Assembly (NCBI GenBank): GCA_026390775.1
Contig: JAPLFF010000007.1
Coordinates: 1,364,001 to 1,428,000 of the forward strand
Origin: Ignavibacteriales bacterium
GTDB taxonomy: Bacteria; Bacteroidota; Ignavibacteria; Ignavibacteriales; Melioribacteraceae
DNA length: 64,000 nt
Direction of reading: 5' to 3'
The notes beneath the pieces were generated by a model. It ran no database searches. It saw nothing but the letters and a program-made list of their open reading frames with translations, and had not been told where the DNA came from. Shown here in pieces: positions 1-64,000 of the stretch (its first letter is position 1; every line of letters begins with the position of its first letter). The translations under genes were made by a program, and so were the position numbers.

Positions 1-289
1 TATATTCGTTCTCGTCAAATCCATGAAGATCTTTATTATCGTTGCGTGCAAAACGTAGTGCGCGATAAGCAAAAATTCTCTCAGCTTCTAAAATATGACC
101 GAGAACTTCTTTAACGCTCCATTTCTCGGGAGAATAACGGAACTCCGATTGTTTTTTGGTAACATTTTTGAATAATCTTTTTACTTCAGCGATTTGCTTG
201 TTCATACTTTTAACAACATCCCCGTCCGGAACTTTTTCAATATAAGTATGATAGTATAAAGCGTATTCATCTTTGTTGGGCCGTTTCAT
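1..289 (-). CDS. DinB-like protein, C-terminally truncated by window edge
   Basis: The reading frame starts at the ATG at 289 behind an AGGT ribosome site and runs off the left edge without a stop. About 96 residues are visible. The helix with WSVKEVLGHILEAERIFAYR resembles the first metal-binding region of the DinB/YfiT four-helix bundle (an early His in a W-S-x-K-E-V-L-x-H pattern), a family of putative metal-dependent enzymes including thiol-S-transferases. The other two His ligands would lie outside the window. It lies just upstream of mgsA on the same strand (10 bases apart) and could be cotranscribed. The substrate is unknown. Confidence 0.7.
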   Translation of the reverse strand, partial: MKRPNKDEYALYYHTYIEKVPDGDVVKSMNKQIAEVKRLFKNVTKKQSEFRYSPEKWSVKEVLGHILEAERIFAYRALRFARNDNKDLHGFDENEY

Positions 290-298
290 TTTTTACCT

Positions 299-760
299 CT
301 ATGAAATATCACGTGTTAAATAATCGTTATAATCCAGAACGATACGGGAATATTCTTCCTTCATAAGAGGTGAAGAAAAAATAAAATCCGCAGATGCTCT
401 GTTACATGCAATAGGAATATTCCAAACAACAGCAATGCGAAGAAGTGCTTTCACATCAGGATCGTGCGGCTGAGGTTCAAGCGGATCCCAGAAAAAAATC
501 AGCACATCAATTTTATTTTCTGAAATTTTTGCGCCAAGCTGCTGATCGCCTCCGAGAGGACCACTTTGCAATCGGGTTACATTAAATCCCAAATCTTGTT
601 CAAGCAATTTTCCGGTTGTTCCCGTTGCATAAATTTCATGATCACCAAGATTACCGCGGTTGAATTTTGCCCACTCTATCAAATCTTGTTTCTTGTTATC
701 ATGAGCAACGAGAGCAATCCTTTTCTTTTTCTTCATTTCTACGTTGATAAATTTATTCAT
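299..760 (-). CDS. mgsA: methylglyoxal synthase
   Basis: Converts dihydroxyacetone phosphate to methylglyoxal and phosphate in the cytosol, a bypass of lower glycolysis. The 153 residues match the family length. Visible are the N-terminal [10 protein letters not shown], the GPLGGDQQ phosphate loop (residues 67-74) and the [20 protein letters not shown] segment. H20, D72 and H99 align with the E. coli catalytic H19, D71 and H98. The ATG follows AGGAG with short spacing; an internal Met9 is possible, since the family often begins near the [13 protein letters not shown] part. It lies downstream of a papain-like peptidase on the same strand. Confidence 0.95.
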
Positions 761-830
761 ACATCTCCTAATTATATTTTATTTTTTCCTTTAACATCGC
801 ACTAAAATAATAACAGCATAAAGTAAAATA

Positions 831-2048
831 TTATTTCTTGAACTTACTTAACAAATCAGCAATAGCATCTTTATGTGCCATGAATCCAAGCATTTTTAGC
901 TTCACATAATTTTCTTGGTAAAAATAATATCCTTTATCACCTACATTGAATGAACCCGAACCTGAATCTTTTATTAAGTACCAATCTTTACCATCTTTAT
1001 TTAAATAACCGACCATGTGAATTCCGTGGTCATCGCCGGTTGTTCCGTTGCTAAAACGAAATTGCCGTGCGGACTCATCAATATATTCAGAAGGAACATC
1101 GAATGAAGGAATCATAGCAACTTTTGCGTGCGATTCGATTCCGGCTTCAGAAACATCTCCGAAAATTGCGAGTGTAAATCCCTTTCTGATTGTACTTTTT
1201 ATAGTTGACATAAAAACATCGAGAGGAACATTATAGTAGTCTTTGTTATGCCACCAATTATCCGGGACCTCATACTCAACTTTTTCATAATATGGTTTTT
1301 GCATTAACGACATAACGGCAACGTAATCATCTAAGTTAAGCCCGACTATTTTACTTAAATATTCTTTTGGTGTGTATTCTTTTCCATCAACAGTAAATTT
1401 GGTTGGCGGTTCGCCCAGATAATGATTTAAAATTGATTTTACAGTACTAACAACTTCATCTTCGTTCCATGAATTTGTATTCTTGATACCGATTAGATAA
1501 TTGTTGATCTCTTGAAACATTTTTCCGTGATCGTTATGTTTTTGTCCCGGTAGTTTTCCGTCGTAAACATTTTCCGGTACGATACCATATTCTTTCCAAA
1601 TTCTAATAACTGCATTTGCTTCCGATCCTTCACCGATAGCCGAATTTCCTCTTTCGGTTACGAATCTTCTAACCTTTGCCAGATATTCCCAATAAGCAGT
1701 CCAAATCTCTGAGAGTTTAATTTTTATGTTATGAATTCGATAAACTTCAGATTCCAAGTAAGATGTTGTTGAGAAAGACCAGCAAGTTCCGGTGTTGCCT
1801 TGATTGATGGGATCATTGTGCCAGTAAGATGTGAATTCATTTTTTGATTTAGGAAGATTAAGTCCGGTATAATCCATTTTAAATATTTTATTATCGGACT
1901 TTTCTTTTTTGTTGAAATCATCAATCCCTTTTTGGATTTCATCCCAAAATTCACTTTTCGGTTGAACAAATGTTCCCTTATCATGAACTTGTGCTGTGAT
2001 TAATCCGCTTAATAAAAAGGTGAATAGAAAGATTTTAAAATTCTTCAT
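831..2048 (-). CDS. C1 family (papain-like) cysteine peptidase, secreted
   Basis: A 405-residue protein with a Sec signal peptide (about residues 1-19). The catalytic Cys89 sits in QGNTGTCWSFSTTS, and His344 in DDHGIHMVGY. The motif order and large spacer resemble the bleomycin hydrolase/aminopeptidase C branch (C1B) found exported in Bacteroidota. The third position of the triad, usually Asn in N-S-W-G, reads IKDSGSG, so Asp361 replaces Asn. The lineage may tolerate this, or activity may be altered. The ATG is preceded by CCGGAG. The gene probably acts in the periplasm or outside the cell, and no partner gene is obvious. Confidence 0.85.
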   Translation of the reverse strand: MKNFKIFLFTFLLSGLITAQVHDKGTFVQPKSEFWDEIQKGIDDFNKKEKSDNKIFKMDYTGLNLPKSKNEFTSYWHNDPINQGNTGTCWSFSTTSYLESEVYRIHNIKIKLSEIWTAYWEYLAKVRRFVTERGNSAIGEGSEANAVIRIWKEYGIVPENVYDGKLPGQKHNDHGKMFQEINNYLIGIKNTNSWNEDEVVSTVKSILNHYLGEPPTKFTVDGKEYTPKEYLSKIVGLNLDDYVAVMSLMQKPYYEKVEYEVPDNWWHNKDYYNVPLDVFMSTIKSTIRKGFTLAIFGDVSEAGIESHAKVAMIPSFDVPSEYIDESARQFRFSNGTTGDDHGIHMVGYLNKDGKDWYLIKDSGSGSFNVGDKGYYFYQENYVKLKMLGFMAHKDAIADLLSKFKK

Positions 2049-2234
2049 TTTATTTCTCCGGTTATTCTAATAATGGACAAATTTTACACATCAAAATTAA
2101 TGAAAGAAAGGGAAGATTGTATAGATAAATTTGATAGAAATAAAAGCGTATCTTTTTATAAATTGAGATTGCTTTTGAAAGTTGATTTGCGATAGTTTCA
2201 ATTAAACTAATCTTGAAATCAAGGAGAGATTATT

Positions 2235-3545
2235 ATGTACTCACGTCGACAATTTTTAAATAGGTTTATGATTTCTACAGGCGGTGCATTTATTGCTTTA
2301 AGAACCGATGCCTTTGCACGTGCAACAGAAGCATTAGCTAAATTAAATCCATCAGTCTCTCCGGTAGAATCAGCAAGTGATGAAGACTTCTGGGGCAGAA
2401 TTCAATCGGCATTTGATGTTGATCGTTCGCTAATAAATTTAAATAACGGCGGCGTTTCACCATCTCCGCGAGTTGTTATAGATGCTTTCAAACGTTATGT
2501 AGATTATTGTAACCAAGCACCGTCATATTATATGTGGCAGCATGTTGAACCTAAAATCGAAACAGTACGTGAAAAATTAGCAATTGTATTCGGATGTGAT
2601 AAAGAAGAAATCGCAATTACTAGAAACGATAGCGAATCGCTGCAAATCATTCAACTGGGAATTGATTTTAAACCCGGAGATGAAATTCTTACTACCACGC
2701 AAGATTATCCCCGCATGTTAACAACATTTAATCAAATGGAAAGACGAATAGGTATAAAAGTAAACAAGGTTCAATATCCGACTCCTCTCATAAATAAAGA
2801 TGATTACGTAGAAGCACTCAAAAACGGAATTACTTCTAAAACTAAATTGATTTTAATAAGCCATACTTGTTTTCTAACCGGGCAGATTCTTCCTGTACGT
2901 AATGTTTGCAGAGCAGCACATGAAAAAGGGATTGAAGTTATTGTTGACGGGGCACATTCGTTTAATCATTTTCCTTACACTCTTGCAGATCTTGAATGTG
3001 ATTATTTCGGAACTTCACTTCACAAATGGACTTACGCTCCGATCGGAACCGGAATGTTGTATGTAAAAAGAGATCTAATTAAAAAAGTATGGCCGTTAAT
3101 GGCGGCATCAAAAGAAATGGAAGACAACATCCGCAAGTTCGAAGAGATAGGAACTCATCCGGCCGCAAATCATAATGCGATTGCAGAAGCTCTTGCATTC
3201 AATGAAGCAATTGGGATTGACAGAAAAGCTGAAAGATTCCGCTATCTTCACAAACGGTGGATCAATCGTGTTAAAAAATATGATAACGTTAAATTTTTGA
3301 TTGATATAGATGATGAATCTAATTGGGCGGGGATAGTGAATTTTAATATTACAGGAGTAAACATCAGTAAACTTGCTGAGTATTTATTAAATAAACATAG
3401 GATCTTTGTAGTTGTTATTATTTTTGAAGAGTTCAAAGGGTTACGCATTACACCAAATGTTTATACAATGGTTTCTGAAATGGATCTTTTCGCAGATGTG
3501 ATTGAATCTGTTGCGCGTGGTGAAGTAAAAGAAGTATTGGAATAA
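2235..3545 (+). CDS. Tat-exported class V aminotransferase family protein
   Basis: 436 residues. The N-terminus reads YSRRQFLNRF followed by a hydrophobic stretch, a twin-arginine signal (S-R-R-x-F-L), so the folded PLP enzyme is predicted to be exported. The PLP lysine is K264 in GTSLHKWTYAPIG, with D238 in VIVDGAHSF contacting the cofactor. Sequence style is that of isopenicillin-N-epimerase/cysteine-desulfurase-like fold-type I enzymes. Substrate unknown. A strong AAGGAGAG site precedes the ATG. It is convergent with the next gene and is likely a single transcription unit. Tat-exported members of this family are common in Bacteroidota (family knowledge). Confidence 0.88.
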   Translation: MYSRRQFLNRFMISTGGAFIALRTDAFARATEALAKLNPSVSPVESASDEDFWGRIQSAFDVDRSLINLNNGGVSPSPRVVIDAFKRYVDYCNQAPSYYMWQHVEPKIETVREKLAIVFGCDKEEIAITRNDSESLQIIQLGIDFKPGDEILTTTQDYPRMLTTFNQMERRIGIKVNKVQYPTPLINKDDYVEALKNGITSKTKLILISHTCFLTGQILPVRNVCRAAHEKGIEVIVDGAHSFNHFPYTLADLECDYFGTSLHKWTYAPIGTGMLYVKRDLIKKVWPLMAASKEMEDNIRKFEEIGTHPAANHNAIAEALAFNEAIGIDRKAERFRYLHKRWINRVKKYDNVKFLIDIDDESNWAGIVNFNITGVNISKLAEYLLNKHRIFVVVIIFEEFKGLRITPNVYTMVSEMDLFADVIESVARGEVKEVLE

Positions 3546-3607
3546 CTATCGGTTGTCAGCCATCTACTTTTAGTGATTTTTTTTAGCCGATTGCCGACAG
3601 CTGATAG
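3546..3607. terminator. imperfect inverted repeat between convergent genes
   Basis: CTATCGGTTGTCAGC at the left pairs imperfectly with GCCGACAGCTGATAG at the right, with a T-rich centre. It occupies almost all of the space between two convergent genes and could act as a bidirectional terminator or be a repeat relic. Confidence 0.4.
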
Positions 3608-3609
3608 CA

Positions 3610-4692
3610 TTAATGAACTTGTTTTAAGATGGTTTGATTAATCGGACCAAAAAGATCTTTAAAATTATATCCCATACTTATTAAATCATTCTTTTTAGAA
3701 ATTAAAAAATCTTTTACGGTCTCAATGCCAATAACTTTTGTAATGCCTATACGCAGTACTTGTTCTTTATCAACATAAACATCACCTTTATATGGAAGCA
3801 TCGGATTATATTCAAGATCTCGTTCTTTAATTAAAGGTCGTAAAGTATTTTCAAATTCAGCCGGAACAGATTTTACAATTCCAACCAATTCAAAATTAGG
3901 AACACCATCGCGTATGGCAAGAACAATTCCTCCGCTGCAACCTTTATTGAATACCGCATCAATTAGAAAAATATGTTTTTCTTTCCCCGGACTGCTGACA
4001 ATTCCTTTCGAGATCATTTTATAGTTCATTGGAAATCCAAATACATAAACAAAACTTCCCCATTCAAGTTCTGCTGAATTACCCCAGGTATAGTTGAAAG
4101 TTGTCATCCTTAAAGTTTCATTTAAAGTATATCTTCTTCCGAGCAATGCGATATCCATATTTTTATCTTGAAGAATTATATCAAGTTCTCCGCTCTCAGG
4201 AAAATCGGCGACATAATTTGTTTGTTTCGATTTGATAGAGATACTCTCGATAAATTGAGATGAAGTTCCATCTGGGTTTACAAAATATGAAACAACTGTA
4301 TCCGGGAAAGAAACGATATGAGCAACAGTTAACAGCGCAACTAATCCTTGGTTGGCAAATATTATTGTTCCGGTTCCGGATGCGGTACGATTGAAATAAA
4401 CTTTCTCAACTGCATTCTTTTCAAAATCTATTTGATTCAGTTGTCGTAAAGTAAAAATTTTATTGCGATTGAACACATAGCTTTCATAAAATGCTATACT
4501 GTTTATTAAGCGGATAGAATTACTTACCTCTTCAAGCTGTTGTGATGAATTTCTGTATGGAAACTCACTATCGTATTTGCCGTCATTTAAGGTGGGGTAA
4601 ACTTTTTCAAAAATGGACGATGAAGTACATGAGAGAATTGAAAATAAAAGCGGCATTGCAAGTAATGTTCTAATTTGAAATTTTCGAATCAT
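3610..4692 (-). CDS. trypsin-like serine peptidase lipoprotein
   Basis: The frame is open to 4794, but the ATG at 4692 has an AGGTAAA site and begins a lipoprotein signal ending SILSC (Cys22), so that start is used. The 360-residue product has the chymotrypsin/HtrA-type triad: H125 in LTVAHIVSF, D180 in NMDIALLGR and S253 in NKGCSGGIVLA. A two-barrel protease domain is therefore likely, and I see no PDZ domain. It would be anchored to a membrane facing the periplasm or surface. It lies 115 bases downstream of the M61 peptidase gene, separated by a large hairpin. Substrate unknown; a quality-control or processing role is inference. Confidence 0.82.
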   Translation of the reverse strand: MIRKFQIRTLLAMPLLFSILSCTSSSIFEKVYPTLNDGKYDSEFPYRNSSQQLEEVSNSIRLINSIAFYESYVFNRNKIFTLRQLNQIDFEKNAVEKVYFNRTASGTGTIIFANQGLVALLTVAHIVSFPDTVVSYFVNPDGTSSQFIESISIKSKQTNYVADFPESGELDIILQDKNMDIALLGRRYTLNETLRMTTFNYTWGNSAELEWGSFVYVFGFPMNYKMISKGIVSSPGKEKHIFLIDAVFNKGCSGGIVLAIRDGVPNFELVGIVKSVPAEFENTLRPLIKERDLEYNPMLPYKGDVYVDKEQVLRIGITKVIGIETVKDFLISKKNDLISMGYNFKDLFGPINQTILKQVH

Positions 4693-4767
4693 TGTTTTAC
4701 CTGAGTGGCTGCTTATCTGAAGTAAATCTAACAGAAAAAAACATGTTAATAAAGGGGGAAAACTAAG

Positions 4768-4797
4768 GTCTTGGCGGATATAAATCCGCGCCAAGAC
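4768..4797 (-). terminator. large hairpin between M61 peptidase and serine peptidase genes
   Basis: GTCTTGGCGGAT pairs with ATCCGCGCCAAGAC around an ATAA loop with a two-base bulge. On the minus strand it lies 11 bases after the M61 stop and is followed by CTTAGTTTT, a weak U-run. It may be a terminator. The core CGGATTTATATCCG also resembles the extragenic palindromes near 35549 and 7767. Confidence 0.5.
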
Positions 4798-4807
4798 TAA
4801 AAATTGA

Positions 4808-6586
4808 TTATAAGTTTTTCATCCAAGCACTTCGTAATTCAAGTTGTTGTTCTGAAGCATCATCTAGAACCTTAAATTGATGTTTGATCGCTCTGGGCTG
4901 TATAGAACATGTTACTTCTTTTTCTTGACCGTTCCGTTCTATTGTAAGAACAAATATGCCGCCTACTTTTATATTTCTCATAAAGCCGAATTTGCTTTGT
5001 GCATTTTGTAAGGTAACTTCTTCACCGTTCACTTTAGTTATTAAATCAAGTACGTGAACACCATCGGCGGTTGGGTTATCTACACGAATGACGATAAACT
5101 TATTATCTTTTACTCCAATCCCAAACCCAAGAGAAATTTTTGAACTGTCTATACCTATAAATTCTTTGTATTCAATTCCAAGTTTTCCAAAATATTCCGC
5201 GACAGGCAGTTTATCTGTTCCTTTAATATATCTATTGATAAAATCTGCGATCTCGGGATAAGTACGATTTACAAATTCATCAAAGAAATCTTTTTCGCTG
5301 AATGCTTTGTTAACACCATAGTCTTTATAAAGTTGATTTAGTACTTCCCGCAATCCCTTTTTCCCTTTTGAAAGTTCGAGCAGACGGATATCAAGCAGGC
5401 AGCCGACAACAGCACCCTTTTGATAAATATTCCCATATTGATCTTGTCTTTCTGTTGAATGAAGAGAAAGATCAACAAGTGAAATTGTTGGGTCGTAATT
5501 ATCGTTGACAATAAGTTTAGATTTCATATCAGCAAGATAATCGTCAAGAGAAATAAGATAATCTCGTAACTGAAGAATGTCGGAAGCCCATTCAGTTACT
5601 CCTTCATACAACCAAATATGTTGAGACATAGTCGGTTTTTCAAAATTGAAATTACCAATTAATTCACTATGAATATTTAACGGAGTAACAACATGATAAA
5701 ATTCGTGAGCAGCCATTGACTTAATCTCTTTAGCTACATTTTCTTCAAGAGGACTTTCGTTGAGGATATATTCGGAACTAAAATTATGTTCCCACGCACC
5801 AGCAGAAAAATTTTCAAAATGGAAAAGAAAAGTATAATGATCCACAGGAAGTCCTTGTGTGAATTGACTTGTAGCCGTCAGCATATCTTCGAGTAAGATT
5901 AATATTTGATCTGAAGTAACTTTCCCGGTCTTGGAATAAGTATATACTTCAACTGAAGTGTTCTCAATTTTGGTTGTTGTTTTTGTAAGATTACCAAGGA
6001 GGATCGGAGAATCAACAACATAATCATAATCGGGCGCATCGTAAAAACCATCTTTGTCAAGATTTAATGCTGTACCAGCTATCCATTCTTTTGGATAATC
6101 CAATTTTATTTTAATTGGAGTTTTCTCCATCCCATGAAAATATCCGAAAACGCATTGACCGTTTATCAGCGCATTGTCTTTTTCTAAAGATGTTCCGCAC
6201 ATTGCATAGACCGGATTTTCTTTTACAGGAGTATCCCACGTTTCGGCAATTGTATAAACTAATTTTGCTGTCTTAGTAGGTTCTTCAAGTTCCCATTGAT
6301 TGGTTGAGATTTGCTTTGATCCCAATTCATTTCCTTTATCATCATAAGCTTTGAATGAACGGACAAATCTGCCTATATCCATTGTCTGATATGTTCCCGG
6401 CGCAGTTGATGCAAACTGATAAATTTTATTTTGCTCTGTAAGTTTTTCGGGTACTAAAGTAACTTTGAAAAGATCATCTGCACGATCATTTAAATTTACG
6501 TAAAATTTTTGCTGAGCAGATATTGCCGTTAACGAGGCAAGAAGAAATAAAACTGTTAGGAATAAGAATCTAATTTGATTTTTCAT
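4808..6586 (-). CDS. M61 family (glycyl aminopeptidase-like) metallopeptidase with PDZ domain
   Basis: 592 residues with a Sec signal peptide (about 1-24). An N-terminal beta domain typical of M61 is followed by the zinc site HEFYH (294-298), with the third ligand E328 in LYEGVTEWAS. A PDZ domain covers about residues 480-570 (FGIGVKDNKFIVIRV through FVLTIERNG). Family members are periplasmic zinc aminopeptidases with broad or Gly/Ala preference. The ATG is preceded by AAGGAAG. Length and domain order fit the family. Regulation is not visible. Confidence 0.92.
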   Translation of the reverse strand: MKNQIRFLFLTVLFLLASLTAISAQQKFYVNLNDRADDLFKVTLVPEKLTEQNKIYQFASTAPGTYQTMDIGRFVRSFKAYDDKGNELGSKQISTNQWELEEPTKTAKLVYTIAETWDTPVKENPVYAMCGTSLEKDNALINGQCVFGYFHGMEKTPIKIKLDYPKEWIAGTALNLDKDGFYDAPDYDYVVDSPILLGNLTKTTTKIENTSVEVYTYSKTGKVTSDQILILLEDMLTATSQFTQGLPVDHYTFLFHFENFSAGAWEHNFSSEYILNESPLEENVAKEIKSMAAHEFYHVVTPLNIHSELIGNFNFEKPTMSQHIWLYEGVTEWASDILQLRDYLISLDDYLADMKSKLIVNDNYDPTISLVDLSLHSTERQDQYGNIYQKGAVVGCLLDIRLLELSKGKKGLREVLNQLYKDYGVNKAFSEKDFFDEFVNRTYPEIADFINRYIKGTDKLPVAEYFGKLGIEYKEFIGIDSSKISLGFGIGVKDNKFIVIRVDNPTADGVHVLDLITKVNGEEVTLQNAQSKFGFMRNIKVGGIFVLTIERNGQEKEVTCSIQPRAIKHQFKVLDDASEQQLELRSAWMKNL

Positions 6587-6713
6587 TTATCAGACTTCCT
6601 TAATTTTTGAATTGAGTAAATATTAAGACGATTTGTAAATGATTAAGTTCTTATTATTACCTAAATAGCCACTAAGATAATTCACCTTAGATATTCTAGT
6701 ACTTGGTAGAGTA

Positions 6714-6937
6714 TTATTTATTCTCCGGTAATTTTTCAAAGAGTAATTCAGTAAAAATGAAGTCGGGAGAATTTGGAACTTCGAAAGTCATTTTCTTAAT
6801 ATCATAATTAAAATTCACATCAGATTTTACCCAGCTGCGGGTTAAAAATTCATCTTCCCAATCAATATAAAACATATCATAAATTCTTGAGATAGGTCAT
6901 TTAATAAATTCGAGCAATAAGAATTTAGATATTTCAT
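6714..6937 (-). pseudogene. small unknown gene, apparently frameshifted, coupled to the kinase-like gene
   Basis: An ATG at 6937 overlaps the stop of the upstream kinase-like gene as TAATG, an arrangement typical of translational coupling. It opens MKYLNSYCSNLLNDLSQEF and then hits a stop about 30 codons later. An overlapping frame continues as YDMFYIDWEDEFLTRSWVKS and ends LLFEKLPENK at 6714. The two pieces together would give about 75-80 residues. Either a one-base indel has broken a small gene near 6880-6890, or only the downstream 53-residue ORF (ATG at 6875) is used. No family recognised. Confidence 0.45.
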
Positions 6938-7686
6938 TATTCGTTTACTAATTCCTTAAATGGGCTTGTAAAGAATTCCGGGAAGCGTCTAATTACACAG
7001 TGTCCTATCATTTCCGCAATCTCTTCAAACTTGAGAAGGTTTGTATTAACAATAGAATGATAGATAAGAGGGTCTTCAATATTTTTATGAAAATATTTCC
7101 AGATATAATTTTTTCTGGATTCGTCCTCCTCTTTAATAAAATCAGTTGCGGTTTTCCTGTCAACATTGTAAAGCTGCATCGCATTTTCAATTCTGAAACT
7201 AAGCGGTGCAACAAACCGGATATGGAAAGCATTCGGAATTTTTGCTGTTATTATATTTGCACCTCTTCCAACAATAATTACGTTTCCATATTCAGCAAGT
7301 TTTAAAATTGTGTGTGAGGTTTTGTGGAGAAGAGAAAGTTTTGAAGGAGAAATTCCCAATATCTCTCCGAACCACGAATCAATTTTGTGCTGTTTCTCTT
7401 CCGATAGATATTTTCGAAAATGTTCGGGCAGGTGATGATCTTCCATTATCTTTTCTATCAGATCACGGTCAAAATAGGTCCAATCGTTATAATTATCGAT
7501 GGCATAATGATTAAAATACTCAATTAAATTTTCGCAGATTGCTACAGCGCCAATTCCAGTTTCGCGGGAAATTGTGATTGTAGGACCGGGATTCATTTTT
7601 CGTTTACGGAATTCTGCTTCTTCAGATTCTTGATAATGTTTGTTAATATAAATGCGGGCTTTTTCGTAAGAACCAAGGACTTTCAT
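6937..7686 (-). CDS. cytidylate kinase-like family protein
   Basis: The frame opens at 7740, but the ATG at 7686 has a near-perfect GGGAGGTGG site and is preferred, giving 249 residues. The segment PGPTITISRETGIGAVAICE replaces the usual P-loop of cytidylate kinase, as in the AAA_26 'cytidylate kinase-like' family, where Gly/Ser/Arg-rich SRETG-type motifs are typical. YFDRDLIEKIMEDHHLP and VIIVGRGANIITA also match that family. It may phosphorylate an unidentified small substrate; a role as true CMP kinase is unlikely. It is followed by a coupled small ORF (TAATG). Confidence 0.8.
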   Translation of the reverse strand: MKVLGSYEKARIYINKHYQESEEAEFRKRKMNPGPTITISRETGIGAVAICENLIEYFNHYAIDNYNDWTYFDRDLIEKIMEDHHLPEHFRKYLSEEKQHKIDSWFGEILGISPSKLSLLHKTSHTILKLAEYGNVIIVGRGANIITAKIPNAFHIRFVAPLSFRIENAMQLYNVDRKTATDFIKEEDESRKNYIWKYFHKNIEDPLIYHSIVNTNLLKFEEIAEMIGHCVIRRFPEFFTSPFKELVNE

Positions 7687-7766
7687 ATTCCACCTCCCGA
7701 TTAAGTTATAAAATGGAGGAGAGGAAATTTCTACATGCAATTTAATTAAAAATTTAGATTAGAAAT

Positions 7767-7790
7767 AATCCGCAACTTTCGTTGCGGATT
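7767..7790. repeat. perfect extragenic palindrome
   Basis: AATCCGCAAC-TTTC-GTTGCGGATT is a perfect 10-base-pair stem with a 4-base loop between two minus-strand genes. There is no U-run on either side, so it is not a classical terminator. It is similar in style to the palindromes at 35476-35610. Confidence 0.6.
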
Positions 7791-7827
7791 AAGGGTAGAG
7801 GTAAGTGAAAATTTTTTTATAAGTGTG

Positions 7828-9492
7828 TTAATCTAAATTTGGATGTTTTTTATGATAATCAGTTGCATCTTGAAAAGCTTTAGCAACAGCGATTATTTTT
7901 CCTTCATCGAACAGTTTCCCCATGAATGTAATGCTTGTTAATGTCCCTTTTTTAGTGAAACCAGTTGGCACTACAACGGAAGGATGTCCAGTTAAATTTG
8001 TCAGAAGTAAATTATTTCCTTCCCAAGATGGGGCAATGTAGACATCAATTTTTTCCATCAGCTTTTGCATTTCTTGAATTAGCATATAGCGGATTCTGTT
8101 TGCGTTAATGTATTCTACTGCAGGAATAAATCTGGATGCACGGAAAATATTAGGCCATGCGCCTTTAAATTGACGGGCGAGCAGATCATCTTTATTAGAT
8201 CGTGTTAGTTCATCAAAAGCGGCACCCGCTTCTGCTGTTAAAATAATTTGAATATCATTTACTGCGACATCCGGCAAATCTATCGGGATCAGCTGAGCGC
8301 CGAGCGCTTCTAATTTTTTTAATGCTAAAGAATCATTTTGATGGAAAGAATATTTCTTCGCGAAATCATTTTTCAAATAACCAATCTTTAGTTTTTTAAA
8401 ATCAACTTTGGAATTATAATTAAACGGTACATCATAAAGAGTCTGATCTTTTCCGTCAGTTCCGCGGATAACATCAAAAACAATTGCGAGGTCTTCAGCA
8501 TTTCTACAGAGTAGGCCGATCTTATCCATAGACCAGCTTAATGCCATTGCGCCGGCGCGACTTACACGTCCGTAACTTGGGCGCAATCCCGTTACACCAC
8601 AAACTGTTGAAGGAGAGACAATTGATCCCCAAGTTTCTGTTCCGATAGCAAACGGAAGAAGTCCGGCAGAAACAGATGAAGCAGAACCTGCCGATGAACC
8701 GCTCGATCCTTTTGTTGTATCCCACGGGTTGCGAGTCATTCCGCCGAACCAAACGTCATCCATTGCAAGTTCGCCCATTGAAAGTTTTGCACACAATACA
8801 GCGCCGGCATCTTCCAGTTTTTTTATTACTGTTGCGTCTTCGTCTATCATTTGTTCTTTGAATGGTGCCGCTCCCCATGTAGTCCTGTAATCTTTTGTTG
8901 TAAGCAGATCTTTTACTCCAAACGGAATACCGTGAAGCATGCCTCTGTATTTTCCTTTTGAAATTTCTTCATCGGCTTTTTTTGCCTGCTTAAGTGCAAA
9001 CTTTTCGGTAAGCGTTATTACAGAGTGAAGTTTTGGTCCGAATTTTTTTAATCTATCAAGAAACATTTTTGTTAACTCAGTTGAACTCACTTTTTTTGTT
9101 TTAATTAAGTACGATAGCTCGCCAACAGAGTAATATATAAGATCTTCGATCTTAGCAGGCATTTTTGTACCGAAGTAGCTGCTAAATTTTAACGGGTATT
9201 GTTTTCGTTCAAACTTAAAGCCGGCAGGAATCGGATTAAAAAGAATTGCTGGTGGAATGCTGTTATCCAAACGAATCTTGTGAATATTTGTATAATAACC
9301 GAGTTGTTCGTTCAGTGCGTCCTGCATTGAATCACGCTCGACATCTGTAAATTCAATTCCGAATATTTTTTCTGCATTGGGGATATCTTCTTTTTTGATC
9401 TTTTTTTCTGTTTGCTGGGGGAAAGAGATTTGTGAACTAAGAAGAAGTAATATGATAAATTTTAAGAATGAAATATTTTTTAATGATTTCAT
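7828..9492 (-). CDS. exported amidase (amidase signature family)
   Basis: ATGs exist at 9504 and 9492. The latter puts a normal Lys-containing n-region directly at the signal peptide (MKSLKNISFLKFIILLLLSS) and has a weak GGA upstream, so I use it (554 residues). The amidase signature is present: catalytic Lys in GIPFGVKDLL (K194), the Ser-rich GSSGSSAGSAS (cis-Ser about S263) and the nucleophile in GTETWGSIVSP (about S290). Members hydrolyse C-N amide bonds. The signal peptide implies a periplasmic substrate rather than the Glu-tRNA(Gln) amidotransferase role of GatA. An N-terminal extension of about 110 residues before the catalytic domain is unassigned. Confidence 0.88.
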   Translation of the reverse strand: MKSLKNISFLKFIILLLLSSQISFPQQTEKKIKKEDIPNAEKIFGIEFTDVERDSMQDALNEQLGYYTNIHKIRLDNSIPPAILFNPIPAGFKFERKQYPLKFSSYFGTKMPAKIEDLIYYSVGELSYLIKTKKVSSTELTKMFLDRLKKFGPKLHSVITLTEKFALKQAKKADEEISKGKYRGMLHGIPFGVKDLLTTKDYRTTWGAAPFKEQMIDEDATVIKKLEDAGAVLCAKLSMGELAMDDVWFGGMTRNPWDTTKGSSGSSAGSASSVSAGLLPFAIGTETWGSIVSPSTVCGVTGLRPSYGRVSRAGAMALSWSMDKIGLLCRNAEDLAIVFDVIRGTDGKDQTLYDVPFNYNSKVDFKKLKIGYLKNDFAKKYSFHQNDSLALKKLEALGAQLIPIDLPDVAVNDIQIILTAEAGAAFDELTRSNKDDLLARQFKGAWPNIFRASRFIPAVEYINANRIRYMLIQEMQKLMEKIDVYIAPSWEGNNLLLTNLTGHPSVVVPTGFTKKGTLTSITFMGKLFDEGKIIAVAKAFQDATDYHKKHPNLD

Positions 9493-9660
9493 AATGATGT
9501 CCATTTTAGATTTTATTTAATTTCTGATTTACAATATATAAAGCGTACACAATCAATGATCTATTGTGAAAATTATGGATTGACGGAAAGGGAAGCAATG
9601 TTTATTTAATGATAAGTAAAAATTCTGAGTTAAGAATAATTTTATTAACTTTGTTTTATC

Positions 9661-10293
9661 ATGGTTGAAAAATACAAACACATTATTTGGGATTGGAACG
9701 GAACCATAATTGACGATGTGGATCTTTGTGTCGAACTCATCAACTGGCTGTTGAAAGAAAAAAATCTTAATACAATTACAAAAGAAGAATACAAGAATGT
9801 ATTTACAATACCAGTAAAGAATTATTATGCCGCACTTGGATTTGATTTTGATAAAGAACCGTTTGAAGTAATAGGTAAAAGATGGATGGATGAATACGAA
9901 CGCAGAAAATTTGAATGTATGGTTTATGATGGCGTTGTTGATGTAATGGAGAAAATAAATAAACTTGGAATCGGGCAGTCAATTCTATCGGCGTATTCCC
10001 AACATACACTTGAAGAAATGGTAGCACATTTCAGTCTTACTAAATATTTTTCTCACATTGTGGGTCTTGATAACATTTACGCTGCGGGAAAACTTCATCT
10101 CGGTAAAGATTTAATGAAACGTCTCGGAAACGGAAAAGGGGAAACTCTTCTTATAGGCGATACTGAACACGATTACGAAGTTGCGACTGAGATTGGTGCG
10201 GATTGTATCTTAAGTTCAAACGGACATCAAGACAGGGAGAAGTTGGAAAAAACAGGTGCCTTAGTTATAGATAATATACGTCAACTTCTGTGA
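9661..10293 (+). CDS. HAD family hydrolase, phosphoglycolate-phosphatase-like
   Basis: 210 residues, the size of a HAD subfamily I phosphatase with an alpha-helical cap. Motif I is IIWDWNGTIIDD with nucleophile D11. The usual second Asp of DxD is Asn13, a variant seen in some HAD proteins that may alter acid/base catalysis. Motif II is the Ser in SILSAYSQ, and motif IV is LLIGDTEHDYEVA. The protein is cytosolic and probably removes phosphate from a small metabolite; the substrate is not determinable. It is convergent with the M23 peptidase gene, with only 7 bases between stops. Confidence 0.85.
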   Translation: MVEKYKHIIWDWNGTIIDDVDLCVELINWLLKEKNLNTITKEEYKNVFTIPVKNYYAALGFDFDKEPFEVIGKRWMDEYERRKFECMVYDGVVDVMEKINKLGIGQSILSAYSQHTLEEMVAHFSLTKYFSHIVGLDNIYAAGKLHLGKDLMKRLGNGKGETLLIGDTEHDYEVATEIGADCILSSNGHQDREKLEKTGALVIDNIRQLL

Positions 10294-10300
10294 ACCGAAA

Positions 10301-11113
10301 TTAAAATTTTAATTCAAACAAACTCATCGGATCAATTCTTTTTTTGTACCACTGAACACCAAGATGTAAGTGCGGACCGGTTGCGCGTCCGGTTTCACCA
10401 ACAAGACCGATCGCTTTTCCTTTTTGAACTTTCTGATTATCCTTAACTAAAATTTTACTCATATGAAGATAAACACTTGTTAATCCTTGTCCGTGATCAA
10501 GCAGAACAAAATTTCCATTATAGAAAAAAGCTTTACCAGCAATTCGAACAATGCCGTCAGTTATTGCACGAATGGAATCTCCTTCCGAACCGCCAAAGTC
10601 AAGACCATTGTGAACGTTGCTTGGTTTGCCGTTCAAAATTCTTTGAAGCCCGAACGTTGCGCGTATATCAACGCTATCAACGGGATAAACAAATCCTTCC
10701 ATAAATAAAGCATCTTTAACTTTACCGACTTTTGCCCTGGCAGATTTCATGAGCTGTGCTTCATGCTGAATTCTATTTCTTAATTTCTTCGGTGGGGTAA
10801 CATACTTACTTGCTAATCGGAGCCGTTGTTCTTCATATTCTTTTTTTTCTATTGTGTATTCGTAAGTCTGAACTTTTTTGTTTTTGAATTTTACATTAAG
10901 CAAAAATTTTCCGGATGCGTCACGATCAAAACCAAAAACAAAAATACTGTTCTTATCAATTTGAAGTTTAATATTGTCTAATGTTGCGCTTACTATTTGA
11001 TCTCCTTTCGCAATTACAATTCCGCCGGGCTTTGCCTCACCTAAAAATTTTATTTCTTGTGCACTAATTGAAATTGAAATGCAGATAACGAACAGAATAA
11101 TAAAATATTTCAT
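10301..11113 (-). CDS. M23 family peptidoglycan metallopeptidase
   Basis: 270 residues with a Sec signal peptide (about 1-18). An N-terminal beta domain (about 20-95) and a helical linker lead to the LytM/M23 domain (about 140-262). Zinc ligands are H168 and D172 in VHNGLDFG and H250 in GPHLHLGVQW, with H217 in VYLHMS as catalytic base. All are intact, so an active endopeptidase cutting peptide cross-links is likely; a cell-wall remodelling role is inference. The ATG follows GCGGAG. It lies 55 bases downstream of the TPR/barrel gene on the same strand and may be cotranscribed. Confidence 0.92.
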   Translation of the reverse strand: MKYFIILFVICISISISAQEIKFLGEAKPGGIVIAKGDQIVSATLDNIKLQIDKNSIFVFGFDRDASGKFLLNVKFKNKKVQTYEYTIEKKEYEEQRLRLASKYVTPPKKLRNRIQHEAQLMKSARAKVGKVKDALFMEGFVYPVDSVDIRATFGLQRILNGKPSNVHNGLDFGGSEGDSIRAITDGIVRIAGKAFFYNGNFVLLDHGQGLTSVYLHMSKILVKDNQKVQKGKAIGLVGETGRATGPHLHLGVQWYKKRIDPMSLFELKF

Positions 11114-11168
11114 TAAGTGATAACTCCGCTTTCTTGTTAAAATAATAAAAAGATAATGACTGGCAAGG

Positions 11169-14087
11169 TTAATATATATTCCAAAAGGCAGAAAGCTGGC
11201 CAGAGAAAAAACGGTAGCTGGAATTATCGCGCGATGTACTTCCTATGCTGATCTTTCCCGAGAGAATTAATTTTTTTATTGGAGTGTATTCTGCGTCTAT
11301 ATGTCCTTCAAGTGCAACAAGAGTACTTTGCGGAATTATTCCGATCTTTCCGCCAATCGAAACTCTTAGATTTTCTTTTTTATCAAGATCATTATCCAGC
11401 CATATACAATGCGATTCAAAATTACGTGGTGAATAATAGTAATCGGATTTAACTTTATAATTTGAGTAAGCATACTCGTAACCGAGTGCAAAATCCGACC
11501 AGAAATATTTTCCTAATCTAATATTAAAATCATTGCCTGCATTGCCGTCATTGATTGCAACATACTGAAAGAACCCCGAAGTTTTTAATCCTTCTCTATT
11601 TCTGTAATAACCGTTAAACTTATATAAAGCCGCGTATTGCCGTATATCAATTAGATAAGGTGAATAAAGAATTAATGCAGCATCGGTGTTTTGATAAGTG
11701 AGGTTAACACCTATTGTATCTCTTTTTTCATAGCGGAAGAATATATCATTGTCATCACGTGTAAATTTTCCTAGTACGGTACTTATTCCTAAACCGACAC
11801 CGAGACTAAGATTATTTGAAAATCTCAAAAGAAATAATCCTTTGAATGTTGTAAAGAGCTGTTCACCGGTAAAAGAATACCCGGTTGGATAGCTGTTGAT
11901 TATATCTTGATTGAGACTTGCGGAATTAGCTCTCATTGAATTGCGGAAAAATGAAATTCCGAACGAAAGAAATTTTGTAACACCAAGTTCTAAACGTGCA
12001 CCACCGCCGAATAATCTAAAACTCATGTTATCTGTGTAATAAGAAACAGTGGGATTCACACCAACATAGCTCGGGAAAGTTTCGAAGATAGATGCAATAC
12101 CGGTAATCGGCAGCCAGCCTTTTCTTTGTTTGATCGCTGAGATCTGAGTAGAATCTATATCTTTCCAGTCGAGTAAATTGTTATAAACCATCCGTGCGGA
12201 ATCCGGTTCGCCGAACTTTGCATAAGAATCACCAAGAGATAAATTTGCATCATAGTCGGATGAATCTTGTCTTACTATATCCTTAAACTCATGAATAGCA
12301 TTAACGGTATCGCCCATTGCATAATATAGTTTCGCTCGTTGTAACTGTGCTTCATAATTTGGTCCTGCAGAAAGAACTTGATTGTAAGTCTCGAGTGCTT
12401 TGGAATAATCTTTTGCACAGAAGAGAACATCGCCGTATTCCTTAATAATTTGATTACTTGGTTCTGCTTTTGATAAATAATCTTCGTAGAAGGGAAGAGC
12501 ACCTTTGCAATCTTCGGCAGCAACTTTAAGACGTCCTTCTTCTAGAATTGCGTAAACTTTTTCTTCTTCAAAACGCATCTTCTGCCAATCAATATTTGAT
12601 TGCAGTTTAATTACATCATCGTTAGTGGGATCTATTCCTTTTGCAATATCTGCTTCTTTTTGTGCAGCTTCAAAATCTCTTTCAATCAATTTGATTGAAC
12701 CCGTTGAAACTAGAGCTTGAACATTATCCGGTTTAGCTTTTAAAACATTATTTAGATATTGTTTTGCCAGATCAATATCACGGTTTATCCAAACAGATAC
12801 TTGCGCACGGAAAAGTTGGTAATCAAGATTGTTGGGGGAATCCTGCAATAGCTTGTCTGTAATTTCAATTGCTTTATCAAACTCGCGGCTCCATGCCGAG
12901 ATGCGCGCCCATCTGAAACGAAGTGATGCATCTTTTTCTTCAGGATTCTGTTCGAAATATTTATTTAGCATAACCATTGCGCTGTCATATTCGGTTAAGT
13001 ATTCGTAATACTCAACAAGCATTTTAAGAGCATCTTTATCTGCAGTGTTAGAAGCGAGCCGAACTTTAGCGGTATCTAATTTTTCTCGGTAGGTTTTTAT
13101 CCGCGTCTCTGTAACGTATGCCCACTTCTCTTTATATCTTGTGTCGTCTGATTTTGTAACACCAATAATTTGTAATTGCTGATAAGCTTCTTCAAGACGA
13201 TTTGCCTGAATTAAATCATCAACCAATTTAAAACGTGTATCGAGATCATTGGCATTTCTTCTTAGAATACGATAGTAACGATCTATCGGATATTCTTTTT
13301 CGAATGCGCGCGGATTTTCTTGAGTTACGTATGCTTTGTTTGTCGCCATATCAAGTCCGTCCTGCGCTTCCTTAAAAAACGGTTTGAAGCCAAGTGCATT
13401 CTCGAATGCTTTTATTGCGATTTGATATTTACCAAGCCACATTGTAAAATATCCGTAACGGCTCCATAAACGCCAATCGGTTGGATAACGGTCGGTAAAT
13501 TTTTTAAGAATTCTTTCACCCTTAACGATGCTTCCGGTTTTTGCAAGAACTTCCGTGTAACGGATTATTTCATCAGGCGAAGCATTATCATCGCGTTTTA
13601 AGTATTCATCATACCATTGTTCAGCTTTATCCCAGATCTCCATCAACTTATATGTTTTGCCAATCTCTAAATAATTGAACGGTTGATTCGGATCGATAGC
13701 AATCTCGCGTAAATGTCCTTCAATTTTTTTGTTAAGTATCGGGTACCAGATACCAATAAGACGCTGAAGATTTTTTTCATATTCAGCTCTCTTAACCGCG
13801 TCTCTTGTTTCGATAGCTATCGCGCGTCTGTAATCTAAACGTCCGTATTCATACTGCTGGCGTTTTTCAAAACATGTTGCACGTAAATTATAACCTTCGG
13901 ATTCCTGTGGCAGAGCGGTGATGTATTTGTTCAATTGATCAATTGCTTCGCCGTAACGTCCGGCGTTCATGTGCAGGAGAGCAGTACTCTTGTAAACTTC
14001 TATATCAACTTTTTGTTGCTGCGTAAAAGAAATTTGCGAAAGCAAAATTAGAATGAGAATAGATATTTGTATGCGAGATTTAATCAT
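11169..14087 (-). CDS. TPR-repeat protein with C-terminal outer-membrane beta-barrel
   Basis: 972 residues with a Sec signal peptide (about 1-22). Residues about 25-660 are tetratricopeptide-type helical repeats (for example AGRYGEAIDQLNKYITALP and MVMLNKYFEQNPEEKDA). The last 290 residues alternate polar and aromatic/hydrophobic residues and end FFSGQLSAFWNIY, as expected for a beta-barrel ending in an aromatic. This architecture resembles YaiO/PgaA/PelB-like exporters in which periplasmic TPRs feed an outer-membrane pore, but the length ratio differs and no polysaccharide synthase is adjacent. Export of a polymer or glycoconjugate is inference. Confidence 0.75.
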   Translation of the reverse strand: MIKSRIQISILILILLSQISFTQQQKVDIEVYKSTALLHMNAGRYGEAIDQLNKYITALPQESEGYNLRATCFEKRQQYEYGRLDYRRAIAIETRDAVKRAEYEKNLQRLIGIWYPILNKKIEGHLREIAIDPNQPFNYLEIGKTYKLMEIWDKAEQWYDEYLKRDDNASPDEIIRYTEVLAKTGSIVKGERILKKFTDRYPTDWRLWSRYGYFTMWLGKYQIAIKAFENALGFKPFFKEAQDGLDMATNKAYVTQENPRAFEKEYPIDRYYRILRRNANDLDTRFKLVDDLIQANRLEEAYQQLQIIGVTKSDDTRYKEKWAYVTETRIKTYREKLDTAKVRLASNTADKDALKMLVEYYEYLTEYDSAMVMLNKYFEQNPEEKDASLRFRWARISAWSREFDKAIEITDKLLQDSPNNLDYQLFRAQVSVWINRDIDLAKQYLNNVLKAKPDNVQALVSTGSIKLIERDFEAAQKEADIAKGIDPTNDDVIKLQSNIDWQKMRFEEEKVYAILEEGRLKVAAEDCKGALPFYEDYLSKAEPSNQIIKEYGDVLFCAKDYSKALETYNQVLSAGPNYEAQLQRAKLYYAMGDTVNAIHEFKDIVRQDSSDYDANLSLGDSYAKFGEPDSARMVYNNLLDWKDIDSTQISAIKQRKGWLPITGIASIFETFPSYVGVNPTVSYYTDNMSFRLFGGGARLELGVTKFLSFGISFFRNSMRANSASLNQDIINSYPTGYSFTGEQLFTTFKGLFLLRFSNNLSLGVGLGISTVLGKFTRDDNDIFFRYEKRDTIGVNLTYQNTDAALILYSPYLIDIRQYAALYKFNGYYRNREGLKTSGFFQYVAINDGNAGNDFNIRLGKYFWSDFALGYEYAYSNYKVKSDYYYSPRNFESHCIWLDNDLDKKENLRVSIGGKIGIIPQSTLVALEGHIDAEYTPIKKLILSGKISIGSTSRDNSSYRFFSGQLSAFWNIY

Positions 14088-14263
14088 ATTTATATTAATT
14101 ATAAAAACCTATAACCTTCTCAAGCAGATTCATGCTTATTAATTCACGGGCATTATTTCCTAAGCCAATTTATCAAAAATTATGCAAAAAGTAACGAACG
14201 AAGAAATGTTTGATTAAGCTTTGTTTTTCATCTAAAGGGGAATTTGAGTTGGTAAATCTTGGT

Positions 14264-14301
14264 CTAATGTGAGACGGTAATTTGAGAAAATCTCATATTA
14301 G
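14264..14301 (-). repeat. interrupted inverted repeat at the MBOAT 3' end
   Basis: CTAATGTGAGA pairs with TCTCATATTAG with one mismatch around a 16-base loop and overlaps the stop of the MBOAT gene. It lacks a U-run, so it is a weak candidate for a terminator or an mRNA 3'-end-stabilising structure of the acylation cluster. Confidence 0.35.
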
Positions 14302-15797
14302 AATTGAAAATAGATGAACGGCTGGATATCCGCAGACTTAAACTGTGCAACGAGCCAAATAACTAAGGCGAGCAAAATTATTTTTCCCGCAAGCGGCAGC
14401 GCGGTTACTGATCTTTTGATTGCAGTTTCAATTTTAACCGGGAAGAAGTGAGAAACAAATCCGAGAACAATCAATCCGAATATTAACGGCATCTTTTCTA
14501 CAAATTGTAAAGCAACTTCACCGTGGAAGAATTCAAAAATTTGTGAAATCATATCTTTCGCAATCGGCAAATCATTTAATCTAAAAAGCAGAAATGAAAA
14601 TGCAATGAAGTGAAATGTTATTATAATCTGGAAGAATCTTAAAAACTTTGTGTTATTGATCTTTAACATTTTATAAAGTTTTTCTTTCGGCTTTTGTAAG
14701 AACAAAGCGATGGACATTAACACGCCGAAGTATAATCCCCAAAGAATAAAATTCCATCCGGCACCGTGCCATAAACCGCAGACAAAAAATGTAACAACGA
14801 GTGCAATCACATTGCCTAAATTTCTCCAACTTCGTAATGAAATTTGTATCGGCTTGAAAAGATAATCGAGAAGCCATTTGGAAAGTGAAATATGCCAGCG
14901 TCTCCAAAAATCTGCAATGCTTGTTGCCTTGAAAGGAGAATTGAAATTATCCATAATCTTAAAACCGAGGAATAAGGAAATTCCGATTGCTAAATCAGTA
15001 TAACCGGAAAAATCGCAATAGAGACGAATTGCATAAGCATAGATTGCAAATAAATTTTCTACGCCGGTGTATCGAAGTGGAAATTCAAAAATTCTTCCGA
15101 TGAAATTATCTTCAAGATAACTGCTGAGAATAACTGTCTTGAGTAATCCCGAACAAATTAAAAATGTTGCTTTGCCCATATCTTCTTTAGAAATGAACAG
15201 CTCTTTATTTATCTGAGGAAGAAAATCAGCCGCACGGTCTATCGGTCCCATCAAAACATTTGGAAAGAATGAGAGATATAAAACGAAATCGAGAAAATTC
15301 TTTGTTGGTTTTAGTGTATCGTAATAAATATCGAAGATGTATGTAAGCGCTTTAAAAGTATAGAAAGAAATTCCAATCGGTAAAAATATTTGAAGCGGAC
15401 TGAACCCCGTTCCGCGTAAATCGCTAATTGCTTGCAATAAAAAATTAGTGTATTTGAAGTAACCGAGAAGAGCAAGATTAAGAATAAGAGTGAGAACAAG
15501 AAAAAATCTCTTCTTAGTAAAACTTTCTGTTGAAGCGATCCATTTTCCGAAAAAAAAATTGATAACTGCCGAAACGATTAGTATCGCAGTAAAATATCCG
15601 GCGGACAAATAATAGAAGTAAAAAGAAAAGATGATCAATGAGAGAACACGTGCCGGCTTATTGTTCTTTAAGAGATTATAAACAATAAGGAAAAAGAAAA
15701 ATAGAATTAAAAAAAGACTTGTATTAAATAATAGCGGATCGCCCGGTTTATATTTAAGAAAATTCCAAATGTTTTCTATTTTGATATTAGACAGCAC
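14298..15797 (-). CDS. MBOAT family membrane O-acyltransferase (AlgI/DltB-like)
   Basis: 499 residues with about ten or more membrane segments. It starts with GTG at 15797; no better start is visible. The MBOAT hallmarks are present: SIADFWRRWHISLSKWLLDY and the catalytic histidine H344 in FVCGLWHGAGWNFILWG. Relatives move acyl groups across the cytoplasmic membrane onto polymers (AlgI for alginate acetylation, DltB for D-alanylation). Here the gene lies 97 bases downstream of an acyl carrier protein and an acyl-AMP ligase. An ACP-bound acyl group as donor is therefore more likely than acetyl-CoA, an inference from context. The acceptor is unknown. Confidence 0.92.
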   Translation of the reverse strand: MLSNIKIENIWNFLKYKPGDPLLFNTSLFLILFFFFLIVYNLLKNNKPARVLSLIIFSFYFYYLSAGYFTAILIVSAVINFFFGKWIASTESFTKKRFFLVLTLILNLALLGYFKYTNFLLQAISDLRGTGFSPLQIFLPIGISFYTFKALTYIFDIYYDTLKPTKNFLDFVLYLSFFPNVLMGPIDRAADFLPQINKELFISKEDMGKATFLICSGLLKTVILSSYLEDNFIGRIFEFPLRYTGVENLFAIYAYAIRLYCDFSGYTDLAIGISLFLGFKIMDNFNSPFKATSIADFWRRWHISLSKWLLDYLFKPIQISLRSWRNLGNVIALVVTFFVCGLWHGAGWNFILWGLYFGVLMSIALFLQKPKEKLYKMLKINNTKFLRFFQIIITFHFIAFSFLLFRLNDLPIAKDMISQIFEFFHGEVALQFVEKMPLIFGLIVLGFVSHFFPVKIETAIKRSVTALPLAGKIILLALVIWLVAQFKSADIQPFIYFQF

Positions 15798-15893
15798 TAT
15801 AAAATATTTCTCTTGTAATAGTATAGATGTAATTGGAAAAATATGATTTTAGATTCTTCGTTCCGGTTTTGTCGTATCCTCAGGATAACTTTG

Positions 15894-16127
15894 TCATTTG
15901 CCGAGCTTTGTATCAAGCAGCTTCTGTAGATCGCCAACATTTTTAAGGCGTAGCACTTCATAGCTTTTAAATTTTACATTGAAAGATTTTTCAACGGCTA
16001 AAATGATATTTATATGATTTAAAGAATCCCAACCCGGAACCTCCGAGGCAATCGTTTCGTCTTGAAGATCGAAATCGTCAAGATTCAATTCTTTGAGAAT
16101 AACTTTTTTTAATTCTTGCGAGATCAT
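15894..16127 (-). CDS. acyl carrier protein
   Basis: The true start is the ATG at 16127 (a TTG exists at 16139), because a GGAGCAG site lies just upstream. The ATG overlaps the stop of the ligase gene as TAATG, indicating translational coupling. The 77-residue product is a single ACP domain. S35 in VPGWDSLNH is the phosphopantetheine attachment site (D-S-L motif). It does not match the housekeeping AcpP pattern GADSLD. It is more like the DltC or FAAL-associated carriers (GWDSLNH). It presumably receives the acyl group from the adjacent ligase and presents it to the MBOAT protein. Confidence 0.93.
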   Translation of the reverse strand: MISQELKKVILKELNLDDFDLQDETIASEVPGWDSLNHINIILAVEKSFNVKFKSYEVLRLKNVGDLQKLLDTKLGK

Positions 16128-17860
16128 TATCTGCTCCAAACTTGTTTGTCTTCACGACTTAAAATTCTTTCTTTATTCGCCTTTCTGCTCGGTTTACCGG
16201 CAGAACTTTTTATCAACCATCTTGAAGGGACAAGATAAACTTTATGAATATTAACATCTATTGACATTCCAGCTTTCAGTATTGCAAGGCGTAAATCATT
16301 TTTTCCTTTTTCGCTTTCAGCTTTTGTCTCGGCAATAACTGCAATCTGCTCTGTACCCATTTTTTCGTCTTCTTCACCATAAGCAATTACACGTCCGGGG
16401 ACAACACCATCAACTTGATTAATAATATCTTCAATATCTTCCGGATAAATATTTTTTCCGGCTACAATAATTAAATCCTTTTTTCTGCCGATAATAAAAA
16501 ACTCATCATTATATCTGAAACCGTAATCACCAGAAAAATACCATCCGTTCTCAACAACCTCTGCGGTTTTTTCCGGATAGTTGCGGTAGCCGTCAAACAT
16601 CGAAACAGATTTTACTGCAACTTCGCCGACAATTCCATCGGGAATATCTTTTCTGGTTTCATCAACAATCCGTGCTTCACATCCGCCGATAAGTTTTCCG
16701 GATGAAACACATATGCGTGCCACAGAATTTTTACCGGCAAGCTTCATTACTCCTTTTGATAATTCATTTCTATCAACGGCTAATTCCGGAATTGGTTTAC
16801 CGGGTTCGTGAATGGTTAGACTCAATGTTATTTCCGCCATTCCGTATAAACAAGAAAGAGCAAGAGGGTTGAATCCGTAATTCTTAAATTTTTCTGTAAA
16901 CTTTTGATGAGTATCATGCCGAATAGGTTCGGCCCCGTTGACAACGGCTCTTAAACTGGAAAGAGAAATTTCATTTAACTCATCATCGTGAATTTTTTCT
17001 GCCAGAACATTATATGCAAAGTTTGGCAGGCATGTTAAGGTAGCTTTTTCCTTTGTTATTACTTCAAGTAAAAGTATCGGTGCCAAAACCCATTCAAAAG
17101 GATTGATTTGTATACTTGTAATTCCATATGCAAGGGGAATTTGAAAACAGGCGATCAAACCGAAATCGTGATATAGTGGCAGCCAGCTTGCAAATTTATC
17201 TTTCTCAGAAAGTTTTAATGCATCGCCGAGATTTTTTACATGATTTAATATTGCACGGTGAGAAAGAACAACGGGTTTTTGCAAACCTGTAGTGCCGGAT
17301 GAATGCTGTAACAATATCGGATCAGTTTCTTTAATTGATAAAGCTATCTGTTCCACTTCGGCATCAAGTTTTTGATCAACATCTTTTTTGTAATCCCATT
17401 CAAGAGGAAAGAAAACAGATTTGATTGTACTGCCGGGTTTTTCAATTAAAGGACGAATAATTGGATCGAGTTCGCTTTCAGTTAAAATATAATCCAGACC
17501 CGAACGCTGCGCCATTCCTTCTAATCCTTGGCGAAATTTATCGGGATGTAAACGCGGATTAGGATAAGCAAGAACTGCAGGCAAAGCTCCGGCACGCGAT
17601 ATACCAAGATACAATGGATAAAAAAAAGGATTGTGATGCATTACTATTGCGCAAACTTCACCGGGTTTTATTCCGGCTTCTTTAGCTCTTACGGAAAATT
17701 TTTTTGCAGTCTCAATTAAATTTTTGTAAGTCCAGCGTATCGGCTCTTCTCCTGCAACCCAATGAACGATTGCTTCTTTGTCAGGATTTCGTTCGGCATT
17801 TCTATTCCATCTTTGCCAAAGAGTTTTAGAATCATCCATTTGAAAGTTGCTCATACGCAT
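16127..17860 (-). CDS. acyl-AMP ligase (AMP-dependent synthetase, FAAL-like)
   Basis: 577 residues. Adenylation motifs are complete: P-loop-like QHSSGTTGLQKPVVLSH, the A5 region SCLYGMAEITLSL, A7 WYFSGDYGFRYN, A8 FIIGRKKDLIIVAGKNIYPE and the catalytic Lys (K556) in SSAGKPSRKANK. It activates a carboxylic acid as acyl-AMP and should load it on the coupled ACP (TAATG overlap). The large N-domain without a CoA-specific signature resembles fatty-acyl-AMP ligases more than D-alanine ligase DltA. Substrate not determinable from sequence. It starts with ATG 27 bases after the SGNH gene stop. No clear Shine-Dalgarno site is visible. Confidence 0.9.
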   Translation of the reverse strand: MRMSNFQMDDSKTLWQRWNRNAERNPDKEAIVHWVAGEEPIRWTYKNLIETAKKFSVRAKEAGIKPGEVCAIVMHHNPFFYPLYLGISRAGALPAVLAYPNPRLHPDKFRQGLEGMAQRSGLDYILTESELDPIIRPLIEKPGSTIKSVFFPLEWDYKKDVDQKLDAEVEQIALSIKETDPILLQHSSGTTGLQKPVVLSHRAILNHVKNLGDALKLSEKDKFASWLPLYHDFGLIACFQIPLAYGITSIQINPFEWVLAPILLLEVITKEKATLTCLPNFAYNVLAEKIHDDELNEISLSSLRAVVNGAEPIRHDTHQKFTEKFKNYGFNPLALSCLYGMAEITLSLTIHEPGKPIPELAVDRNELSKGVMKLAGKNSVARICVSSGKLIGGCEARIVDETRKDIPDGIVGEVAVKSVSMFDGYRNYPEKTAEVVENGWYFSGDYGFRYNDEFFIIGRKKDLIIVAGKNIYPEDIEDIINQVDGVVPGRVIAYGEEDEKMGTEQIAVIAETKAESEKGKNDLRLAILKAGMSIDVNIHKVYLVPSRWLIKSSAGKPSRKANKERILSREDKQVWSR

Positions 17861-17886
17861 TCATTTTATGATCACAAAAAAGTTAT

Positions 17887-19311
17887 CTATTTATTTTGTT
17901 CTAAAAGTGCGGTTGTTAGAAGACCGGCAACTTTTGCCGCACCTTGATCGTTGAAATGAATAAAATCTTTAAACGCCAGAGGAGGATTTGCATTTACCCA
18001 ATTAGGCATTGAGTTTTCTCCGCCCATTGCATCAAATAAACTCCATATTGCAACATCGGCTTGTTTGGCAATATTCTTTTGTGTTTCAAGAAGTCTTAGA
18101 ATTGTCGGATCAGTTACAAAGTTGGAACCTTTTTTCATAGATTTATCGTGAACTGTGATCATCAAGAAACTTGTTTTTGGAAAAGCAGTTTTTAAATTAT
18201 TAATTACCTTTATCATTTCTCTTTCATACCAATTGTAATCTGTATTACGGGATCCGGCAATGTTCAAACCGAACTCAAGAATGATCAATTTATAATCAAG
18301 ATATTTAGAAAAATCTTTTAACATACTTGCTTGAAGTGAACCAAGATCAACACCGGTGTTTCCACGGAGAGGAAAATTATCAACATAAACGCCCGCTTCG
18401 TTCTCTAAAGTAACACCATAAAAGTATGCTTGATCTGCAAGAGGAAATTCTATGCGTATAGTTTTTGCACGGGATGCCGGTTTCAAAGTTAATTCTTGAA
18501 GTCCGCTTCCCATTTTTAATGATGCGGTTTGTTTAACAGCGCCATCAAAGGAATAATTGATTGTAGATTTTTTTGCATTGCTGTAATACAAATGAACAAC
18601 ACTAAAATCTTTTAAATATCTTTTTGAGCGTGTAGTTTCATATTGAACCCACGCATTACCTTTTGGAATAGTAACTTCGCCGCTGATTCCCAAAGGAAGA
18701 CCATTTGGATTGTTTGTATAAAGCGCAGCAGATTCCCAATTGCTTGAGAATGAATGTTTTGTTGTTTGTCTGAATGCAATGTCCTGCGAAGTAATACCGA
18801 GCCATCCCACACCGTTACCGCCGAATTTATTTTGCAAAGCTTCGCGTATATCTGATGTGATTAAATCCCCTTCGATAGCAGAATCGCCAAAGTGCGCTAC
18901 GCGGACGGTTTTTATTTTAGAATTTTTTAGTGCATCAAAGAAATAACTTAATTGTTTAACATTTCCGGTAATAGAAATTCTTTTCCCTTGAGGAACCAAT
19001 GCGTCTGCATAATCAGTTTTATCGGGCTTGCTTTCGAAAAATGATATTGCTTCAACAAAAAGATTTGAAAAACCTAAAGATGCTTCGGTGATTTTTAATG
19101 ATTCTTCTGCAGAATTATTTTTTTGTGAATTTAGCGATGACGGTTCGTTTAGATTAATATCTTTTATGTCGCTTAGAAAATCTACACTCTTCAATTTAAA
19201 GTTGATCACTGGAATTTCGTAATCTAAATTAATGAAGGAGATCGCGTAAAGAATTGCAATTGTAACTCCAAGAATAATCAACGGGTGTCTAAATTTGTTT
19301 TCGTTATTCAT
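17887..19311 (-). CDS. membrane-anchored periplasmic SGNH-family hydrolase/acyltransferase
   Basis: 474 residues. An N-terminal signal anchor (about 9-28) places the rest outside the cytoplasm. The SGNH nucleophile is S144 in VAHFGDSAIEGD, block V is D449-x-x-H452 in KDFIHFNDQG, and Asn in LILEFGLNIAGSRN provides block III. The domain also contains a beta-sandwich insertion (about 200-300). Such proteins (AlgJ/AlgX/DltD-like) complete transfer of the MBOAT-exported acyl group to the polymer. It is the first of four tightly spaced genes: SGNH, ligase, ACP, MBOAT. AGGTAAGA precedes the ATG. Confidence 0.85.
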   Translation of the reverse strand: MNNENKFRHPLIILGVTIAILYAISFINLDYEIPVINFKLKSVDFLSDIKDINLNEPSSLNSQKNNSAEESLKITEASLGFSNLFVEAISFFESKPDKTDYADALVPQGKRISITGNVKQLSYFFDALKNSKIKTVRVAHFGDSAIEGDLITSDIREALQNKFGGNGVGWLGITSQDIAFRQTTKHSFSSNWESAALYTNNPNGLPLGISGEVTIPKGNAWVQYETTRSKRYLKDFSVVHLYYSNAKKSTINYSFDGAVKQTASLKMGSGLQELTLKPASRAKTIRIEFPLADQAYFYGVTLENEAGVYVDNFPLRGNTGVDLGSLQASMLKDFSKYLDYKLIILEFGLNIAGSRNTDYNWYEREMIKVINNLKTAFPKTSFLMITVHDKSMKKGSNFVTDPTILRLLETQKNIAKQADVAIWSLFDAMGGENSMPNWVNANPPLAFKDFIHFNDQGAAKVAGLLTTALLEQNK

Positions 19312-19362
19312 TCTTACCTTTCTGAATTTTATAAACTTTTTACTGATTGTGAAATAATAGAA

Positions 19363-19656
19363 CTATTCATTATAAGTTTTGTCTTTCCAATACCACCAAT
19401 TCAATTTTTCCTTAGTCAATCTTTTTTCCGATGCAAAGTAAACCGCACAGCGGAAAGTATATAGTAAACAAGGATCCTGTTTGATGCCAACCAACTTATT
19501 TGATCTATTATATAATGTTTTTGGATTCTTTCCTTTTAAATCAGAAACTTTTCTTATTCCAAGATTCCATAAATCAAGCGCACATGCTTTACCGATACTG
19601 GGAATAACTTGCAGTTCCTTTAATATTTTTGATTTATTTAAATTTTGTTGAGACAT
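19363..19656 (-). CDS. helix-hairpin-helix protein, Cdd1 family
   Basis: 97 residues resembling the 'pathogenicity locus' Cdd1 family: LQVIPSIGKACALDLWNLGI forms an HhH-type turn, then VSDLKGKNPKTLYNRSNKLVG, then YTFRCAVYFASEKRL and a Trp-rich LNWWYWKDKT tail. HhH motifs usually contact DNA backbone non-specifically, but members of this family have no established function. It sits between two SGNH genes (7 bases from the upstream one), so it is probably cotranscribed, without an evident functional link. Confidence 0.85.
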   Translation of the reverse strand: MSQQNLNKSKILKELQVIPSIGKACALDLWNLGIRKVSDLKGKNPKTLYNRSNKLVGIKQDPCLLYTFRCAVYFASEKRLTKEKLNWWYWKDKTYNE

Positions 19657-19663
19657 AATAATA

Positions 19664-20392
19664 TTACAAATTATATTTCGCTAAAACTTTTTCTACTTCA
19701 CGCGCCCAAATTTTATATGCATCTGCCTTGAAATGAATTCCATCCCAGGTTAGTTCGGGACGGAGAAATCCGTCTTTACCGGCAGTAAGAGAATTTAAAT
19801 CAATAAAGAATATGTTGTTTTTCTTTGCGTAATCGGAAAGAAGTTTGTTAAGCTTATCAACTTCCCTGTTCCTTCCAAAGTTCCCTTCAGGTGATCCACC
19901 AAACTCCTTACCGTATGTTTTAGAAGCATAAGTTGTTGACTGAATCACAGGAATTATATTTTTTGATTTTAATGCGCTGATAATTCTAACGTATATCGAA
20001 AAAATATCTTCAACCGGAGTCCAGTTGTAAATATCATTTAGTCCTCCCATAATGAAAACGATTTTCGGATTAAGTTTATAAATTGAACCGAGACGCGCTT
20101 CAAAACCGTAAAGAACATCGCTTGTAATGCCGCGCTCGACAACATTAGGTCTTCCCAATAATTCATTCCAAGCGGTGCCGTGTGTTAATGAATTGCCGAA
20201 CATAACAATATCTGCTTGATGGGTTTTATAAATATCATACATTGAAGTTTGAAGCTGGTAGTTCGGATTAGTGCGGTATCGCAAAGTATCTTTACCGGGC
20301 TGCGTTAATTTTGCGTTTTGAGCCGACAGTGGAGTTATAAACAAAAACACTGCAACAAATATTATTTTATATAAAGAGATTATTTTTTTCAT
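19664..20392 (-). CDS. secreted SGNH/GDSL hydrolase
   Basis: 242 residues with a Sec signal peptide (about 1-25, cleavage after LSA). The GDSL block I is degenerate but functional-looking: IVMFGNSLTHG with S68. Block II Gly is in VERGITSD, block III is IVFIMGGLNDI and block V is D217-x-x-H220 in TWDGIHFKADAY. All catalytic positions are present. It probably removes or transfers acyl groups from carbohydrate in the periplasm. Its position upstream of the ligase/ACP/MBOAT/SGNH cluster suggests a deacylase counterpart, an inference. Confidence 0.88.
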   Translation of the reverse strand: MKKIISLYKIIFVAVFLFITPLSAQNAKLTQPGKDTLRYRTNPNYQLQTSMYDIYKTHQADIVMFGNSLTHGTAWNELLGRPNVVERGITSDVLYGFEARLGSIYKLNPKIVFIMGGLNDIYNWTPVEDIFSIYVRIISALKSKNIIPVIQSTTYASKTYGKEFGGSPEGNFGRNREVDKLNKLLSDYAKKNNIFFIDLNSLTAGKDGFLRPELTWDGIHFKADAYKIWAREVEKVLAKYNL

Positions 20393-20512
20393 TCTATTAA
20401 GTCCGGAAATTCTTAAGGTTAAATTACACGCAAGATAATGTTAATCGGTAAAAAATCAAAAATCTATAAAGAATTGTAATAATGCGGGGATAATTATTCA
20501 ACAGAATTAAAA

Positions 20513-22153
20513 TTACTTTTTACTTTCTGAATTATTGATCTTTTTTTCGTGTTCCGAGATTTTAAACTTGAGATTTTTTTCCATAGCTATTAATTCGGAA
20601 ATTTTTGCAGTAAATTCTTCTTTGTGTGTTTCTACATTTGCTGTTTCGGCTTTAAGATCGCGCAGTTCATTTCTCATTTTAGAAATTTGTTCTTTTAATT
20701 CATCAAGCTCGCGTGAGCTTTGTGCAACCTCAAGACTCAACTTTTGTTTGTTCTCATTTAATCCGGAAAAATTTTCGCTGGTCTGATTAAGTAACTGTTT
20801 AATTTCTTTTTCCAAAGATTCTTTTTTTATTTCAAGGGAAGAAGATTCCGAACGAAGTTGCTGCAAATTAATTCTTTGCTTGTTAGCCTCGTCTTTAAGT
20901 TTTAGAACCGCGTCATTTAATTCAGAAAATTCCTCTTTAAGATTCCTCATGAACTGTTCTGTTGCGGCTCGTTCTTTTTGTAATACTTTTGTCATACCGC
21001 CGTATTCGGCAATCTGAGTAGTTTTTTCAAGAAGAATTTTCTCTTTGCTGTTGAGTTCCTTTTCTTTATCTAAAACTTCCTGCCGTAGAGAGCTTAATCT
21101 GTTTTTTGCTGCGCTAAGCTCTTCGGTAAATTTGAGAAGCACTTGAGAAAAACTATTTTCAACAATAAGATGTGCCTCTTCAACTTCGAATTTACGTTTC
21201 TCAATCTCTTCGACTGCATTTTGTTTTTGCTTAAGTGATTCAGAAAAATTTTCTTCTTCATTTCTATAAGTCAAAATCTTTTCCTGAATTTCATTCCTAA
21301 CAACTTCATACTTATGAATTTCATCGGAAAGAGAACTTCTTCTTTCTGATAAAGCACGCACGTCATCTTCCAATTTTTGAATATTCTCTTTTGCAAAATT
21401 GAATCTTAAATCAAATCCGTCATATTCTTTTTGTTTTGATCTAAGTTCTTCAGTAAGAGAATCTTTTTGGTTGGAATACTCGGCAAATAATTTTTCTTTT
21501 TCGGCAAGTTGTCCAACAATAGCAGAAAGAGATAATTCAAGATTGGATTTAATATCTTCAGATAAAGTTATTTTTTCATCTAATGCTTTAATGGTTGCAT
21601 TGCGCTTAGCTTCGTCGGCTCTTAGCTGAGCAACCCGCTCGTTAAGTTCAGCTTCGAATCCTTTAACTCGGGTTATGGATTCATCAATGTTTCCGCCAAA
21701 TTGACCCATTACTCCGCTAAGTTTTTCTTCTTCGAGACGTAACGATGCAACATTATACTGGACCGAATTATATTCGTTTAATAGTTTTTCGTAGGAAAAT
21801 TTTAAATCGTTGTAGTGTTTATTAAGATTATCAATTTCATCCTTACGGGTATCGAGACCACTCGCAGAATATTCCTCAGTTTGAGTTACAAAAAAAGATT
21901 TTTTCTCTTCTAAGGATTCTATTGAATCGGTGAGTTCACGAACTTTTCCGGTCTTGGAATCAATTTCATTTTTAAATTTCTCAGCTTGCTTCTGAAGTTC
22001 GTTAAACTGTTTGCGTGCTTCGGTAAGTTTGTTGTCTAGTTCAACAAGGTTCTGGTGTTTCTGAAGAACTGTGTGGAGGGTATTCTTAAGTTCATCATTC
22101 TCTTCAACAAGTTTTTCTATTTCACTTTTTTTCTTAGAAGAAAACAGACTCAT
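20513..22153 (-). CDS. long coiled-coil protein of unknown function
   Basis: 546 residues, almost entirely heptad-rich and charged (Glu, Lys, Leu), with no signal peptide or membrane segment. It opens MSLFSSKKKSEIEKLVEEND. It resembles SMC-like or filament-forming coiled coils in composition only, and there is no Walker motif. Such low-complexity coils attract spurious homology, so no function is assigned. AGAGG precedes the ATG. It lies about 120 bases upstream of the GDSL gene on the same strand and about 145 bases downstream of rmlA. Confidence 0.75.
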   Translation of the reverse strand: MSLFSSKKKSEIEKLVEENDELKNTLHTVLQKHQNLVELDNKLTEARKQFNELQKQAEKFKNEIDSKTGKVRELTDSIESLEEKKSFFVTQTEEYSASGLDTRKDEIDNLNKHYNDLKFSYEKLLNEYNSVQYNVASLRLEEEKLSGVMGQFGGNIDESITRVKGFEAELNERVAQLRADEAKRNATIKALDEKITLSEDIKSNLELSLSAIVGQLAEKEKLFAEYSNQKDSLTEELRSKQKEYDGFDLRFNFAKENIQKLEDDVRALSERRSSLSDEIHKYEVVRNEIQEKILTYRNEEENFSESLKQKQNAVEEIEKRKFEVEEAHLIVENSFSQVLLKFTEELSAAKNRLSSLRQEVLDKEKELNSKEKILLEKTTQIAEYGGMTKVLQKERAATEQFMRNLKEEFSELNDAVLKLKDEANKQRINLQQLRSESSSLEIKKESLEKEIKQLLNQTSENFSGLNENKQKLSLEVAQSSRELDELKEQISKMRNELRDLKAETANVETHKEEFTAKISELIAMEKNLKFKISEHEKKINNSESKK

Positions 22154-22298
22154 CCTCTAGCTACTCCCATGATTGGCTGGTTAGATTTATTCTTGGTAAA
22201 GATAATAAACTTTGTGAAATGTATCTCTATTTTTTATTAATGGCAGCATGACTTTAATGCCTTATTCTTCTTGCGGTGAAAAGCGTGATTACATTTAA

Positions 22299-23162
22299 TT
22301 ATTCACTGATAATTTTTTCTAAGTAATCACGGTACAAAGATTTTGGTATGCTATCTATAAGAGAATAAAATTCTTTTTTATTTATAAATCCTTTTTGATA
22401 TGCTATCTCTTCAATACAAGCGACTTTCAACCCTTGCCTATCTTCAATAACTCCGAAAAAGTTTGATGCTTTCAATAGAGCTTCCGGTGTACCGGTATCT
22501 AACCAAGCAACACCACGTCCAATCTTTTCAACATGTAATTCACCGGCATCTAAGTATTTTTTGTTTACATCGGTTATTTCAAGTTCGCCTCTTGAAGAAG
22601 GTTTTAGATTTTTTGAAATACTAACAACTTTATTATCATAAACATATAATCCCGGAACCGCAAAATTAGATTTTGGCATTTTCGGTTTTTCTTCAATGCT
22701 TATTGCTTTTCCGTTCTTATCGAATTCAACAATACCATAACGCTCGGGGTCATTTACTTGATAAGCAAAAATTGTAGCTCCGTTTTTTAATTGCTCAACT
22801 GAGTGGTAGAAAAAAGTTAGAGTTCCGTAGAAAATATTGTCTCCAAGAATTAAAGAAACGGAATCTTTGCCTATGAATTTTTCTCCGATGATGAACGATT
22901 CTGCTATACCGTTAGGAGCAGATTGAACTGCATATTCTATTCTTAGTCCAACATGAGAACCGTCCCCAAATAATTTTTTGTAGAGAGGAATTGTTCCTTC
23001 GTTGGAAATGATCAGAACATCTTTTATACCGGCAAGCATTAATATAGATAGCGGATAATAGATAAGTGGTTTATCGTAAATCGTTACAAGTTGTTTACTA
23101 TAAACACGGGTTACGGGATACATCCTTGTTCCAGAGCCGCCGGCTAAGACAATTCCTTTCAT
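22299..23162 (-). CDS. rmlA: glucose-1-phosphate thymidylyltransferase
   Basis: 287 residues, the usual length. It forms dTDP-glucose from glucose-1-phosphate and dTTP, the first step to dTDP-rhamnose and other dTDP sugars. Signature motifs: GIVLAGGSGTRMYPVTRVYS, the metal-binding LILGDNIFYG, SIEEKPK and the sugar-binding VAWLDTGTPEAL. The other rml genes are absent from the window, so it is an isolated copy or the pathway is dispersed. It is downstream of a secreted hypothetical protein. Confidence 0.93.
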   Translation of the reverse strand: MKGIVLAGGSGTRMYPVTRVYSKQLVTIYDKPLIYYPLSILMLAGIKDVLIISNEGTIPLYKKLFGDGSHVGLRIEYAVQSAPNGIAESFIIGEKFIGKDSVSLILGDNIFYGTLTFFYHSVEQLKNGATIFAYQVNDPERYGIVEFDKNGKAISIEEKPKMPKSNFAVPGLYVYDNKVVSISKNLKPSSRGELEITDVNKKYLDAGELHVEKIGRGVAWLDTGTPEALLKASNFFGVIEDRQGLKVACIEEIAYQKGFINKKEFYSLIDSIPKSLYRDYLEKIISE

Positions 23163-23184
23163 AATTTTTTCCGTTCTACTTTGT

Positions 23185-23955
23185 TCAATTTGTAACTGTA
23201 ATATAAGCCGTTTTGATTAATAATTCCTTTTCATCGGCAACAGAGAACTTATATTCCCCGGTTTTTGTAAATGTATATTTGAAAAAAACATCTTCCCAAT
23301 CCGGGTTTAGCTGATATTTTTTTGAAGCAACAAATTCATCGTAATCAATACTGTAATTACTTTTACGCATAATAGTAACATGAATACGTTCTGTTTTTAG
23401 AGGACTGTTACTTTTCAAATACAAACAAACCAAACCGCCCTCTGATTTCATTGATACATTCCGCTTTGGATTGACCGGGATACCTGATAAAACATTCTCA
23501 CAAAAAACAGCTTCAACGTTTGTATAATTGTTTACGTTAACGGATTTTTCTGATGAAGTTTCTTTATAATTACCGACAATAATAGTTGTTGTAGCTAATC
23601 TGTTTTGGTTGGCATCGGTAAAATAAATATCAAACTTTCCTTCTTTTGCAAATTTGAAATTGCACGCGAGCCAATTCTTATCCTTTTCAATCCTATAAAC
23701 TTTATTAAATTGATTTTGTTTTGATCCGTCGGCAGTTCTATCTATAAAAAGAAAAACATTACTGCCGGAAATTTTTTTATTTCCGGTATTAAACAGAAGA
23801 CAAATAGTTTGGTTGAGCGAAATATTTTTTGAGTAAATGATATCTATCGGTTCGCCGGCTTGTGTGTATGCTTTGCAGATAGTTATATGCTGGGCAATTA
23901 CAACAGGCACAAATAAAAATAAAATGAAGATTGAAGACTTAAATTTCAATAACAT
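23185..23955 (-). CDS. secreted hypothetical protein, beta-rich
   Basis: Start set at the ATG 23955; an upstream TTG at 23964 is in frame but unnecessary. The 256-residue product has a signal peptide (about 1-21, LFVPVVIAQ). The remainder alternates beta strands, with ITICKAYTQAGEPIDIIYS near the N-terminus and a repeat-like YKFSVADEKELLIKTAYITV at the end. This suggests two immunoglobulin-like sandwich domains of a kind common in Bacteroidota surface proteins. No family recognised and no catalytic motif seen. It is 23 bases upstream of rmlA and probably cotranscribed. Confidence 0.7.
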   Translation of the reverse strand: MLLKFKSSIFILFLFVPVVIAQHITICKAYTQAGEPIDIIYSKNISLNQTICLLFNTGNKKISGSNVFLFIDRTADGSKQNQFNKVYRIEKDKNWLACNFKFAKEGKFDIYFTDANQNRLATTTIIVGNYKETSSEKSVNVNNYTNVEAVFCENVLSGIPVNPKRNVSMKSEGGLVCLYLKSNSPLKTERIHVTIMRKSNYSIDYDEFVASKKYQLNPDWEDVFFKYTFTKTGEYKFSVADEKELLIKTAYITVTN

Positions 23956-24093
23956 AATGGGCAAATTTATTTATTCAATAATTAAACATTTTGTTTCGAG
24001 TGTAATTTAATCACTTGAAAAATACAACATTCTGGTTTTTATTGTTGCTGTCTTTTTCAATATCTTAGATTCGAAAAATCACACAAAAAGAAA

Positions 24094-25014
24094 ATGAAAT
24101 ATTACATAGGCATTGACGGTGGAGGAACTAAGACAAGATGTGTCTTAACAGACGATCTTTTAAAAGTATTACAAACCGAAGAGAGCCGTGCCGCTAATCC
24201 GTTAGCAGTTAGTTTTGAAAAAGCAGCGGAATGTTTGCTCAATTTGATAATGAGTGTTATTGAAAAAGAGCAATTAAATTTTGGGATGATCGAATCAATC
24301 GGCATTGGACTTGCAGGAGTTGGAAGAATAGAAAATAGGGAGAAGCTGCAAAAAATTATTTTAGAAAAATTTTCTTTTGCAAAAGACAAAGTTCAAAAAA
24401 TCGAAATTTTTACTGATGCTGAAATTGCTTTAGAAGGAGCGTTTAATGGAGAAGCCGGCGCAATACTTATTGCAGGTACCGGTTCGATCATTTATGGAAA
24501 AGATGAAAGCGGGAAAATTTTCCGCGTTGGTGGATTTGGAAAAACTATCGGCGACGAAGGAAGCGGTTACACAATCGGTAGGAAAGGATTAGCTGCAATT
24601 GCAAAATATTTTGACGGAAGAGGGAAGGAAACTTGGCTCGTAAAAAAAATCAGCGGGCAGTTCGGTATTCAAGATTCGAATCAATTAATAAATAAAATGC
24701 ACTTAGAGAATTTTGATATAGCCGCTATAGCAAAACTTGTTATTGATTGCGCTGATGAAGGAGATGAGATTTGCATAAATATTCTTGATCAAGAATCTGA
24801 TGAATTGTTATCCCACATTTCTGCTCTGATGAAAGAGATGAATGTTAATAAATTAGATCTTTGTCTTTCGGGAAGTTTATTAACAAATACAAATTATTAT
24901 TCCAAACGTTTGAAAGATAAAATTCGGAGATCTTTCCACCAAATAAATATAAAACAAGCTACATACCCGCCGGAAACAGGTGCAATTTTATTAGCAAAAA
25001 AATCTGATTCATAA
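24094..25014 (+). CDS. BadF/BadG/BcrA/BcrD-type ATPase, probable N-acetylglucosamine kinase
   Basis: 306 residues of the ASKHA fold. Phosphate-1 motif YIGIDGGGTKTRCVLTDD, phosphate-2 AGAILIAGTGSIIYG, then GGFGKTIGDEGSGYTIGRK and a C-terminal adenosine region LDLCLSGSLLTN. In many Bacteroidota this branch phosphorylates GlcNAc or related amino sugars (cytosolic, ATP-dependent). It lacks the Cys ligands of the benzoyl-CoA reductase activators, so a sugar kinase is favoured. The next gene is an AmpG-like permease, which fits muropeptide or amino-sugar salvage. Confidence 0.85.
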   Translation: MKYYIGIDGGGTKTRCVLTDDLLKVLQTEESRAANPLAVSFEKAAECLLNLIMSVIEKEQLNFGMIESIGIGLAGVGRIENREKLQKIILEKFSFAKDKVQKIEIFTDAEIALEGAFNGEAGAILIAGTGSIIYGKDESGKIFRVGGFGKTIGDEGSGYTIGRKGLAAIAKYFDGRGKETWLVKKISGQFGIQDSNQLINKMHLENFDIAAIAKLVIDCADEGDEICINILDQESDELLSHISALMKEMNVNKLDLCLSGSLLTNTNYYSKRLKDKIRRSFHQINIKQATYPPETGAILLAKKSDS

Positions 25015-25060
25015 GAAAGTTTTTATAAATTTGACGAAGCTATAATTCAATTGCTTTCAA

Positions 25061-26848
25061 ATGACCGAAGAAAAAATAAAAACTCAGAAGAATAAAAGTC
25101 CATGGAGCTGGATCCCGACTCTCTATTTTGCAGAAGGGTTACCATATGCAATAGTGATTTCGGTTTCAGTGATCATGTATAAGCGTCTCGGACTTTCTAA
25201 TGCAGATATTACATTGTATACAGGCTGGCTTTATCTGCCGTGGGTGATCAAACCGTTGTGGAGTCCTTTCGTTGATATTTTTAAAACAAAAAGATTTTGG
25301 ATCTACTCAATGCAGCTTCTTATCGGGGCGGGAATGGCCGGTGTTGCATTCACAATTCCGATGCCCAATTTCTTTCAATTTACACTTGCATTTTTTTGGT
25401 TGATCGCATTCAGCTCCGCTACACATGATATCTCCGCCGATGGTTTCTATATGCTTGCTCTTTCCGAAAATCAGCAATCATTTTTTGTCGGAATAAGAAG
25501 TACATTTTATCGAGTTGCTATGATTGCAGGACAAGGATTGCTTGTAATATTTGCCGGGTATTTGGAAAGCACGCTGGCACTTGGTCCTGCAGAACTTAAA
25601 GTAATTGCCAATCCGAATAAATTTTTTGAACAGACGATTAAAGTTGATTCAATAGCTGCCAAACAGTTAAGCGGTAATTTAAGATTGATAGCGAATCCTT
25701 CTTATTTAGAAATCAGTACTCGTCCTCAAACAAAAGAGTCTGCGGATTTCTATTCAAACTTTGCTCATAATTTTAATATCATGAACGGTTTTATAAAAGA
25801 GCCGAGTGTTATTTCAGATACAACTACGCGGACTGATCTTGTTGGAAATATTGGGATAGTGAAATTTTATCTTTCCAAGCAGCCGGATAAAGATGATGAG
25901 TATATAGTAAACTTAGATTATATAGAAGGGAATCACGGAATAAAAATAATCGAAGGGAAATCCTTAAAGTTCAATGCTAACAATTGGAATAAACCCGCCT
26001 TTGCAGTTTTCCAACTGGATTCCACGATTGCAAAAAAAACCGAGGCATCATTTAAAGCTCAGGTAGATAAAGTACCTCTCGCCTGGGTTTTCACATTTTC
26101 AGTAATTGGAATTCTTTTTGTTTTCTTTTTTATTTATCACAAAGTAATATTACCTAAACCGGTCTCCGATAAACATGTAGGAGTGAACAGACAAAGTTCC
26201 GTAATGAAAGAATTTTTCCGTGCATTCGCCCGCTTTTTTGAAAAGAAAAAAATTATTCTGGTCATTTTGTTTCTTCTTTTTTACAGACTTGGAGAAGCAC
26301 AGCTTTTACCTATGGCAAAATTATTTTTACTCGATTCTAGAAATGCCGGAGGGCTCGGATTATCGCTTACTGAAATTGGATGGGTATATGGTACAATCGG
26401 AATAATTTCTTTGATGATAGGCGGTCTTCTTGGAGGATTTGCAATCTCAAGAAAAGGATTGAGATTCTGGATGTGGCCGATGTTATTGGCAATCAATATT
26501 CCGCATGCACTTTATGTGTATTTAGCTTATGTGCAACCGTCAAATATTTGGATTATCGGGTCATGCGTAGCGGGCGAACAGTTCGGATATGGATTCGGAT
26601 TTACAGCTTATATGATGTATATGATGTATCTCGCCGATGGCGAGTATAAAACTTCTCATTACGCTATAGCAACAGGATTCATGGCGCTCGGAATGATGTT
26701 GCCTGGAATGCTAAGCGGATTTATTCAAGAAGCAATCGGTTATAAATTTTTCTTTATTTGGCTTCTGATCACTATTATTCCATCGATATTTATAATTAAA
26801 TTTCTTCCGTTAGAATATCAATTCGGAAAGAAGAAGCTGACAGAATAA
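25061..26848 (+). CDS. MFS permease, AmpG-like, with large loop insertion
   Basis: 595 residues, well above the roughly 400-500 usual for MFS. About 12 membrane segments are interrupted between the fifth and sixth by about 170 soluble residues (about 171-338), after which the chain re-enters the membrane at AWVFTFSVIGILFVFFF. The opening WIPTLYFAEGLPYAIV and the TGWLYLPWVIKPLWSPFVD segment match AmpG, the anhydromuropeptide importer. The insertion is likely periplasmic if topology is standard, and could bind substrate. It follows the sugar kinase by 46 bases, supporting a salvage pair. Confidence 0.85.
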   Translation: MTEEKIKTQKNKSPWSWIPTLYFAEGLPYAIVISVSVIMYKRLGLSNADITLYTGWLYLPWVIKPLWSPFVDIFKTKRFWIYSMQLLIGAGMAGVAFTIPMPNFFQFTLAFFWLIAFSSATHDISADGFYMLALSENQQSFFVGIRSTFYRVAMIAGQGLLVIFAGYLESTLALGPAELKVIANPNKFFEQTIKVDSIAAKQLSGNLRLIANPSYLEISTRPQTKESADFYSNFAHNFNIMNGFIKEPSVISDTTTRTDLVGNIGIVKFYLSKQPDKDDEYIVNLDYIEGNHGIKIIEGKSLKFNANNWNKPAFAVFQLDSTIAKKTEASFKAQVDKVPLAWVFTFSVIGILFVFFFIYHKVILPKPVSDKHVGVNRQSSVMKEFFRAFARFFEKKKIILVILFLLFYRLGEAQLLPMAKLFLLDSRNAGGLGLSLTEIGWVYGTIGIISLMIGGLLGGFAISRKGLRFWMWPMLLAINIPHALYVYLAYVQPSNIWIIGSCVAGEQFGYGFGFTAYMMYMMYLADGEYKTSHYAIATGFMALGMMLPGMLSGFIQEAIGYKFFFIWLLITIIPSIFIIKFLPLEYQFGKKKLTE

Positions 26849-26921
26849 TTTGTTTAATTGCAGGACGGTCATTACAACATTAACACCGCCCATTCGTCTT
26901 AATCATCAAACAAATGGAGTT

Positions 26922-27848
26922 ATGTTGAATTCCGAACAAGTAATTGAAGTTCGCGGACTCACTAAAAAATTTGGAAGTCTAATTGCAGTTAATAATCTTG
27001 ATTTAAATGTTTACCGCGGAGATGTGTTTGGATTTTTAGGGCCTAACGGGGCCGGTAAAAGCACAACAATTAGAATGCTGCTCTCGCTAATTAAACCAAC
27101 AAGCGGCGAGATGAAAATTTTTGGTAAGTCCATTACAAAAAACAGAAAAGAAATTTTTTCAAAGATCGGCGCAATTGTAGAGAAGCCTGATTTTTATCTT
27201 TATCTATCTGCATATAAGAATTTAGAAATTCTTGGTAAACTTTCCGGTGCAGATACTTCAAAGAAAAAAATTATGGAAATGCTGGCGTTGGTAGGTCTTG
27301 AGAAACGGTACAAAAGCAAAGTGAAAACTTATTCCCATGGAATGAAACAGCGGCTCGGTCTTGCACAAGCTCTTCTTCACGATCCGGAATTGATAATACT
27401 CGATGAACCAACAACCGGTCTCGATCCTCAAGGGATGAAAGAAATCCGTGATTTGATAATTTATCTTAGCAGAGAAAAAGGGAAAACAATTTTTCTATCA
27501 TCTCATATTCTTCACGAAGTTGAGCTGATAGCAACAAGAATGATTATCATTAGTAAAGGAACCGCTCAAGTAGAAGGAACAGTTGAAGAACTCCTAAAAG
27601 GCGAAAAAGTTGTTGTAACATTTGAAGTAGATAATATTGAAGATGCGATGAGAACAGTGAATGAATCTAAGTGGAAAGAAAATTTTAAGTCAACATCTAA
27701 AAGTGAAATTAATTTTGAGTTAACAAAAAATGAAATTGCCATGCTCAATAAATATTTAATTGAGAAAGGAATATTAGTCAGTGCAGTTGTGCCGGTTCGT
27801 TCTCTTGAAGATTACTTCTTAAGAATTACGGAAGGAGGCGCTAAATGA
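26922..27848 (+). CDS. ABC transporter ATP-binding protein
   Basis: The frame is open from a TTG at 26850, but the ATG at 26922 with GGAG close by starts the conserved domain. 308 residues. Walker A GPNGAGKSTT, signature YSHGMKQRLGLAQAL, Walker B ELIILDEPTTGLDP and the H-loop SSHILHEVE are all intact. Sequence style is that of the DrrA/CcmA-type export ATPases (ABC-2 partners). Its stop overlaps the permease start (ATGA), so the two form an export pair. The cargo is unknown; the LolA-like gene next suggests lipid or lipoprotein handling, an inference. Confidence 0.95.
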   Translation: MLNSEQVIEVRGLTKKFGSLIAVNNLDLNVYRGDVFGFLGPNGAGKSTTIRMLLSLIKPTSGEMKIFGKSITKNRKEIFSKIGAIVEKPDFYLYLSAYKNLEILGKLSGADTSKKKIMEMLALVGLEKRYKSKVKTYSHGMKQRLGLAQALLHDPELIILDEPTTGLDPQGMKEIRDLIIYLSREKGKTIFLSSHILHEVELIATRMIIISKGTAQVEGTVEELLKGEKVVVTFEVDNIEDAMRTVNESKWKENFKSTSKSEINFELTKNEIAMLNKYLIEKGILVSAVVPVRSLEDYFLRITEGGAK

Positions 27849-28684
27849 TTACATTAATTTGGCTTGAACTCCAAAAAATGTTTAGGAAGTGGAGAACTTA
27901 CATTGGTTTTATCGCAATCGGATTCCTTGCAATTGTAGTTCAAGTTACACTTTATTTTGCCGGCTCAAAGATGATTGATTTTCAAATGCGCGGAATGGAA
28001 CAATCATTTGTTATGGTTGGAAATCTTTTCAACGGTTATTTCATCGCTCGTTTTATTCTGATGGCATTGATCATTCACATTCCGTTTTTAATAGTGCTTG
28101 TCGGCGGCGATCTTCTTGCCGGTGAAGCTACTGCGGGAACATATCGAATGCTTCTTACTCGTCCCGTTTCCCGTCTTCAAGTTGTTACAGCAAAATTTAT
28201 TGCAGGATGGATCTCTGTACTTTTACTCTTAGTGTGGTTATTGCTCTTAAGTCTTGTAGTAAGTCTATTACTTTTCGGTTCCGGTCCGCTTCTTTCATTT
28301 CAAGGAATGAAGTTAGTCGTTTTTGCTGAGAATGATATTCTTTGGCGATTCGCTTGTGCATATTTATTTGCATTTATAAGCATGTCAACCGTTATTTCAA
28401 TTTCTATTTTCTTTTCTTCATTTGTTCAGAATGCAATTGGACCAATTGCAGCAACTATGGCTGTGTTAATTATATTCTTAATATTATCAGCAATACCGGT
28501 TGATTTTTTCCAAACCATTAAACCATATTTATTTACCAATCATATGTCGCAGTGGGATGGGTTTTTTGGTGACCCCGTTGATTACAAAGAGATCTTTCAT
28601 TCAATGTGGTATCTGCTTGCCCATATAATTGTTATTTACGGAATTACAACTTACATCTTCATTAAAAAAGATATTTTAAGTTAG
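27845..28684 (+). CDS. ABC-2 type permease
   Basis: 279 residues with about six membrane helices. It opens MITLIWLELQKMFRKWRTY, a cytoplasmic coupling region typical of ABC-2 permeases, then LVGGDLLAGEATAGTYRMLLTRPVSR, a hallmark of NosY/GldF-like permeases. A GGAGG site lies inside the ATPase gene, and the ATG overlaps its stop (ATGA). It forms a heteromeric exporter with the preceding ATPase and is followed 10 bases later by the LolA-like gene. Confidence 0.92.
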   Translation: MITLIWLELQKMFRKWRTYIGFIAIGFLAIVVQVTLYFAGSKMIDFQMRGMEQSFVMVGNLFNGYFIARFILMALIIHIPFLIVLVGGDLLAGEATAGTYRMLLTRPVSRLQVVTAKFIAGWISVLLLLVWLLLLSLVVSLLLFGSGPLLSFQGMKLVVFAENDILWRFACAYLFAFISMSTVISISIFFSSFVQNAIGPIAATMAVLIIFLILSAIPVDFFQTIKPYLFTNHMSQWDGFFGDPVDYKEIFHSMWYLLAHIIVIYGITTYIFIKKDILS

Positions 28685-28694
28685 AGAGAATAAC

Positions 28695-29435
28695 ATGAAA
28701 AAGATTTTATTAACACTTTGCATAATTAATGCGGTATCCATTTCAGCGCAAACAAAAGATCCTAATAAAATACTTGATGCTGTACGCCAAAAATTTAATC
28801 AGGCAAAAGATTATCAGGTTGATGTAAGCGTAAAACTCGATATGAGTTTTATTAAAATTCCGGATATGAATGTGAAAGTATTTTTTAAGCAGCCTGACAA
28901 AGTAAAAATTCAGTCGGAAGGATTTGCAATGGTTCCCAAGCAAGGCTTAAATTTTTCTCCCGCTCAATTACTTAAAGGAGATTTCACAACTATTTATGTC
29001 CGCTCGGAAACAGTTGATAATCATAAAATTGATGTTGTAAAAATAATTCCAAATAATGATTCATCGGATGTTATACTTTCTACATTATGGATTGATGCTG
29101 CAGAATTTGTAATTCGCAAAGCAGAAACTACTTCCAAAAAAGGTGGAACAACAAAAGTTGAATTGAATTATGATAACACTAAATTCGGGTTGCCCGCACA
29201 GGTAAAACTATTTTTCAATTTAGGTGAAATGCAAATACCATCAGCACTTTCTAATCAAACAAATGAAAATAAAGAATCAGATGACAAAGGCAGGAAAAGG
29301 AACAAAGCAATCGGTGAAGGGATGTCTCTCAAAGGAAGTGTTACTATGAATTATAAAAATTATCAGATTAACAAAGGGATTGCGGATAGCTTTTTTATTG
29401 AGAAAGAAAAAGAGAAGAAGAAAACGATTGATTGA
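28695..29435 (+). CDS. LolA-like outer-membrane lipoprotein-sorting family protein
   Basis: 246 residues with a Sec signal peptide (about 1-19, ISISAQ). ILDAVRQKFNQAKDYQVDVSVK followed by strand-rich segments (VKVFFKQPDKVKIQSEGF, IDVVKIIPNNDSSDVILSTLWID) matches the LolA/LolB-like half-barrel fold used to carry lipids through the periplasm. A lysine-rich C-terminus follows. It is the third gene of the ABC operon, 10 bases after the permease. A role in lipid or lipoprotein transfer linked to that exporter is inference. Confidence 0.8.
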   Translation: MKKILLTLCIINAVSISAQTKDPNKILDAVRQKFNQAKDYQVDVSVKLDMSFIKIPDMNVKVFFKQPDKVKIQSEGFAMVPKQGLNFSPAQLLKGDFTTIYVRSETVDNHKIDVVKIIPNNDSSDVILSTLWIDAAEFVIRKAETTSKKGGTTKVELNYDNTKFGLPAQVKLFFNLGEMQIPSALSNQTNENKESDDKGRKRNKAIGEGMSLKGSVTMNYKNYQINKGIADSFFIEKEKEKKKTID

Positions 29436-29473
29436 GGTTTGGAAAAAATAAAAATCGCAACTACTTAAAGAAA

Positions 29474-29707
29474 TCAATTTTTTTTCTTATCCCTAAAAAG
29501 AAAAAATACAATACTGCCGATGAAAATAGTAACCACACTAAGTACAATACTAAAATTCAGTCCCCAAATAAATTTATTCACCTCTTTATTTTCGACAAGA
29601 ACGTGTGTCCTTGTAAAAAGATGACCACCGAAAGCGATCCATAATATTAATGATGAAACGATTATTATTGCAGAAACAATAAGGGTTCTTTTCTGTTTTT
29701 GATTCAT
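29474..29707 (-). CDS. small two-helix membrane protein
   Basis: 77 residues with two hydrophobic segments (about 9-27 and 48-70), a Thr/Asn-containing loop between them, and a positively charged tail RDKKKN, so both termini are probably cytoplasmic. An AAGGA site precedes the ATG. It is convergent with the LolA-like gene. No family recognised. Confidence 0.65.
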   Translation of the reverse strand: MNQKQKRTLIVSAIIIVSSLILWIAFGGHLFTRTHVLVENKEVNKFIWGLNFSIVLSVVTIFIGSIVFFLFRDKKKN

Positions 29708-29873
29708 CGTGAATCCTTTTGATCTAATTATTGCACCAAGAATATACTATAATAGATAATTAAATCATCGCAACAATGCTGTTATCAAATTGAATCTTAC
29801 TTTGAAATGGTTTAATTTTTCATCACGATTAATTAAATGAAAATCGAATGGGAATAATTCTAAAAAGGTAAAT

Positions 29874-31100
29874 ATGAAAATTCATGAGTATCAGGCAAAA
29901 GAAACATTAAAAAAATTCGGCGTACCTGTTCAAGACGGAGTCGCGATAAAAAAAATATCGGAATTTGACAATGCAATTTCACAACTTCAAGCGAGAGGAA
30001 TAAATCAGTTTGTAGTTAAATCACAAATTCATGCCGGCGGAAGAGGAAAGGGGAAACTTTACAATCCAAATAATAGAGAAGAATTGGTTTTAGAAGGCGG
30101 AGTTAAGTTTACCACATCGGTTGATAAAGCACGTGAGTATGCAAGCAAAATGCTTGGTAATTTATTGGTTACTCATCAAACCGGAGCTGAAGGAAAAATA
30201 GTTAAAACACTTTTCATTACCGAAGGACTCGATTATAAAAAAGAATTGTATTTGGGAATACTTCTTGACCGCGGCGTTTCAAAGAATGTGATAATGGCAT
30301 CAACAGAAGGCGGAGTTGAAATTGAAAAAGTTGCCGAAGAAACTCCGGAAAAAATTATTAAAGAATGGATCGAACCATCCGTGGGTATTCAATCTTATCA
30401 AGCACGTAAACTTGCTTTCGGACTTGGGCTTGAAGGAAACGCTTTCAAAAGTTTTGTTCCTTTCATGATGAAACTCTATAAAGCATACGAAGAAACAGAT
30501 GCATCCATGCTTGAAATCAATCCGCTCATTATTACAAACGATGATAAGATTGTTGCACTTGATGCAAAAATGAATTTTGATGATAACGCATTATACCGTC
30601 ATCCCGAAATTGTTGCTTACCGTGATCTTGATGAAGAAGATCCGCTGGAAATTGAAGCATCGAAGTTCAATCTCAATTACATTAAACTTGATGGTAATGT
30701 TGGCTGTATGGTGAACGGAGCGGGATTGGCAATGGCTACAATGGATATAATAAAATTAGCAGGCGGTGAACCGGCAAACTTTTTAGATGTCGGCGGCGGA
30801 GCTAATAAAGAAACAGTTGCAAATGGTTTCAAAATTATTTTGTCTGATCCGAATGTAAAGGCAATCTTGATAAATATTTTCGGCGGCATAGTCCGTTGCG
30901 ATCGCGTTGCTCAAGGTGTAATTGATGCAGTGAAAGAAATTTCGGTTACTGTCCCGGTTGTCGTTCGTCTTGAAGGAACAAATGCAATTGAAGCAAAAGA
31001 ACTTTTAGAAAACTCAGGGCTAAATTTTGAAGTTGCAGCTACACTACAAGATGCAGCAAAGAAAGTTACATCTGTTCTTACTGCCGAAGTTGTTGCATAA
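29874..31100 (+). CDS. sucC: succinyl-CoA synthetase beta subunit (ADP-forming type)
   Basis: 408 residues. The ATP-grasp domain begins MKIHEYQAKETLKKFGVPVQ and includes QIHAGGRGKGK. The C-terminal CoA-ligase domain holds the conserved GCMVNGAGLAMATMDI and NIFGGIVRCDRVAQG. It joins succinate, CoA and NTP in the TCA cycle together with SucD, whose gene is not adjacent here. AAAGG precedes the ATG. An isolated sucC separated from sucD is known in Bacteroidota/Chlorobi relatives. Confidence 0.96.
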   Translation: MKIHEYQAKETLKKFGVPVQDGVAIKKISEFDNAISQLQARGINQFVVKSQIHAGGRGKGKLYNPNNREELVLEGGVKFTTSVDKAREYASKMLGNLLVTHQTGAEGKIVKTLFITEGLDYKKELYLGILLDRGVSKNVIMASTEGGVEIEKVAEETPEKIIKEWIEPSVGIQSYQARKLAFGLGLEGNAFKSFVPFMMKLYKAYEETDASMLEINPLIITNDDKIVALDAKMNFDDNALYRHPEIVAYRDLDEEDPLEIEASKFNLNYIKLDGNVGCMVNGAGLAMATMDIIKLAGGEPANFLDVGGGANKETVANGFKIILSDPNVKAILINIFGGIVRCDRVAQGVIDAVKEISVTVPVVVRLEGTNAIEAKELLENSGLNFEVAATLQDAAKKVTSVLTAEVVA

Positions 31101-31132
31101 AATAATTGTAAATTGGATTGTAAAGAGAAAAC

Positions 31133-31504
31133 ATGATTGAAATAAAAATTACAATTGATACTGCTTTAAGTCTTCTTCTGGATAGAATGAAGTTCGAATT
31201 AAAGTTACGTCAGAAGCAGGGTGTTCTTAAACCAGGTCTAAGATTGGAAAACCTAACTTATAAAGATCTTCTTAATTTAATTGAAGCATCGGTCTTCGAT
31301 ACTGTCTTTCTTTTACCGGTTGATCTGATCACATCAGAGACAAATCTAATACAAATAATTACTGGTACTGTGCGTGCACTTGCAAAAGTTCTTCATCGAG
31401 AGGAATTTTTACTTTACACATCGCAACAAGCCAAAAAATTACTTGACCCAATCTATAATTGTTTTCAAGATTCACTGAAAGAAAATATATATTCTTACAA
31501 TTGA
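31133..31504 (+). CDS. hypothetical protein
   Basis: 123 residues, 32 bases after sucC on the same strand with an AAGAG site, so it is probably cotranscribed. It is mixed alpha/beta, with no signal peptide or membrane segment. The central YKDLLNLIEASVFDTVFLLP and C-terminal FQDSLKENIYSYN offer no motif I recognise. The following 264 bases contain only A/T-rich DNA without a clear gene. Confidence 0.65.
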   Translation: MIEIKITIDTALSLLLDRMKFELKLRQKQGVLKPGLRLENLTYKDLLNLIEASVFDTVFLLPVDLITSETNLIQIITGTVRALAKVLHREEFLLYTSQQAKKLLDPIYNCFQDSLKENIYSYN

Positions 31505-31768
31505 GTTTGAAGCTGTTTTACAAACGCTTTAACGAAGACTAGTATTTTCATAACCTCGACTTTCAAAACTGGCATACCTTAATAATAAATCCTAAAAAAA
31601 ATAATTTGAATAAACCCTCAAATCCTTTTTCTTTATGAAAAACAAAAAATGAATTAGCTGAAAAAAAAAGAAATTCTTAATTTTAATAAGACCATTTCAT
31701 TCTTTGTTCTTTTGTACAGTCAATGATGATTAAGATTTTGTAATGTTATAGATTTTTGTGAGAAAAAG

Positions 31769-32977
31769 ATGATACATGGTAATGGTAGTGAACAGAATAT
31801 AATTCGAGTAAAACAATTATTTTCAAGTCTCTTCGGAAATACTTCTAAAGCATTATTAAATATTTGTCCCGCCAGTTTAATTCTATTAGGTGACCACACG
31901 CATTATAATGAAGGAGTGCTTATATCGGTTGGTATAGATAAATATTGGACCTTTCTTATGCGGCGAAGAAGAGATACTGAAATTAATATTGCTTCAGCAG
32001 ATTCTAATAAATTATTGAAAATTAGTTTAGATAGAATAGATGAAAATGAGAAATCAGAATTTAAACTTTTATGTGGATTGATAAGAATACTTAAACAAGA
32101 TGGAATATTAAAAAAAGGATTTGATTGCGTTATCTCATCTAATGTTCCCCAGTGTCTTGGGCTTGGATCAATTGCCGCAGAGCAAGTCGGATTTTTAAAT
32201 GCAATAAAAAAATCATTTTCCCTTCACATCAACAATGATGAGCTGTTGAGTTATGTAAGAAAGAATGAACTAAATCTTCTCGGCAAGATATCGAATATTG
32301 CTCTTCACTATTCTGTTCAGTTTGGAAGAGAGAAAAAATTATATTTTATGGATTTGAGAACAAAAGAACATAAGATGCTGTCTATTGACAGGGACGATTA
32401 TTCGTTAATTATTTGTGACAGCGGTGAAGAAATTATTGAACCACAAAAAATATGTAATGAAAGAATTGAAGAATGTGAAGTTGGAGTGAAAGGGTTAAGA
32501 TTATATATCTGGGGAATAAAAAATTTACGCGATGTTAATATGGACTTTTTGTACAAACATTATCATATGCTGCCGCATAAAATATTCAACAGAATTCTTT
32601 ATAACGTAAAAGAAAGAAACAGAGCGGAGGAAGCGGTTAAACTAATTCGTAAAAAATCATTCCGAGAACTGGGGAATCTCGTAATTGAATCTCACGATGA
32701 TTTATCAGAAAATTATGAATTAAAAAACGAACATTGTGATTTTCTTGTAAATGAAGCTATTAAATTGGAAAAAGTTCTTTGTTCAAAAATGATAAACTGC
32801 ACTCCGATACGAAGCACATTTAATATTGTAGCAGATGATAAAATTGATCTTTTCAATCAAACCATGAAAGGATTATACGAACAAAAATTTCACAAACAGC
32901 TTAAAACATATGTAGTTAAACTAGCCGGCGGAGTAAAGAAGATTCCTTTGCGTAAATACGAATTCGGCATTCAATAA
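31769..32977 (+). CDS. divergent galactokinase-like GHMP family protein
   Basis: 402 residues with galactokinase order but altered motifs. Motif 1 is ASLILLGDHTHYNEGV (residues 35-50), where galactokinases carry G-E-H-T-D-Y, so Glu is Asp42 and Asp is His45. The GHMP ATP loop reads VPQCLGLGSIAA (126-137) in place of P-x-G-x-G-L-S-S-S-A. IICDSGEEI resembles the later D-S-G region. The nucleotide and sugar sites are therefore changed; the protein may be a kinase with another substrate or a regulatory homologue. It is followed by a TPR protein gene. Confidence 0.72.
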   Translation: MIHGNGSEQNIIRVKQLFSSLFGNTSKALLNICPASLILLGDHTHYNEGVLISVGIDKYWTFLMRRRRDTEINIASADSNKLLKISLDRIDENEKSEFKLLCGLIRILKQDGILKKGFDCVISSNVPQCLGLGSIAAEQVGFLNAIKKSFSLHINNDELLSYVRKNELNLLGKISNIALHYSVQFGREKKLYFMDLRTKEHKMLSIDRDDYSLIICDSGEEIIEPQKICNERIEECEVGVKGLRLYIWGIKNLRDVNMDFLYKHYHMLPHKIFNRILYNVKERNRAEEAVKLIRKKSFRELGNLVIESHDDLSENYELKNEHCDFLVNEAIKLEKVLCSKMINCTPIRSTFNIVADDKIDLFNQTMKGLYEQKFHKQLKTYVVKLAGGVKKIPLRKYEFGIQ

Positions 32978-33037
32978 TTCTTTTCTTATAAAAATAATAT
33001 TTTTAATCACACCCGAAATTACCTGCTTAATTTCAAC

Positions 33038-33066
33038 TTGATTTTCACTTTTGTTAGCTATACATT
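33038..33066 (+). promoter_or_regulatory. candidate promoter for the TPR-aroE pair
   Basis: TTGATT, 17 bases, then TACATT, ending 26 bases before the ATG at 33093, which has its own AAGGAG site. Only this spacing and similarity to a sigma-70-type consensus support it. Confidence 0.35.
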
Positions 33067-33092
33067 TTCCTCCGAATTAAGAAGGAGTATTA

Positions 33093-34517
33093 ATGAGTTT
33101 TTCTGAAGATTATTTAGACGACAATTATGATTCATATTGTGATGAAGAAGAAGTAAAATCAAAAATAAAAATATGCCGTGAACACATAGATAACGAACAT
33201 ACTTTTGCTCACTTGGATTTTATCGAGGAAGTTATTCAGCACTGTCTTGAATATGATCTTATTGAGGACGGTTTATATCTAACCAATGCGCTGTTGAAAG
33301 CTGTTCCATATAATTCTGATGCTTGGCAGTTCAAAGGAATTCTTTTAAACAACACTTTTAATTTTGAAGAAGCATATCACTGCTTTGATAAATCACTTTC
33401 TTTGAATCCAAATGATGTTGAAACGTATATCAACAAATCAATCGCTGAAGATAATTTAGGAATGTTCGAAGATGCAGTCGCATCATTGAAAAGAGCATTA
33501 GAGATTGAGCCGCATAACGAAGAAACATTGTTTAGTCTTGGTGTTATTTATCAGAAAAAAGAAAAATATACCGAAGCAATCGAATACTTTAATAAAGCAA
33601 TCGCCGCCGATCAAGAGTATTTAGAGGCCTGGTATGAACTTGGATTTTGTTTTGAAAATATTGATCAGTTGGATAAAGCATTGTTTGCTTACGATAAATA
33701 TTTAGAATATGATCCTAATAGTTTTACCGGATGGTATAATAAAGGAATTGTTCATCTACGTCTTGATCAATTTGAAAAAGCAATTAATTGTTTTGAACTA
33801 TCAATCGCTTTGAAAGATGATTTTTCTAGTTCGTGGTTCAATGTAGGTTATGCCTATTCAAGAGTTGCAAGAAATGGCGATGCGCTTAAGTCCTACAAAA
33901 AAGCATTTGATCTTGATCCTTTTGATGAAACCATTCTATTTAATATGGGGCAGACTTACGAAGAACTCGGATCGTATGCTCTGGCAATCCGTTCTTATTC
34001 AGAATCTATAAAGCTGGATCCCGAATATTACGAAGCATATCTCTCGCGTGGTTATTGTTATGATCTGGTCGGAAAATATCAATTGGCTTTGAAAGATTTT
34101 AACAAAGCCATTTCATTAACTGGAAATCCCGAAGATGCATGGTTTGCAATTGCAGATTTGGAATATTCACTTGGCAATCTTCAAGAATCAATCAATAATT
34201 ATTTGAAAGCTACTGAACTTAATCCGGATAATTTTAATGCTTGGTTTAAATTGGCAGAGACCTATACAGAAGTTGGCCTTTGGCTGGAAGGATTAAAATC
34301 TTTCGACGAATGCATCAAAATAAATTCTTCACATGCAAATTCATTTTATGGAAAAGCTAAGATCAATTTTTTATTGGGGCATACTCAGGAAGCAATCAAT
34401 AATCTTAAATTAGCTTTTGAGCTTGATCCAAGTATAAGAAACGAGTTTACGAGAGATTATCCTGAAGTGAAAACTTCAAAACTATTTATCAAATTACTTG
34501 ATGAAAACAAACAATAA
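33093..34517 (+). CDS. tetratricopeptide repeat protein
   Basis: 474 residues, almost all TPRs of 34 residues: NEETLFSLGVIYQKKEKYTE, EAWYELGFCFENIDQLDKAL and DETILFNMGQTYEELGSYAL show the W/L-G-Y-A-F-A-P pattern; about 11 repeats can be counted. There is an acidic N-terminus (SFSEDYLDDNYDSYCDEEE). No signal peptide, so it is a cytosolic protein-interaction scaffold. AAGGAG precedes the ATG. aroE follows with no gap. Confidence 0.9.
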   Translation: MSFSEDYLDDNYDSYCDEEEVKSKIKICREHIDNEHTFAHLDFIEEVIQHCLEYDLIEDGLYLTNALLKAVPYNSDAWQFKGILLNNTFNFEEAYHCFDKSLSLNPNDVETYINKSIAEDNLGMFEDAVASLKRALEIEPHNEETLFSLGVIYQKKEKYTEAIEYFNKAIAADQEYLEAWYELGFCFENIDQLDKALFAYDKYLEYDPNSFTGWYNKGIVHLRLDQFEKAINCFELSIALKDDFSSSWFNVGYAYSRVARNGDALKSYKKAFDLDPFDETILFNMGQTYEELGSYALAIRSYSESIKLDPEYYEAYLSRGYCYDLVGKYQLALKDFNKAISLTGNPEDAWFAIADLEYSLGNLQESINNYLKATELNPDNFNAWFKLAETYTEVGLWLEGLKSFDECIKINSSHANSFYGKAKINFLLGHTQEAINNLKLAFELDPSIRNEFTRDYPEVKTSKLFIKLLDENKQ

Positions 34518-34523
34518 TTGAAA

Positions 34524-35402
34524 ATGCAATCTCAAAATAAATTTAATCACAATACGAAAATTATCGGTATAATAGGTCATCCTGTAAAACACTCTTACTC
34601 GCCGCTAATGCAAAACATTGCATTCGAATTGACAGGACAAAACTATATATATCTTCCTTTTGATGTTCCGGCAAACTCATTAAAAGATGCTCTTAAAGGA
34701 ATTGTTGCGCTTGGAATAAATGGGTTCAATGTTACACTTCCGTTGAAAGAAAAAATTCTTCCATTGTTAAAAGACGTAGCTGAAGAAGTAAATATTATTG
34801 GTGCGGTAAATTGTGTAACTAATGAAGATGGAATTTTGCGAGGATATAATACCGATGTTGCCGGAGTGGTTGAATCGTTAAATCCTTTTAAGGATGAAAT
34901 TGCAGGAGCGAAAGTATCTGTAATTGGTGCAGGGGGAGCGGCGCGCAGTGTTATTTATGCTCTCATCCGTAATTTTAAAGTTGGTCATATTAATATTATC
35001 AACCGAACCGAACAAACAGCAGAATCATTAAAAGAGTTTTTTTCCGTAAAAATGATTTTTAATAACTTCAAAGCGTTTCCTCTTTTTCCTTCAGATCTTG
35101 TTGAAACTTTCCGCGATTCGAAACTTATTATAAACACAACATCAATGGGCATGTATCCTGAGATAGATGATTCCGCAACAACGATCAAAGAATCATTTAT
35201 GAAAGGGCAGATTGTTTTTGATATTGTTTATAATCCGGTAAAAACAAAACTGCTTAAGCTTGCCGAAAGTCAAGGTTCTACCGTAATCACGGGATTAAAA
35301 ATGCTGGTAGAACAAGGGGCCAAGTCTTATGAATTATGGTGCGGAGAGAAAATGCCTGTTGAAAAAGTTTACCGTGCTCTTGAATCATATCTAATGAGTT
35401 GA
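34524..35402 (+). CDS. aroE: shikimate dehydrogenase (NADP)
   Basis: The ATG at 34524 follows the TPR stop by 6 bases; an in-frame TTG at 34518 would add two residues. 292 residues. Reduces 3-dehydroshikimate to shikimate with NADPH in the aromatic amino acid pathway. Motifs: shikimate-binding S24 and S26 in HPVKHSYSPL, catalytic K75 in TLPLKEK, N96 in GAVNCV and D111 in GYNTDVAG; then the Rossmann loop VIGAGGAARSV and NADP-selective INRTEQTA. All present, so likely active. Confidence 0.96.
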   Translation: MQSQNKFNHNTKIIGIIGHPVKHSYSPLMQNIAFELTGQNYIYLPFDVPANSLKDALKGIVALGINGFNVTLPLKEKILPLLKDVAEEVNIIGAVNCVTNEDGILRGYNTDVAGVVESLNPFKDEIAGAKVSVIGAGGAARSVIYALIRNFKVGHINIINRTEQTAESLKEFFSVKMIFNNFKAFPLFPSDLVETFRDSKLIINTTSMGMYPEIDDSATTIKESFMKGQIVFDIVYNPVKTKLLKLAESQGSTVITGLKMLVEQGAKSYELWCGEKMPVEKVYRALESYLMS

Positions 35403-35475
35403 AAATTTATCTACCACTTTCGTCCCCTCATTTCGAAGAAAAGCTATCAGGTTAATAATTTTGTGTGTGATAATA

Positions 35476-35610
35476 AACTGTTGAAACAGTTAGATTATAT
35501 TTTAGCAGCTGTTCTGCACCTCGATGAATCGAGGTGTTATTTTATTAACACACGGATTTATCCGTGTGAAGACAAACAATAGACAAAAATTGTTAACCGT
35601 TTCAACGGTT
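35476..35610. repeat. cluster of four short perfect palindromes
   Basis: Within 135 bases there are AACTGTT-GA-AACAGTT (35476-35491), CACCTCGAT-GA-ATCGAGGTG (35517-35536), CACACGGAT-TT-ATCCGTGTG (35549-35568) and AACCGTT-TC-AACGGTT (35595-35610). The first and last are near-mirrors of each other. None has a U-run. The unit occupies the gap between convergent aroE and the aminotransferase gene and resembles REP/BIME-type extragenic elements; no REP-associated transposase is in the window. Confidence 0.75.
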
Positions 35611-35653
35611 TCTCTTCTTAACTTGATAGCATTGTATAGAAGGGTGGGTTTTT

Positions 35654-36847
35654 CTATTGTAGTCTTGCCAACGCTTCTTTAATTCTTTCAGCACCTTCTT
35701 TTAAATTTTCCATAGACGTTGCATAAGATAATCTCAAATAACCTTCGGCACCAAATGCGCTGCCCGGAACTGTTGCAACTTTTGCTTCATAAAGCAAATA
35801 CATAGCTAGATCAAATGAATGTTCAATCCTAAATACCGAAGTTGATTTTCCGAAATAATATTTGAGGTTTGGGAAGAGATAAAAAGCTCCTTTCGGTTTG
35901 AAACATGTAATACCTTTGATGGAAATAATTTGTTCAAAAATAAAATCTCTTCTCTGTTCATATTCCTTTCTCATCATCTCAATAAAATCCTGCGGTCCAT
36001 TTAATGCTTCAAGAGCAGCAGCTTGAGAAATTGATGATGCGTTCGATGTGCTGTGACTTTGAATCTTGTTCATTGCTTTTATGATTTCTTCGGATCCGGC
36101 AGCATAGCCGAGTCGCCAGCCTGTCATTGCATAAGATTTTGAAAAACTATTAACAACAACCGTTCTGTTTTTAATATTTTCATTTAGTGCAGCAAAGCAC
36201 ACAAATTTATTATCGTCATAAATTATGTTCTCATAAACATCATCGCAAATAACGTAGAGATTATTTCTTTCAACAATTTCTGCAAACGCTTCCAACTCTT
36301 TTTTGGTATAACATGAGCCGGTCGGGTTAGTAGGATAAGAAAGTATCAGGACTTTTGTCTTTGTAGTAATCGCTCTTTCCAACTGTTCCGGTGTTAAGTT
36401 AAATTCTGTTTTTTCATTTGTTGGAATTATTACAGAATGACCGTGCGCTAAAGTTACCATCTCCGGATAAGAAACATAATATGGTGAAGAAAAAATAACC
36501 TCATCGTCATCATGAACAAGAGATTGAATTGCATTATAAAGACTTTGTTTTGCGCCTGTGGAAACAATAATATCATTCGTTGAATAATCTAATCCGTTTT
36601 CTTTTTTCAATTTTTGAGAAATAGCGGTTCTCAGTTCTATCGTTCCATTATTGAGCGTGTAGTGGGTTTGATTGTTATCAATAGCACGCTTTGCTGCTTC
36701 TTTAACATTTTGCGGTGTAGGAAAATCCGGTTCTCCAACTGAAAGATCAATAACATTTTCACCACGGGATTGCATCTGCTTTGCTTCGGCGGCTATCTTC
36801 ATAGTTGGCGAAGCACCAATTTTATTTATGCGTTTTGATATGGGCAT
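35654..36847 (-). CDS. class I aminotransferase, aspartate aminotransferase-like
   Basis: 397 residues of fold-type I. PLP lysine K237 in VNSFSKSYAMTGWRLGYAAG, the N-D-P-equivalent SYPTNPTGS and the CDDVYEN aspartate, and a C-terminal Arg in YLRLSYATS binding the substrate carboxylate. It transfers the amino group between aspartate (or an aromatic/prephenate-type substrate in this Ib subgroup) and 2-oxoglutarate. It lies convergent to aroE across the palindrome cluster. A second, related aminotransferase is at 44257-45474. Confidence 0.92.
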   Translation of the reverse strand: MPISKRINKIGASPTMKIAAEAKQMQSRGENVIDLSVGEPDFPTPQNVKEAAKRAIDNNQTHYTLNNGTIELRTAISQKLKKENGLDYSTNDIIVSTGAKQSLYNAIQSLVHDDDEVIFSSPYYVSYPEMVTLAHGHSVIIPTNEKTEFNLTPEQLERAITTKTKVLILSYPTNPTGSCYTKKELEAFAEIVERNNLYVICDDVYENIIYDDNKFVCFAALNENIKNRTVVVNSFSKSYAMTGWRLGYAAGSEEIIKAMNKIQSHSTSNASSISQAAALEALNGPQDFIEMMRKEYEQRRDFIFEQIISIKGITCFKPKGAFYLFPNLKYYFGKSTSVFRIEHSFDLAMYLLYEAKVATVPGSAFGAEGYLRLSYATSMENLKEGAERIKEALARLQ

Positions 36848-36910
36848 CTAACACCTAAATTTATTTTTATTCATGAGTTCACTCTAATGACATCTCCACC
36901 TTCGTCGGAT

Positions 36911-36996
36911 TGTCATTCTGAGTATCTGGCATTAGCCGGAGACGAAGAATCTAAAACCAGATTCTTCATTTCGCTACCGCTTCATTCAGAATGACA
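36911..36996. repeat. dispersed inverted repeat, copy 1
   Basis: Ends TGTCATTCTGA and TCAGAATGACA are perfect complements. Inside them GAAGAATCT and AGATTCTTC pair around a short loop (aaaacc). Copy 2 is at 37433-37514. Such CATTCTGA...GAAGAATCT units are a recurring extragenic repeat in several bacterial groups. Confidence 0.75.
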
Positions 36997-37244
36997 TCTA
37001 TCATTATTTAGACTTTTTAGAGTTGACCCAACTTTTAATAGAAACTTTACGAATATAGTATTTGAAAAGTTTAAGAGAAAGTGAGGACAACTTTTTTTTT
37101 CAATAATTTATTGGAGTTGAGATGCTTTTAAGAAAATAAGTACAATGTTTATTTTGACCAATGAAAAGCCATTTCTATTTTTAACTTACATTTCAAGTCC
37201 AATTTTATTAGTTTAAAACTAATGTGTTTACTAAAGGTGGTGGG

Positions 37245-37355
37245 ATGAAATCAGTTTCAAACCAGATCTCCGCTAAAATACTTGGTTTAAATATTGGTAT
37301 CCTTAAGGAATATCTACTAAAGAAAATCCGACCTCTCAAATTAGTGTTAGATTAA
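37245..37355 (+). CDS. possible 36-residue peptide, doubtful
   Basis: ATG at 37245 after AGGTGGTGGG, with product opening MKSVSNQISAKILGLNIGI and ending in TAA. It is the only start with a ribosome site in the 750-base gap between the aminotransferase and the large kinase. Otherwise that gap (36848-37595) holds only the two dispersed repeats and A/T-rich DNA. It could be a real small protein, a gene relic or chance. Confidence 0.2.
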   Translation: MKSVSNQISAKILGLNIGILKEYLLKKIRPLKLVLD

Positions 37356-37432
37356 AACAAGCATATATAAAAAATCGTCGAGTATCTTTTGGCTAAGAAG
37401 AAAATCTTGAGTTCACTTTAAAAGCATCAATT

Positions 37433-37514
37433 TGTCATTCTGAGGAACGCAGTGACGAAGAATCTAATTACAAAAACCAGATTCTTCTCCCGATGAATCG
37501 GGATCAGAATGACA
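37433..37514. repeat. dispersed inverted repeat, copy 2
   Basis: The same terminal TGTCATTCTGA/TCAGAATGACA and inner GAAGAATCT/AGATTCTTC arms as copy 1 occur here. Its right half contains a nested CCCGATGAATCGGG hairpin. It ends about 80 bases before the kinase start and may lie in its leader. Confidence 0.75.
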
Positions 37515-37595
37515 CCTTGCTTAAGGTGACATACTAAGACAAAACGAAAAGGCTTATATGCTTATTTGCACACTAAACACAATTTGAAAAGTGCC

Positions 37596-40500
37596 ATGAA
37601 AACAAAACTTATCATTGTTGCTACTGCTGTTATCTTAATAATAACAGTAATTATTTTATTATACCTTCATTCAACAAACGAGAAAGAGGTTGTCCAGCGG
37701 TTTCAAGCTGAACAGCTGTTAGATGCACGCCGGCTTGCAAGAGAGATTGAATCTTACCTACACGATAGAGCTTATGATGTTAATTCATTCTCATATTTCC
37801 CATCGTTTCAAAATCGTGATATAAAAAAGATGACAGCAGATATACAAACGTTCTTCAATTACGTTAAGAAAGATTTCGTCAAAGCGGTTAGTGTTTATGA
37901 TGAAAAAGGAACTATCATCTACTCAACAGCTAAAGATGTAATCGGTCGGAATTACGGAAATTTAGATTTCTTTCAGTGGGCAACCAAAAAAGAAAACAAA
38001 GGGAAACAATTCGTTTCGTCACTCATACGAAAGACAGATGATACAACAACGCCTCTTCCTTATTTTCGTTTTCTTATTGCCGCACCTATTTATCAAGAGG
38101 TAAAGAATGCACGTTCTCAGCAACCTACGCATAAGTTTATAGGTATTGTTACTTCAACTATAGATTTAGAGGAAATTGTTTCCACCTTTCTTCCGTTTGT
38201 GAGAGCATATACTACTAGTGGACATGCATATGTCCTGGATAGAAACGGAACGGTACTTTTCCACAGCGAACATCCGGAAATGGTTTTGAGAAATATCCGC
38301 TTGCAGGATGAAACTTGTTTTAAGTGTCATGTTTCATTCGATCATGTTAAAACTATACTTTCCGGGAACGAAGGCGCCGTTGAATATGCTCTTAAAGAAA
38401 GACCAAAGAAACTTGCGAGTTTTTCTACTACAGAGATTATGAATATTTCATGGAAAATTGTTATCAGCATTCCCTCTGAAGAAGTTTCCGGCTTCGTCAA
38501 TAAGAATTTATATATGACAATATTCCTTATAGGTATAATCACTCTAACATTTATCGGAGGATTTTCACTAATCTACCGCAGCAATCGGTTAAAGATTAGA
38601 GCGCAGGAAGAAGCAAAGCAATGGATGGAGAACCATGAGTTAGAAAATAAAATACGCGAATCAGAAAAGCGGTACCGCACTATGATTGAGTTTGCACATG
38701 ACATTGTTTGGACATTGAACACACAAGGCAATTTCACATTCATCAACAGCAGTGGTGAAAAACTTACTGGTCACAAAATTTCGGACTGGATTGGAAAAAG
38801 TTTTATCCCTCTTATTTTTCACGAGGATTTGCAGAAAGCAGAGGAAATATTTCTTCAAACACTAAAAGGTATATCACAGAGCTTTGATGTGCGCATATAT
38901 GACATCCATGGTAAGATTGTAATCCTTTCTGTGAACACTGTACCAATATATCAAGATGGCAGTGTTGTAGAAACTGTCAGTTTTGGACGAGACATCACAG
39001 AACAAATGCAAGCGGAGGAATCACTAAAAGCGAGCGAGGAGAAATATCGACATCTGGTGGAAAACCTTGGCAAGGAATATTTCTTTTACCGACATGGCAG
39101 AGATGGAGTGTTCACCTATGTGAGTAATTCCATGACTGATATTCTTGGCTATTCTAAACAAGAATTCTTGGCTCACCACACCGAGCATCATACCGACAAC
39201 TCTATCAATAAAGAAGCTGTAAAGCGTACCGAATTGAGTATTCAAGGAAAACAGCAGGCTCCGTACGAAGTAGAGATTTACCACAAAGATAAAAGTATCC
39301 GCCGGTTAAAGGTTACGGAAACTCCTTTGTATGATGATAAAGGGAGAGTATTTGCTATCGAAGGGATTGCAAGAGATATAACCGAACGCAAACGTGCAGA
39401 GGAAGCACTGCTTTCCAGTGAAGCACGTTATCGAAATTTGTACGAGCATGTGCCTGTAATGAATTTCACTATTGATCTCTCCGGTAAAACAATCTCGGTA
39501 AACCGATTCGGTGCTGCTGAATTAGGTTACACGGTTGAGGAGTTGGTCGGCAAATCAGTATTAGATATTTTCTATGATGAAGATAAACCCATCGTTCTCA
39601 AACAAGTAGAAACTTGTCTTCAGAATCCCGATAAAATATATGATTGGGAATTGCGCAAAGTTCATAAAAACGGACAGATACTGTGGGTGCATGAGGTTGC
39701 TCGCGTTGTGGAAGAAAACGGTCGGATAGATATACACATCGCTTGTCAAAATATAACCGAACGCAAACAAGCAGAAGAAGAAATTAAGATGCTTGCTTAT
39801 GCTCTCAGAAGTGTTAATGAATGTGTGAGTATCACTGATCTAAAAGACAAACTTATTTTTGTTAACCAATCCTTTTTGAAGACTTATGGTTATTCAGAAG
39901 AAGAATTAATCGGAAAGGATATGCATATTGTTCGGTCATCAAACAATCCGCCGGAATTAGTTAGTGCAATATTACCTGCCACATTACTCGGAGGATGGAA
40001 TGGTGAATTGTGGAATAAAAGAAAGGACGGAAGTGAATTTCCTATTTATCTTTCTACAACAGCTATTAATGATAAAGATGGCAAACCTTTAGGACTAATT
40101 GGAGTTGCGAAAGACATTACTGAACGCAAGCGTGCCGAAGAAGAAATAATTCAAATTAAAGAAAAAATGCAGATGCTTGTGGAAGGCACACCCCATTTAT
40201 TCTTCTATGTGCAGGATGCTAATGCTAATATTCAATATATATCTCCTTCCGTTAAAGAGATTACTGGACATACAGTTGAGCAGTGGTGTGAGCAAAACCA
40301 TTGGTTTGTTACCGATTCCGAAATAAACCAGTCGGCTAAGAGAAGAACACATGCTCATCTTCGCGGCGAATATACTGAAGGACCTGCGTTCTTGGAAATA
40401 ACTCACGCTAATGGAAATATTATTTTTCTCGAAGCCTATGAAAACCCAATCATAAGAAATAATAAGGTAGTTGGTCTACAAGGAGTAGCACACGATATTA

Positions 40501-41621
40501 CACAGCGAAAACGTGCCGAAGAAGAAATTATTTTTCAAAAAAATAAATTTGCACAATTATTCGAAAACTCACCGATTGCAATTGCTTTGTTAGACGATCA
40601 AGATAAAGTTGTTCATATCAACGAATCGTTTTCAGCACTGTTCGGTTATTTCCTCGAAGAAATTAAAGGAAAGTTTATTAACGACTTAATAGTCCCACCC
40701 GAATTGAAAGAAGAAGCAGAAACCTATTCAAATGAAACACACGGAGGCAATCAGATAAATAAAGAAAGTTACCGTATGATAAAGGATGGTACTCTTGTTT
40801 ATGTTCAAATCATTGGCGTACCGGCAATTGCAAATGATAAAGTAGTTGGTATTTATAGCATGTACGTTGATCTTACTCAACGGAAAGTTGCCGAAGAAAA
40901 AATGAAAACTGCAAAAGAATTAGCTGAACAATCCGATAAACTGAAATCAGAATTTCTTGCACAAATGTCGCACGAGATTAGAACTCCTATAAATATAATG
41001 ACCGGGAATGTAGATTACCTTAAAGATTTATATGGTGAAAAAACGAATTCCGACACTCGCGAATGTTTTGATGGAATTGATCTGGCTTCGAAAAGAATTA
41101 TTAGAACTGTAGATTTGATACTTAACGTAGCAGAATTACAAACCAGCGGTTATAATCCTTACAAAATAAAAGTTGACCTCAATTCTGAGATACTTAATAA
41201 ATTATATAAAGAGCATCAACTTTTAGCCAAACAGAAAGGATTAGAGTTTATATATAGTTGTAAAGAAAGAGATGCGAATGTTATTGCCGACTCTTACAGT
41301 ATAACACAAATCTTCGCCAACTTGATAGATAACGCCATCAAGTACACAAAAAAGGGTAAAGTAGAAATACTTTTATTAAAGAATAAAACCGATAATATTA
41401 TGGTAGAGATCAAAGATACCGGAATAGGAATGAGTAAAGAATTTCTTCCGAAACTATTTGAACCATTCCTTCAGGAAGAGCAAGGGTTTACGAGAAGTTA
41501 TGATGGCAGCGGACTTGGATTAACACTTGTAAAAAACTATTGTGACATAAACAATGCCGCAATAGAAGTAGAGAGCGAAAAAAATGTAGGCACAACTTTT
41601 AGAATAATATTTAAGAGTTAG
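37596..41621 (+). CDS. membrane multi-PAS sensor histidine kinase with periplasmic CXXCH motif
   Basis: The ATG at 37596 starts the N-terminal basic residues and TM1; an in-frame TTG at 37566 is open but unneeded. 1341 residues. TM1 about 5-25, a periplasmic dCache/PAS-like domain to about 305, TM2 about 310-330, then some six PAS/PAC modules (several ending in TERKRAEE), HisKA with phospho-acceptor H1126 in MSHEIRTPIN, and HATPase (DTGIGMS, GSGLGLTLV). The periplasmic part contains CFKCH at residues 241-245 (bases 38316-38330), a c-type haem attachment motif, suggesting redox or gas sensing. A CheY-like regulator follows by 61 bases. Confidence 0.9.
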   Translation: MKTKLIIVATAVILIITVIILLYLHSTNEKEVVQRFQAEQLLDARRLAREIESYLHDRAYDVNSFSYFPSFQNRDIKKMTADIQTFFNYVKKDFVKAVSVYDEKGTIIYSTAKDVIGRNYGNLDFFQWATKKENKGKQFVSSLIRKTDDTTTPLPYFRFLIAAPIYQEVKNARSQQPTHKFIGIVTSTIDLEEIVSTFLPFVRAYTTSGHAYVLDRNGTVLFHSEHPEMVLRNIRLQDETCFKCHVSFDHVKTILSGNEGAVEYALKERPKKLASFSTTEIMNISWKIVISIPSEEVSGFVNKNLYMTIFLIGIITLTFIGGFSLIYRSNRLKIRAQEEAKQWMENHELENKIRESEKRYRTMIEFAHDIVWTLNTQGNFTFINSSGEKLTGHKISDWIGKSFIPLIFHEDLQKAEEIFLQTLKGISQSFDVRIYDIHGKIVILSVNTVPIYQDGSVVETVSFGRDITEQMQAEESLKASEEKYRHLVENLGKEYFFYRHGRDGVFTYVSNSMTDILGYSKQEFLAHHTEHHTDNSINKEAVKRTELSIQGKQQAPYEVEIYHKDKSIRRLKVTETPLYDDKGRVFAIEGIARDITERKRAEEALLSSEARYRNLYEHVPVMNFTIDLSGKTISVNRFGAAELGYTVEELVGKSVLDIFYDEDKPIVLKQVETCLQNPDKIYDWELRKVHKNGQILWVHEVARVVEENGRIDIHIACQNITERKQAEEEIKMLAYALRSVNECVSITDLKDKLIFVNQSFLKTYGYSEEELIGKDMHIVRSSNNPPELVSAILPATLLGGWNGELWNKRKDGSEFPIYLSTTAINDKDGKPLGLIGVAKDITERKRAEEEIIQIKEKMQMLVEGTPHLFFYVQDANANIQYISPSVKEITGHTVEQWCEQNHWFVTDSEINQSAKRRTHAHLRGEYTEGPAFLEITHANGNIIFLEAYENPIIRNNKVVGLQGVAHDITQRKRAEEEIIFQKNKFAQLFENSPIAIALLDDQDKVVHINESFSALFGYFLEEIKGKFINDLIVPPELKEEAETYSNETHGGNQINKESYRMIKDGTLVYVQIIGVPAIANDKVVGIYSMYVDLTQRKVAEEKMKTAKELAEQSDKLKSEFLAQMSHEIRTPINIMTGNVDYLKDLYGEKTNSDTRECFDGIDLASKRIIRTVDLILNVAELQTSGYNPYKIKVDLNSEILNKLYKEHQLLAKQKGLEFIYSCKERDANVIADSYSITQIFANLIDNAIKYTKKGKVEILLLKNKTDNIMVEIKDTGIGMSKEFLPKLFEPFLQEEQGFTRSYDGSGLGLTLVKNYCDINNAAIEVESEKNVGTTFRIIFKS

Positions 41622-41682
41622 ATCATGATCAAGAGTTTACCCGTCGTACTTTTGGCGGGCAATGACAATTTAGGAGATTCAA

Positions 41683-42045
41683 ATGAAAAAAATGTTAGTT
41701 GTAGAAGATGATATTTTATCTCAGAATGTTTTAAGAAGAATATTTAAAAGTGATTATGAAATAGTTTTTTGTGAATCCGCCGAAGAATATTATGAAAAAT
41801 ACTCAGAAAAGAAGTACGATATAATAATAATGGATGTAGCATTAAAAGGAATTAAGAATGGATTGGAATTAACAAAAGAGATTAAAGCCGCACCGCAATT
41901 TACCGGTACACCCATACTTTGTCTAACCGCACATGCACAAACTAAGTTGAGGCAAACCGCAATGGAATCCGGATCTGATCTTTTTATAACTAAACCAGTT
42001 TCAAATAAAGTACTTAAAGAAGCTGTGGCTTCATTAATTAGATAA
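41683..42045 (+). CDS. single-domain response regulator
   Basis: 120 residues, only a CheY-like receiver. Phospho-acceptor D51 in IIIMDVALKG, acidic pair EDD near the N-terminus (LVVEDDILSQ), Thr in LCLTAHA and Lys in FITKPVS. No output domain, so it acts by protein contact or passes phosphate on. AGGAG precedes the ATG. It lies directly after the multi-PAS kinase and is its likely partner. Confidence 0.93.
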   Translation: MKKMLVVEDDILSQNVLRRIFKSDYEIVFCESAEEYYEKYSEKKYDIIIMDVALKGIKNGLELTKEIKAAPQFTGTPILCLTAHAQTKLRQTAMESGSDLFITKPVSNKVLKEAVASLIR

Positions 42046-42119
42046 GATTTATAAAAAGGGGTTTCTCATATTCAAGCGGGAAAAATGTAATTCAAAAATA
42101 ATTTATTCAAAGTAGAAAA

Positions 42120-42548
42120 TTATTTTGTTTTTATTGCCAGACTAACCGATGCAGAAACTTTTGTAAGTGTAAAATGAATCTTTGTCGGAAAAGTTTCTGA
42201 AGTTACCCCTTGAACCAAAGCAACACCCCCAACATAATTACCTTGAAATATTTTAATATTGTCTTTGTTATAAATTTCAATAACAATTCTGCCTAATGTA
42301 TAATTACCAACTGCTAATGCAACATCTAAGTTTGTAGAATTAAGTGTTAAAGTGTAATCAGAAGTTTCGTCATAGTTTTTCGCTTTAACTGCAAAAGTAA
42401 AATTATCTTGTTTGTTAACTATTGCCGGTGTGTTCTCAATTAAGCTGTCGCTTAAAGAAGGGGTTACTAAATCAACATTATTATTACAACCGGAGACAAG
42501 AATCAATCCCGCTATTCCTAGAATCAAAAATGATTTTGTAATTCTCAT
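42120..42548 (-). CDS. hypothetical lipoprotein
   Basis: 142 residues with a lipoprotein signal (MRITKSFLILGIAGLILVSGC, lipobox LVSG-C). The mature part is strand-rich with FTFAVKAKNYDETSDYTLTL and ends SVSLAIKTK. No family recognised. A strong AAGGAGG site precedes the ATG. It is downstream of pckA but separated by a terminator. Confidence 0.65.
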   Translation of the reverse strand: MRITKSFLILGIAGLILVSGCNNNVDLVTPSLSDSLIENTPAIVNKQDNFTFAVKAKNYDETSDYTLTLNSTNLDVALAVGNYTLGRIVIEIYNKDNIKIFQGNYVGGVALVQGVTSETFPTKIHFTLTKVSASVSLAIKTK

Positions 42549-42560
42549 TTTATCCTCCTT

Positions 42561-42594
42561 AAAAAATCGAACCGGAGCTTTTACAAACTCCGGT
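42561..42594 (-). terminator. intrinsic terminator after pckA
   Basis: On the minus strand ACCGGAG/CTCCGGT forms a 7-base-pair stem beginning shortly after the pckA stop and is followed by TCGATTTTTT. Confidence 0.8.
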
Positions 42595-42601
42595 AATAAA
42601 T

Positions 42602-44260
42602 CTATTTTGTTTGTGAAAGTCTCTTTGGTCCGGCATTAATAACTTCTTGCGAACAACCTTTTTCAAATAGTTTGAAGTTGTCTTGGAAACGTGCCGCAAG
42701 TGCATCATACTTTTTCCAGTACTCATCTTTACTTCCCCATGAGTTTTCCGGGAATAAAACATCTTCCGGAACATCAGGGCAAGTTACAGGAACTTCGTAG
42801 CCGAATAATTTATCCTTGCGATATTTAACCTTGTCTAATTTTCCTTCTAGAGCTGCGTTTAAAAGATTTCTTGTGTGGCGAATACTAATGCGTTTACCAA
42901 CGCCAAATCTTCCGCCTACCCAGCCAGTGTTAACCAGCCAAACATTAGCGCTGTGTTTTAACATTCTTTGTTTCAGCATTGCCGCATAATCCGAAGGATG
43001 ACGAACCATAAAAGGTCCGCCGAAACATGCAGAAAAAGTTATCTGTGGTTCAATGCCTAAACCAATTTCCGTTCCGGCGATCTTTGAAGTGTACCCACTA
43101 ATAAAATGATACTGTGCTTGTTCCGGATTTAATTTTGCGATCGGGGGCATAACGCCTGATGCATCACAAGTTAAGAAAATTATATTCTTGGGATGAGTGT
43201 GAACGTAACCTTCTTTAATTACATTCGGGATAAAATCAATTGGGTATGAGGCGCGTGTATTTTCTGTTATTGTATCATCATCGAGATCAATATTGCGTGT
43301 TGTCGGATCCCAAACAACATTTTCTAAAATTGTTCCGAAGCGATGCGTTGTCTCATGTATCTGTGGTTCATTTTCAGCAGAGAGACGGATAACTTTTGCA
43401 TAGCATCCGGCTTCAAAATTAAATACACCTTGATTACTCCAGCCATGTTCATCATCACCGATAAGTTTACGTTTTGGATCTGCAGATAAAGTTGTTTTAC
43501 CGGTACCGCTTAATCCGAAGAATAATGCAGCATCTCCTTTATCTCCAACGTTTGCTGAGCAGTGCATTGGCAGTACGTCTTCATAAGTAAGTAAGAAATT
43601 TAAAACGGAGAAAACAGATTTTTTGATTTCACCGGCGTAAAGTGTGTTTGCTATAATAGCTGTTCTCTGGTCGAAGTTTAGAATGATCGCTGTGTCCGAT
43701 CGTGTGCCGTCAGTTATCGGATCTACTTTGAATCCGGGAACTGCAATAACAGTAAACTCCGGAACAAATTTTTTCAATTCATCTTTGTCGTTCGTAGTTA
43801 AAAACATATTACGTGCAAATAAACTATGCCATGCTTTTTCTGTTATGATACGAACTGGCATTTTGTATTCAGGGTCTGCACCGGCGTAACAATCTTGAAC
43901 AAACAATTCTTCACCTTGAACCCAAGCTTGCAAACGTCCCATTAATTGAGACCACATTGAATGAGTATAAGGACGGTTGTAAGTTCCCCACCAAATATCT
44001 TTCGCGGTTGATTCTTCATGAACGACAAATTTATCCGCCGCCGCACGAGCAGTGTGTTTTCCTGTATTTACAATAACAGGTCCCGATTTAGCAATCCTGC
44101 CTTCATTTCTAAAAATTATTTCTTCATACAAAGCTTCGTCGGGTAGATTCCAAAAAACACGATCAAGATTTGTTAACCCTTGATTCTTCAAACGGAAATC
44201 AGAAGCAAGATCTAAAGCTTGCTTTGTTGCAGGAGTATTGAATTCTAAATATTTACTCAT
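42602..44260 (-). CDS. pckA: phosphoenolpyruvate carboxykinase (ATP)
   Basis: The start is the ATG at 44260, which overlaps the TGA of the upstream aminotransferase (ATGA) with GAGGGATT as ribosome site; the frame is open from a TTG 6 bases earlier. 552 residues. ATP-type PEPCK converts oxaloacetate and ATP to PEP and CO2 in gluconeogenesis. P-loop (kinase-1a) [13 protein letters not shown], metal-binding [20 protein letters not shown]-like segment (here FNFEAG) and the Arg in [11 protein letters not shown] are seen. Coupled to the aminotransferase, so carbon and nitrogen metabolism may be linked. Confidence 0.96.
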   Translation of the reverse strand: [552 protein letters not shown]

Positions 44261-45474
44261 GACCAATCCCTCACTAATTTTCTATCGCCAATATAAAGTT
44301 CGTTAGGTGAATTCGGATCGAGAGCCCATTTCATTCTTTCGACTCCTTCAGTTATATCTTTGATCGTTCCGCAGTAACTAATTCTTAAATAACCATCTAA
44401 ACCGAATTCCTTTCCCGGTACGGTTAACACCATAACCTTATCAATTAAGAATGAAGAAAGTTTTTGAGAATCTTTTTCATAAGCCGAAAAATCTGCGAAG
44501 CAATAGAAAGTTCCATCCGGTACATGAACTTTAACTCCGCTGAATGAACGGAGCTGCTCGATCAAAACATTGCGGTTGTTTTCTAACGTAACGCGTAAAC
44601 TTTCAACGCCTGATTGAATTCCGTTAAGAGCGCCGGCTGCTGCTTTCTGAAGAAGAACCGAAGGTCCGGAAGTTTGATGTCCTTGAATGTTCGACATTGC
44701 TTCGATAACTTTTTTATTTCCAACAGCCCAGCCAATTCTGAATCCTGTCATAGCATATTGTTTTGATACCCCGTTCACAATAATGATCTTAGAATTCTCA
44801 ACAGATTTTTTTGTGTAATCGTAAGCGCTGAACGGTTTCTTTCCATCGAATACAAGACGATGATAAATATCATCCATGATCAAATAGAGATCTTTCTTTT
44901 CGCAGAAATTAACAATGTCAGAAATAAATTCTTCTGAGTACATAGCGCCGGAAGGATTGTTCGGACTATTGATAATTACGGCTCTTGTGTATGAACCAGT
45001 ACGCAGTTCAATATCTTTTAGTCGTGGATAAAAAGTTCCGTCTTCCGGTAATGCAGCAACTCCAATTGCGCCGCAAAGTTTTGCCATATCGGGATAACTA
45101 ACCCAATAAGGAGCTGGATAAATAATTTCTTCCTGCGGATTTAAGATTGCCTGCATTGCTACCATAATGGATTGTTTAGCTCCACCGGATGCAATTACAT
45201 TTTCCGGATTTACTTTACGATGATAAAATTCTTCCGTATAACGGATAATTGCTTTTTTCAATTCCGGAATTCCATCGGCAGGTGTGTAACGAACTTCTCC
45301 GGTATTAAGTGAATTAACTGCTGCGAGCAGTGCATCCATGGGGGCTCTGCTTTTTGGTTCGCCACCGCCAAGATGAATTACCGGATCTCCTTTCTCTCTT
45401 AAGATCGCTGCCTTTTCATTCAATGCTAATGTTGGGGAAGCTTTAATTGCTCTTGCGATTTGACTTAGACTCAT
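44257..45474 (-). CDS. class I aminotransferase coupled to pckA
   Basis: The frame is open from 45549, but the ATG at 45474 has an ACAGGT site and begins the conserved MSLSQIARAIKASPTLALNE. 405 residues, fold-type I. PLP lysine K238 in NGVSKQYAMTGFRIGWAVG, SPNNPSGAMY loop, D201 in IMDDIYHRL and C-terminal Arg in YLRISYCGT. It resembles aspartate/aromatic-type transaminases, so oxaloacetate supply for the coupled pckA is conceivable (inference). ATGA overlap with pckA. No regulator is nearby. Confidence 0.92.
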   Translation of the reverse strand: MSLSQIARAIKASPTLALNEKAAILREKGDPVIHLGGGEPKSRAPMDALLAAVNSLNTGEVRYTPADGIPELKKAIIRYTEEFYHRKVNPENVIASGGAKQSIMVAMQAILNPQEEIIYPAPYWVSYPDMAKLCGAIGVAALPEDGTFYPRLKDIELRTGSYTRAVIINSPNNPSGAMYSEEFISDIVNFCEKKDLYLIMDDIYHRLVFDGKKPFSAYDYTKKSVENSKIIIVNGVSKQYAMTGFRIGWAVGNKKVIEAMSNIQGHQTSGPSVLLQKAAAGALNGIQSGVESLRVTLENNRNVLIEQLRSFSGVKVHVPDGTFYCFADFSAYEKDSQKLSSFLIDKVMVLTVPGKEFGLDGYLRISYCGTIKDITEGVERMKWALDPNSPNELYIGDRKLVRDWS

Positions 45475-45645
45475 ATTTAACCTGTGATTGATTTGTTCTA
45501 AAAAGAATATTTGCGCCCGAAACTTATCGGCTATTGGTAAGATTAGCAAGTGGATTTTGGCGTTGTTTCATTTTGTTGATGCTTGATTTATCAACGGCTT
45601 TTACTGTAAATTCATATCAGTTAATAAGAACTAATTGGAGTTAGT

Positions 45646-45849
45646 ATGGAATGGACAATCATTTTACTCAATCTTATGTATGCCGTAATAGGTGTGGTCT
45701 TGATGTTTGCTTCTTACAAGGTGTTTGATCTTTTGTCACCTAAAATAAATTTTGAAGACGAATTGAAAAAGGGCAATATAGCCGTAGCCATTTTTATCGC
45801 CGCTCTTTTTATTGCGATCGCTTTGATAATCGGAGGTTCGTTAAATTGA
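45646..45849 (+). CDS. DUF350 family small membrane protein
   Basis: 67 residues with two membrane segments. It has the DUF350 (YjfL-like) look: a first helix NLMYAVIGVVLMFASYKVFD, then KINFEDELKKGNIAVAIFIAA with the conserved charged F-x-D-E-L-x-x-G-N-x-A-x-A. Family function unknown. TGGAG precedes the ATG. Its TGA overlaps the next start (TTGA), so the two genes are coupled. Confidence 0.88.
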   Translation: MEWTIILLNLMYAVIGVVLMFASYKVFDLLSPKINFEDELKKGNIAVAIFIAALFIAIALIIGGSLN

Positions 45850-46415
45850 AAAAAGTATTGTGCATTGTATTAATTCTCTTTTTGTGCGGTAATGTCTATC
45901 CTCAAAAACATTTTTCCAAGTACGATGATACTTTTAAAAAGTACAGCAAGAGATTTTTCGGTCCCGGATTTGATTGGAAAATATTTAAGGCACAGGGAAT
46001 GGCTGAAAGCGGTTTAACTCCCGATGCAGTAAGTCAAGTAGGAGCTAGAGGAATAATGCAATTAATGCCTTCAACCTTTCAAGAAGTTCAAAGTATTAAT
46101 TCAGAATTTACACAGATTGAAGATCCGGAATGGAATATTGGCGCCGGAATCTATTATGATAGAACTTTATATAAAGCTTGGAAGGAGATCGAAGCAGATT
46201 CTAATAAGCTGAATTTTACTTACGGTAGTTACAATGCCGGACGCGGAACTATAATGAAAGCTCAATCAAAAGCAAAAGATAATAGTTTAGATCATACTTC
46301 TTGGAAATCAATTACAAATGTAGCCAAGCAAGTGCCTCGATGGAAATACGAAGAGACATTAAATTATGTAGAGAGGATTAATAACTTTCACGAGAAACTA
46401 AAGAAGACCAAATAA
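45846..46415 (+). CDS. lytic transglycosylase (SLT domain), secreted
   Basis: Starts with TTG at 45846 overlapping the DUF350 stop (TTGA); a GGAGG site sits 7 bases upstream. 189 residues with a signal peptide (MKKVLCIVLILFLCGNVYPQ). Goose-lysozyme/SLT motifs are complete: catalytic E54 in GMAESGLTPD, GARGIMQLMPSTF, and YGSYNAGRGTI. Cleaves peptidoglycan glycan strands with formation of anhydro-muropeptide. The pair with a DUF350 protein recurs in several bacteria but is unexplained. Confidence 0.9.
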   Translation: MKKVLCIVLILFLCGNVYPQKHFSKYDDTFKKYSKRFFGPGFDWKIFKAQGMAESGLTPDAVSQVGARGIMQLMPSTFQEVQSINSEFTQIEDPEWNIGAGIYYDRTLYKAWKEIEADSNKLNFTYGSYNAGRGTIMKAQSKAKDNSLDHTSWKSITNVAKQVPRWKYEETLNYVERINNFHEKLKKTK

Positions 46416-47507
46416 TTATTTTATTTTAATTTTTGCGATCACTCCTTTATCACCAACCATAAAACAACTGCCGTCTGATTTAGAAATACCGATGCTGTTA
46501 AAACTACGCGAGTCAATTGCCTTCCAAGTTTTTCCGTTATCAATTGAATAATCTGTTCCCGATGTACCGGTGGTTAAATAAAATTTGTATTTCTCGTTCC
46601 AGCTAACGCAAGATCTAAAACCATTCGGCTGATTTGATTTTACAGACTGCCAGCTTAAACCGCCGTCATCGGTTATTGAAATGTTTGCAATATTATCTTT
46701 ATCGTTTTTATAATCTCCGCCAACAGCAATTCCGTTTAATTCATCTTTGAAGCAGATAGAAAAAACTCCGCTTGAAGAACTGCCGCTTTTAATTTGTGAA
46801 TCAAACGCTCTCCAATTTTCCCCGTTATCTTCAGAGAGAAAAATTCTGGCTTGCTCGCCACCGCCGGTACCGAACCAAACAAGATCTTTTCCGGCAACTG
46901 TAATGGATGTTCCGCTTGCGGCAAAAGCGGCTTCACCATTTTGCGGAGAAGGAATAAATAATGAAGGATATTGTTCCCAATTATCGCCGCCGTCTTTAGT
47001 AACCACAAGAAAAAATTTTCCATCAATAGGATCGCTTAAAGCTATACCGTTTTTCTCGTTCCAGAATGCCATCCCATCAAAAAAAACTTTTGGATCTCTG
47101 TTCATATATTTTCTTTTCCAAGATTTACCACCATCAGTAGTTTTGAAAAAGAAAGCCGGCGCATCCGTACTCATTAAAATTGCAGTATTTTTATTAAACG
47201 CTTCTACATCACGGAAATCAAGTGCTTCAAATCCTTTAACCTTTCCATCTGTCCAAGTGTTGCCGCCATCTGTTGTCCTAAGAAATATTCCATTGGACCC
47301 ACATGCCCAAGCTGTTAAGGAATCAATTACGGAGATACCACGCAGCGAAGAATTAGTTTTAGATTTTTGCATCTCAAAAGAAAAAAATAATTCTCCCTTT
47401 TTCTCTGCTACAATCGGCTTATCTTCTTTTTGTTTAACGGTTTCTTGCTGAGAGGTACAAGAAAAAAACAATATGGTTATAATCAGAAACGATAAAACAA
47501 TTTTCAT
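46416..47507 (-). CDS. Ycf48/BNR-type beta-propeller lipoprotein
   Basis: 363 residues with a lipobox (FFSC, Cys about 17). The remainder carries repeated TTDGGNTW, TTDGGKSW, TKDGGDNW, SEDNGENW, TDDGGLSW and SIDNGKTW loops, about six BNR/Asp-box blades, as in Ycf48/HCF136 photosystem assembly factors and sialidase-like folds. The organism need not be phototrophic; non-photosynthetic members are common as secreted binding or processing proteins. No catalytic residues can be assigned. It converges on the transglycosylase gene with no gap. Confidence 0.85.
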   Translation of the reverse strand: MKIVLSFLIITILFFSCTSQQETVKQKEDKPIVAEKKGELFFSFEMQKSKTNSSLRGISVIDSLTAWACGSNGIFLRTTDGGNTWTDGKVKGFEALDFRDVEAFNKNTAILMSTDAPAFFFKTTDGGKSWKRKYMNRDPKVFFDGMAFWNEKNGIALSDPIDGKFFLVVTKDGGDNWEQYPSLFIPSPQNGEAAFAASGTSITVAGKDLVWFGTGGGEQARIFLSEDNGENWRAFDSQIKSGSSSSGVFSICFKDELNGIAVGGDYKNDKDNIANISITDDGGLSWQSVKSNQPNGFRSCVSWNEKYKFYLTTGTSGTDYSIDNGKTWKAIDSRSFNSIGISKSDGSCFMVGDKGVIAKIKIK

Positions 47508-47644
47508 GCAGTTACCTTTTGTTCAAGAGAGAAATCCCATTCTGAAATATGTTTAATTTTTTAATAGCTGCGATTTGCTTATACATCAAGCTGAACCTAC
47601 TCTTACGCCGTCTGTAATACTTGTATCCATCAGATATGTTTATA

Positions 47645-47695
47645 AACGAAGCGAAAAATATTGTTGCTTAGCAAAAAATAATTTCCCGCTTCGTT
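47645..47695 (-). terminator. inverted repeat between membrane protein and Ycf48-like gene
   Basis: AACGAAGCG and CGCTTCGTT are perfect 9-base arms. Inside, TTGCT-TAGCAA forms a second small stem. On the minus strand it is followed by TATAAAC, not a real U-run, so terminator function is uncertain. The 220 bases 47508-47727 hold nothing else. Confidence 0.4.
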
Positions 47696-47727
47696 CAAAA
47701 GAGAGAAGAATAATTTTTCTATAAGAA

Positions 47728-48786
47728 CTATTCTTTTTTTTCTAATAGACGACTTTCTAAATTCGATCTAATCTTCTTAACATTGGCAGCCAAATCTACC
47801 ATTAAGAAAATCATTTCCAGCAATAAACCTAAGAGCCACATGTATAAAACAAATGTGAGAAATGTTATCAACAGTCCAATCAGTAATGATTTAAAACTGT
47901 ACTTAGCTTCAGCTTTCATGTTTTCGAGATTTGCTTTGTAGCCGCCCACTTCGCTGTTGTAACCGCTCTCTTGATTTTTCAGGTTAGAGTATTCCGGCTG
48001 GATTCCATTACGTAGATCATCATCGGAAAAATTGGAAACATCTATATCGGCAAGTTTAATTGTAATCCAATTATCTCCGTATTTCTTAAATGTGTTCTTA
48101 AGATTTTCATCCGGCGAATTATAATAGAAATAATTTTCCAGATCCGTCCGTGTATATTCAATGGAATTTTTATCTGTAAGATAGTTTCTCACGTCGAGGT
48201 AATTTTTCAAATCCTGAAATTGTACATTGCTCGATAATTGTGCTGCGATTGTAATGTTCTCTTTTTCTGCGGCGGATCTGTTCTTCCCCCGTTCATCTAT
48301 GAAGTTTTTTATCAATTGATCCTTCTTTCCGTTCCAGTCTTTATCAAAACTCTCCAGCTTTGTCTTTGCTGCCTGGAATGTGCTGTCCAATGAATGGATA
48401 TACTTTTCCGCGCCCTCGATCTGAACACGCAAATATTGAGGAGGAAGAAATGAATTCCACGATGAAATTGATCCCGTACTGATTACAAAAACACCAATTA
48501 TTATTGCAAACCCCTCCAGTATAATCAACAACTTGTTAAGGAGATACTGTTTGTTCTCGGTTATTCCAGTATCTCCCATCTCTCCAAATTGAGTGAGACT
48601 TATAAAACGATTTTTGAAATAGAGGAGAGGGCTGTAGATAATTGAAGCTATAATTCTGAGGATTCCAAGAAAAGCATAGCCGAACTTATCTTTTGTAAAC
48701 CAATATGAAAAGCCTGCTAAGATTAGGATAGCAATAACTAATATCCAAACGAAACTAATTTCGTATTGACTAATTAGATCGAACAT
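47728..48786 (-). CDS. hypothetical membrane protein with large coiled-coil loop
   Basis: 352 residues. Membrane segments at about 11-28, 39-58 and 87-105, then about 170 soluble, charged, helical residues (LDSTFQAAKTKLESFDKDWN...) and a final segment about 300-327 with FLTFVLYMWLLGLLLEMIFLM. Topology suggests the helical region is on one side of the membrane in a MscS-, phage-holin- or secretion-partner-like layout, but no family is recognised. The gene stands alone, with 620 bases upstream lacking a gene. Confidence 0.65.
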   Translation of the reverse strand: MFDLISQYEISFVWILVIAILILAGFSYWFTKDKFGYAFLGILRIIASIIYSPLLYFKNRFISLTQFGEMGDTGITENKQYLLNKLLIILEGFAIIIGVFVISTGSISSWNSFLPPQYLRVQIEGAEKYIHSLDSTFQAAKTKLESFDKDWNGKKDQLIKNFIDERGKNRSAAEKENITIAAQLSSNVQFQDLKNYLDVRNYLTDKNSIEYTRTDLENYFYYNSPDENLKNTFKKYGDNWITIKLADIDVSNFSDDDLRNGIQPEYSNLKNQESGYNSEVGGYKANLENMKAEAKYSFKSLLIGLLITFLTFVLYMWLLGLLLEMIFLMVDLAANVKKIRSNLESRLLEKKE

Positions 48787-49406
48787 ACAATTCTCCCGTT
48801 TTTGTTATTATGATTTATATATTATCAATAAAAGAATTTGTCTTCAGTTCGATCTTAAAAAAAATTACTGCAAATTATTTCAATCTATCTTTTTGATTTT
48901 ATCCTTTCTGCTAGCTCTTGGAGAGTAATGTTTTTTATACTCACATTCCTTTTCTTTAATCAAAATAATGAAATAAGAAAGAAATAGAAATAACAACTAA
49001 TTATAAACACTTGACACCAAATATTGAAAGCATACCTGTAATTAATAATTTATGTATGTTGTATAAAACAACAAATCCTCATAGGAAAATTCTTGAGGAT
49101 TTTTTTGAACTTGATTGCATTGTGAATGAAGTTAAAAAGTTAAAGATTTTTTGTCGATTGTATTTGATTGACTCATATTTGATTGCACCTAAAGAACAAA
49201 AATTTTGTAGCATAATGAATTTTGATATGTTGTTTTAAGGAGGATAAAAATATAGATTAAAACACGAATTAAGTGCTTTTTATTTGGATGAAGTTTTGAA
49301 TAGGTACAACTAGCACTGAGTATTTTTGTTCTAAAATTTTGTTAAGATTAATATCCATCGTTCATCCTAAGTGTTCTGATGAGTCAACTAATTTGGAGAA
49401 ACAACC
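48787..49406. other. 620-base region without convincing gene
   Basis: A/T-rich. It contains a 75-codon TTG-started frame (49011-49238) without a ribosome site or recognisable motif, and an orphan AAGGAGGATAAAAAT near 49238 not followed by a start. The HEAT-repeat gene begins at 49407, and its promoter probably lies here. Confidence 0.4.
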
Positions 49407-50189
49407 ATGGAAGAAAATTCATATAATACTATAAAGAAACTTTTAGCCAGCAATAATCCGGAAGAGTTACGCCGTGGGATGGAATTAGTAAAAAAAGAAA
49501 TTGCTAGGATCGGATCTTCTGAAGCAAGACCGTTATTTGAAATGATATCAGCAATTTTTTATATAGATACATTAGATCTGCCTGATCTAGTTCCGGTACT
49601 TGAAGAAGCCATTAGTTTAACTGTTGGTTTTGGCAAGTGGGTTGTTCCGGTGTTGATAGAAAATCTAGAAGCCGGTGATCTGAAAGCTCAAATGGTTATC
49701 AGCCATGTTTTAGGACGAATAGGCGCAGATGCGATCCAACCATTAATTACTGAATACACATCTTCATCTGATCCGGATCGTCATACCTTTATATTGTATG
49801 CGTTGAGTAAAATAAAATCTCCCGCAATTGTGCAGGCTGCTCAACTGGCACTTGATGCAACTCAATCACCCGATCGCGAACTTCGTGATACAGCAACCCG
49901 GGCGATTGGAAAGTTTGCCGAGTCTATACCACCGTCACAGTTGTCGGAGACTCTACGAAAAGAATTCAGAGAAAAGTTGGAGATCAATCTGGCTGATACA
50001 AATGCAAACATTCGTACAAAAGCTGTACGGAGTTTAGGTAAACTTGCTAAATATGGTCATCTAACAACTTCGGAACGAGAGAAACTCCGGCTGGTATGTC
50101 AGCGTATTTTAGGCACAGATGATTCTTATGATTGGGATCGAGCCTTTACCGTCCGCAAAGAAGCTGAGGAAGCACTAAAATATGTTTGA
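49407..50189 (+). CDS. HEAT/PBS-lyase-repeat protein
   Basis: 260 residues of helical repeats. KLLASNNPEELRRGMELVKK at the start, then VVPVLIENLEAGDLKAQMVI, ADAIQPLITEYTSSSD and TNANIRTKAVRSLGKLA show the HEAT-like pattern A-x-x-A-L-x-x-I-G. No signal peptide, so a cytosolic scaffold is likely. GGAG precedes the ATG. It is the last chromosomal-backbone gene before the tRNA-Thr att fragment. The repeats are degenerate, so exact boundaries are uncertain. Confidence 0.8.
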   Translation: MEENSYNTIKKLLASNNPEELRRGMELVKKEIARIGSSEARPLFEMISAIFYIDTLDLPDLVPVLEEAISLTVGFGKWVVPVLIENLEAGDLKAQMVISHVLGRIGADAIQPLITEYTSSSDPDRHTFILYALSKIKSPAIVQAAQLALDATQSPDRELRDTATRAIGKFAESIPPSQLSETLRKEFREKLEINLADTNANIRTKAVRSLGKLAKYGHLTTSEREKLRLVCQRILGTDDSYDWDRAFTVRKEAEEALKYV

Positions 50190-50420
50190 AAAAGTACAGT
50201 TGACTTAAAACAGACACATTCACATTTTCACTTTCTGGTTTGTGTCTAGGGATTTTACTCCTCTATCTAAAAGATTCGAGTCCGAATCGTCAAACTTGAT
50301 TACCCTAATTAATAAAATGAATGGATTAACTTTTTGTTATTAGTTATTGCTGAGCAATAAATCGCTAATTCCCTTTTACAGAAATTTTATTATCAGTTGA
50401 TAGATTTTTTGATAGCGATT

Positions 50421-50454
50421 AAAAAACAAAACCCCAAAACTTTTCGTTTTGGGG
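50421..50454 (-). terminator. terminator associated with tRNA-Thr fragment 1
   Basis: CCCCAAAAC-TTTTC-GTTTTGGGG, 9-base-pair stem, with a minus-strand U-run (GTTTTGTTTTTT). It lies immediately 3' of the tRNA fragment on the minus strand and would end tRNA transcription if the gene were whole. Confidence 0.85.
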
Positions 50455-50460
50455 TCATTA

Positions 50461-50503
50461 GAGCTGGCTATGGGGCTCGAACCCGCGACCTGCTGATTAC
50501 AAA
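50461..50503 (-). repeat. tRNA-Thr 3' half, att copy 1
   Basis: Reads on the minus strand as a tRNA 3' half: anticodon loop TTTGTAATC (anticodon TGT, Thr), anticodon 3' arm, variable region, T arm GCGGGTTCGAGCCCCAT and acceptor AGCCAGCTC. The 5' half (D arm, start of the gene) is absent on the right side. It equals copy 2 except for one base in the T-arm (GCCCC versus GTCCC). It is typical of the fragment left when an integrase inserts DNA into a tRNA 3' end. Confidence 0.9.
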
Positions 50504-50552
50504 GAATATTCAAAAACTCGTAACTATAAACAAAATAATAATTGAAAAATCA

Positions 50553-50575
50553 TTGCCATAGTGTTTGCCATAGTG
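50553..50575. promoter_or_regulatory. candidate integrase arm-type sites, left end
   Basis: TTGCCATAGTG occurs twice, starting at 50553 and 50565, 12 bases apart (about one helical turn), 50 bases inside att copy 1. The motif CCATAGTGTTTGCC recurs at 53413 near the other end of the segment. Arm-type binding sites of tyrosine recombinases look like this; the recombinase is not identified. Confidence 0.5.
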
Positions 50576-50760
50576 AAAATTAAATTAATTTTGAAAAGTG
50601 CAAAGAGTCATGGAATTTTGGATAGCCACAACGACTTCATTAATTGGCGAGTAAACCACTACCTTTAACTGCCTAAAAGATGTAGTTCCTTTTTCATCCC
50701 TTTGCCCGATTGAACTGCAATGCATTTATTTATATAATTATTAAGCACACACAACCAATT

Positions 50761-50799
50761 AACCCAGCTGCAAATTAAAGCAGTATTTACAGCTGGGTT
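50761..50799. repeat. inverted repeat upstream of island kinase
   Basis: AACCCAGCTG and CAGCTGGGTT form perfect 10-base arms around a 19-base loop, about 100 bases upstream of the kinase ATG. There is no clear U-run. It could be an operator or a leader hairpin. The rest of 50190-50900 holds the att fragment, terminator and arm repeats but no gene. Confidence 0.5.
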
Positions 50800-50900
50800 T
50801 ATTAAGAAATATTTTTATCCAACAAAAAGGAAATATTTTTGCATTTTTATATGTGCACGAAGTTCTGGATATGGACAGGTAATGCAAATAAGAGGTTTAC

Positions 50901-53252
50901 ATGTCTCTAAAGAAACTATTCATAGTTCTTTTGGGGATTCAATTTATATTAGTTGTTGTTTTGATGGTATTGACTCTTTTTCAATTCCAGAATCAAGGAG
51001 ATCTGAATAAGAGCCGAGACATTCATTTCAAATCCTATTTGCTGGCGGATGAGCTGCGCCAAAGCTCGGACGATCTTTCACGTATGGCGCGGACTTATGT
51101 TGTAACCGGCAACACTGAGCATGAACGCGACTACTGGACTATTCTCGACATCCGCAATGGCAAAAGCCCTCGTCCGGTGAGTTACAACCGCATCTACTGG
51201 GATTTCAAAGTGGCAACAGGACAGAAACCGCGCCCCGATGGTGAAGCAATATCACTTCAAGATTTGATGATCAAAGAAGGTTTTACAAAAGCTGAGTTTG
51301 AGAAATTATCCTTAGCGCAGAAGAATTCGGATGGGTTGGTCAAAACAGAAATGATCGCTATGAATGCAGTAAAAGGTTTGTTTGATGATGGTTCCGGAAA
51401 CTTTACAGTAAAGAAAAAACCCGACCGCGAGATGGCAATAAGAATAATGAATGATGAGGCATATTATACAAACAAAGCTGAAATCATGAAGCCGATTGAT
51501 GAATTCTATGTTATGTTTGAAAAACGAACCGCCACAGATGTCGCCAAGTATGAACAACGTTCAACAAACTTACTTTGGTATAGCACAACGCTTATCATAA
51601 TTATTATGGGCATGTTTATAATATTCTTTGTTGCAATCGAACGCCAGATTACTACGCGCATGCATTCAGAAGAAGCATTACGCGAAAGCGAAGATAGTTA
51701 CCGCGATCTGGTTGAAAACAGTAGCGACTTGATAATAACCCACGACCTGGATGGAAATCTTCTCTCATCGAATGGTACTGCGTTAAAAATTATCGGCTAT
51801 TCTAAAGACGAAATAATAAATATGAATTTGCAAAATATTATAGTCCCGGAATACCGAAGGCTCTTTAATGTTTATTTGGATAATATAAAAAGAATTGGAC
51901 ATGCACGCGGACTTATGATAATTCAAACTAAAACCGGTGAAAAACGTATTTGGGAATATAATAACACACTCCGAACCGAAGGTATTGCTAAGCCAATAGT
52001 GCGGGGGATGGCTAAGGATGTTACGGAGCAGAAGCGGGCGGAATTAGAACGACGAGTATTATATGAAATAACACACGGCGTTACTACAACTGCCAATCTC
52101 GATGAACTGCTGAAGTTGATACATAATTCTCTAAAGAAAATAATTTATGCGGAGAATTGTTTTGTTGCACTTAATGATCAAACCACAGAACTTTTTAGCT
52201 TTCCATATTTTGTCGATAAGTTCGATCCAACTCCCGAACCTGTAGCTATGCGGAAAAGCTGTTCCGCTTACGTTTTCAAGACAGGTAAATCGTTACTGCT
52301 TACACAAAAATTATTTGACCAACTCGTAGAACAAGACGAAGTCGAATTAGTTGGTACAAATAGCCCGTCATGGATTGGTGTGCCGTTGCAAACACCAAGC
52401 AAAACAATTGGTGTTTTAGTTCTTCAACACTATGAAGAGGAGAATGTATATACTGAACGAGATGTTAAATTTCTCGACACCGTTGGAAGTCAAATTGCTA
52501 TTGTTATTGAACGCAAGCTAGCAGAAAAAGAAATTAAAAAACGTAACGAACAACTATCAAAACTTAATTCAGAAAAAGATAAATTCTTTTCAATAATAGC
52601 ACATGATTTGAAAAATCCTTTTGTTACTATTTTAGGGTTTTCTGAACTGCTTCTTGCAGATTATGCAGAACTAAACGATGAAGAAAGAAAATATTATATC
52701 GAAGAGATGAAAAAATCTGCTGATCTTTCTCATAATTTGCTGCAGAATTTATTACTATGGTCGCGTGCTCAAACTGGCCGTATTGAATTCAATCCGCAAA
52801 AACTTAACCTTCACAATATTTTTCATGAAAATTTAGATCTTGTTAAAGCAACTGCGGACAGAAAACAGATTCAATTAAACCATGATCTACCCGATGATAT
52901 AACGCTTATTGCTGATGAAGATATGCTCAACACTATTATTAGAAATCTTCTGACTAATGCAATAAAATTTACAAATAAAGGTGGGACAATTTCTGTGAAA
53001 GCAGTTTCAAATGAACATGATATAGAAATTGCAGTTGCTGATTCTGGGGTCGGCATGGATCAAAAAACTATTGATAATCTATTCAGATTGGATGTAACTA
53101 GTTCAGCAAGTGGGACTGAGAGTGAGTCCGGAACCGGACTCGGGTTAATTCTGTGCAAGGAATTCGTTGAAAAAAATAACGGTAAGATTTGGGTTGAAAG
53201 TGAATTAGGAAAAGGAAGTACTTTTTATTTTAATTTGCCGAATGCGGAATAA
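50901..53252 (+). CDS. PAS-GAF sensor histidine kinase, island cargo
   Basis: 783 residues. TM1 (about 7-28), a periplasmic helical domain (about 30-225, LRQSSDDLSRMARTYVVTG as in bundle sensors), TM2 (about 226-247), PAS with PAC (about 265-375, ending GMAKDVTEQKRAE), GAF (about 385-535), HisKA with H568 in SIIAHDLKNPFVT, and HATPase with TNAIKF, ADSGVGMD and GTGLGLILC. No receiver domain and no adjacent response regulator, so it is an orphan kinase whose partner lies elsewhere. AGAGG precedes the ATG. It is the only gene between two tRNA-Thr fragments. Confidence 0.92.
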   Translation: MSLKKLFIVLLGIQFILVVVLMVLTLFQFQNQGDLNKSRDIHFKSYLLADELRQSSDDLSRMARTYVVTGNTEHERDYWTILDIRNGKSPRPVSYNRIYWDFKVATGQKPRPDGEAISLQDLMIKEGFTKAEFEKLSLAQKNSDGLVKTEMIAMNAVKGLFDDGSGNFTVKKKPDREMAIRIMNDEAYYTNKAEIMKPIDEFYVMFEKRTATDVAKYEQRSTNLLWYSTTLIIIIMGMFIIFFVAIERQITTRMHSEEALRESEDSYRDLVENSSDLIITHDLDGNLLSSNGTALKIIGYSKDEIINMNLQNIIVPEYRRLFNVYLDNIKRIGHARGLMIIQTKTGEKRIWEYNNTLRTEGIAKPIVRGMAKDVTEQKRAELERRVLYEITHGVTTTANLDELLKLIHNSLKKIIYAENCFVALNDQTTELFSFPYFVDKFDPTPEPVAMRKSCSAYVFKTGKSLLLTQKLFDQLVEQDEVELVGTNSPSWIGVPLQTPSKTIGVLVLQHYEEENVYTERDVKFLDTVGSQIAIVIERKLAEKEIKKRNEQLSKLNSEKDKFFSIIAHDLKNPFVTILGFSELLLADYAELNDEERKYYIEEMKKSADLSHNLLQNLLLWSRAQTGRIEFNPQKLNLHNIFHENLDLVKATADRKQIQLNHDLPDDITLIADEDMLNTIIRNLLTNAIKFTNKGGTISVKAVSNEHDIEIAVADSGVGMDQKTIDNLFRLDVTSSASGTESESGTGLGLILCKEFVEKNNGKIWVESELGKGSTFYFNLPNAE

Positions 53253-53412
53253 GTTGAAAGTTGTAGTTATCCAAAACTTTGCACGCATTTAAAAATGCAA
53301 ATACTTTGTGCTACTTATTTGAAAATTTATTTCTTGCAAATCATATATAACTGTAGAAAAATTTTTCTTAGTCACAAAATGTGAAAAGACTTTTAAAAGA
53401 TAATGATCACTA

Positions 53413-53426
53413 CCATAGTGTTTGCC
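53413..53426. promoter_or_regulatory. candidate integrase arm-type site, right end
   Basis: CCATAGTGTTTGCC here is identical to 50556-50569, in the same orientation, about 100 bases inside att copy 2. It supports a single mobile unit between the two fragments. Confidence 0.5.
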
Positions 53427-53488
53427 CCAGTTCACGTCTGTTATGGTGTATAAATGAGGTCTGTCTAGGTTAGTTTTAAAAGTTGGAT

Positions 53489-53526
53489 AAAAACAAAGCC
53501 CCGAATCCTTTCGAATTTCGGGGCTT
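53489..53526 (-). terminator. terminator associated with tRNA-Thr fragment 2
   Basis: AAGCCCCGAA and TTCGGGGCTT form a 10-base-pair stem. On the minus strand it is followed by TGTTTTTATCC. It sits just 3' of tRNA fragment 2, as in copy 1, although the stem sequence differs. Confidence 0.85.
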
Positions 53527-53528
53527 TT

Positions 53529-53571
53529 GAGCTGGCTATGGGACTCGAACCCGCGACCTGCTGATTACAAA
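53529..53571 (-). repeat. tRNA-Thr 3' half, att copy 2
   Basis: A 43-base direct repeat of 50461-50503 with one mismatch, again lacking the 5' half. The tyrosine recombinase gene begins about 100 bases to its right, the usual position of an integrase next to its attachment site. It is thus the left end of a second island and the right boundary of the first. Confidence 0.9.
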
Positions 53572-53618
53572 TAATCGGGATTCTTTGCTTTATTGTTTGC
53601 ATTATTAGTTTTTTGCAA

Positions 53619-53638
53619 AGTCCCTACCCAGTCCCTAC
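53619..53638. promoter_or_regulatory. candidate arm-type repeats for the adjacent integrase
   Basis: AGTCCCTAC occurs twice 11 bases apart between att copy 2 and the integrase gene. It is a different motif from that of the first island, as expected if the two islands use different recombinases. Confidence 0.45.
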
Positions 53639-53673
53639 TTCATTCTTTCCGAACATAAGGAGAGTAAAACCTT

Positions 53674-54711
53674 ATGTTCATTTCAACATCTAAAAAATCA
53701 CCGTTCTATCAACTCACTTATGAAGTTGATGGAAAGCGAACGACTGTTTCCACCAAAACGAAAAATCTTCAAGATGCCTACAAATTCATGGCTAACTTTT
53801 CTCGTATTGGTAAATTAACACATGCTGAAAGGAAAGAAACCAAACAACAAATCAAATCTACCTCACTATCAAAATTCAAGGAGGAATATGTTGACCACAT
53901 TAAGTCAACAAAATCTAAAAGCTATCTTCGTTCAATAAAGCTTTCTTTCAAAATGCTGATTGCATTTACCGGAGATCTTCAATTAAGTAAATTAGAACTT
54001 CACACAATCGATAAATTCATCACTCATACTTATTCACGAACTCCGAGAGGAGCTGCTCTTTATTACCGTACACTAAAAGCAGCTTTTAGTAAAGCTGTTC
54101 TTTGGGATTATCTTTCAGAAAATCCACTGAAGAAAATTAAAACTCCAAAAGTTTCTAAAGCTTTTCCGGTTTTCATCTCCGAAACTGAATTGAAAACTAT
54201 TCTGGAAAATACACAAGATGTATATCTCAAAGATTTATTTTTTACCGCTTTTTATACTGGTATGCGCCTTGGTGAATTAGTAAATATGAAGTGGTCTTGG
54301 GTCGATCTGAAACAGAATCAAATTACTGTTCAATGCTCAGAGTTTTTCACAACCAAGAGTAAAAAAGAAAGGATCATCCCGTTTAATCCTAATCTCAAAA
54401 CGATTATTATTAATCGCTTTCCAAAAGTATTCAATATTAAAAATGATGAATATGTTTTTTCAAAATCCCCTGGAGTAAAATTCAATGAAGACTTCATAAG
54501 CAAACAATTCAAAGTCTCAATTCGTGCCGCCAAACTTGATGATAAAATTCACTTCCACACTTTGCGTCATTCTTTTGCTTCGCTGTTGGTCCAACGCGGA
54601 GTTTCTTTGTACGTGGTTAAAGAATTACTTGGTCATGAAACGATTTCGACAACTCAGATTTACAGTCACCTTCAGCAACAAAATTTGAGAGATGCGGTGA
54701 ATCTTCTATAA
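53674..54711 (+). CDS. tyrosine recombinase (phage-type integrase)
   Basis: 345 residues. N-terminal arm-binding part (about 1-55), a SAM-like core-binding domain (about 70-155) and catalytic domain. Catalytic residues are complete: R198 in YTGMRLGELVNMKW, H295 and R298 in HFHTLRHSFAS, H321 in ELLGHETIS and Y330 in TQIYSHL. AAGGAG precedes the ATG. It lies about 100 bases from a tRNA-Thr 3' fragment, which is its probable attachment site. It ends at a strong terminator. Confidence 0.95.
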   Translation: MFISTSKKSPFYQLTYEVDGKRTTVSTKTKNLQDAYKFMANFSRIGKLTHAERKETKQQIKSTSLSKFKEEYVDHIKSTKSKSYLRSIKLSFKMLIAFTGDLQLSKLELHTIDKFITHTYSRTPRGAALYYRTLKAAFSKAVLWDYLSENPLKKIKTPKVSKAFPVFISETELKTILENTQDVYLKDLFFTAFYTGMRLGELVNMKWSWVDLKQNQITVQCSEFFTTKSKKERIIPFNPNLKTIIINRFPKVFNIKNDEYVFSKSPGVKFNEDFISKQFKVSIRAAKLDDKIHFHTLRHSFASLLVQRGVSLYVVKELLGHETISTTQIYSHLQQQNLRDAVNLL

Positions 54712-54716
54712 TAGGA

Positions 54717-54746
54717 AATCCCTCTTTATCAGAGGGATTTTTTATA
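54717..54746 (+). terminator. terminator after integrase
   Basis: AATCCCTCT-TTATC-AGAGGGATT, 9-base-pair stem, followed by TTTTTAT on the plus strand, six bases after the integrase stop. Confidence 0.85.
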
Positions 54747-54755
54747 TTAAAAAAA

Positions 54756-54899
54756 TTACTTAATCAGTACAAGTTTTTTAGTTTGTGAAAAATCTCCAGC
54801 TTGCAATCCGTAGAGATAAACACCATTAGCGAAATTCTTCCCATCAAATTTTACTTTGTAAAAAAACTGGTCATTTTTTTGATTGAGTAGCGCGCTATT
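54756..54899 (-). pseudogene. remnant of a T9SS type A C-terminal sorting domain
   Basis: The open segment reads FFYKVKFDGKNFANGVYLY then GLQAGDFSQTKKLVLIK and stops. This is the canonical end of Bacteroidota type IX secretion cargo (V-x-F-D-x-x-N-x-x-G-V-Y-x-Y-x-L-x-A-G-x-x-x-x-T-K-K-x-x-L). Upstream the frame is closed by TGA, so only 47 residues of a larger secreted protein survive. It lies between the integrase terminator and the GC-richer decarboxylase gene and was probably cut by an insertion or deletion. Confidence 0.8.
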
Positions 54900-54968
54900 T
54901 CAGCTAGCGTTCCGCATGTATACGACGATTTGATAAAATGTAGTGTATGAAGAGGTTGAAGTTCAGGT

Positions 54969-56339
54969 TTAGGGAAGTAAACACCCGCTTTGCCTTACCT
55001 CCTCTGCTACGCGAATTATCGCCTCAAGGCTTCGCTCTACATCCTGATCCGTCGTTGCCCACGACGAGATGCTGATCCGCATGGCTGTGTGCCCCTGCCA
55101 GACCGAAGCACCAGCCCAGCAAGTACCTTCTTCCTGAATGGCAGCGATGATGCGACGCGTTGTCGCTGCATCTCCGAATGAAACCAGCACCTGATTAATG
55201 ACTACGTCGTTGAGAATGTTATAGCCTGCTGCGTGCAACCCTTTGGCAAAATGCGTTGCATGTCGGCAGGTACGCTCGATCATGTCGGCAAGTCCCTCTC
55301 GTCCCAATGAGCGTAACGCTGCCCACACCTCAACTCCGCGTGCCCGGCGCGAGAACTCCGGTGTATAGTCTTCTGGTTCACGCTGTTCTCCATGAACTAA
55401 ATAGGCGGCAGTAATCGAGAATGCTGCACGCAGGTGCAACTGTTCACGAACGATGACAATCCCGCTGTCATAAGGCACGTTGAGCCACTTGTGGGCATCC
55501 GTTGCCCACGAGTCGGCATTTGCAAAACCCTTGACCAGATGTTTACGATTCGGTGCTACAGCCGCCCATAATCCAAATGCACCATCCACGTGAACCCATG
55601 CGCCCGCAGCTTTTGCTTGTGGAATGATCTCATCTGCATGGTCGAATGCGCCTGTGTTGACGTTACCCGCCTGAATGCAGACGATTGTATTTTCATCAAG
55701 TGGCGGCAAAGAATTCGCACGCATTCTACCTTGACCATCAACTGGAACTCTGATGACTCGCTCGCGTCCCAGACCTAGTGTCATGAGAGCCCTCAGCACA
55801 CTCACGTGGACTTCATCTCCGACTACTACTGTAATCGGCGGTGCACCGAATAAGCCCCGGGCTTCGACATCCCAGCCCTGTCGGGCGAGAAGAGCATGTC
55901 TTGCAGCGGCTAAACCAGAAAAATTCGCCTGAGTTGCACAGGTGACAAAACCTACACCACAATCAGACGATAACCCTAGCATATCAAGCAACCAGCGCAT
56001 AGCGACTTCTTCCAATTTAGCAGCAATCGGTGAGAGAGTTACTATGCCTGCGTTTTGATCCCACACCGTAGCCAGCCAATTAGCAGCAACCGTTGCCGGG
56101 AGTGAGCCGCCGACAACAAAGCCGAAATAGCGCGAGCCGGCCGTCGCCACCGTCGCAGGTGAACCGATTTCATCCAACAACGCAACGACCGCTTCCGGGT
56201 CGGTGGGTGCTTCAGGCAACGGCTCATCAAGCAGTCGCAGATTAGCAATGGCTTCCGGCTTTGGCGCCACGTTCCGATCATTCAGTCCATCCAGATAACG
56301 CCACGCGCGTTCAGTGGTTTCTTTCAACAAGTGCTTCAT
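54969..56339 (-). CDS. PLP-dependent decarboxylase family protein, probably horizontally acquired
   Basis: 456 residues of the group II amino acid decarboxylase/aminotransferase class. PLP lysine K284 in SWATDAHKWLNVPYDSG, D252 in WVHVDGAFGLWAA and a cofactor-binding region TCATQANFSGLAAARHA. It resembles aromatic L-amino acid/glutamate decarboxylases; the substrate is not determinable. Base use is clearly different from its neighbours: G/C-rich with GCC, GCG and CGC-type codons against the A/T-rich surroundings. This suggests recent transfer, consistent with lying beside an integrase. GGAGAG precedes the ATG. It ends next to the T9SS remnant. Confidence 0.88.
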   Translation of the reverse strand: MKHLLKETTERAWRYLDGLNDRNVAPKPEAIANLRLLDEPLPEAPTDPEAVVALLDEIGSPATVATAGSRYFGFVVGGSLPATVAANWLATVWDQNAGIVTLSPIAAKLEEVAMRWLLDMLGLSSDCGVGFVTCATQANFSGLAAARHALLARQGWDVEARGLFGAPPITVVVGDEVHVSVLRALMTLGLGRERVIRVPVDGQGRMRANSLPPLDENTIVCIQAGNVNTGAFDHADEIIPQAKAAGAWVHVDGAFGLWAAVAPNRKHLVKGFANADSWATDAHKWLNVPYDSGIVIVREQLHLRAAFSITAAYLVHGEQREPEDYTPEFSRRARGVEVWAALRSLGREGLADMIERTCRHATHFAKGLHAAGYNILNDVVINQVLVSFGDAATTRRIIAAIQEEGTCWAGASVWQGHTAMRISISSWATTDQDVERSLEAIIRVAEEVRQSGCLLP

Positions 56340-56601
56340 TATCTTCTCTCCAGTTTTTTAGCAGTCTGGCGTTTCTCTGGTGCCTGTGGACATCATGTCA
56401 TCAGTGTCAGATTACATCATGACTCTTACAAAATTATTATCAATTAAAAATTCTTGTTCAACTGTCTGCACAGTCTGCATTCTATGAAAAACGCTGCATT
56501 GCAAACTAAAAATAGTAATTGTAAATATAATCAAAAACATTGGCGCCTTTTTCAATGTGGTTTTTCTTCATACGTGCTAATTGGTTGCATTCCACATATA
56601 G

Positions 56602-59600
56602 CTATTTTAGACTTTCATCAATATTTATTTCAGCACTTCTCAAATTCAATAACTTCCCAACCCACACTTTCATATCATCCACAATCGAATAGACAACCGG
56701 AATAAAAACTAGAGTAAGAAGCGATGAACTTATCATTCCTCCCATAATAACTACTGCCATACCGGATCTCATTTCTGAACCGGCTCCCAATTCCAACGCA
56801 AGTGGCGACATACCGAATATAAGCGCAAGTGTTGTCATTAAAATTGGGCGGAGCCGTGTTTTGCCTGCTTCAATTAACGCTTCATTCCGGCTCAGACCAC
56901 GCTTGCGTAATGTGTTGGTAAAGTCAACTAAAAGGATCGCATTCATCACAACTAATCCCACTAGCATAATAACGCCAATCATTGAAAACAGATTGAGTGT
57001 TTTGCCCGCTATCATTAGTCCAAGGATGGCGCCGACTACAGTGACCGGCAGTGAGAACATGATGACGAATGGATAGAGGAACGATTCAAAAAGAGCAGCC
57101 ATGATCATGTACACAAACAAAATCGAAAGCACAAGCGCGATAGTCATGTTGGTAAAAGTTTCATCCATCATTTCTACATCTCCCGTCAGACCAACTTTTG
57201 TAATTGTTCGCGGTGGATTCAATTTGTTGATTGCTTCAGTAACATCATTGCTCACATCGCCAAGAGGTCTGCCAACAACGTTCGCAGTAACAACAAATTG
57301 TCGGTTGTGGTTTTTACGCTGAATTTCAACAGGACCATAATCTTGATAAATGCGTGCAAGCTGGCCTAATGTGATTATCTCTCCGGAAATTGATTTGACG
57401 TTCATAGATGAAATATCCTCAGCGCTTTTCTTTTTTGCTTCCGGCAGTGTGACCATCATATTGTATTCGCGGTCGCCTTCTTTATATTTGTTTGAGATGT
57501 CGCCGTCAATACCTGTACGTAACGTAGCGCCAACTACCGCTGAAGGAATTCCTAATGCAGCGCATTTTAATGGATCAATTTCAGCTTTGATTTCCGGAGC
57601 GCCAGCTTTCCAAGATGATGACACTTCCAAAATACCTGGAATGTTTCTTATCGCATCCACAATCATTTTTGATGCAATATTAAAGTCCCTAGTTTCTGAG
57701 CCGGCAACTTCAATTCGAATCGGAAGATTTCCTCCGCCACCTCCCATAATACTGGGTGGATAAACTCGCATAGCAATACCGGGAATTTCCTTTCCCAATT
57801 CCCGTATAGCCTGGGCAACTTCTTGAGTTGAACGAAATTTTTTGCCTTGATAGAGGAGAAGTTTTAGTTGTCCAACTTGACTGCCGTTTAAAGTCATTTC
57901 CTCATTGGAAACTTTGCCGAGTGTAACAAATCGTGATTTCACCTCCGGCACAGCGGCAAGTTTAGCTTCCAACATTCTTGTAACGGCGTCAGTTTTTTCA
58001 AGAGAAGTACCGGCAGGAGTTTCAACTTCCACCATCAACTCGCCTGTATCAGGTGGCGTGAAAAACTCGGTGCTCACTGCACCTAAAGGAATAAGAGCAA
58101 TACTTCCTATAAATACTAATGTTGTAACGGCGAGGACAGTTTTTCTGTGCCTAAGTGCCCAGCCGCTTAATTTCCCATACTTATTTTTGAGAAGTTCCAT
58201 CACTTTGTTTTTCTCTTTGGAAGAAGATTCATCCACCGTCTTTTTCAACCAACGTGATGCTAACATTGGCGTGAGCGTGAATGAAACAAAAAGTGAGAAG
58301 AGTATTGCAAATGTTATCGTGAGTCCGAATTGCGCAAAAAACTTTCCGACAATTCCGCCCATAAAAGCGATAGGAATAAACACTGCAATGTGTGTCAATG
58401 TGATGGCAATAGCTGCAAGTCCTATCTCATTCCTTCCATCAAGTGCAGCTCGAAATGGATTCTTTCCCAAACTCAAATGCCGATTTGTATTTTCAAGAAC
58501 TACAATTGAATCGTCGACGAGTATTCCTATCGAGGTTGCCAGTCCCATTAGCGAGAGCATATTAAATGTAAATCCTGCGTAGTACATCAAAGAAAAAGTT
58601 GCAATAATCGAAGTAGGTATTGCTAAAAGAACGATGACTGTATTCCGTATGTTTCGCAGAAAGATAAAAATAATGAACCCGGTCAACACAATAGCTTCAA
58701 GCAGATTGTCGCGTACTTCAGAAATAGAATTTTTTGTGAATGACGATTGGTCGTATGCGATAGCGAATTGAATATCGGAAGGAAGACGAGTCTTCAGTCG
58801 TTCCATTTCTTGCTTTACTAAATCAGCCACACGAACGCTGTTGGAACCCGGCTGTGGTCGAACTGCAATTCCCAAACTTGAAGTACCATCTATTCGATTC
58901 AAACTCTTCATTTTCTTAAAAGAGTCATCTACATTTGCAATGTTTTGCAGGTAAATTTCCTTGCCAACGGGTGTAAAGATCGGCGCCTTTTTGATGGCGT
59001 CAACATTCCGGAATTTGCCCAGAACTCTAACGCCGTGCTCTTTCGTTTTTGTTTCTATTGAACCAGCCGGTACATCAAGATTCTCCATCTTCAGGGAATT
59101 CACAACATCTAAAATTGACAACTTGTATTGGGCTAATTGTTCCGGGTCAACAGCAATATTGATCTGTCGTTCTTTTTGACCCGAGATCAGAATATCAGCA
59201 ACCCCTTCCACTTGTTGGAATCTATTCTTCACTTGCTTATCAACGATGAGATACAACTCATCAAGCGTTCGTGTTTTAGAATAAACTGCGATATTCAAAA
59301 TCGGTATGGCGGAGGCATCCCATTTTGAAACTATTGGAATCTCGGCGTCATCAGGAAGCGAGAACCGTATTTCATCAACTTTTTTCTGCACATCCAATCG
59401 GGCATTGTTTCCGTCAAGTCCTAATTTGAATTCCACAATTACTGTCGAAACACCTTCACGAGACCACGACCTGACATTCTTGATGCCGTTGATTGTGCTG
59501 ACCGCTTCTTCAATCGGTTTCGTAATTGATGTTTCATTCTCTTCCGGATTAGCTCCCGGGTATAATGTTGTAACTGTAATGGTTGGGAAGTCGGTCTCCG

Positions 59601-59712
59601 GGAACATTGAAGATCCCATTCGAGAAAGCGAGATGAATCCGAAAACAGCTATGGCACCAAAGATCATTAAAAGAAAAACGGGGCGACGGATGGATAATTC
59701 TGTAATTGTCAT
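56602..59712 (-). CDS. RND family efflux pump, inner-membrane permease
   Basis: 1036 residues, the usual RND length. Twelve membrane helices with two large periplasmic loops. MTITELSIRRPVFLLMIFG is the typical first helix. The proton-relay Asp pair is in the fourth helix (SIGILVDDSIVVLENTNRH). Sequence (SSMFPETDFPTITVTTLYPGANPEE) matches the HAE-1/multidrug side rather than heavy-metal CzcA. The ATG at 59712 overlaps the adaptor stop (ATGA). Together with the adaptor and TolC it can expel a drug or other substrate. Association with ArsA upstream is unusual. Confidence 0.95.
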   Translation of the reverse strand: MTITELSIRRPVFLLMIFGAIAVFGFISLSRMGSSMFPETDFPTITVTTLYPGANPEENETSITKPIEEAVSTINGIKNVRSWSREGVSTVIVEFKLGLDGNNARLDVQKKVDEIRFSLPDDAEIPIVSKWDASAIPILNIAVYSKTRTLDELYLIVDKQVKNRFQQVEGVADILISGQKERQINIAVDPEQLAQYKLSILDVVNSLKMENLDVPAGSIETKTKEHGVRVLGKFRNVDAIKKAPIFTPVGKEIYLQNIANVDDSFKKMKSLNRIDGTSSLGIAVRPQPGSNSVRVADLVKQEMERLKTRLPSDIQFAIAYDQSSFTKNSISEVRDNLLEAIVLTGFIIFIFLRNIRNTVIVLLAIPTSIIATFSLMYYAGFTFNMLSLMGLATSIGILVDDSIVVLENTNRHLSLGKNPFRAALDGRNEIGLAAIAITLTHIAVFIPIAFMGGIVGKFFAQFGLTITFAILFSLFVSFTLTPMLASRWLKKTVDESSSKEKNKVMELLKNKYGKLSGWALRHRKTVLAVTTLVFIGSIALIPLGAVSTEFFTPPDTGELMVEVETPAGTSLEKTDAVTRMLEAKLAAVPEVKSRFVTLGKVSNEEMTLNGSQVGQLKLLLYQGKKFRSTQEVAQAIRELGKEIPGIAMRVYPPSIMGGGGGNLPIRIEVAGSETRDFNIASKMIVDAIRNIPGILEVSSSWKAGAPEIKAEIDPLKCAALGIPSAVVGATLRTGIDGDISNKYKEGDREYNMMVTLPEAKKKSAEDISSMNVKSISGEIITLGQLARIYQDYGPVEIQRKNHNRQFVVTANVVGRPLGDVSNDVTEAINKLNPPRTITKVGLTGDVEMMDETFTNMTIALVLSILFVYMIMAALFESFLYPFVIMFSLPVTVVGAILGLMIAGKTLNLFSMIGVIMLVGLVVMNAILLVDFTNTLRKRGLSRNEALIEAGKTRLRPILMTTLALIFGMSPLALELGAGSEMRSGMAVVIMGGMISSSLLTLVFIPVVYSIVDDMKVWVGKLLNLRSAEINIDESLK

Positions 59713-60605
59713 TTTTGGTTTCCCCCAATAATTTTCACACGCGAGCCGTCTTTCAATTCATCCGAAGAGAATGTAATAACAGTATCTCCGGCGCTAATAC
59801 CCTTTTTTATTTCGACTGCAGACTGTTTCTGCATTCCAAGTTCCACAAAAGTTAATTTTGCAATACCGTCTTTAACAACATACACAGCTCGATTGCCGTT
59901 TATCCGTCTTATTGCATCGGGAACAATTGCCAGAGCCGGCTTTCTATTGATGATTATACCCGCTCGGCCGAACATTCCCGATATGATTTCCGAATAATTT
60001 TTATCGAATGTAATTTCAACTTCGCCTTTGCCGCTATGAGAATTGAGATTCGACTTAATCAAACTCACTTTGCCGGTGAATTCGCGGTTCGGCAAAGCAT
60101 CAAGAGTAATAATAACTTCCAGACCCTCACGGACTTTTGCCAGATCGGTTTCAAAAAGCTCAACTAGTAGCTTCAAATCTTCTTGCTTTGAGATTGAGAG
60201 AATGGGATTAGAGTCTGAAACGCGAGAGCCTTCCTTTAGATACAACGTCTCAACTTTTCCAGCGATTGTAGATTTCACTTCAACCGGTTTGAATGATAAG
60301 CCAACTTCATCCCGCTCGACAATTGCAATAACATCATCGTTTTTTATTTTTTGTCCTTCTAGTACAAGCAGCCGGACTAATTTTCCCGGCATTTTTGGAA
60401 AAATATCTACTACGTCAGGCTTCTTCACAGAACCGTAAGTAGAAACATCTTCAATCCATTCGGTTTGTTTTATTATACTTATCTCTACAGGCAGCGGATG
60501 GTTAGCAAGTTCTTCAGCTTTTCTATTTCCTGCCGCTTCTTGTTTATCACAGCTATTTATAGCAAACAGTGATAATAGAATGATAAATGAGAGAATCTTT
60601 TTCAT
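59709..60605 (-). CDS. RND efflux periplasmic adaptor subunit (lipoprotein)
   Basis: The ATG at 60605 begins a lipoprotein signal (MKKILSFIILLSLFAINSC, Cys19); the frame is open to 60653 but would spoil it. 298 residues. Order: beta-barrel/lipoyl hairpin VDIFPKMPGKLVRLLVLEGQ, ESRVSDSNPILSIS-like lipoyl half, beta-barrel ITLDALPNREFTGKVSLI and a membrane-proximal domain ending SRVKIIGG. The adaptor couples the RND pump to TolC. It starts 38 bases after the TolC stop at 60643 and overlaps the RND gene. Confidence 0.93.
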   Translation of the reverse strand: MKKILSFIILLSLFAINSCDKQEAAGNRKAEELANHPLPVEISIIKQTEWIEDVSTYGSVKKPDVVDIFPKMPGKLVRLLVLEGQKIKNDDVIAIVERDEVGLSFKPVEVKSTIAGKVETLYLKEGSRVSDSNPILSISKQEDLKLLVELFETDLAKVREGLEVIITLDALPNREFTGKVSLIKSNLNSHSGKGEVEITFDKNYSEIISGMFGRAGIIINRKPALAIVPDAIRRINGNRAVYVVKDGIAKLTFVELGMQKQSAVEIKKGISAGDTVITFSSDELKDGSRVKIIGGNQK

Positions 60606-60642
60606 ATTTATAGCCCCACTAAATTTTTTATGATATTCATTT

Positions 60643-61977
60643 TTAAAAAACATTGCGGCCTACTGATTTCTGCAGGCTGTACTTACTAATTATATAATAA
60701 CCTACAGCTTGTACATAATTAAGTTTTGCGGTTTGAAGAGATTGCTGAACATCGAGTAGGTCCAAAGTGCTTACTAAACCGCGATAGTATCTTTCTTCGG
60801 CAGTTGCGAGCGATTGTTTCGTCAACTCTATTTTCTTTTGTTCAATTTCAATTTGTTTTTCTTTTGTTTGCAAATCGAGTAACACATTTTTTATTTCAAT
60901 TGCTATTTGATCTTTAGTATTGTCATATTGCATTTGAGTTATCTTTAGCGATACTTCCGCTTGCTGAACTTGGGAACTTGTTCTAAAACCATCAAATAAT
61001 GGAAGAGAAAAAGAAAGCCCGGCATTCCAACTTCCTTTGAAGATATCTACTTTAGGAAGGTATCCATTCCGAAGATCCCAATTGAAGAAAAGATCAACAT
61101 TTGGCTTGTTCATCGTTGAAGAAATATCTTTTTGCAGCGATGCTTGTTTTTCTCTCTCTTGTAACTGCTTGAGTTCAATTCTGTTAGCGAATGCTTCCTG
61201 AAACAACATTTTTTCATCCATCGAAATTTTAATGTACGTCAGTGAATCTTGCAGCTGTACGAAAGTATCCAGCGAACGACCGATGATTTTGTTGAACTGT
61301 ATCTTTAGTTTTCTAAGACTTGTTTCAGCGTTCAGTATTTCACCATTAACCGAACTGATTTGAACTTCCATGGATAGAATATCAAAGGACGATGTTTCCC
61401 CGGCTTCATATTTTTTCTTCATGGTAGAAAGCCGCTGTTCAAGAAGTGAAAGGTTTTCATTAATTACTTTAATTGCTTCACTCATCATCAGTATCTGATA
61501 ATATAGTTGAACCGTTAGATAAGTTACTTCACGTTCCGTGAAAGCTGCACTGTGTTTCGCTTGCAATAATTCAATTTCATTCATCTCAACCATTTTGCCG
61601 TTTCTTCCCCAATTGAAAAGCGATTGGTTGAGAGCCACTTGCGCATTGTAATTATTTTGCGTTCCAAGCTTAAATTCTTCAGCCGGCAAACCCGGAATCT
61701 CGAACTTGAATGTAGAGAATGTATTTAACCGGGTATAGTTCGCATCTAAGCGAAGCTGTGGAAAATAAACGCTGCGAGATTCATCCATTTTGGCTTCGGC
61801 TCCTAAAATAGATTCTCTTGCCAGAAGAATGCTTTTATTGTTTTCCTGTGCAAGTCTTACGCTTTCGGCAAGAGTTAAACTGCTGTTTGATTCTTTGTTC
61901 GCTATCTGTGCGTTTAGTTGGAGCAGTGAAGAAAAGAAGAAAAACAAGATTAAAAATATTCGAAGATGAAACGTCAT
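60643..61977 (-). CDS. TolC family outer-membrane efflux protein
   Basis: Starts at the ATG 61977 (a GTG at 61980 is adjacent) with an AAAGGAG site. 444 residues with a Sec signal peptide (about 1-23, LQLNAQ). Two helical hairpin repeats rich in Gln/Glu/Leu (for example SVRLAQENNKSILLARESIL and ELKQLQEREKQASLQKD) with beta segments, the TolC fold. It is the exit channel for the following RND pump and adaptor, and is downstream of the arsA/arsD-like genes. Confidence 0.93.
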   Translation of the reverse strand: MTFHLRIFLILFFFFSSLLQLNAQIANKESNSSLTLAESVRLAQENNKSILLARESILGAEAKMDESRSVYFPQLRLDANYTRLNTFSTFKFEIPGLPAEEFKLGTQNNYNAQVALNQSLFNWGRNGKMVEMNEIELLQAKHSAAFTEREVTYLTVQLYYQILMMSEAIKVINENLSLLEQRLSTMKKKYEAGETSSFDILSMEVQISSVNGEILNAETSLRKLKIQFNKIIGRSLDTFVQLQDSLTYIKISMDEKMLFQEAFANRIELKQLQEREKQASLQKDISSTMNKPNVDLFFNWDLRNGYLPKVDIFKGSWNAGLSFSLPLFDGFRTSSQVQQAEVSLKITQMQYDNTKDQIAIEIKNVLLDLQTKEKQIEIEQKKIELTKQSLATAEERYYRGLVSTLDLLDVQQSLQTAKLNYVQAVGYYIISKYSLQKSVGRNVF

Positions 61978-61993
61978 CACTATTACTCCTTTT

Positions 61994-62308
61994 TCATTGT
62001 GTGTTATTTAAAGTCTCGATAATTTTTTCTACTGAGGGAACTCCTCCGTAAAGTTTTAGTTTTCCATCCACAAAGACTAACGGTGCAACAGCAGTCCCAT
62101 ACTTCTGTGCAAGAGGAAGTACTTGATTGATATACTTGTTGTCAAGTTGATTCGTTGCATACAGTTCAGCAGCCGATACGACTTTAATCTCAGCAGAGAC
62201 ATTTGCTTGCTTTACCGCTTCCGTAATATTTTCAAGAAGACGATCGTCTATTTTCTTCATTGTTGGGGAACAACAAGCCAACGAGAGAACTACGATTTCA
62301 GTTGCCAT
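61994..62308 (-). CDS. ArsD-like/thioredoxin-fold metallochaperone
   Basis: Starts at the ATG 62308 with GGGAG as ribosome site; the frame is open to a TTG at 62323. 104 residues. The Cys pair in VLSLACCSPTMKK and the ending TAVAPLVFVDGKLKLYGGVPS match ArsD (C-C pair; P-L-V-x-V-D-G; Y-P-S). ArsD delivers As(III) to ArsA through three Cys (12, 13, 18); here the third is absent, so affinity may differ. The gene overlaps the 3' end of arsA, supporting a functional pair. Symbol left out because substrate is uncertain. Confidence 0.75.
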   Translation of the reverse strand: MATEIVVLSLACCSPTMKKIDDRLLENITEAVKQANVSAEIKVVSAAELYATNQLDNKYINQVLPLAQKYGTAVAPLVFVDGKLKLYGGVPSVEKIIETLNNTQ

Positions 62309-63212
62309 AAAGTGTTCTCCCAATATTTTTCAAACTCTCTATCCCAACAATATCCGTCTCAAATAACGGGACTTGCACAAGTGTTAGTCCATTAAAACGT
62401 TCTTTAATTATCGTCAAGTAACGATCCTGTGTCTCACGCCGTCGTTTTAAGAACCAATTTCCTTGCAATACTTTATATGGAATAATTTCATTCACAATCA
62501 TTGTAGAGACGTTGATACTTAGCGTGCCAAGGTTTTCGATTGCTCTGGAAGATTCTTCTATAGGTAATTTCTCGGCAAGTAAAACAACAATGAAAGAAGT
62601 TTGGCGTTCGTCTTTGAGTGTGTTTAGTGCGGCATCGTAACGTGCCTTCTCCTGTTTTAAATCTTCGAGCATCCCTTCATCCACAGTTCCACCTAAAATG
62701 GAAGAGAGTTCTTTTCTGTTTTTTATTTGATTGGTAAGAAAATTAGCCCAATCAAACGGCATAGCCAGTTCGCGAAGTGTGTGCCCAGTCGGCGCTGTAT
62801 CAAAAACAACAATATCATGAGCATCATCATTCAGGAATCGAACGAACTGATCAAACGCTGCCATTTCTTCCATGCACGGTGTGTTGAGAGTTTCTTTTCC
62901 AAAAAGGTTGGTGAATTGTGTAACCGTGTTGCTCAGTCTTTTTTGGAAAGGTCCGGCCGCCGATTTTGGATTTATATTCAGAGCATGAAGGTTTTGTATT
63001 CCATTAATTTCAGTCGGCTCGATTTCAGAAATTTCTTGTTGAAAAATTGCCGAAAGACTCACCGTGGGATCAGTGGAGACTATTAGTGTTTTATAACCAG
63101 CATTAGCAAAATGAATGGCAGAGGAAGCAGCCATAGTAGTTTTGCCTACTCCGCCTTTTCCGCCAAAGAAAAAATATTTTTGTTTTCCATTATTAATGAT
63201 ATTCTCTTTCAT
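62298..63212 (-). CDS. arsA: ArsA-type ATPase (single half)
   Basis: Starts at the ATG 63212 (an in-frame GTG at 63218 is also near) with GAGGATAA. 304 residues, a single A half rather than the duplicated 580-residue bacterial ArsA. P-loop FFFGGKGGVGKTT, signature DTAPTGHTLR and the D-P-T-V-S-L-S switch region; a Cys in TPCMEEMAAFDQF aligns with a metal-site Cys. Energises As(III)/Sb(III) export with ArsB in known systems; here no ArsB is present, only an RND system downstream. Eukaryotic Get3-like tail-anchored targeting is an alternative for the single-half form. Confidence 0.88.
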   Translation of the reverse strand: MKENIINNGKQKYFFFGGKGGVGKTTMAASSAIHFANAGYKTLIVSTDPTVSLSAIFQQEISEIEPTEINGIQNLHALNINPKSAAGPFQKRLSNTVTQFTNLFGKETLNTPCMEEMAAFDQFVRFLNDDAHDIVVFDTAPTGHTLRELAMPFDWANFLTNQIKNRKELSSILGGTVDEGMLEDLKQEKARYDAALNTLKDERQTSFIVVLLAEKLPIEESSRAIENLGTLSINVSTMIVNEIIPYKVLQGNWFLKRRRETQDRYLTIIKERFNGLTLVQVPLFETDIVGIESLKNIGRTLYGN

Positions 63213-63275
63213 ATTCACTTTATCCTCTGTTATGATTGAATGTATTTCAGTATTTATTTAGCTTTGTAAAGCAAA

Positions 63276-63306
63276 CAAAAAGGGCAACACTTCTTTTGGG
63301 AAGTGT
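63276..63306 (-). terminator. probable terminator upstream of the ars-RND operon
   Basis: ACACTTC-TTTTGG-GAAGTGT is a 7-base-pair stem, followed on the minus strand by TGCCCTTTTTG. It would end transcription from the PaaX-like gene before the arsA start. The intergenic segment 63213-63393 also holds GCTTT-GT-AAAGC (63261-63272), a possible operator. Confidence 0.5.
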
Positions 63307-63344
63307 ATGCATTGTCTTCTCAGGACACCAATTGTTTGCCAATG

Positions 63345-63377
63345 CCCGGGTAAAGTGTTCGTAGCACTAAACCCGGG
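63345..63377. repeat. long palindrome upstream of the arsA operon
   Basis: CCCGGGT and ACCCGGG arms enclose AGTG/CACT, with a TTCGTAG loop. On the plus strand it is followed by TTTTT, so it may be a plus-strand terminator; on the minus strand it lies 16 bases after the PaaX-like stop. A regulator binding site is the alternative. Confidence 0.5.
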
Positions 63378-63393
63378 TTTTTAATTCACGAAC

Positions 63394-64000
63394 TTATTTT
63401 TTCACAATTTCCGCACAGAGTTTAGATGGTGGTAGCATCAAACCTCGAATCTCATGAACTTGTACAAGATGCGCATACTCGTCAGAAAATTCCATTTTAT
63501 TTAACAGGCCAAAAACATAGTGAACCAAATCGTGGCAATGCAATCCGATCCAATCTTTTGGTAATAGTTCCCTAGGTAGTGCTGGTTCTTCAAGGTAAAT
63601 ATCCATAAGGTCAAGTTGCAGTTGGAGAACTTTTGGGAAAAGTTTTCTAGCTTCTAGTTTTTCCTTTTGTTTAATCTTTTTTTCAAGAAAACGCGCGAGA
63701 TTTTCCCATTGTTTAACAAACGTTTTATATAACTTTTCAAGTTTTTTAAGATTCCAAACTCTATAAATAATTTCTTTTACATCAATGCAACATTCGAGCT
63801 GTACTGTTTGACATTGAAATACAGCAACATATTTCTTGAGTCCAAGGGAAGTAATTAGTTTTCCAACCTCAGCAGATTTATTGTACGGAGAGATCCAAGT
63901 GCTGCCGAAAAGCATACCAAAACCTATCGTAATCAATTCATTCCGCAATGAATTCCGCTTCTTTCTTAAGGTTTCCGGAATACCAAAAACAACCACCGTC
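63394..64000 (-). CDS. PaaX-like transcriptional regulator, N-terminally incomplete
   Basis: The frame reaches the right edge without a stop; only about 202 residues are visible. VVFGIPETLRKKRNSLRNEL then GFGMLFGSTWISPYN matches the central domain of PaaX, the phenylacetyl-CoA-responsive repressor family. The N-terminal winged-helix part would be outside the window. A GTG occurs at 63996 but is probably internal. The gene lies upstream of the ars-RND operon on the same strand, so it may regulate it. Ligand unknown. Confidence 0.75.
   Translation of the reverse strand, partial: TVVVFGIPETLRKKRNSLRNELITIGFGMLFGSTWISPYNKSAEVGKLITSLGLKKYVAVFQCQTVQLECCIDVKEIIYRVWNLKKLEKLYKTFVKQWENLARFLEKKIKQKEKLEARKLFPKVLQLQLDLMDIYLEEPALPRELLPKDWIGLHCHDLVHYVFGLLNKMEFSDEYAHLVQVHEIRGLMLPPSKLCAEIVKK

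Follow-up and report, generated by a model that had tools for sequence, protein, structure and literature searches.

A one-gene sensor-kinase islet between tRNA-Thr halves in an Ignavibacteriales genome is probably a recombinase-less integrated element in tandem accretion

A 3.1-kb islet in the genome of an Ignavibacteriales bacterium carries one sensor-kinase gene between two tRNA-Thr(TGT) 3' halves. We interpret this islet as an element integrated at tRNA-Thr(TGT) that has no recombinase and has kept both attachment sites, i.e., as a CIME (cis-mobilizable element) in tandem accretion, and assign this reading a probability of roughly 0.78. The islet lies in the window analysed here, a stretch of 64,000 nucleotides (C7:1364001-1428000) from a genome of 3.01 Mb in 8 contigs; positions given without a contig refer to this window. 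It does not stand alone: at least three insertions are stacked here, and the islet is the middle unit, with an older insertion of one gene on one side and a later island that bears an integrase on the other.

The left tRNA-Thr(TGT) 3' half (50461..50503, minus strand) represents the older attachment half-site and agrees with the intact gene at 42 of 43 bases. The right half (53529..53572, minus strand), which would have been brought in by the islet, agrees at all 44 bases, and the two halves differ from each other in one base. A comparison with Rfam gave no tRNA-family match in these fragments, as expected for halves. On the plus strand, each half is preceded by its own strong and different terminator hairpin: the intrinsic terminator of the left half is found at 50430..50456 (minus strand) and the one carried by the islet, with a sequence unlike the left one, at 53493..53526 (minus strand). 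Their folding energies are -17 and -20.3 kcal/mol, respectively (z -5.0 and -4.4, 0 of 200 shuffles). Different terminators at the two halves are expected if every unit brings its own. The intact tRNA-Thr gene, adjoined by a SpoU-type methyltransferase gene, was located 37 kb to the right of the islet at C7:1454265-1454338 (L008 8265-8338, minus strand). The flanking of the segment by two 3' halves with a terminator each had been described in the initial annotation, which also suggested looking for an intact tRNA-Thr to the right of the window, and both were found.

The sole gene between the halves encodes a PAS-GAF sensor histidine kinase of 783 aa (50901..53252, plus strand) with PAS, GAF, HisKA and HATPase_c domains, and no receiver or partner regulator is encoded in the islet. 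The content of the segment is thus, as described before, a single PAS-GAF histidine kinase with no recombinase. In a comparison with 57 genomes, no other kinase exceeded 49% identity among the matches listed, these matches covered residues from ~178 on and left the N-terminal ~177 residues uncovered, and the same 3-kb unit was not found in a second genome. Because the kinase is also absent from the corresponding site in G003, a sister species of the same genus, we regard it as strain-specific cargo.

The interior of the islet may have been remodelled. An IS-end-like repeat at 50838..50880 (minus strand, 89% to the array repeat) points left, away from the kinase gene, and a second one at 53260..53398 (plus strand, E=2e-13 over 129 bases) points right. 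The latter continues into a stretch sharing 75% identity with the left portion of the att modules of a tRNA-Ser array, which makes the islet a mosaic. The repeats around the kinase gene thus point outward; they resemble the ends of an rve-type IS next to tRNA-Ser, which we treat as a lead only, and IS activity may have trimmed or exchanged the cargo of the islet. More copies of the repeat are present at 49283-49310, near a HEAT-repeat gene, and at 50610-50635, near the left end of the islet. A MITE was rejected as the identity of these TGTCCATATCCAAAAC repeats, since good matches are confined to the tRNA arrays, a few contigs and the islet and are not freely dispersed. No target duplication at the repeats was seen by eye.

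The 14-base motif CCATAGTGTTTGCC is present as an exact copy at 50556 and at 53413, in the same orientation and inside both islet ends, as had been reported; the chance expectation is 0.22 per window at ≤2 mismatches. At the left end, the motif belongs to a paired arm-type direct repeat, two copies of the 11-base sequence TTGCCATAGTG at 50553 and 50565 (50553..50575, plus strand), and this step of 12 bases agrees with the earlier description of two repeats one helical turn apart. The right-end copy covers 53413..53426 (plus strand). Clear arm copies thus number two at the left end and one at the right, and arm repeats lie on both sides of the tRNA core, as in an attP. The distance from the tRNA half to the arm pair at the left end is 50 bases (50504 to 50554; arm-to-tRNA spacings were counted by hand from printed sequences). 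The longest word common to the two 250-base islet ends is 14 bases long; none of 300 dinucleotide shuffles of these ends shared 14 bases, the largest shared word being 13.

In the 3.0-Mb genome CCATAGTGTTTGCC has three exact copies, two in the islet and one at C2:4107, and the concern that the motif might be common elsewhere in the genome was not substantiated. The locus at C2:3849-4200 (L026) comprises a right end, a tRNA-Thr-like core with an internal deletion and then a CCATAGTG pair at 49 bases, the arm repeat pair being located at C2:4105; a GGTCA pair is present around the core as well as the CCATAGTG pair. Judged by its sequence, this locus resembles a further junction of the islet kind, now decayed, with a tRNA-Thr core that looks decayed as well.

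The strongest test of the arm reading was a scan with the arm only, in which GCCATAGTGnnnGCCATAGTG was compared to 257 Gb of genomes and the tRNA was not used in the query. The scan returned 35 stretches, mostly within coding sequence; one non-coding match, in Ignavibacteriales SURF_28 (L241), has a tRNA-Thr half. The order there is terminator, tRNA-Thr 3' half, 50 bases, TGCCATAGTGATTGCCATAGTG and then unrelated cargo (DUF2130 and others), with an arm-to-tRNA distance identical to that at the left end of the islet; arms are visible on one side of the core only, and the contig edge ends the sequence. Near-matches to the arm were detected in two further members of the class, G067 and G393, and the one in G067 lies 51 bases from a tRNA-Lys-like fragment. 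Furthermore, the CCATAGTG pair is built in the same way as the arm pairs of the neighbouring island, of G001 and G005, in which AGTCCCTAC pairs lie beside intact tRNA-Thr, and of G012, in which a homologous integrase (47% identical) is found beside tRNA-Thr behind a third arm, GTTCAGTAAagtGTTCAGTAA, also with period 12. The CCATAGTG motif is therefore, by analogy, very probably an attachment-arm repeat, and its binding by an integrase is putative. Its function is assigned by analogy since the search for a recombinase with CCATAGTG arms next to the site was negative in this genome, in G067 and in G393, and L241 stops at a contig edge. A viral source was considered and rejected, as the two exact 21-base matches in viral contigs fall within coding repeats.

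The oldest edge of the stack is marked by a stretch at 49065..49112 (minus strand) that matches the terminator located directly at the intact tRNA-Thr of G003 (38/48, E=5e-6) and whose terminal bases are the first ones of the tRNA 3' end that was lost; the fold at 49072-49110 has -10.5 kcal/mol (z -3.2). We read it as a decayed relic of the ancestral tRNA-Thr terminator and as the original chromosome edge. Between the relic and the left tRNA half lies the HEAT-repeat gene (49407..50189, plus strand; Pfam HEAT), which is absent at the G003 site and is the probable cargo of an older insertion at about 49.1-50.46 kb. In G003 the tRNA-Thr is intact and uninterrupted, and the order is an orthologue of 47728-48786 (82% identity), one DUF6901 gene, terminator, intact tRNA-Thr and SpoU (83%). 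Neither the kinase nor the integrase nor the HEAT gene is present between the flanking genes in G003, and the site differs from the pre-insertion state in that the DUF6901 gene separates the flanking gene from the tRNA. An empty tRNA-Thr site in a relative, as anticipated in the initial annotation, thus exists, and no relative was found to have the kinase at this place, which disposes of the objection that it might stand there without the tRNA fragments. The boundary map therefore gives the order flanking chromosome, older HEAT-gene unit, kinase islet, integrase island and intact tRNA.

A scenario in which the tRNA 3' end was duplicated locally, in tandem, around a resident kinase gene would agree with the presence of only one gene and with the ordinary G+C content of the islet (32-40%). 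However, the terminators at the two copies differ, arm repeats are present, the G003 site is uninterrupted and the same arm-tRNA arrangement occurs in another genome; we consider such a duplication in place of an insertion highly improbable.

A 36.7-kb island occupies the space between the right tRNA half and the intact tRNA-Thr. Its arm, AGTCCCTAC, is present at both of its ends and is unlike the CCATAGTG arm of the islet. The pair of arm repeats is found 46 bases inward of the tRNA half, and once more next to the intact tRNA; the arm repeat AGTCCCTACCCAGTCCCTAC (53619..53638, plus strand) recurs without a mismatch at C7:1454164. A complete tyrosine recombinase gene (53674..54711, plus strand, 345 aa) with conserved R198, K228, H295, R298, H321 and Y330 begins 102 bases to the right of the right tRNA copy, a link to the segment that the initial annotation had missed. 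This recombinase belongs to the AGTCCCTAC neighbour and not to the islet. It has no close viral relative, which also speaks against a viral source. A second integrase of the 36.7-kb neighbour is encoded at C7:1438 kb and has relatives near the AGTCCCTAC-armed tRNA-Thr in G001 and G005; the neighbour may be one element or two.

Further observations concern the content of this island. An integrase 3' remnant just to the right of the window (C7:1428443-1428709) is 80% identical to the window integrase and is a relic of another element in this island. The pyridoxal-dependent decarboxylase gene at 54969-56339 has 51-54% G+C vs 35-43% in its neighbourhood and is probably a recent import. At C7:1444-1448 kb (L008:94-1839, L007:12434-13594), one protein matches NCBIfam 6A-MBL anti-phage cap2_3 below the cut-off, and a gene nearby is metallo-beta-lactamase-like by eye with no Pfam match; the pair is a possible defence system on the tRNA-Thr island.

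The AGTCCCTAC integrase might mobilise the islet in cis by excising islet and island together, using the leftmost half and the tRNA-proximal site, which would be a refinement of the main reading. The core halves hardly differ in sequence from one another or from the intact tRNA, the neighbour's integrase retains its catalytic residues, and CIME-ICE tandem transfers have been observed (PMC5704250). On the other hand, the arms of the islet are unlike those of the neighbour and the composite was seen in no relative, and we put this refinement forward as a tentative possibility.

The genome encodes five intact tyrosine recombinases, namely two Xer-like proteins, the window integrase and those at C7:1438 kb and C7:20 kb, and CCATAGTG arms were found beside none of them. 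No recombinase was detected near the CCATAGTG arms in G067 and G393, and the single Phage_integrase match in the SURF_28 genome is on a contig other than that of the arm. A recombinase recognising the 14-base motif, as postulated before, was thus not found in these genomes, and neither was a larger relative, such as an ICE or IME, from which the islet would derive by deletion.

The tRNA arrays outside the window were studied as selected stretches. At C7:20011-23118 (L208), an integrase element directly adjoins tRNA-Ser(GGA) and has a GGTCATTTTTTGGTCAC pair. An island stack is located behind tRNA-Ser(TGA) at C7:1565446-1616000 (L103, L045-L047) and contains repeated att modules of ~250 bases, composed of a GGTCAC arm pair, ~20 bases of the tRNA-Ser 3' end and a terminator; no recombinase profile matched inside this stack. 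GGTCATTTTTTGGTCAC resembles GGTCACAAAATGGTCAC in the tRNA-Ser(TGA) stack, and the integrase element at tRNA-Ser(GGA) is a candidate helper for the tRNA-Ser stack. In addition, a tmRNA gene at C3:84009-84482 (L050/L111) is followed by the arm-like pair GGGCACAAAATGGGCACA and the same IS-end-like repeat, which suggests a third insertion hot spot.

Mobilisation in trans, by a CCATAGTG-recognising integrase encoded elsewhere, would make the islet a small non-autonomous element like satellites or CALIN cassettes. The two-sided att architecture without a recombinase, the recurrence of these arms next to unrelated cargo in SURF_28 and again at C2, and the likeness of the GGTCAC arms of the integrase-less tRNA-Ser islands to those beside the tRNA-Ser(GGA) integrase element are consistent with this, but the search for a helper with CCATAGTG arms was negative, the left tRNA half is mutated, the IS-like relics inside suggest decay, and no second genome has the same 3-kb unit. 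We regard it as unlikely. A broader proposal, to which we give little credence, is that the lineage runs a tRNA/tmRNA cassette system in which small integrase-less units with lineage-specific arm repeats are moved in trans by arm-matched resident integrases and stacked into arrays; the arm would be CCATAGTG at tRNA-Thr, and GGTCAC or a related sequence at tRNA-Ser and tmRNA.

CIMEs in tandem accretion with an ICE or IME are known from Streptococcus (reviewed in PMC5704250). The islet fits this definition, since a recombinase is absent and both attachment sites are kept: it is flanked by attL/attR core repeats, the two tRNA-Thr 3' halves of 43-44 bases, has a single kinase open reading frame and no integration or transfer genes, and adjoins an integrase-bearing element on the same core site with the intact tRNA at its far end. 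It differs in having one cargo gene, no identified ICE/IME ancestor and arms unlike those of its neighbour. Among the ssrA genomic islands of Dehalococcoides, 15 are without integration modules and have been suggested to be CIMEs (PMC3146451); there, too, islands are stacked behind one RNA gene with partial gene copies between them, whereas the recombinase is of the serine type and the target is ssrA, in contrast to the tyrosine-recombinase architecture, arm repeats and tRNA-Thr found here. Tycheposons are likewise cargo islands that are bordered by a tRNA and associated with tyrosine recombinases, but they are described as 4-200 kb in size and as carrying a tyrosine recombinase (PMC10872708), while the islet has 3.1 kb, one kinase gene and no such enzyme. 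Integron cassettes and CALIN, too, are small and carry cargo but no recombinase of their own (PMC11389934); the islet boundaries, however, are tRNA halves, and an integron was rejected, as no IntI integrase exceeded the TIGR02249 curated cut-off in the genome. Our literature search yielded no relevant description of a comparable system in Ignavibacteria.

The islet as a CIME probably arose as follows. A tyrosine recombinase would have inserted it by a crossover, presumably at the anticodon loop of tRNA-Thr, and the tRNA would have stayed functional through the 3' half and terminator supplied by the islet. The ancestral integrase was then probably lost, with the tRNA core, the CCATAGTG arms and one sensor kinase being retained. 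The restored tRNA would later have been entered by a further element, equipped with an integrase of its own and different arms, which stranded the islet on the far side. The segment had been proposed to be a minimal, non-autonomous integrative element; its non-autonomous and integrative nature at tRNA-Thr is supported by its own tRNA half and terminator, the two-sided arms, the uninterrupted sister site and the recurrence of the arm, while "minimal" by design, as opposed to decayed, is conjectural. Present mobility of the islet, in cis or in trans, is putative.

Taken together, the islet is of a known kind, a decayed or hitch-hiking genomic island, and what is new is its very small size, its single sensor gene and an arm signature recognisable in different genera. 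The arm repeat alone, at a near-fixed 49-51 bases from a tRNA fragment, can find integrase-less islands across genera, which are easily missed by searches starting from an integrase. The predicted helper is a tyrosine recombinase gene beginning within ~150 bases of an arm TGCCATAGTGnTTGCCATAGTG that lies 45-55 bases from a tRNA half. Should the arms still be usable, a comparison of the arms of resident integrases with those of orphan islands would predict which of these islands are mobilisable in trans.
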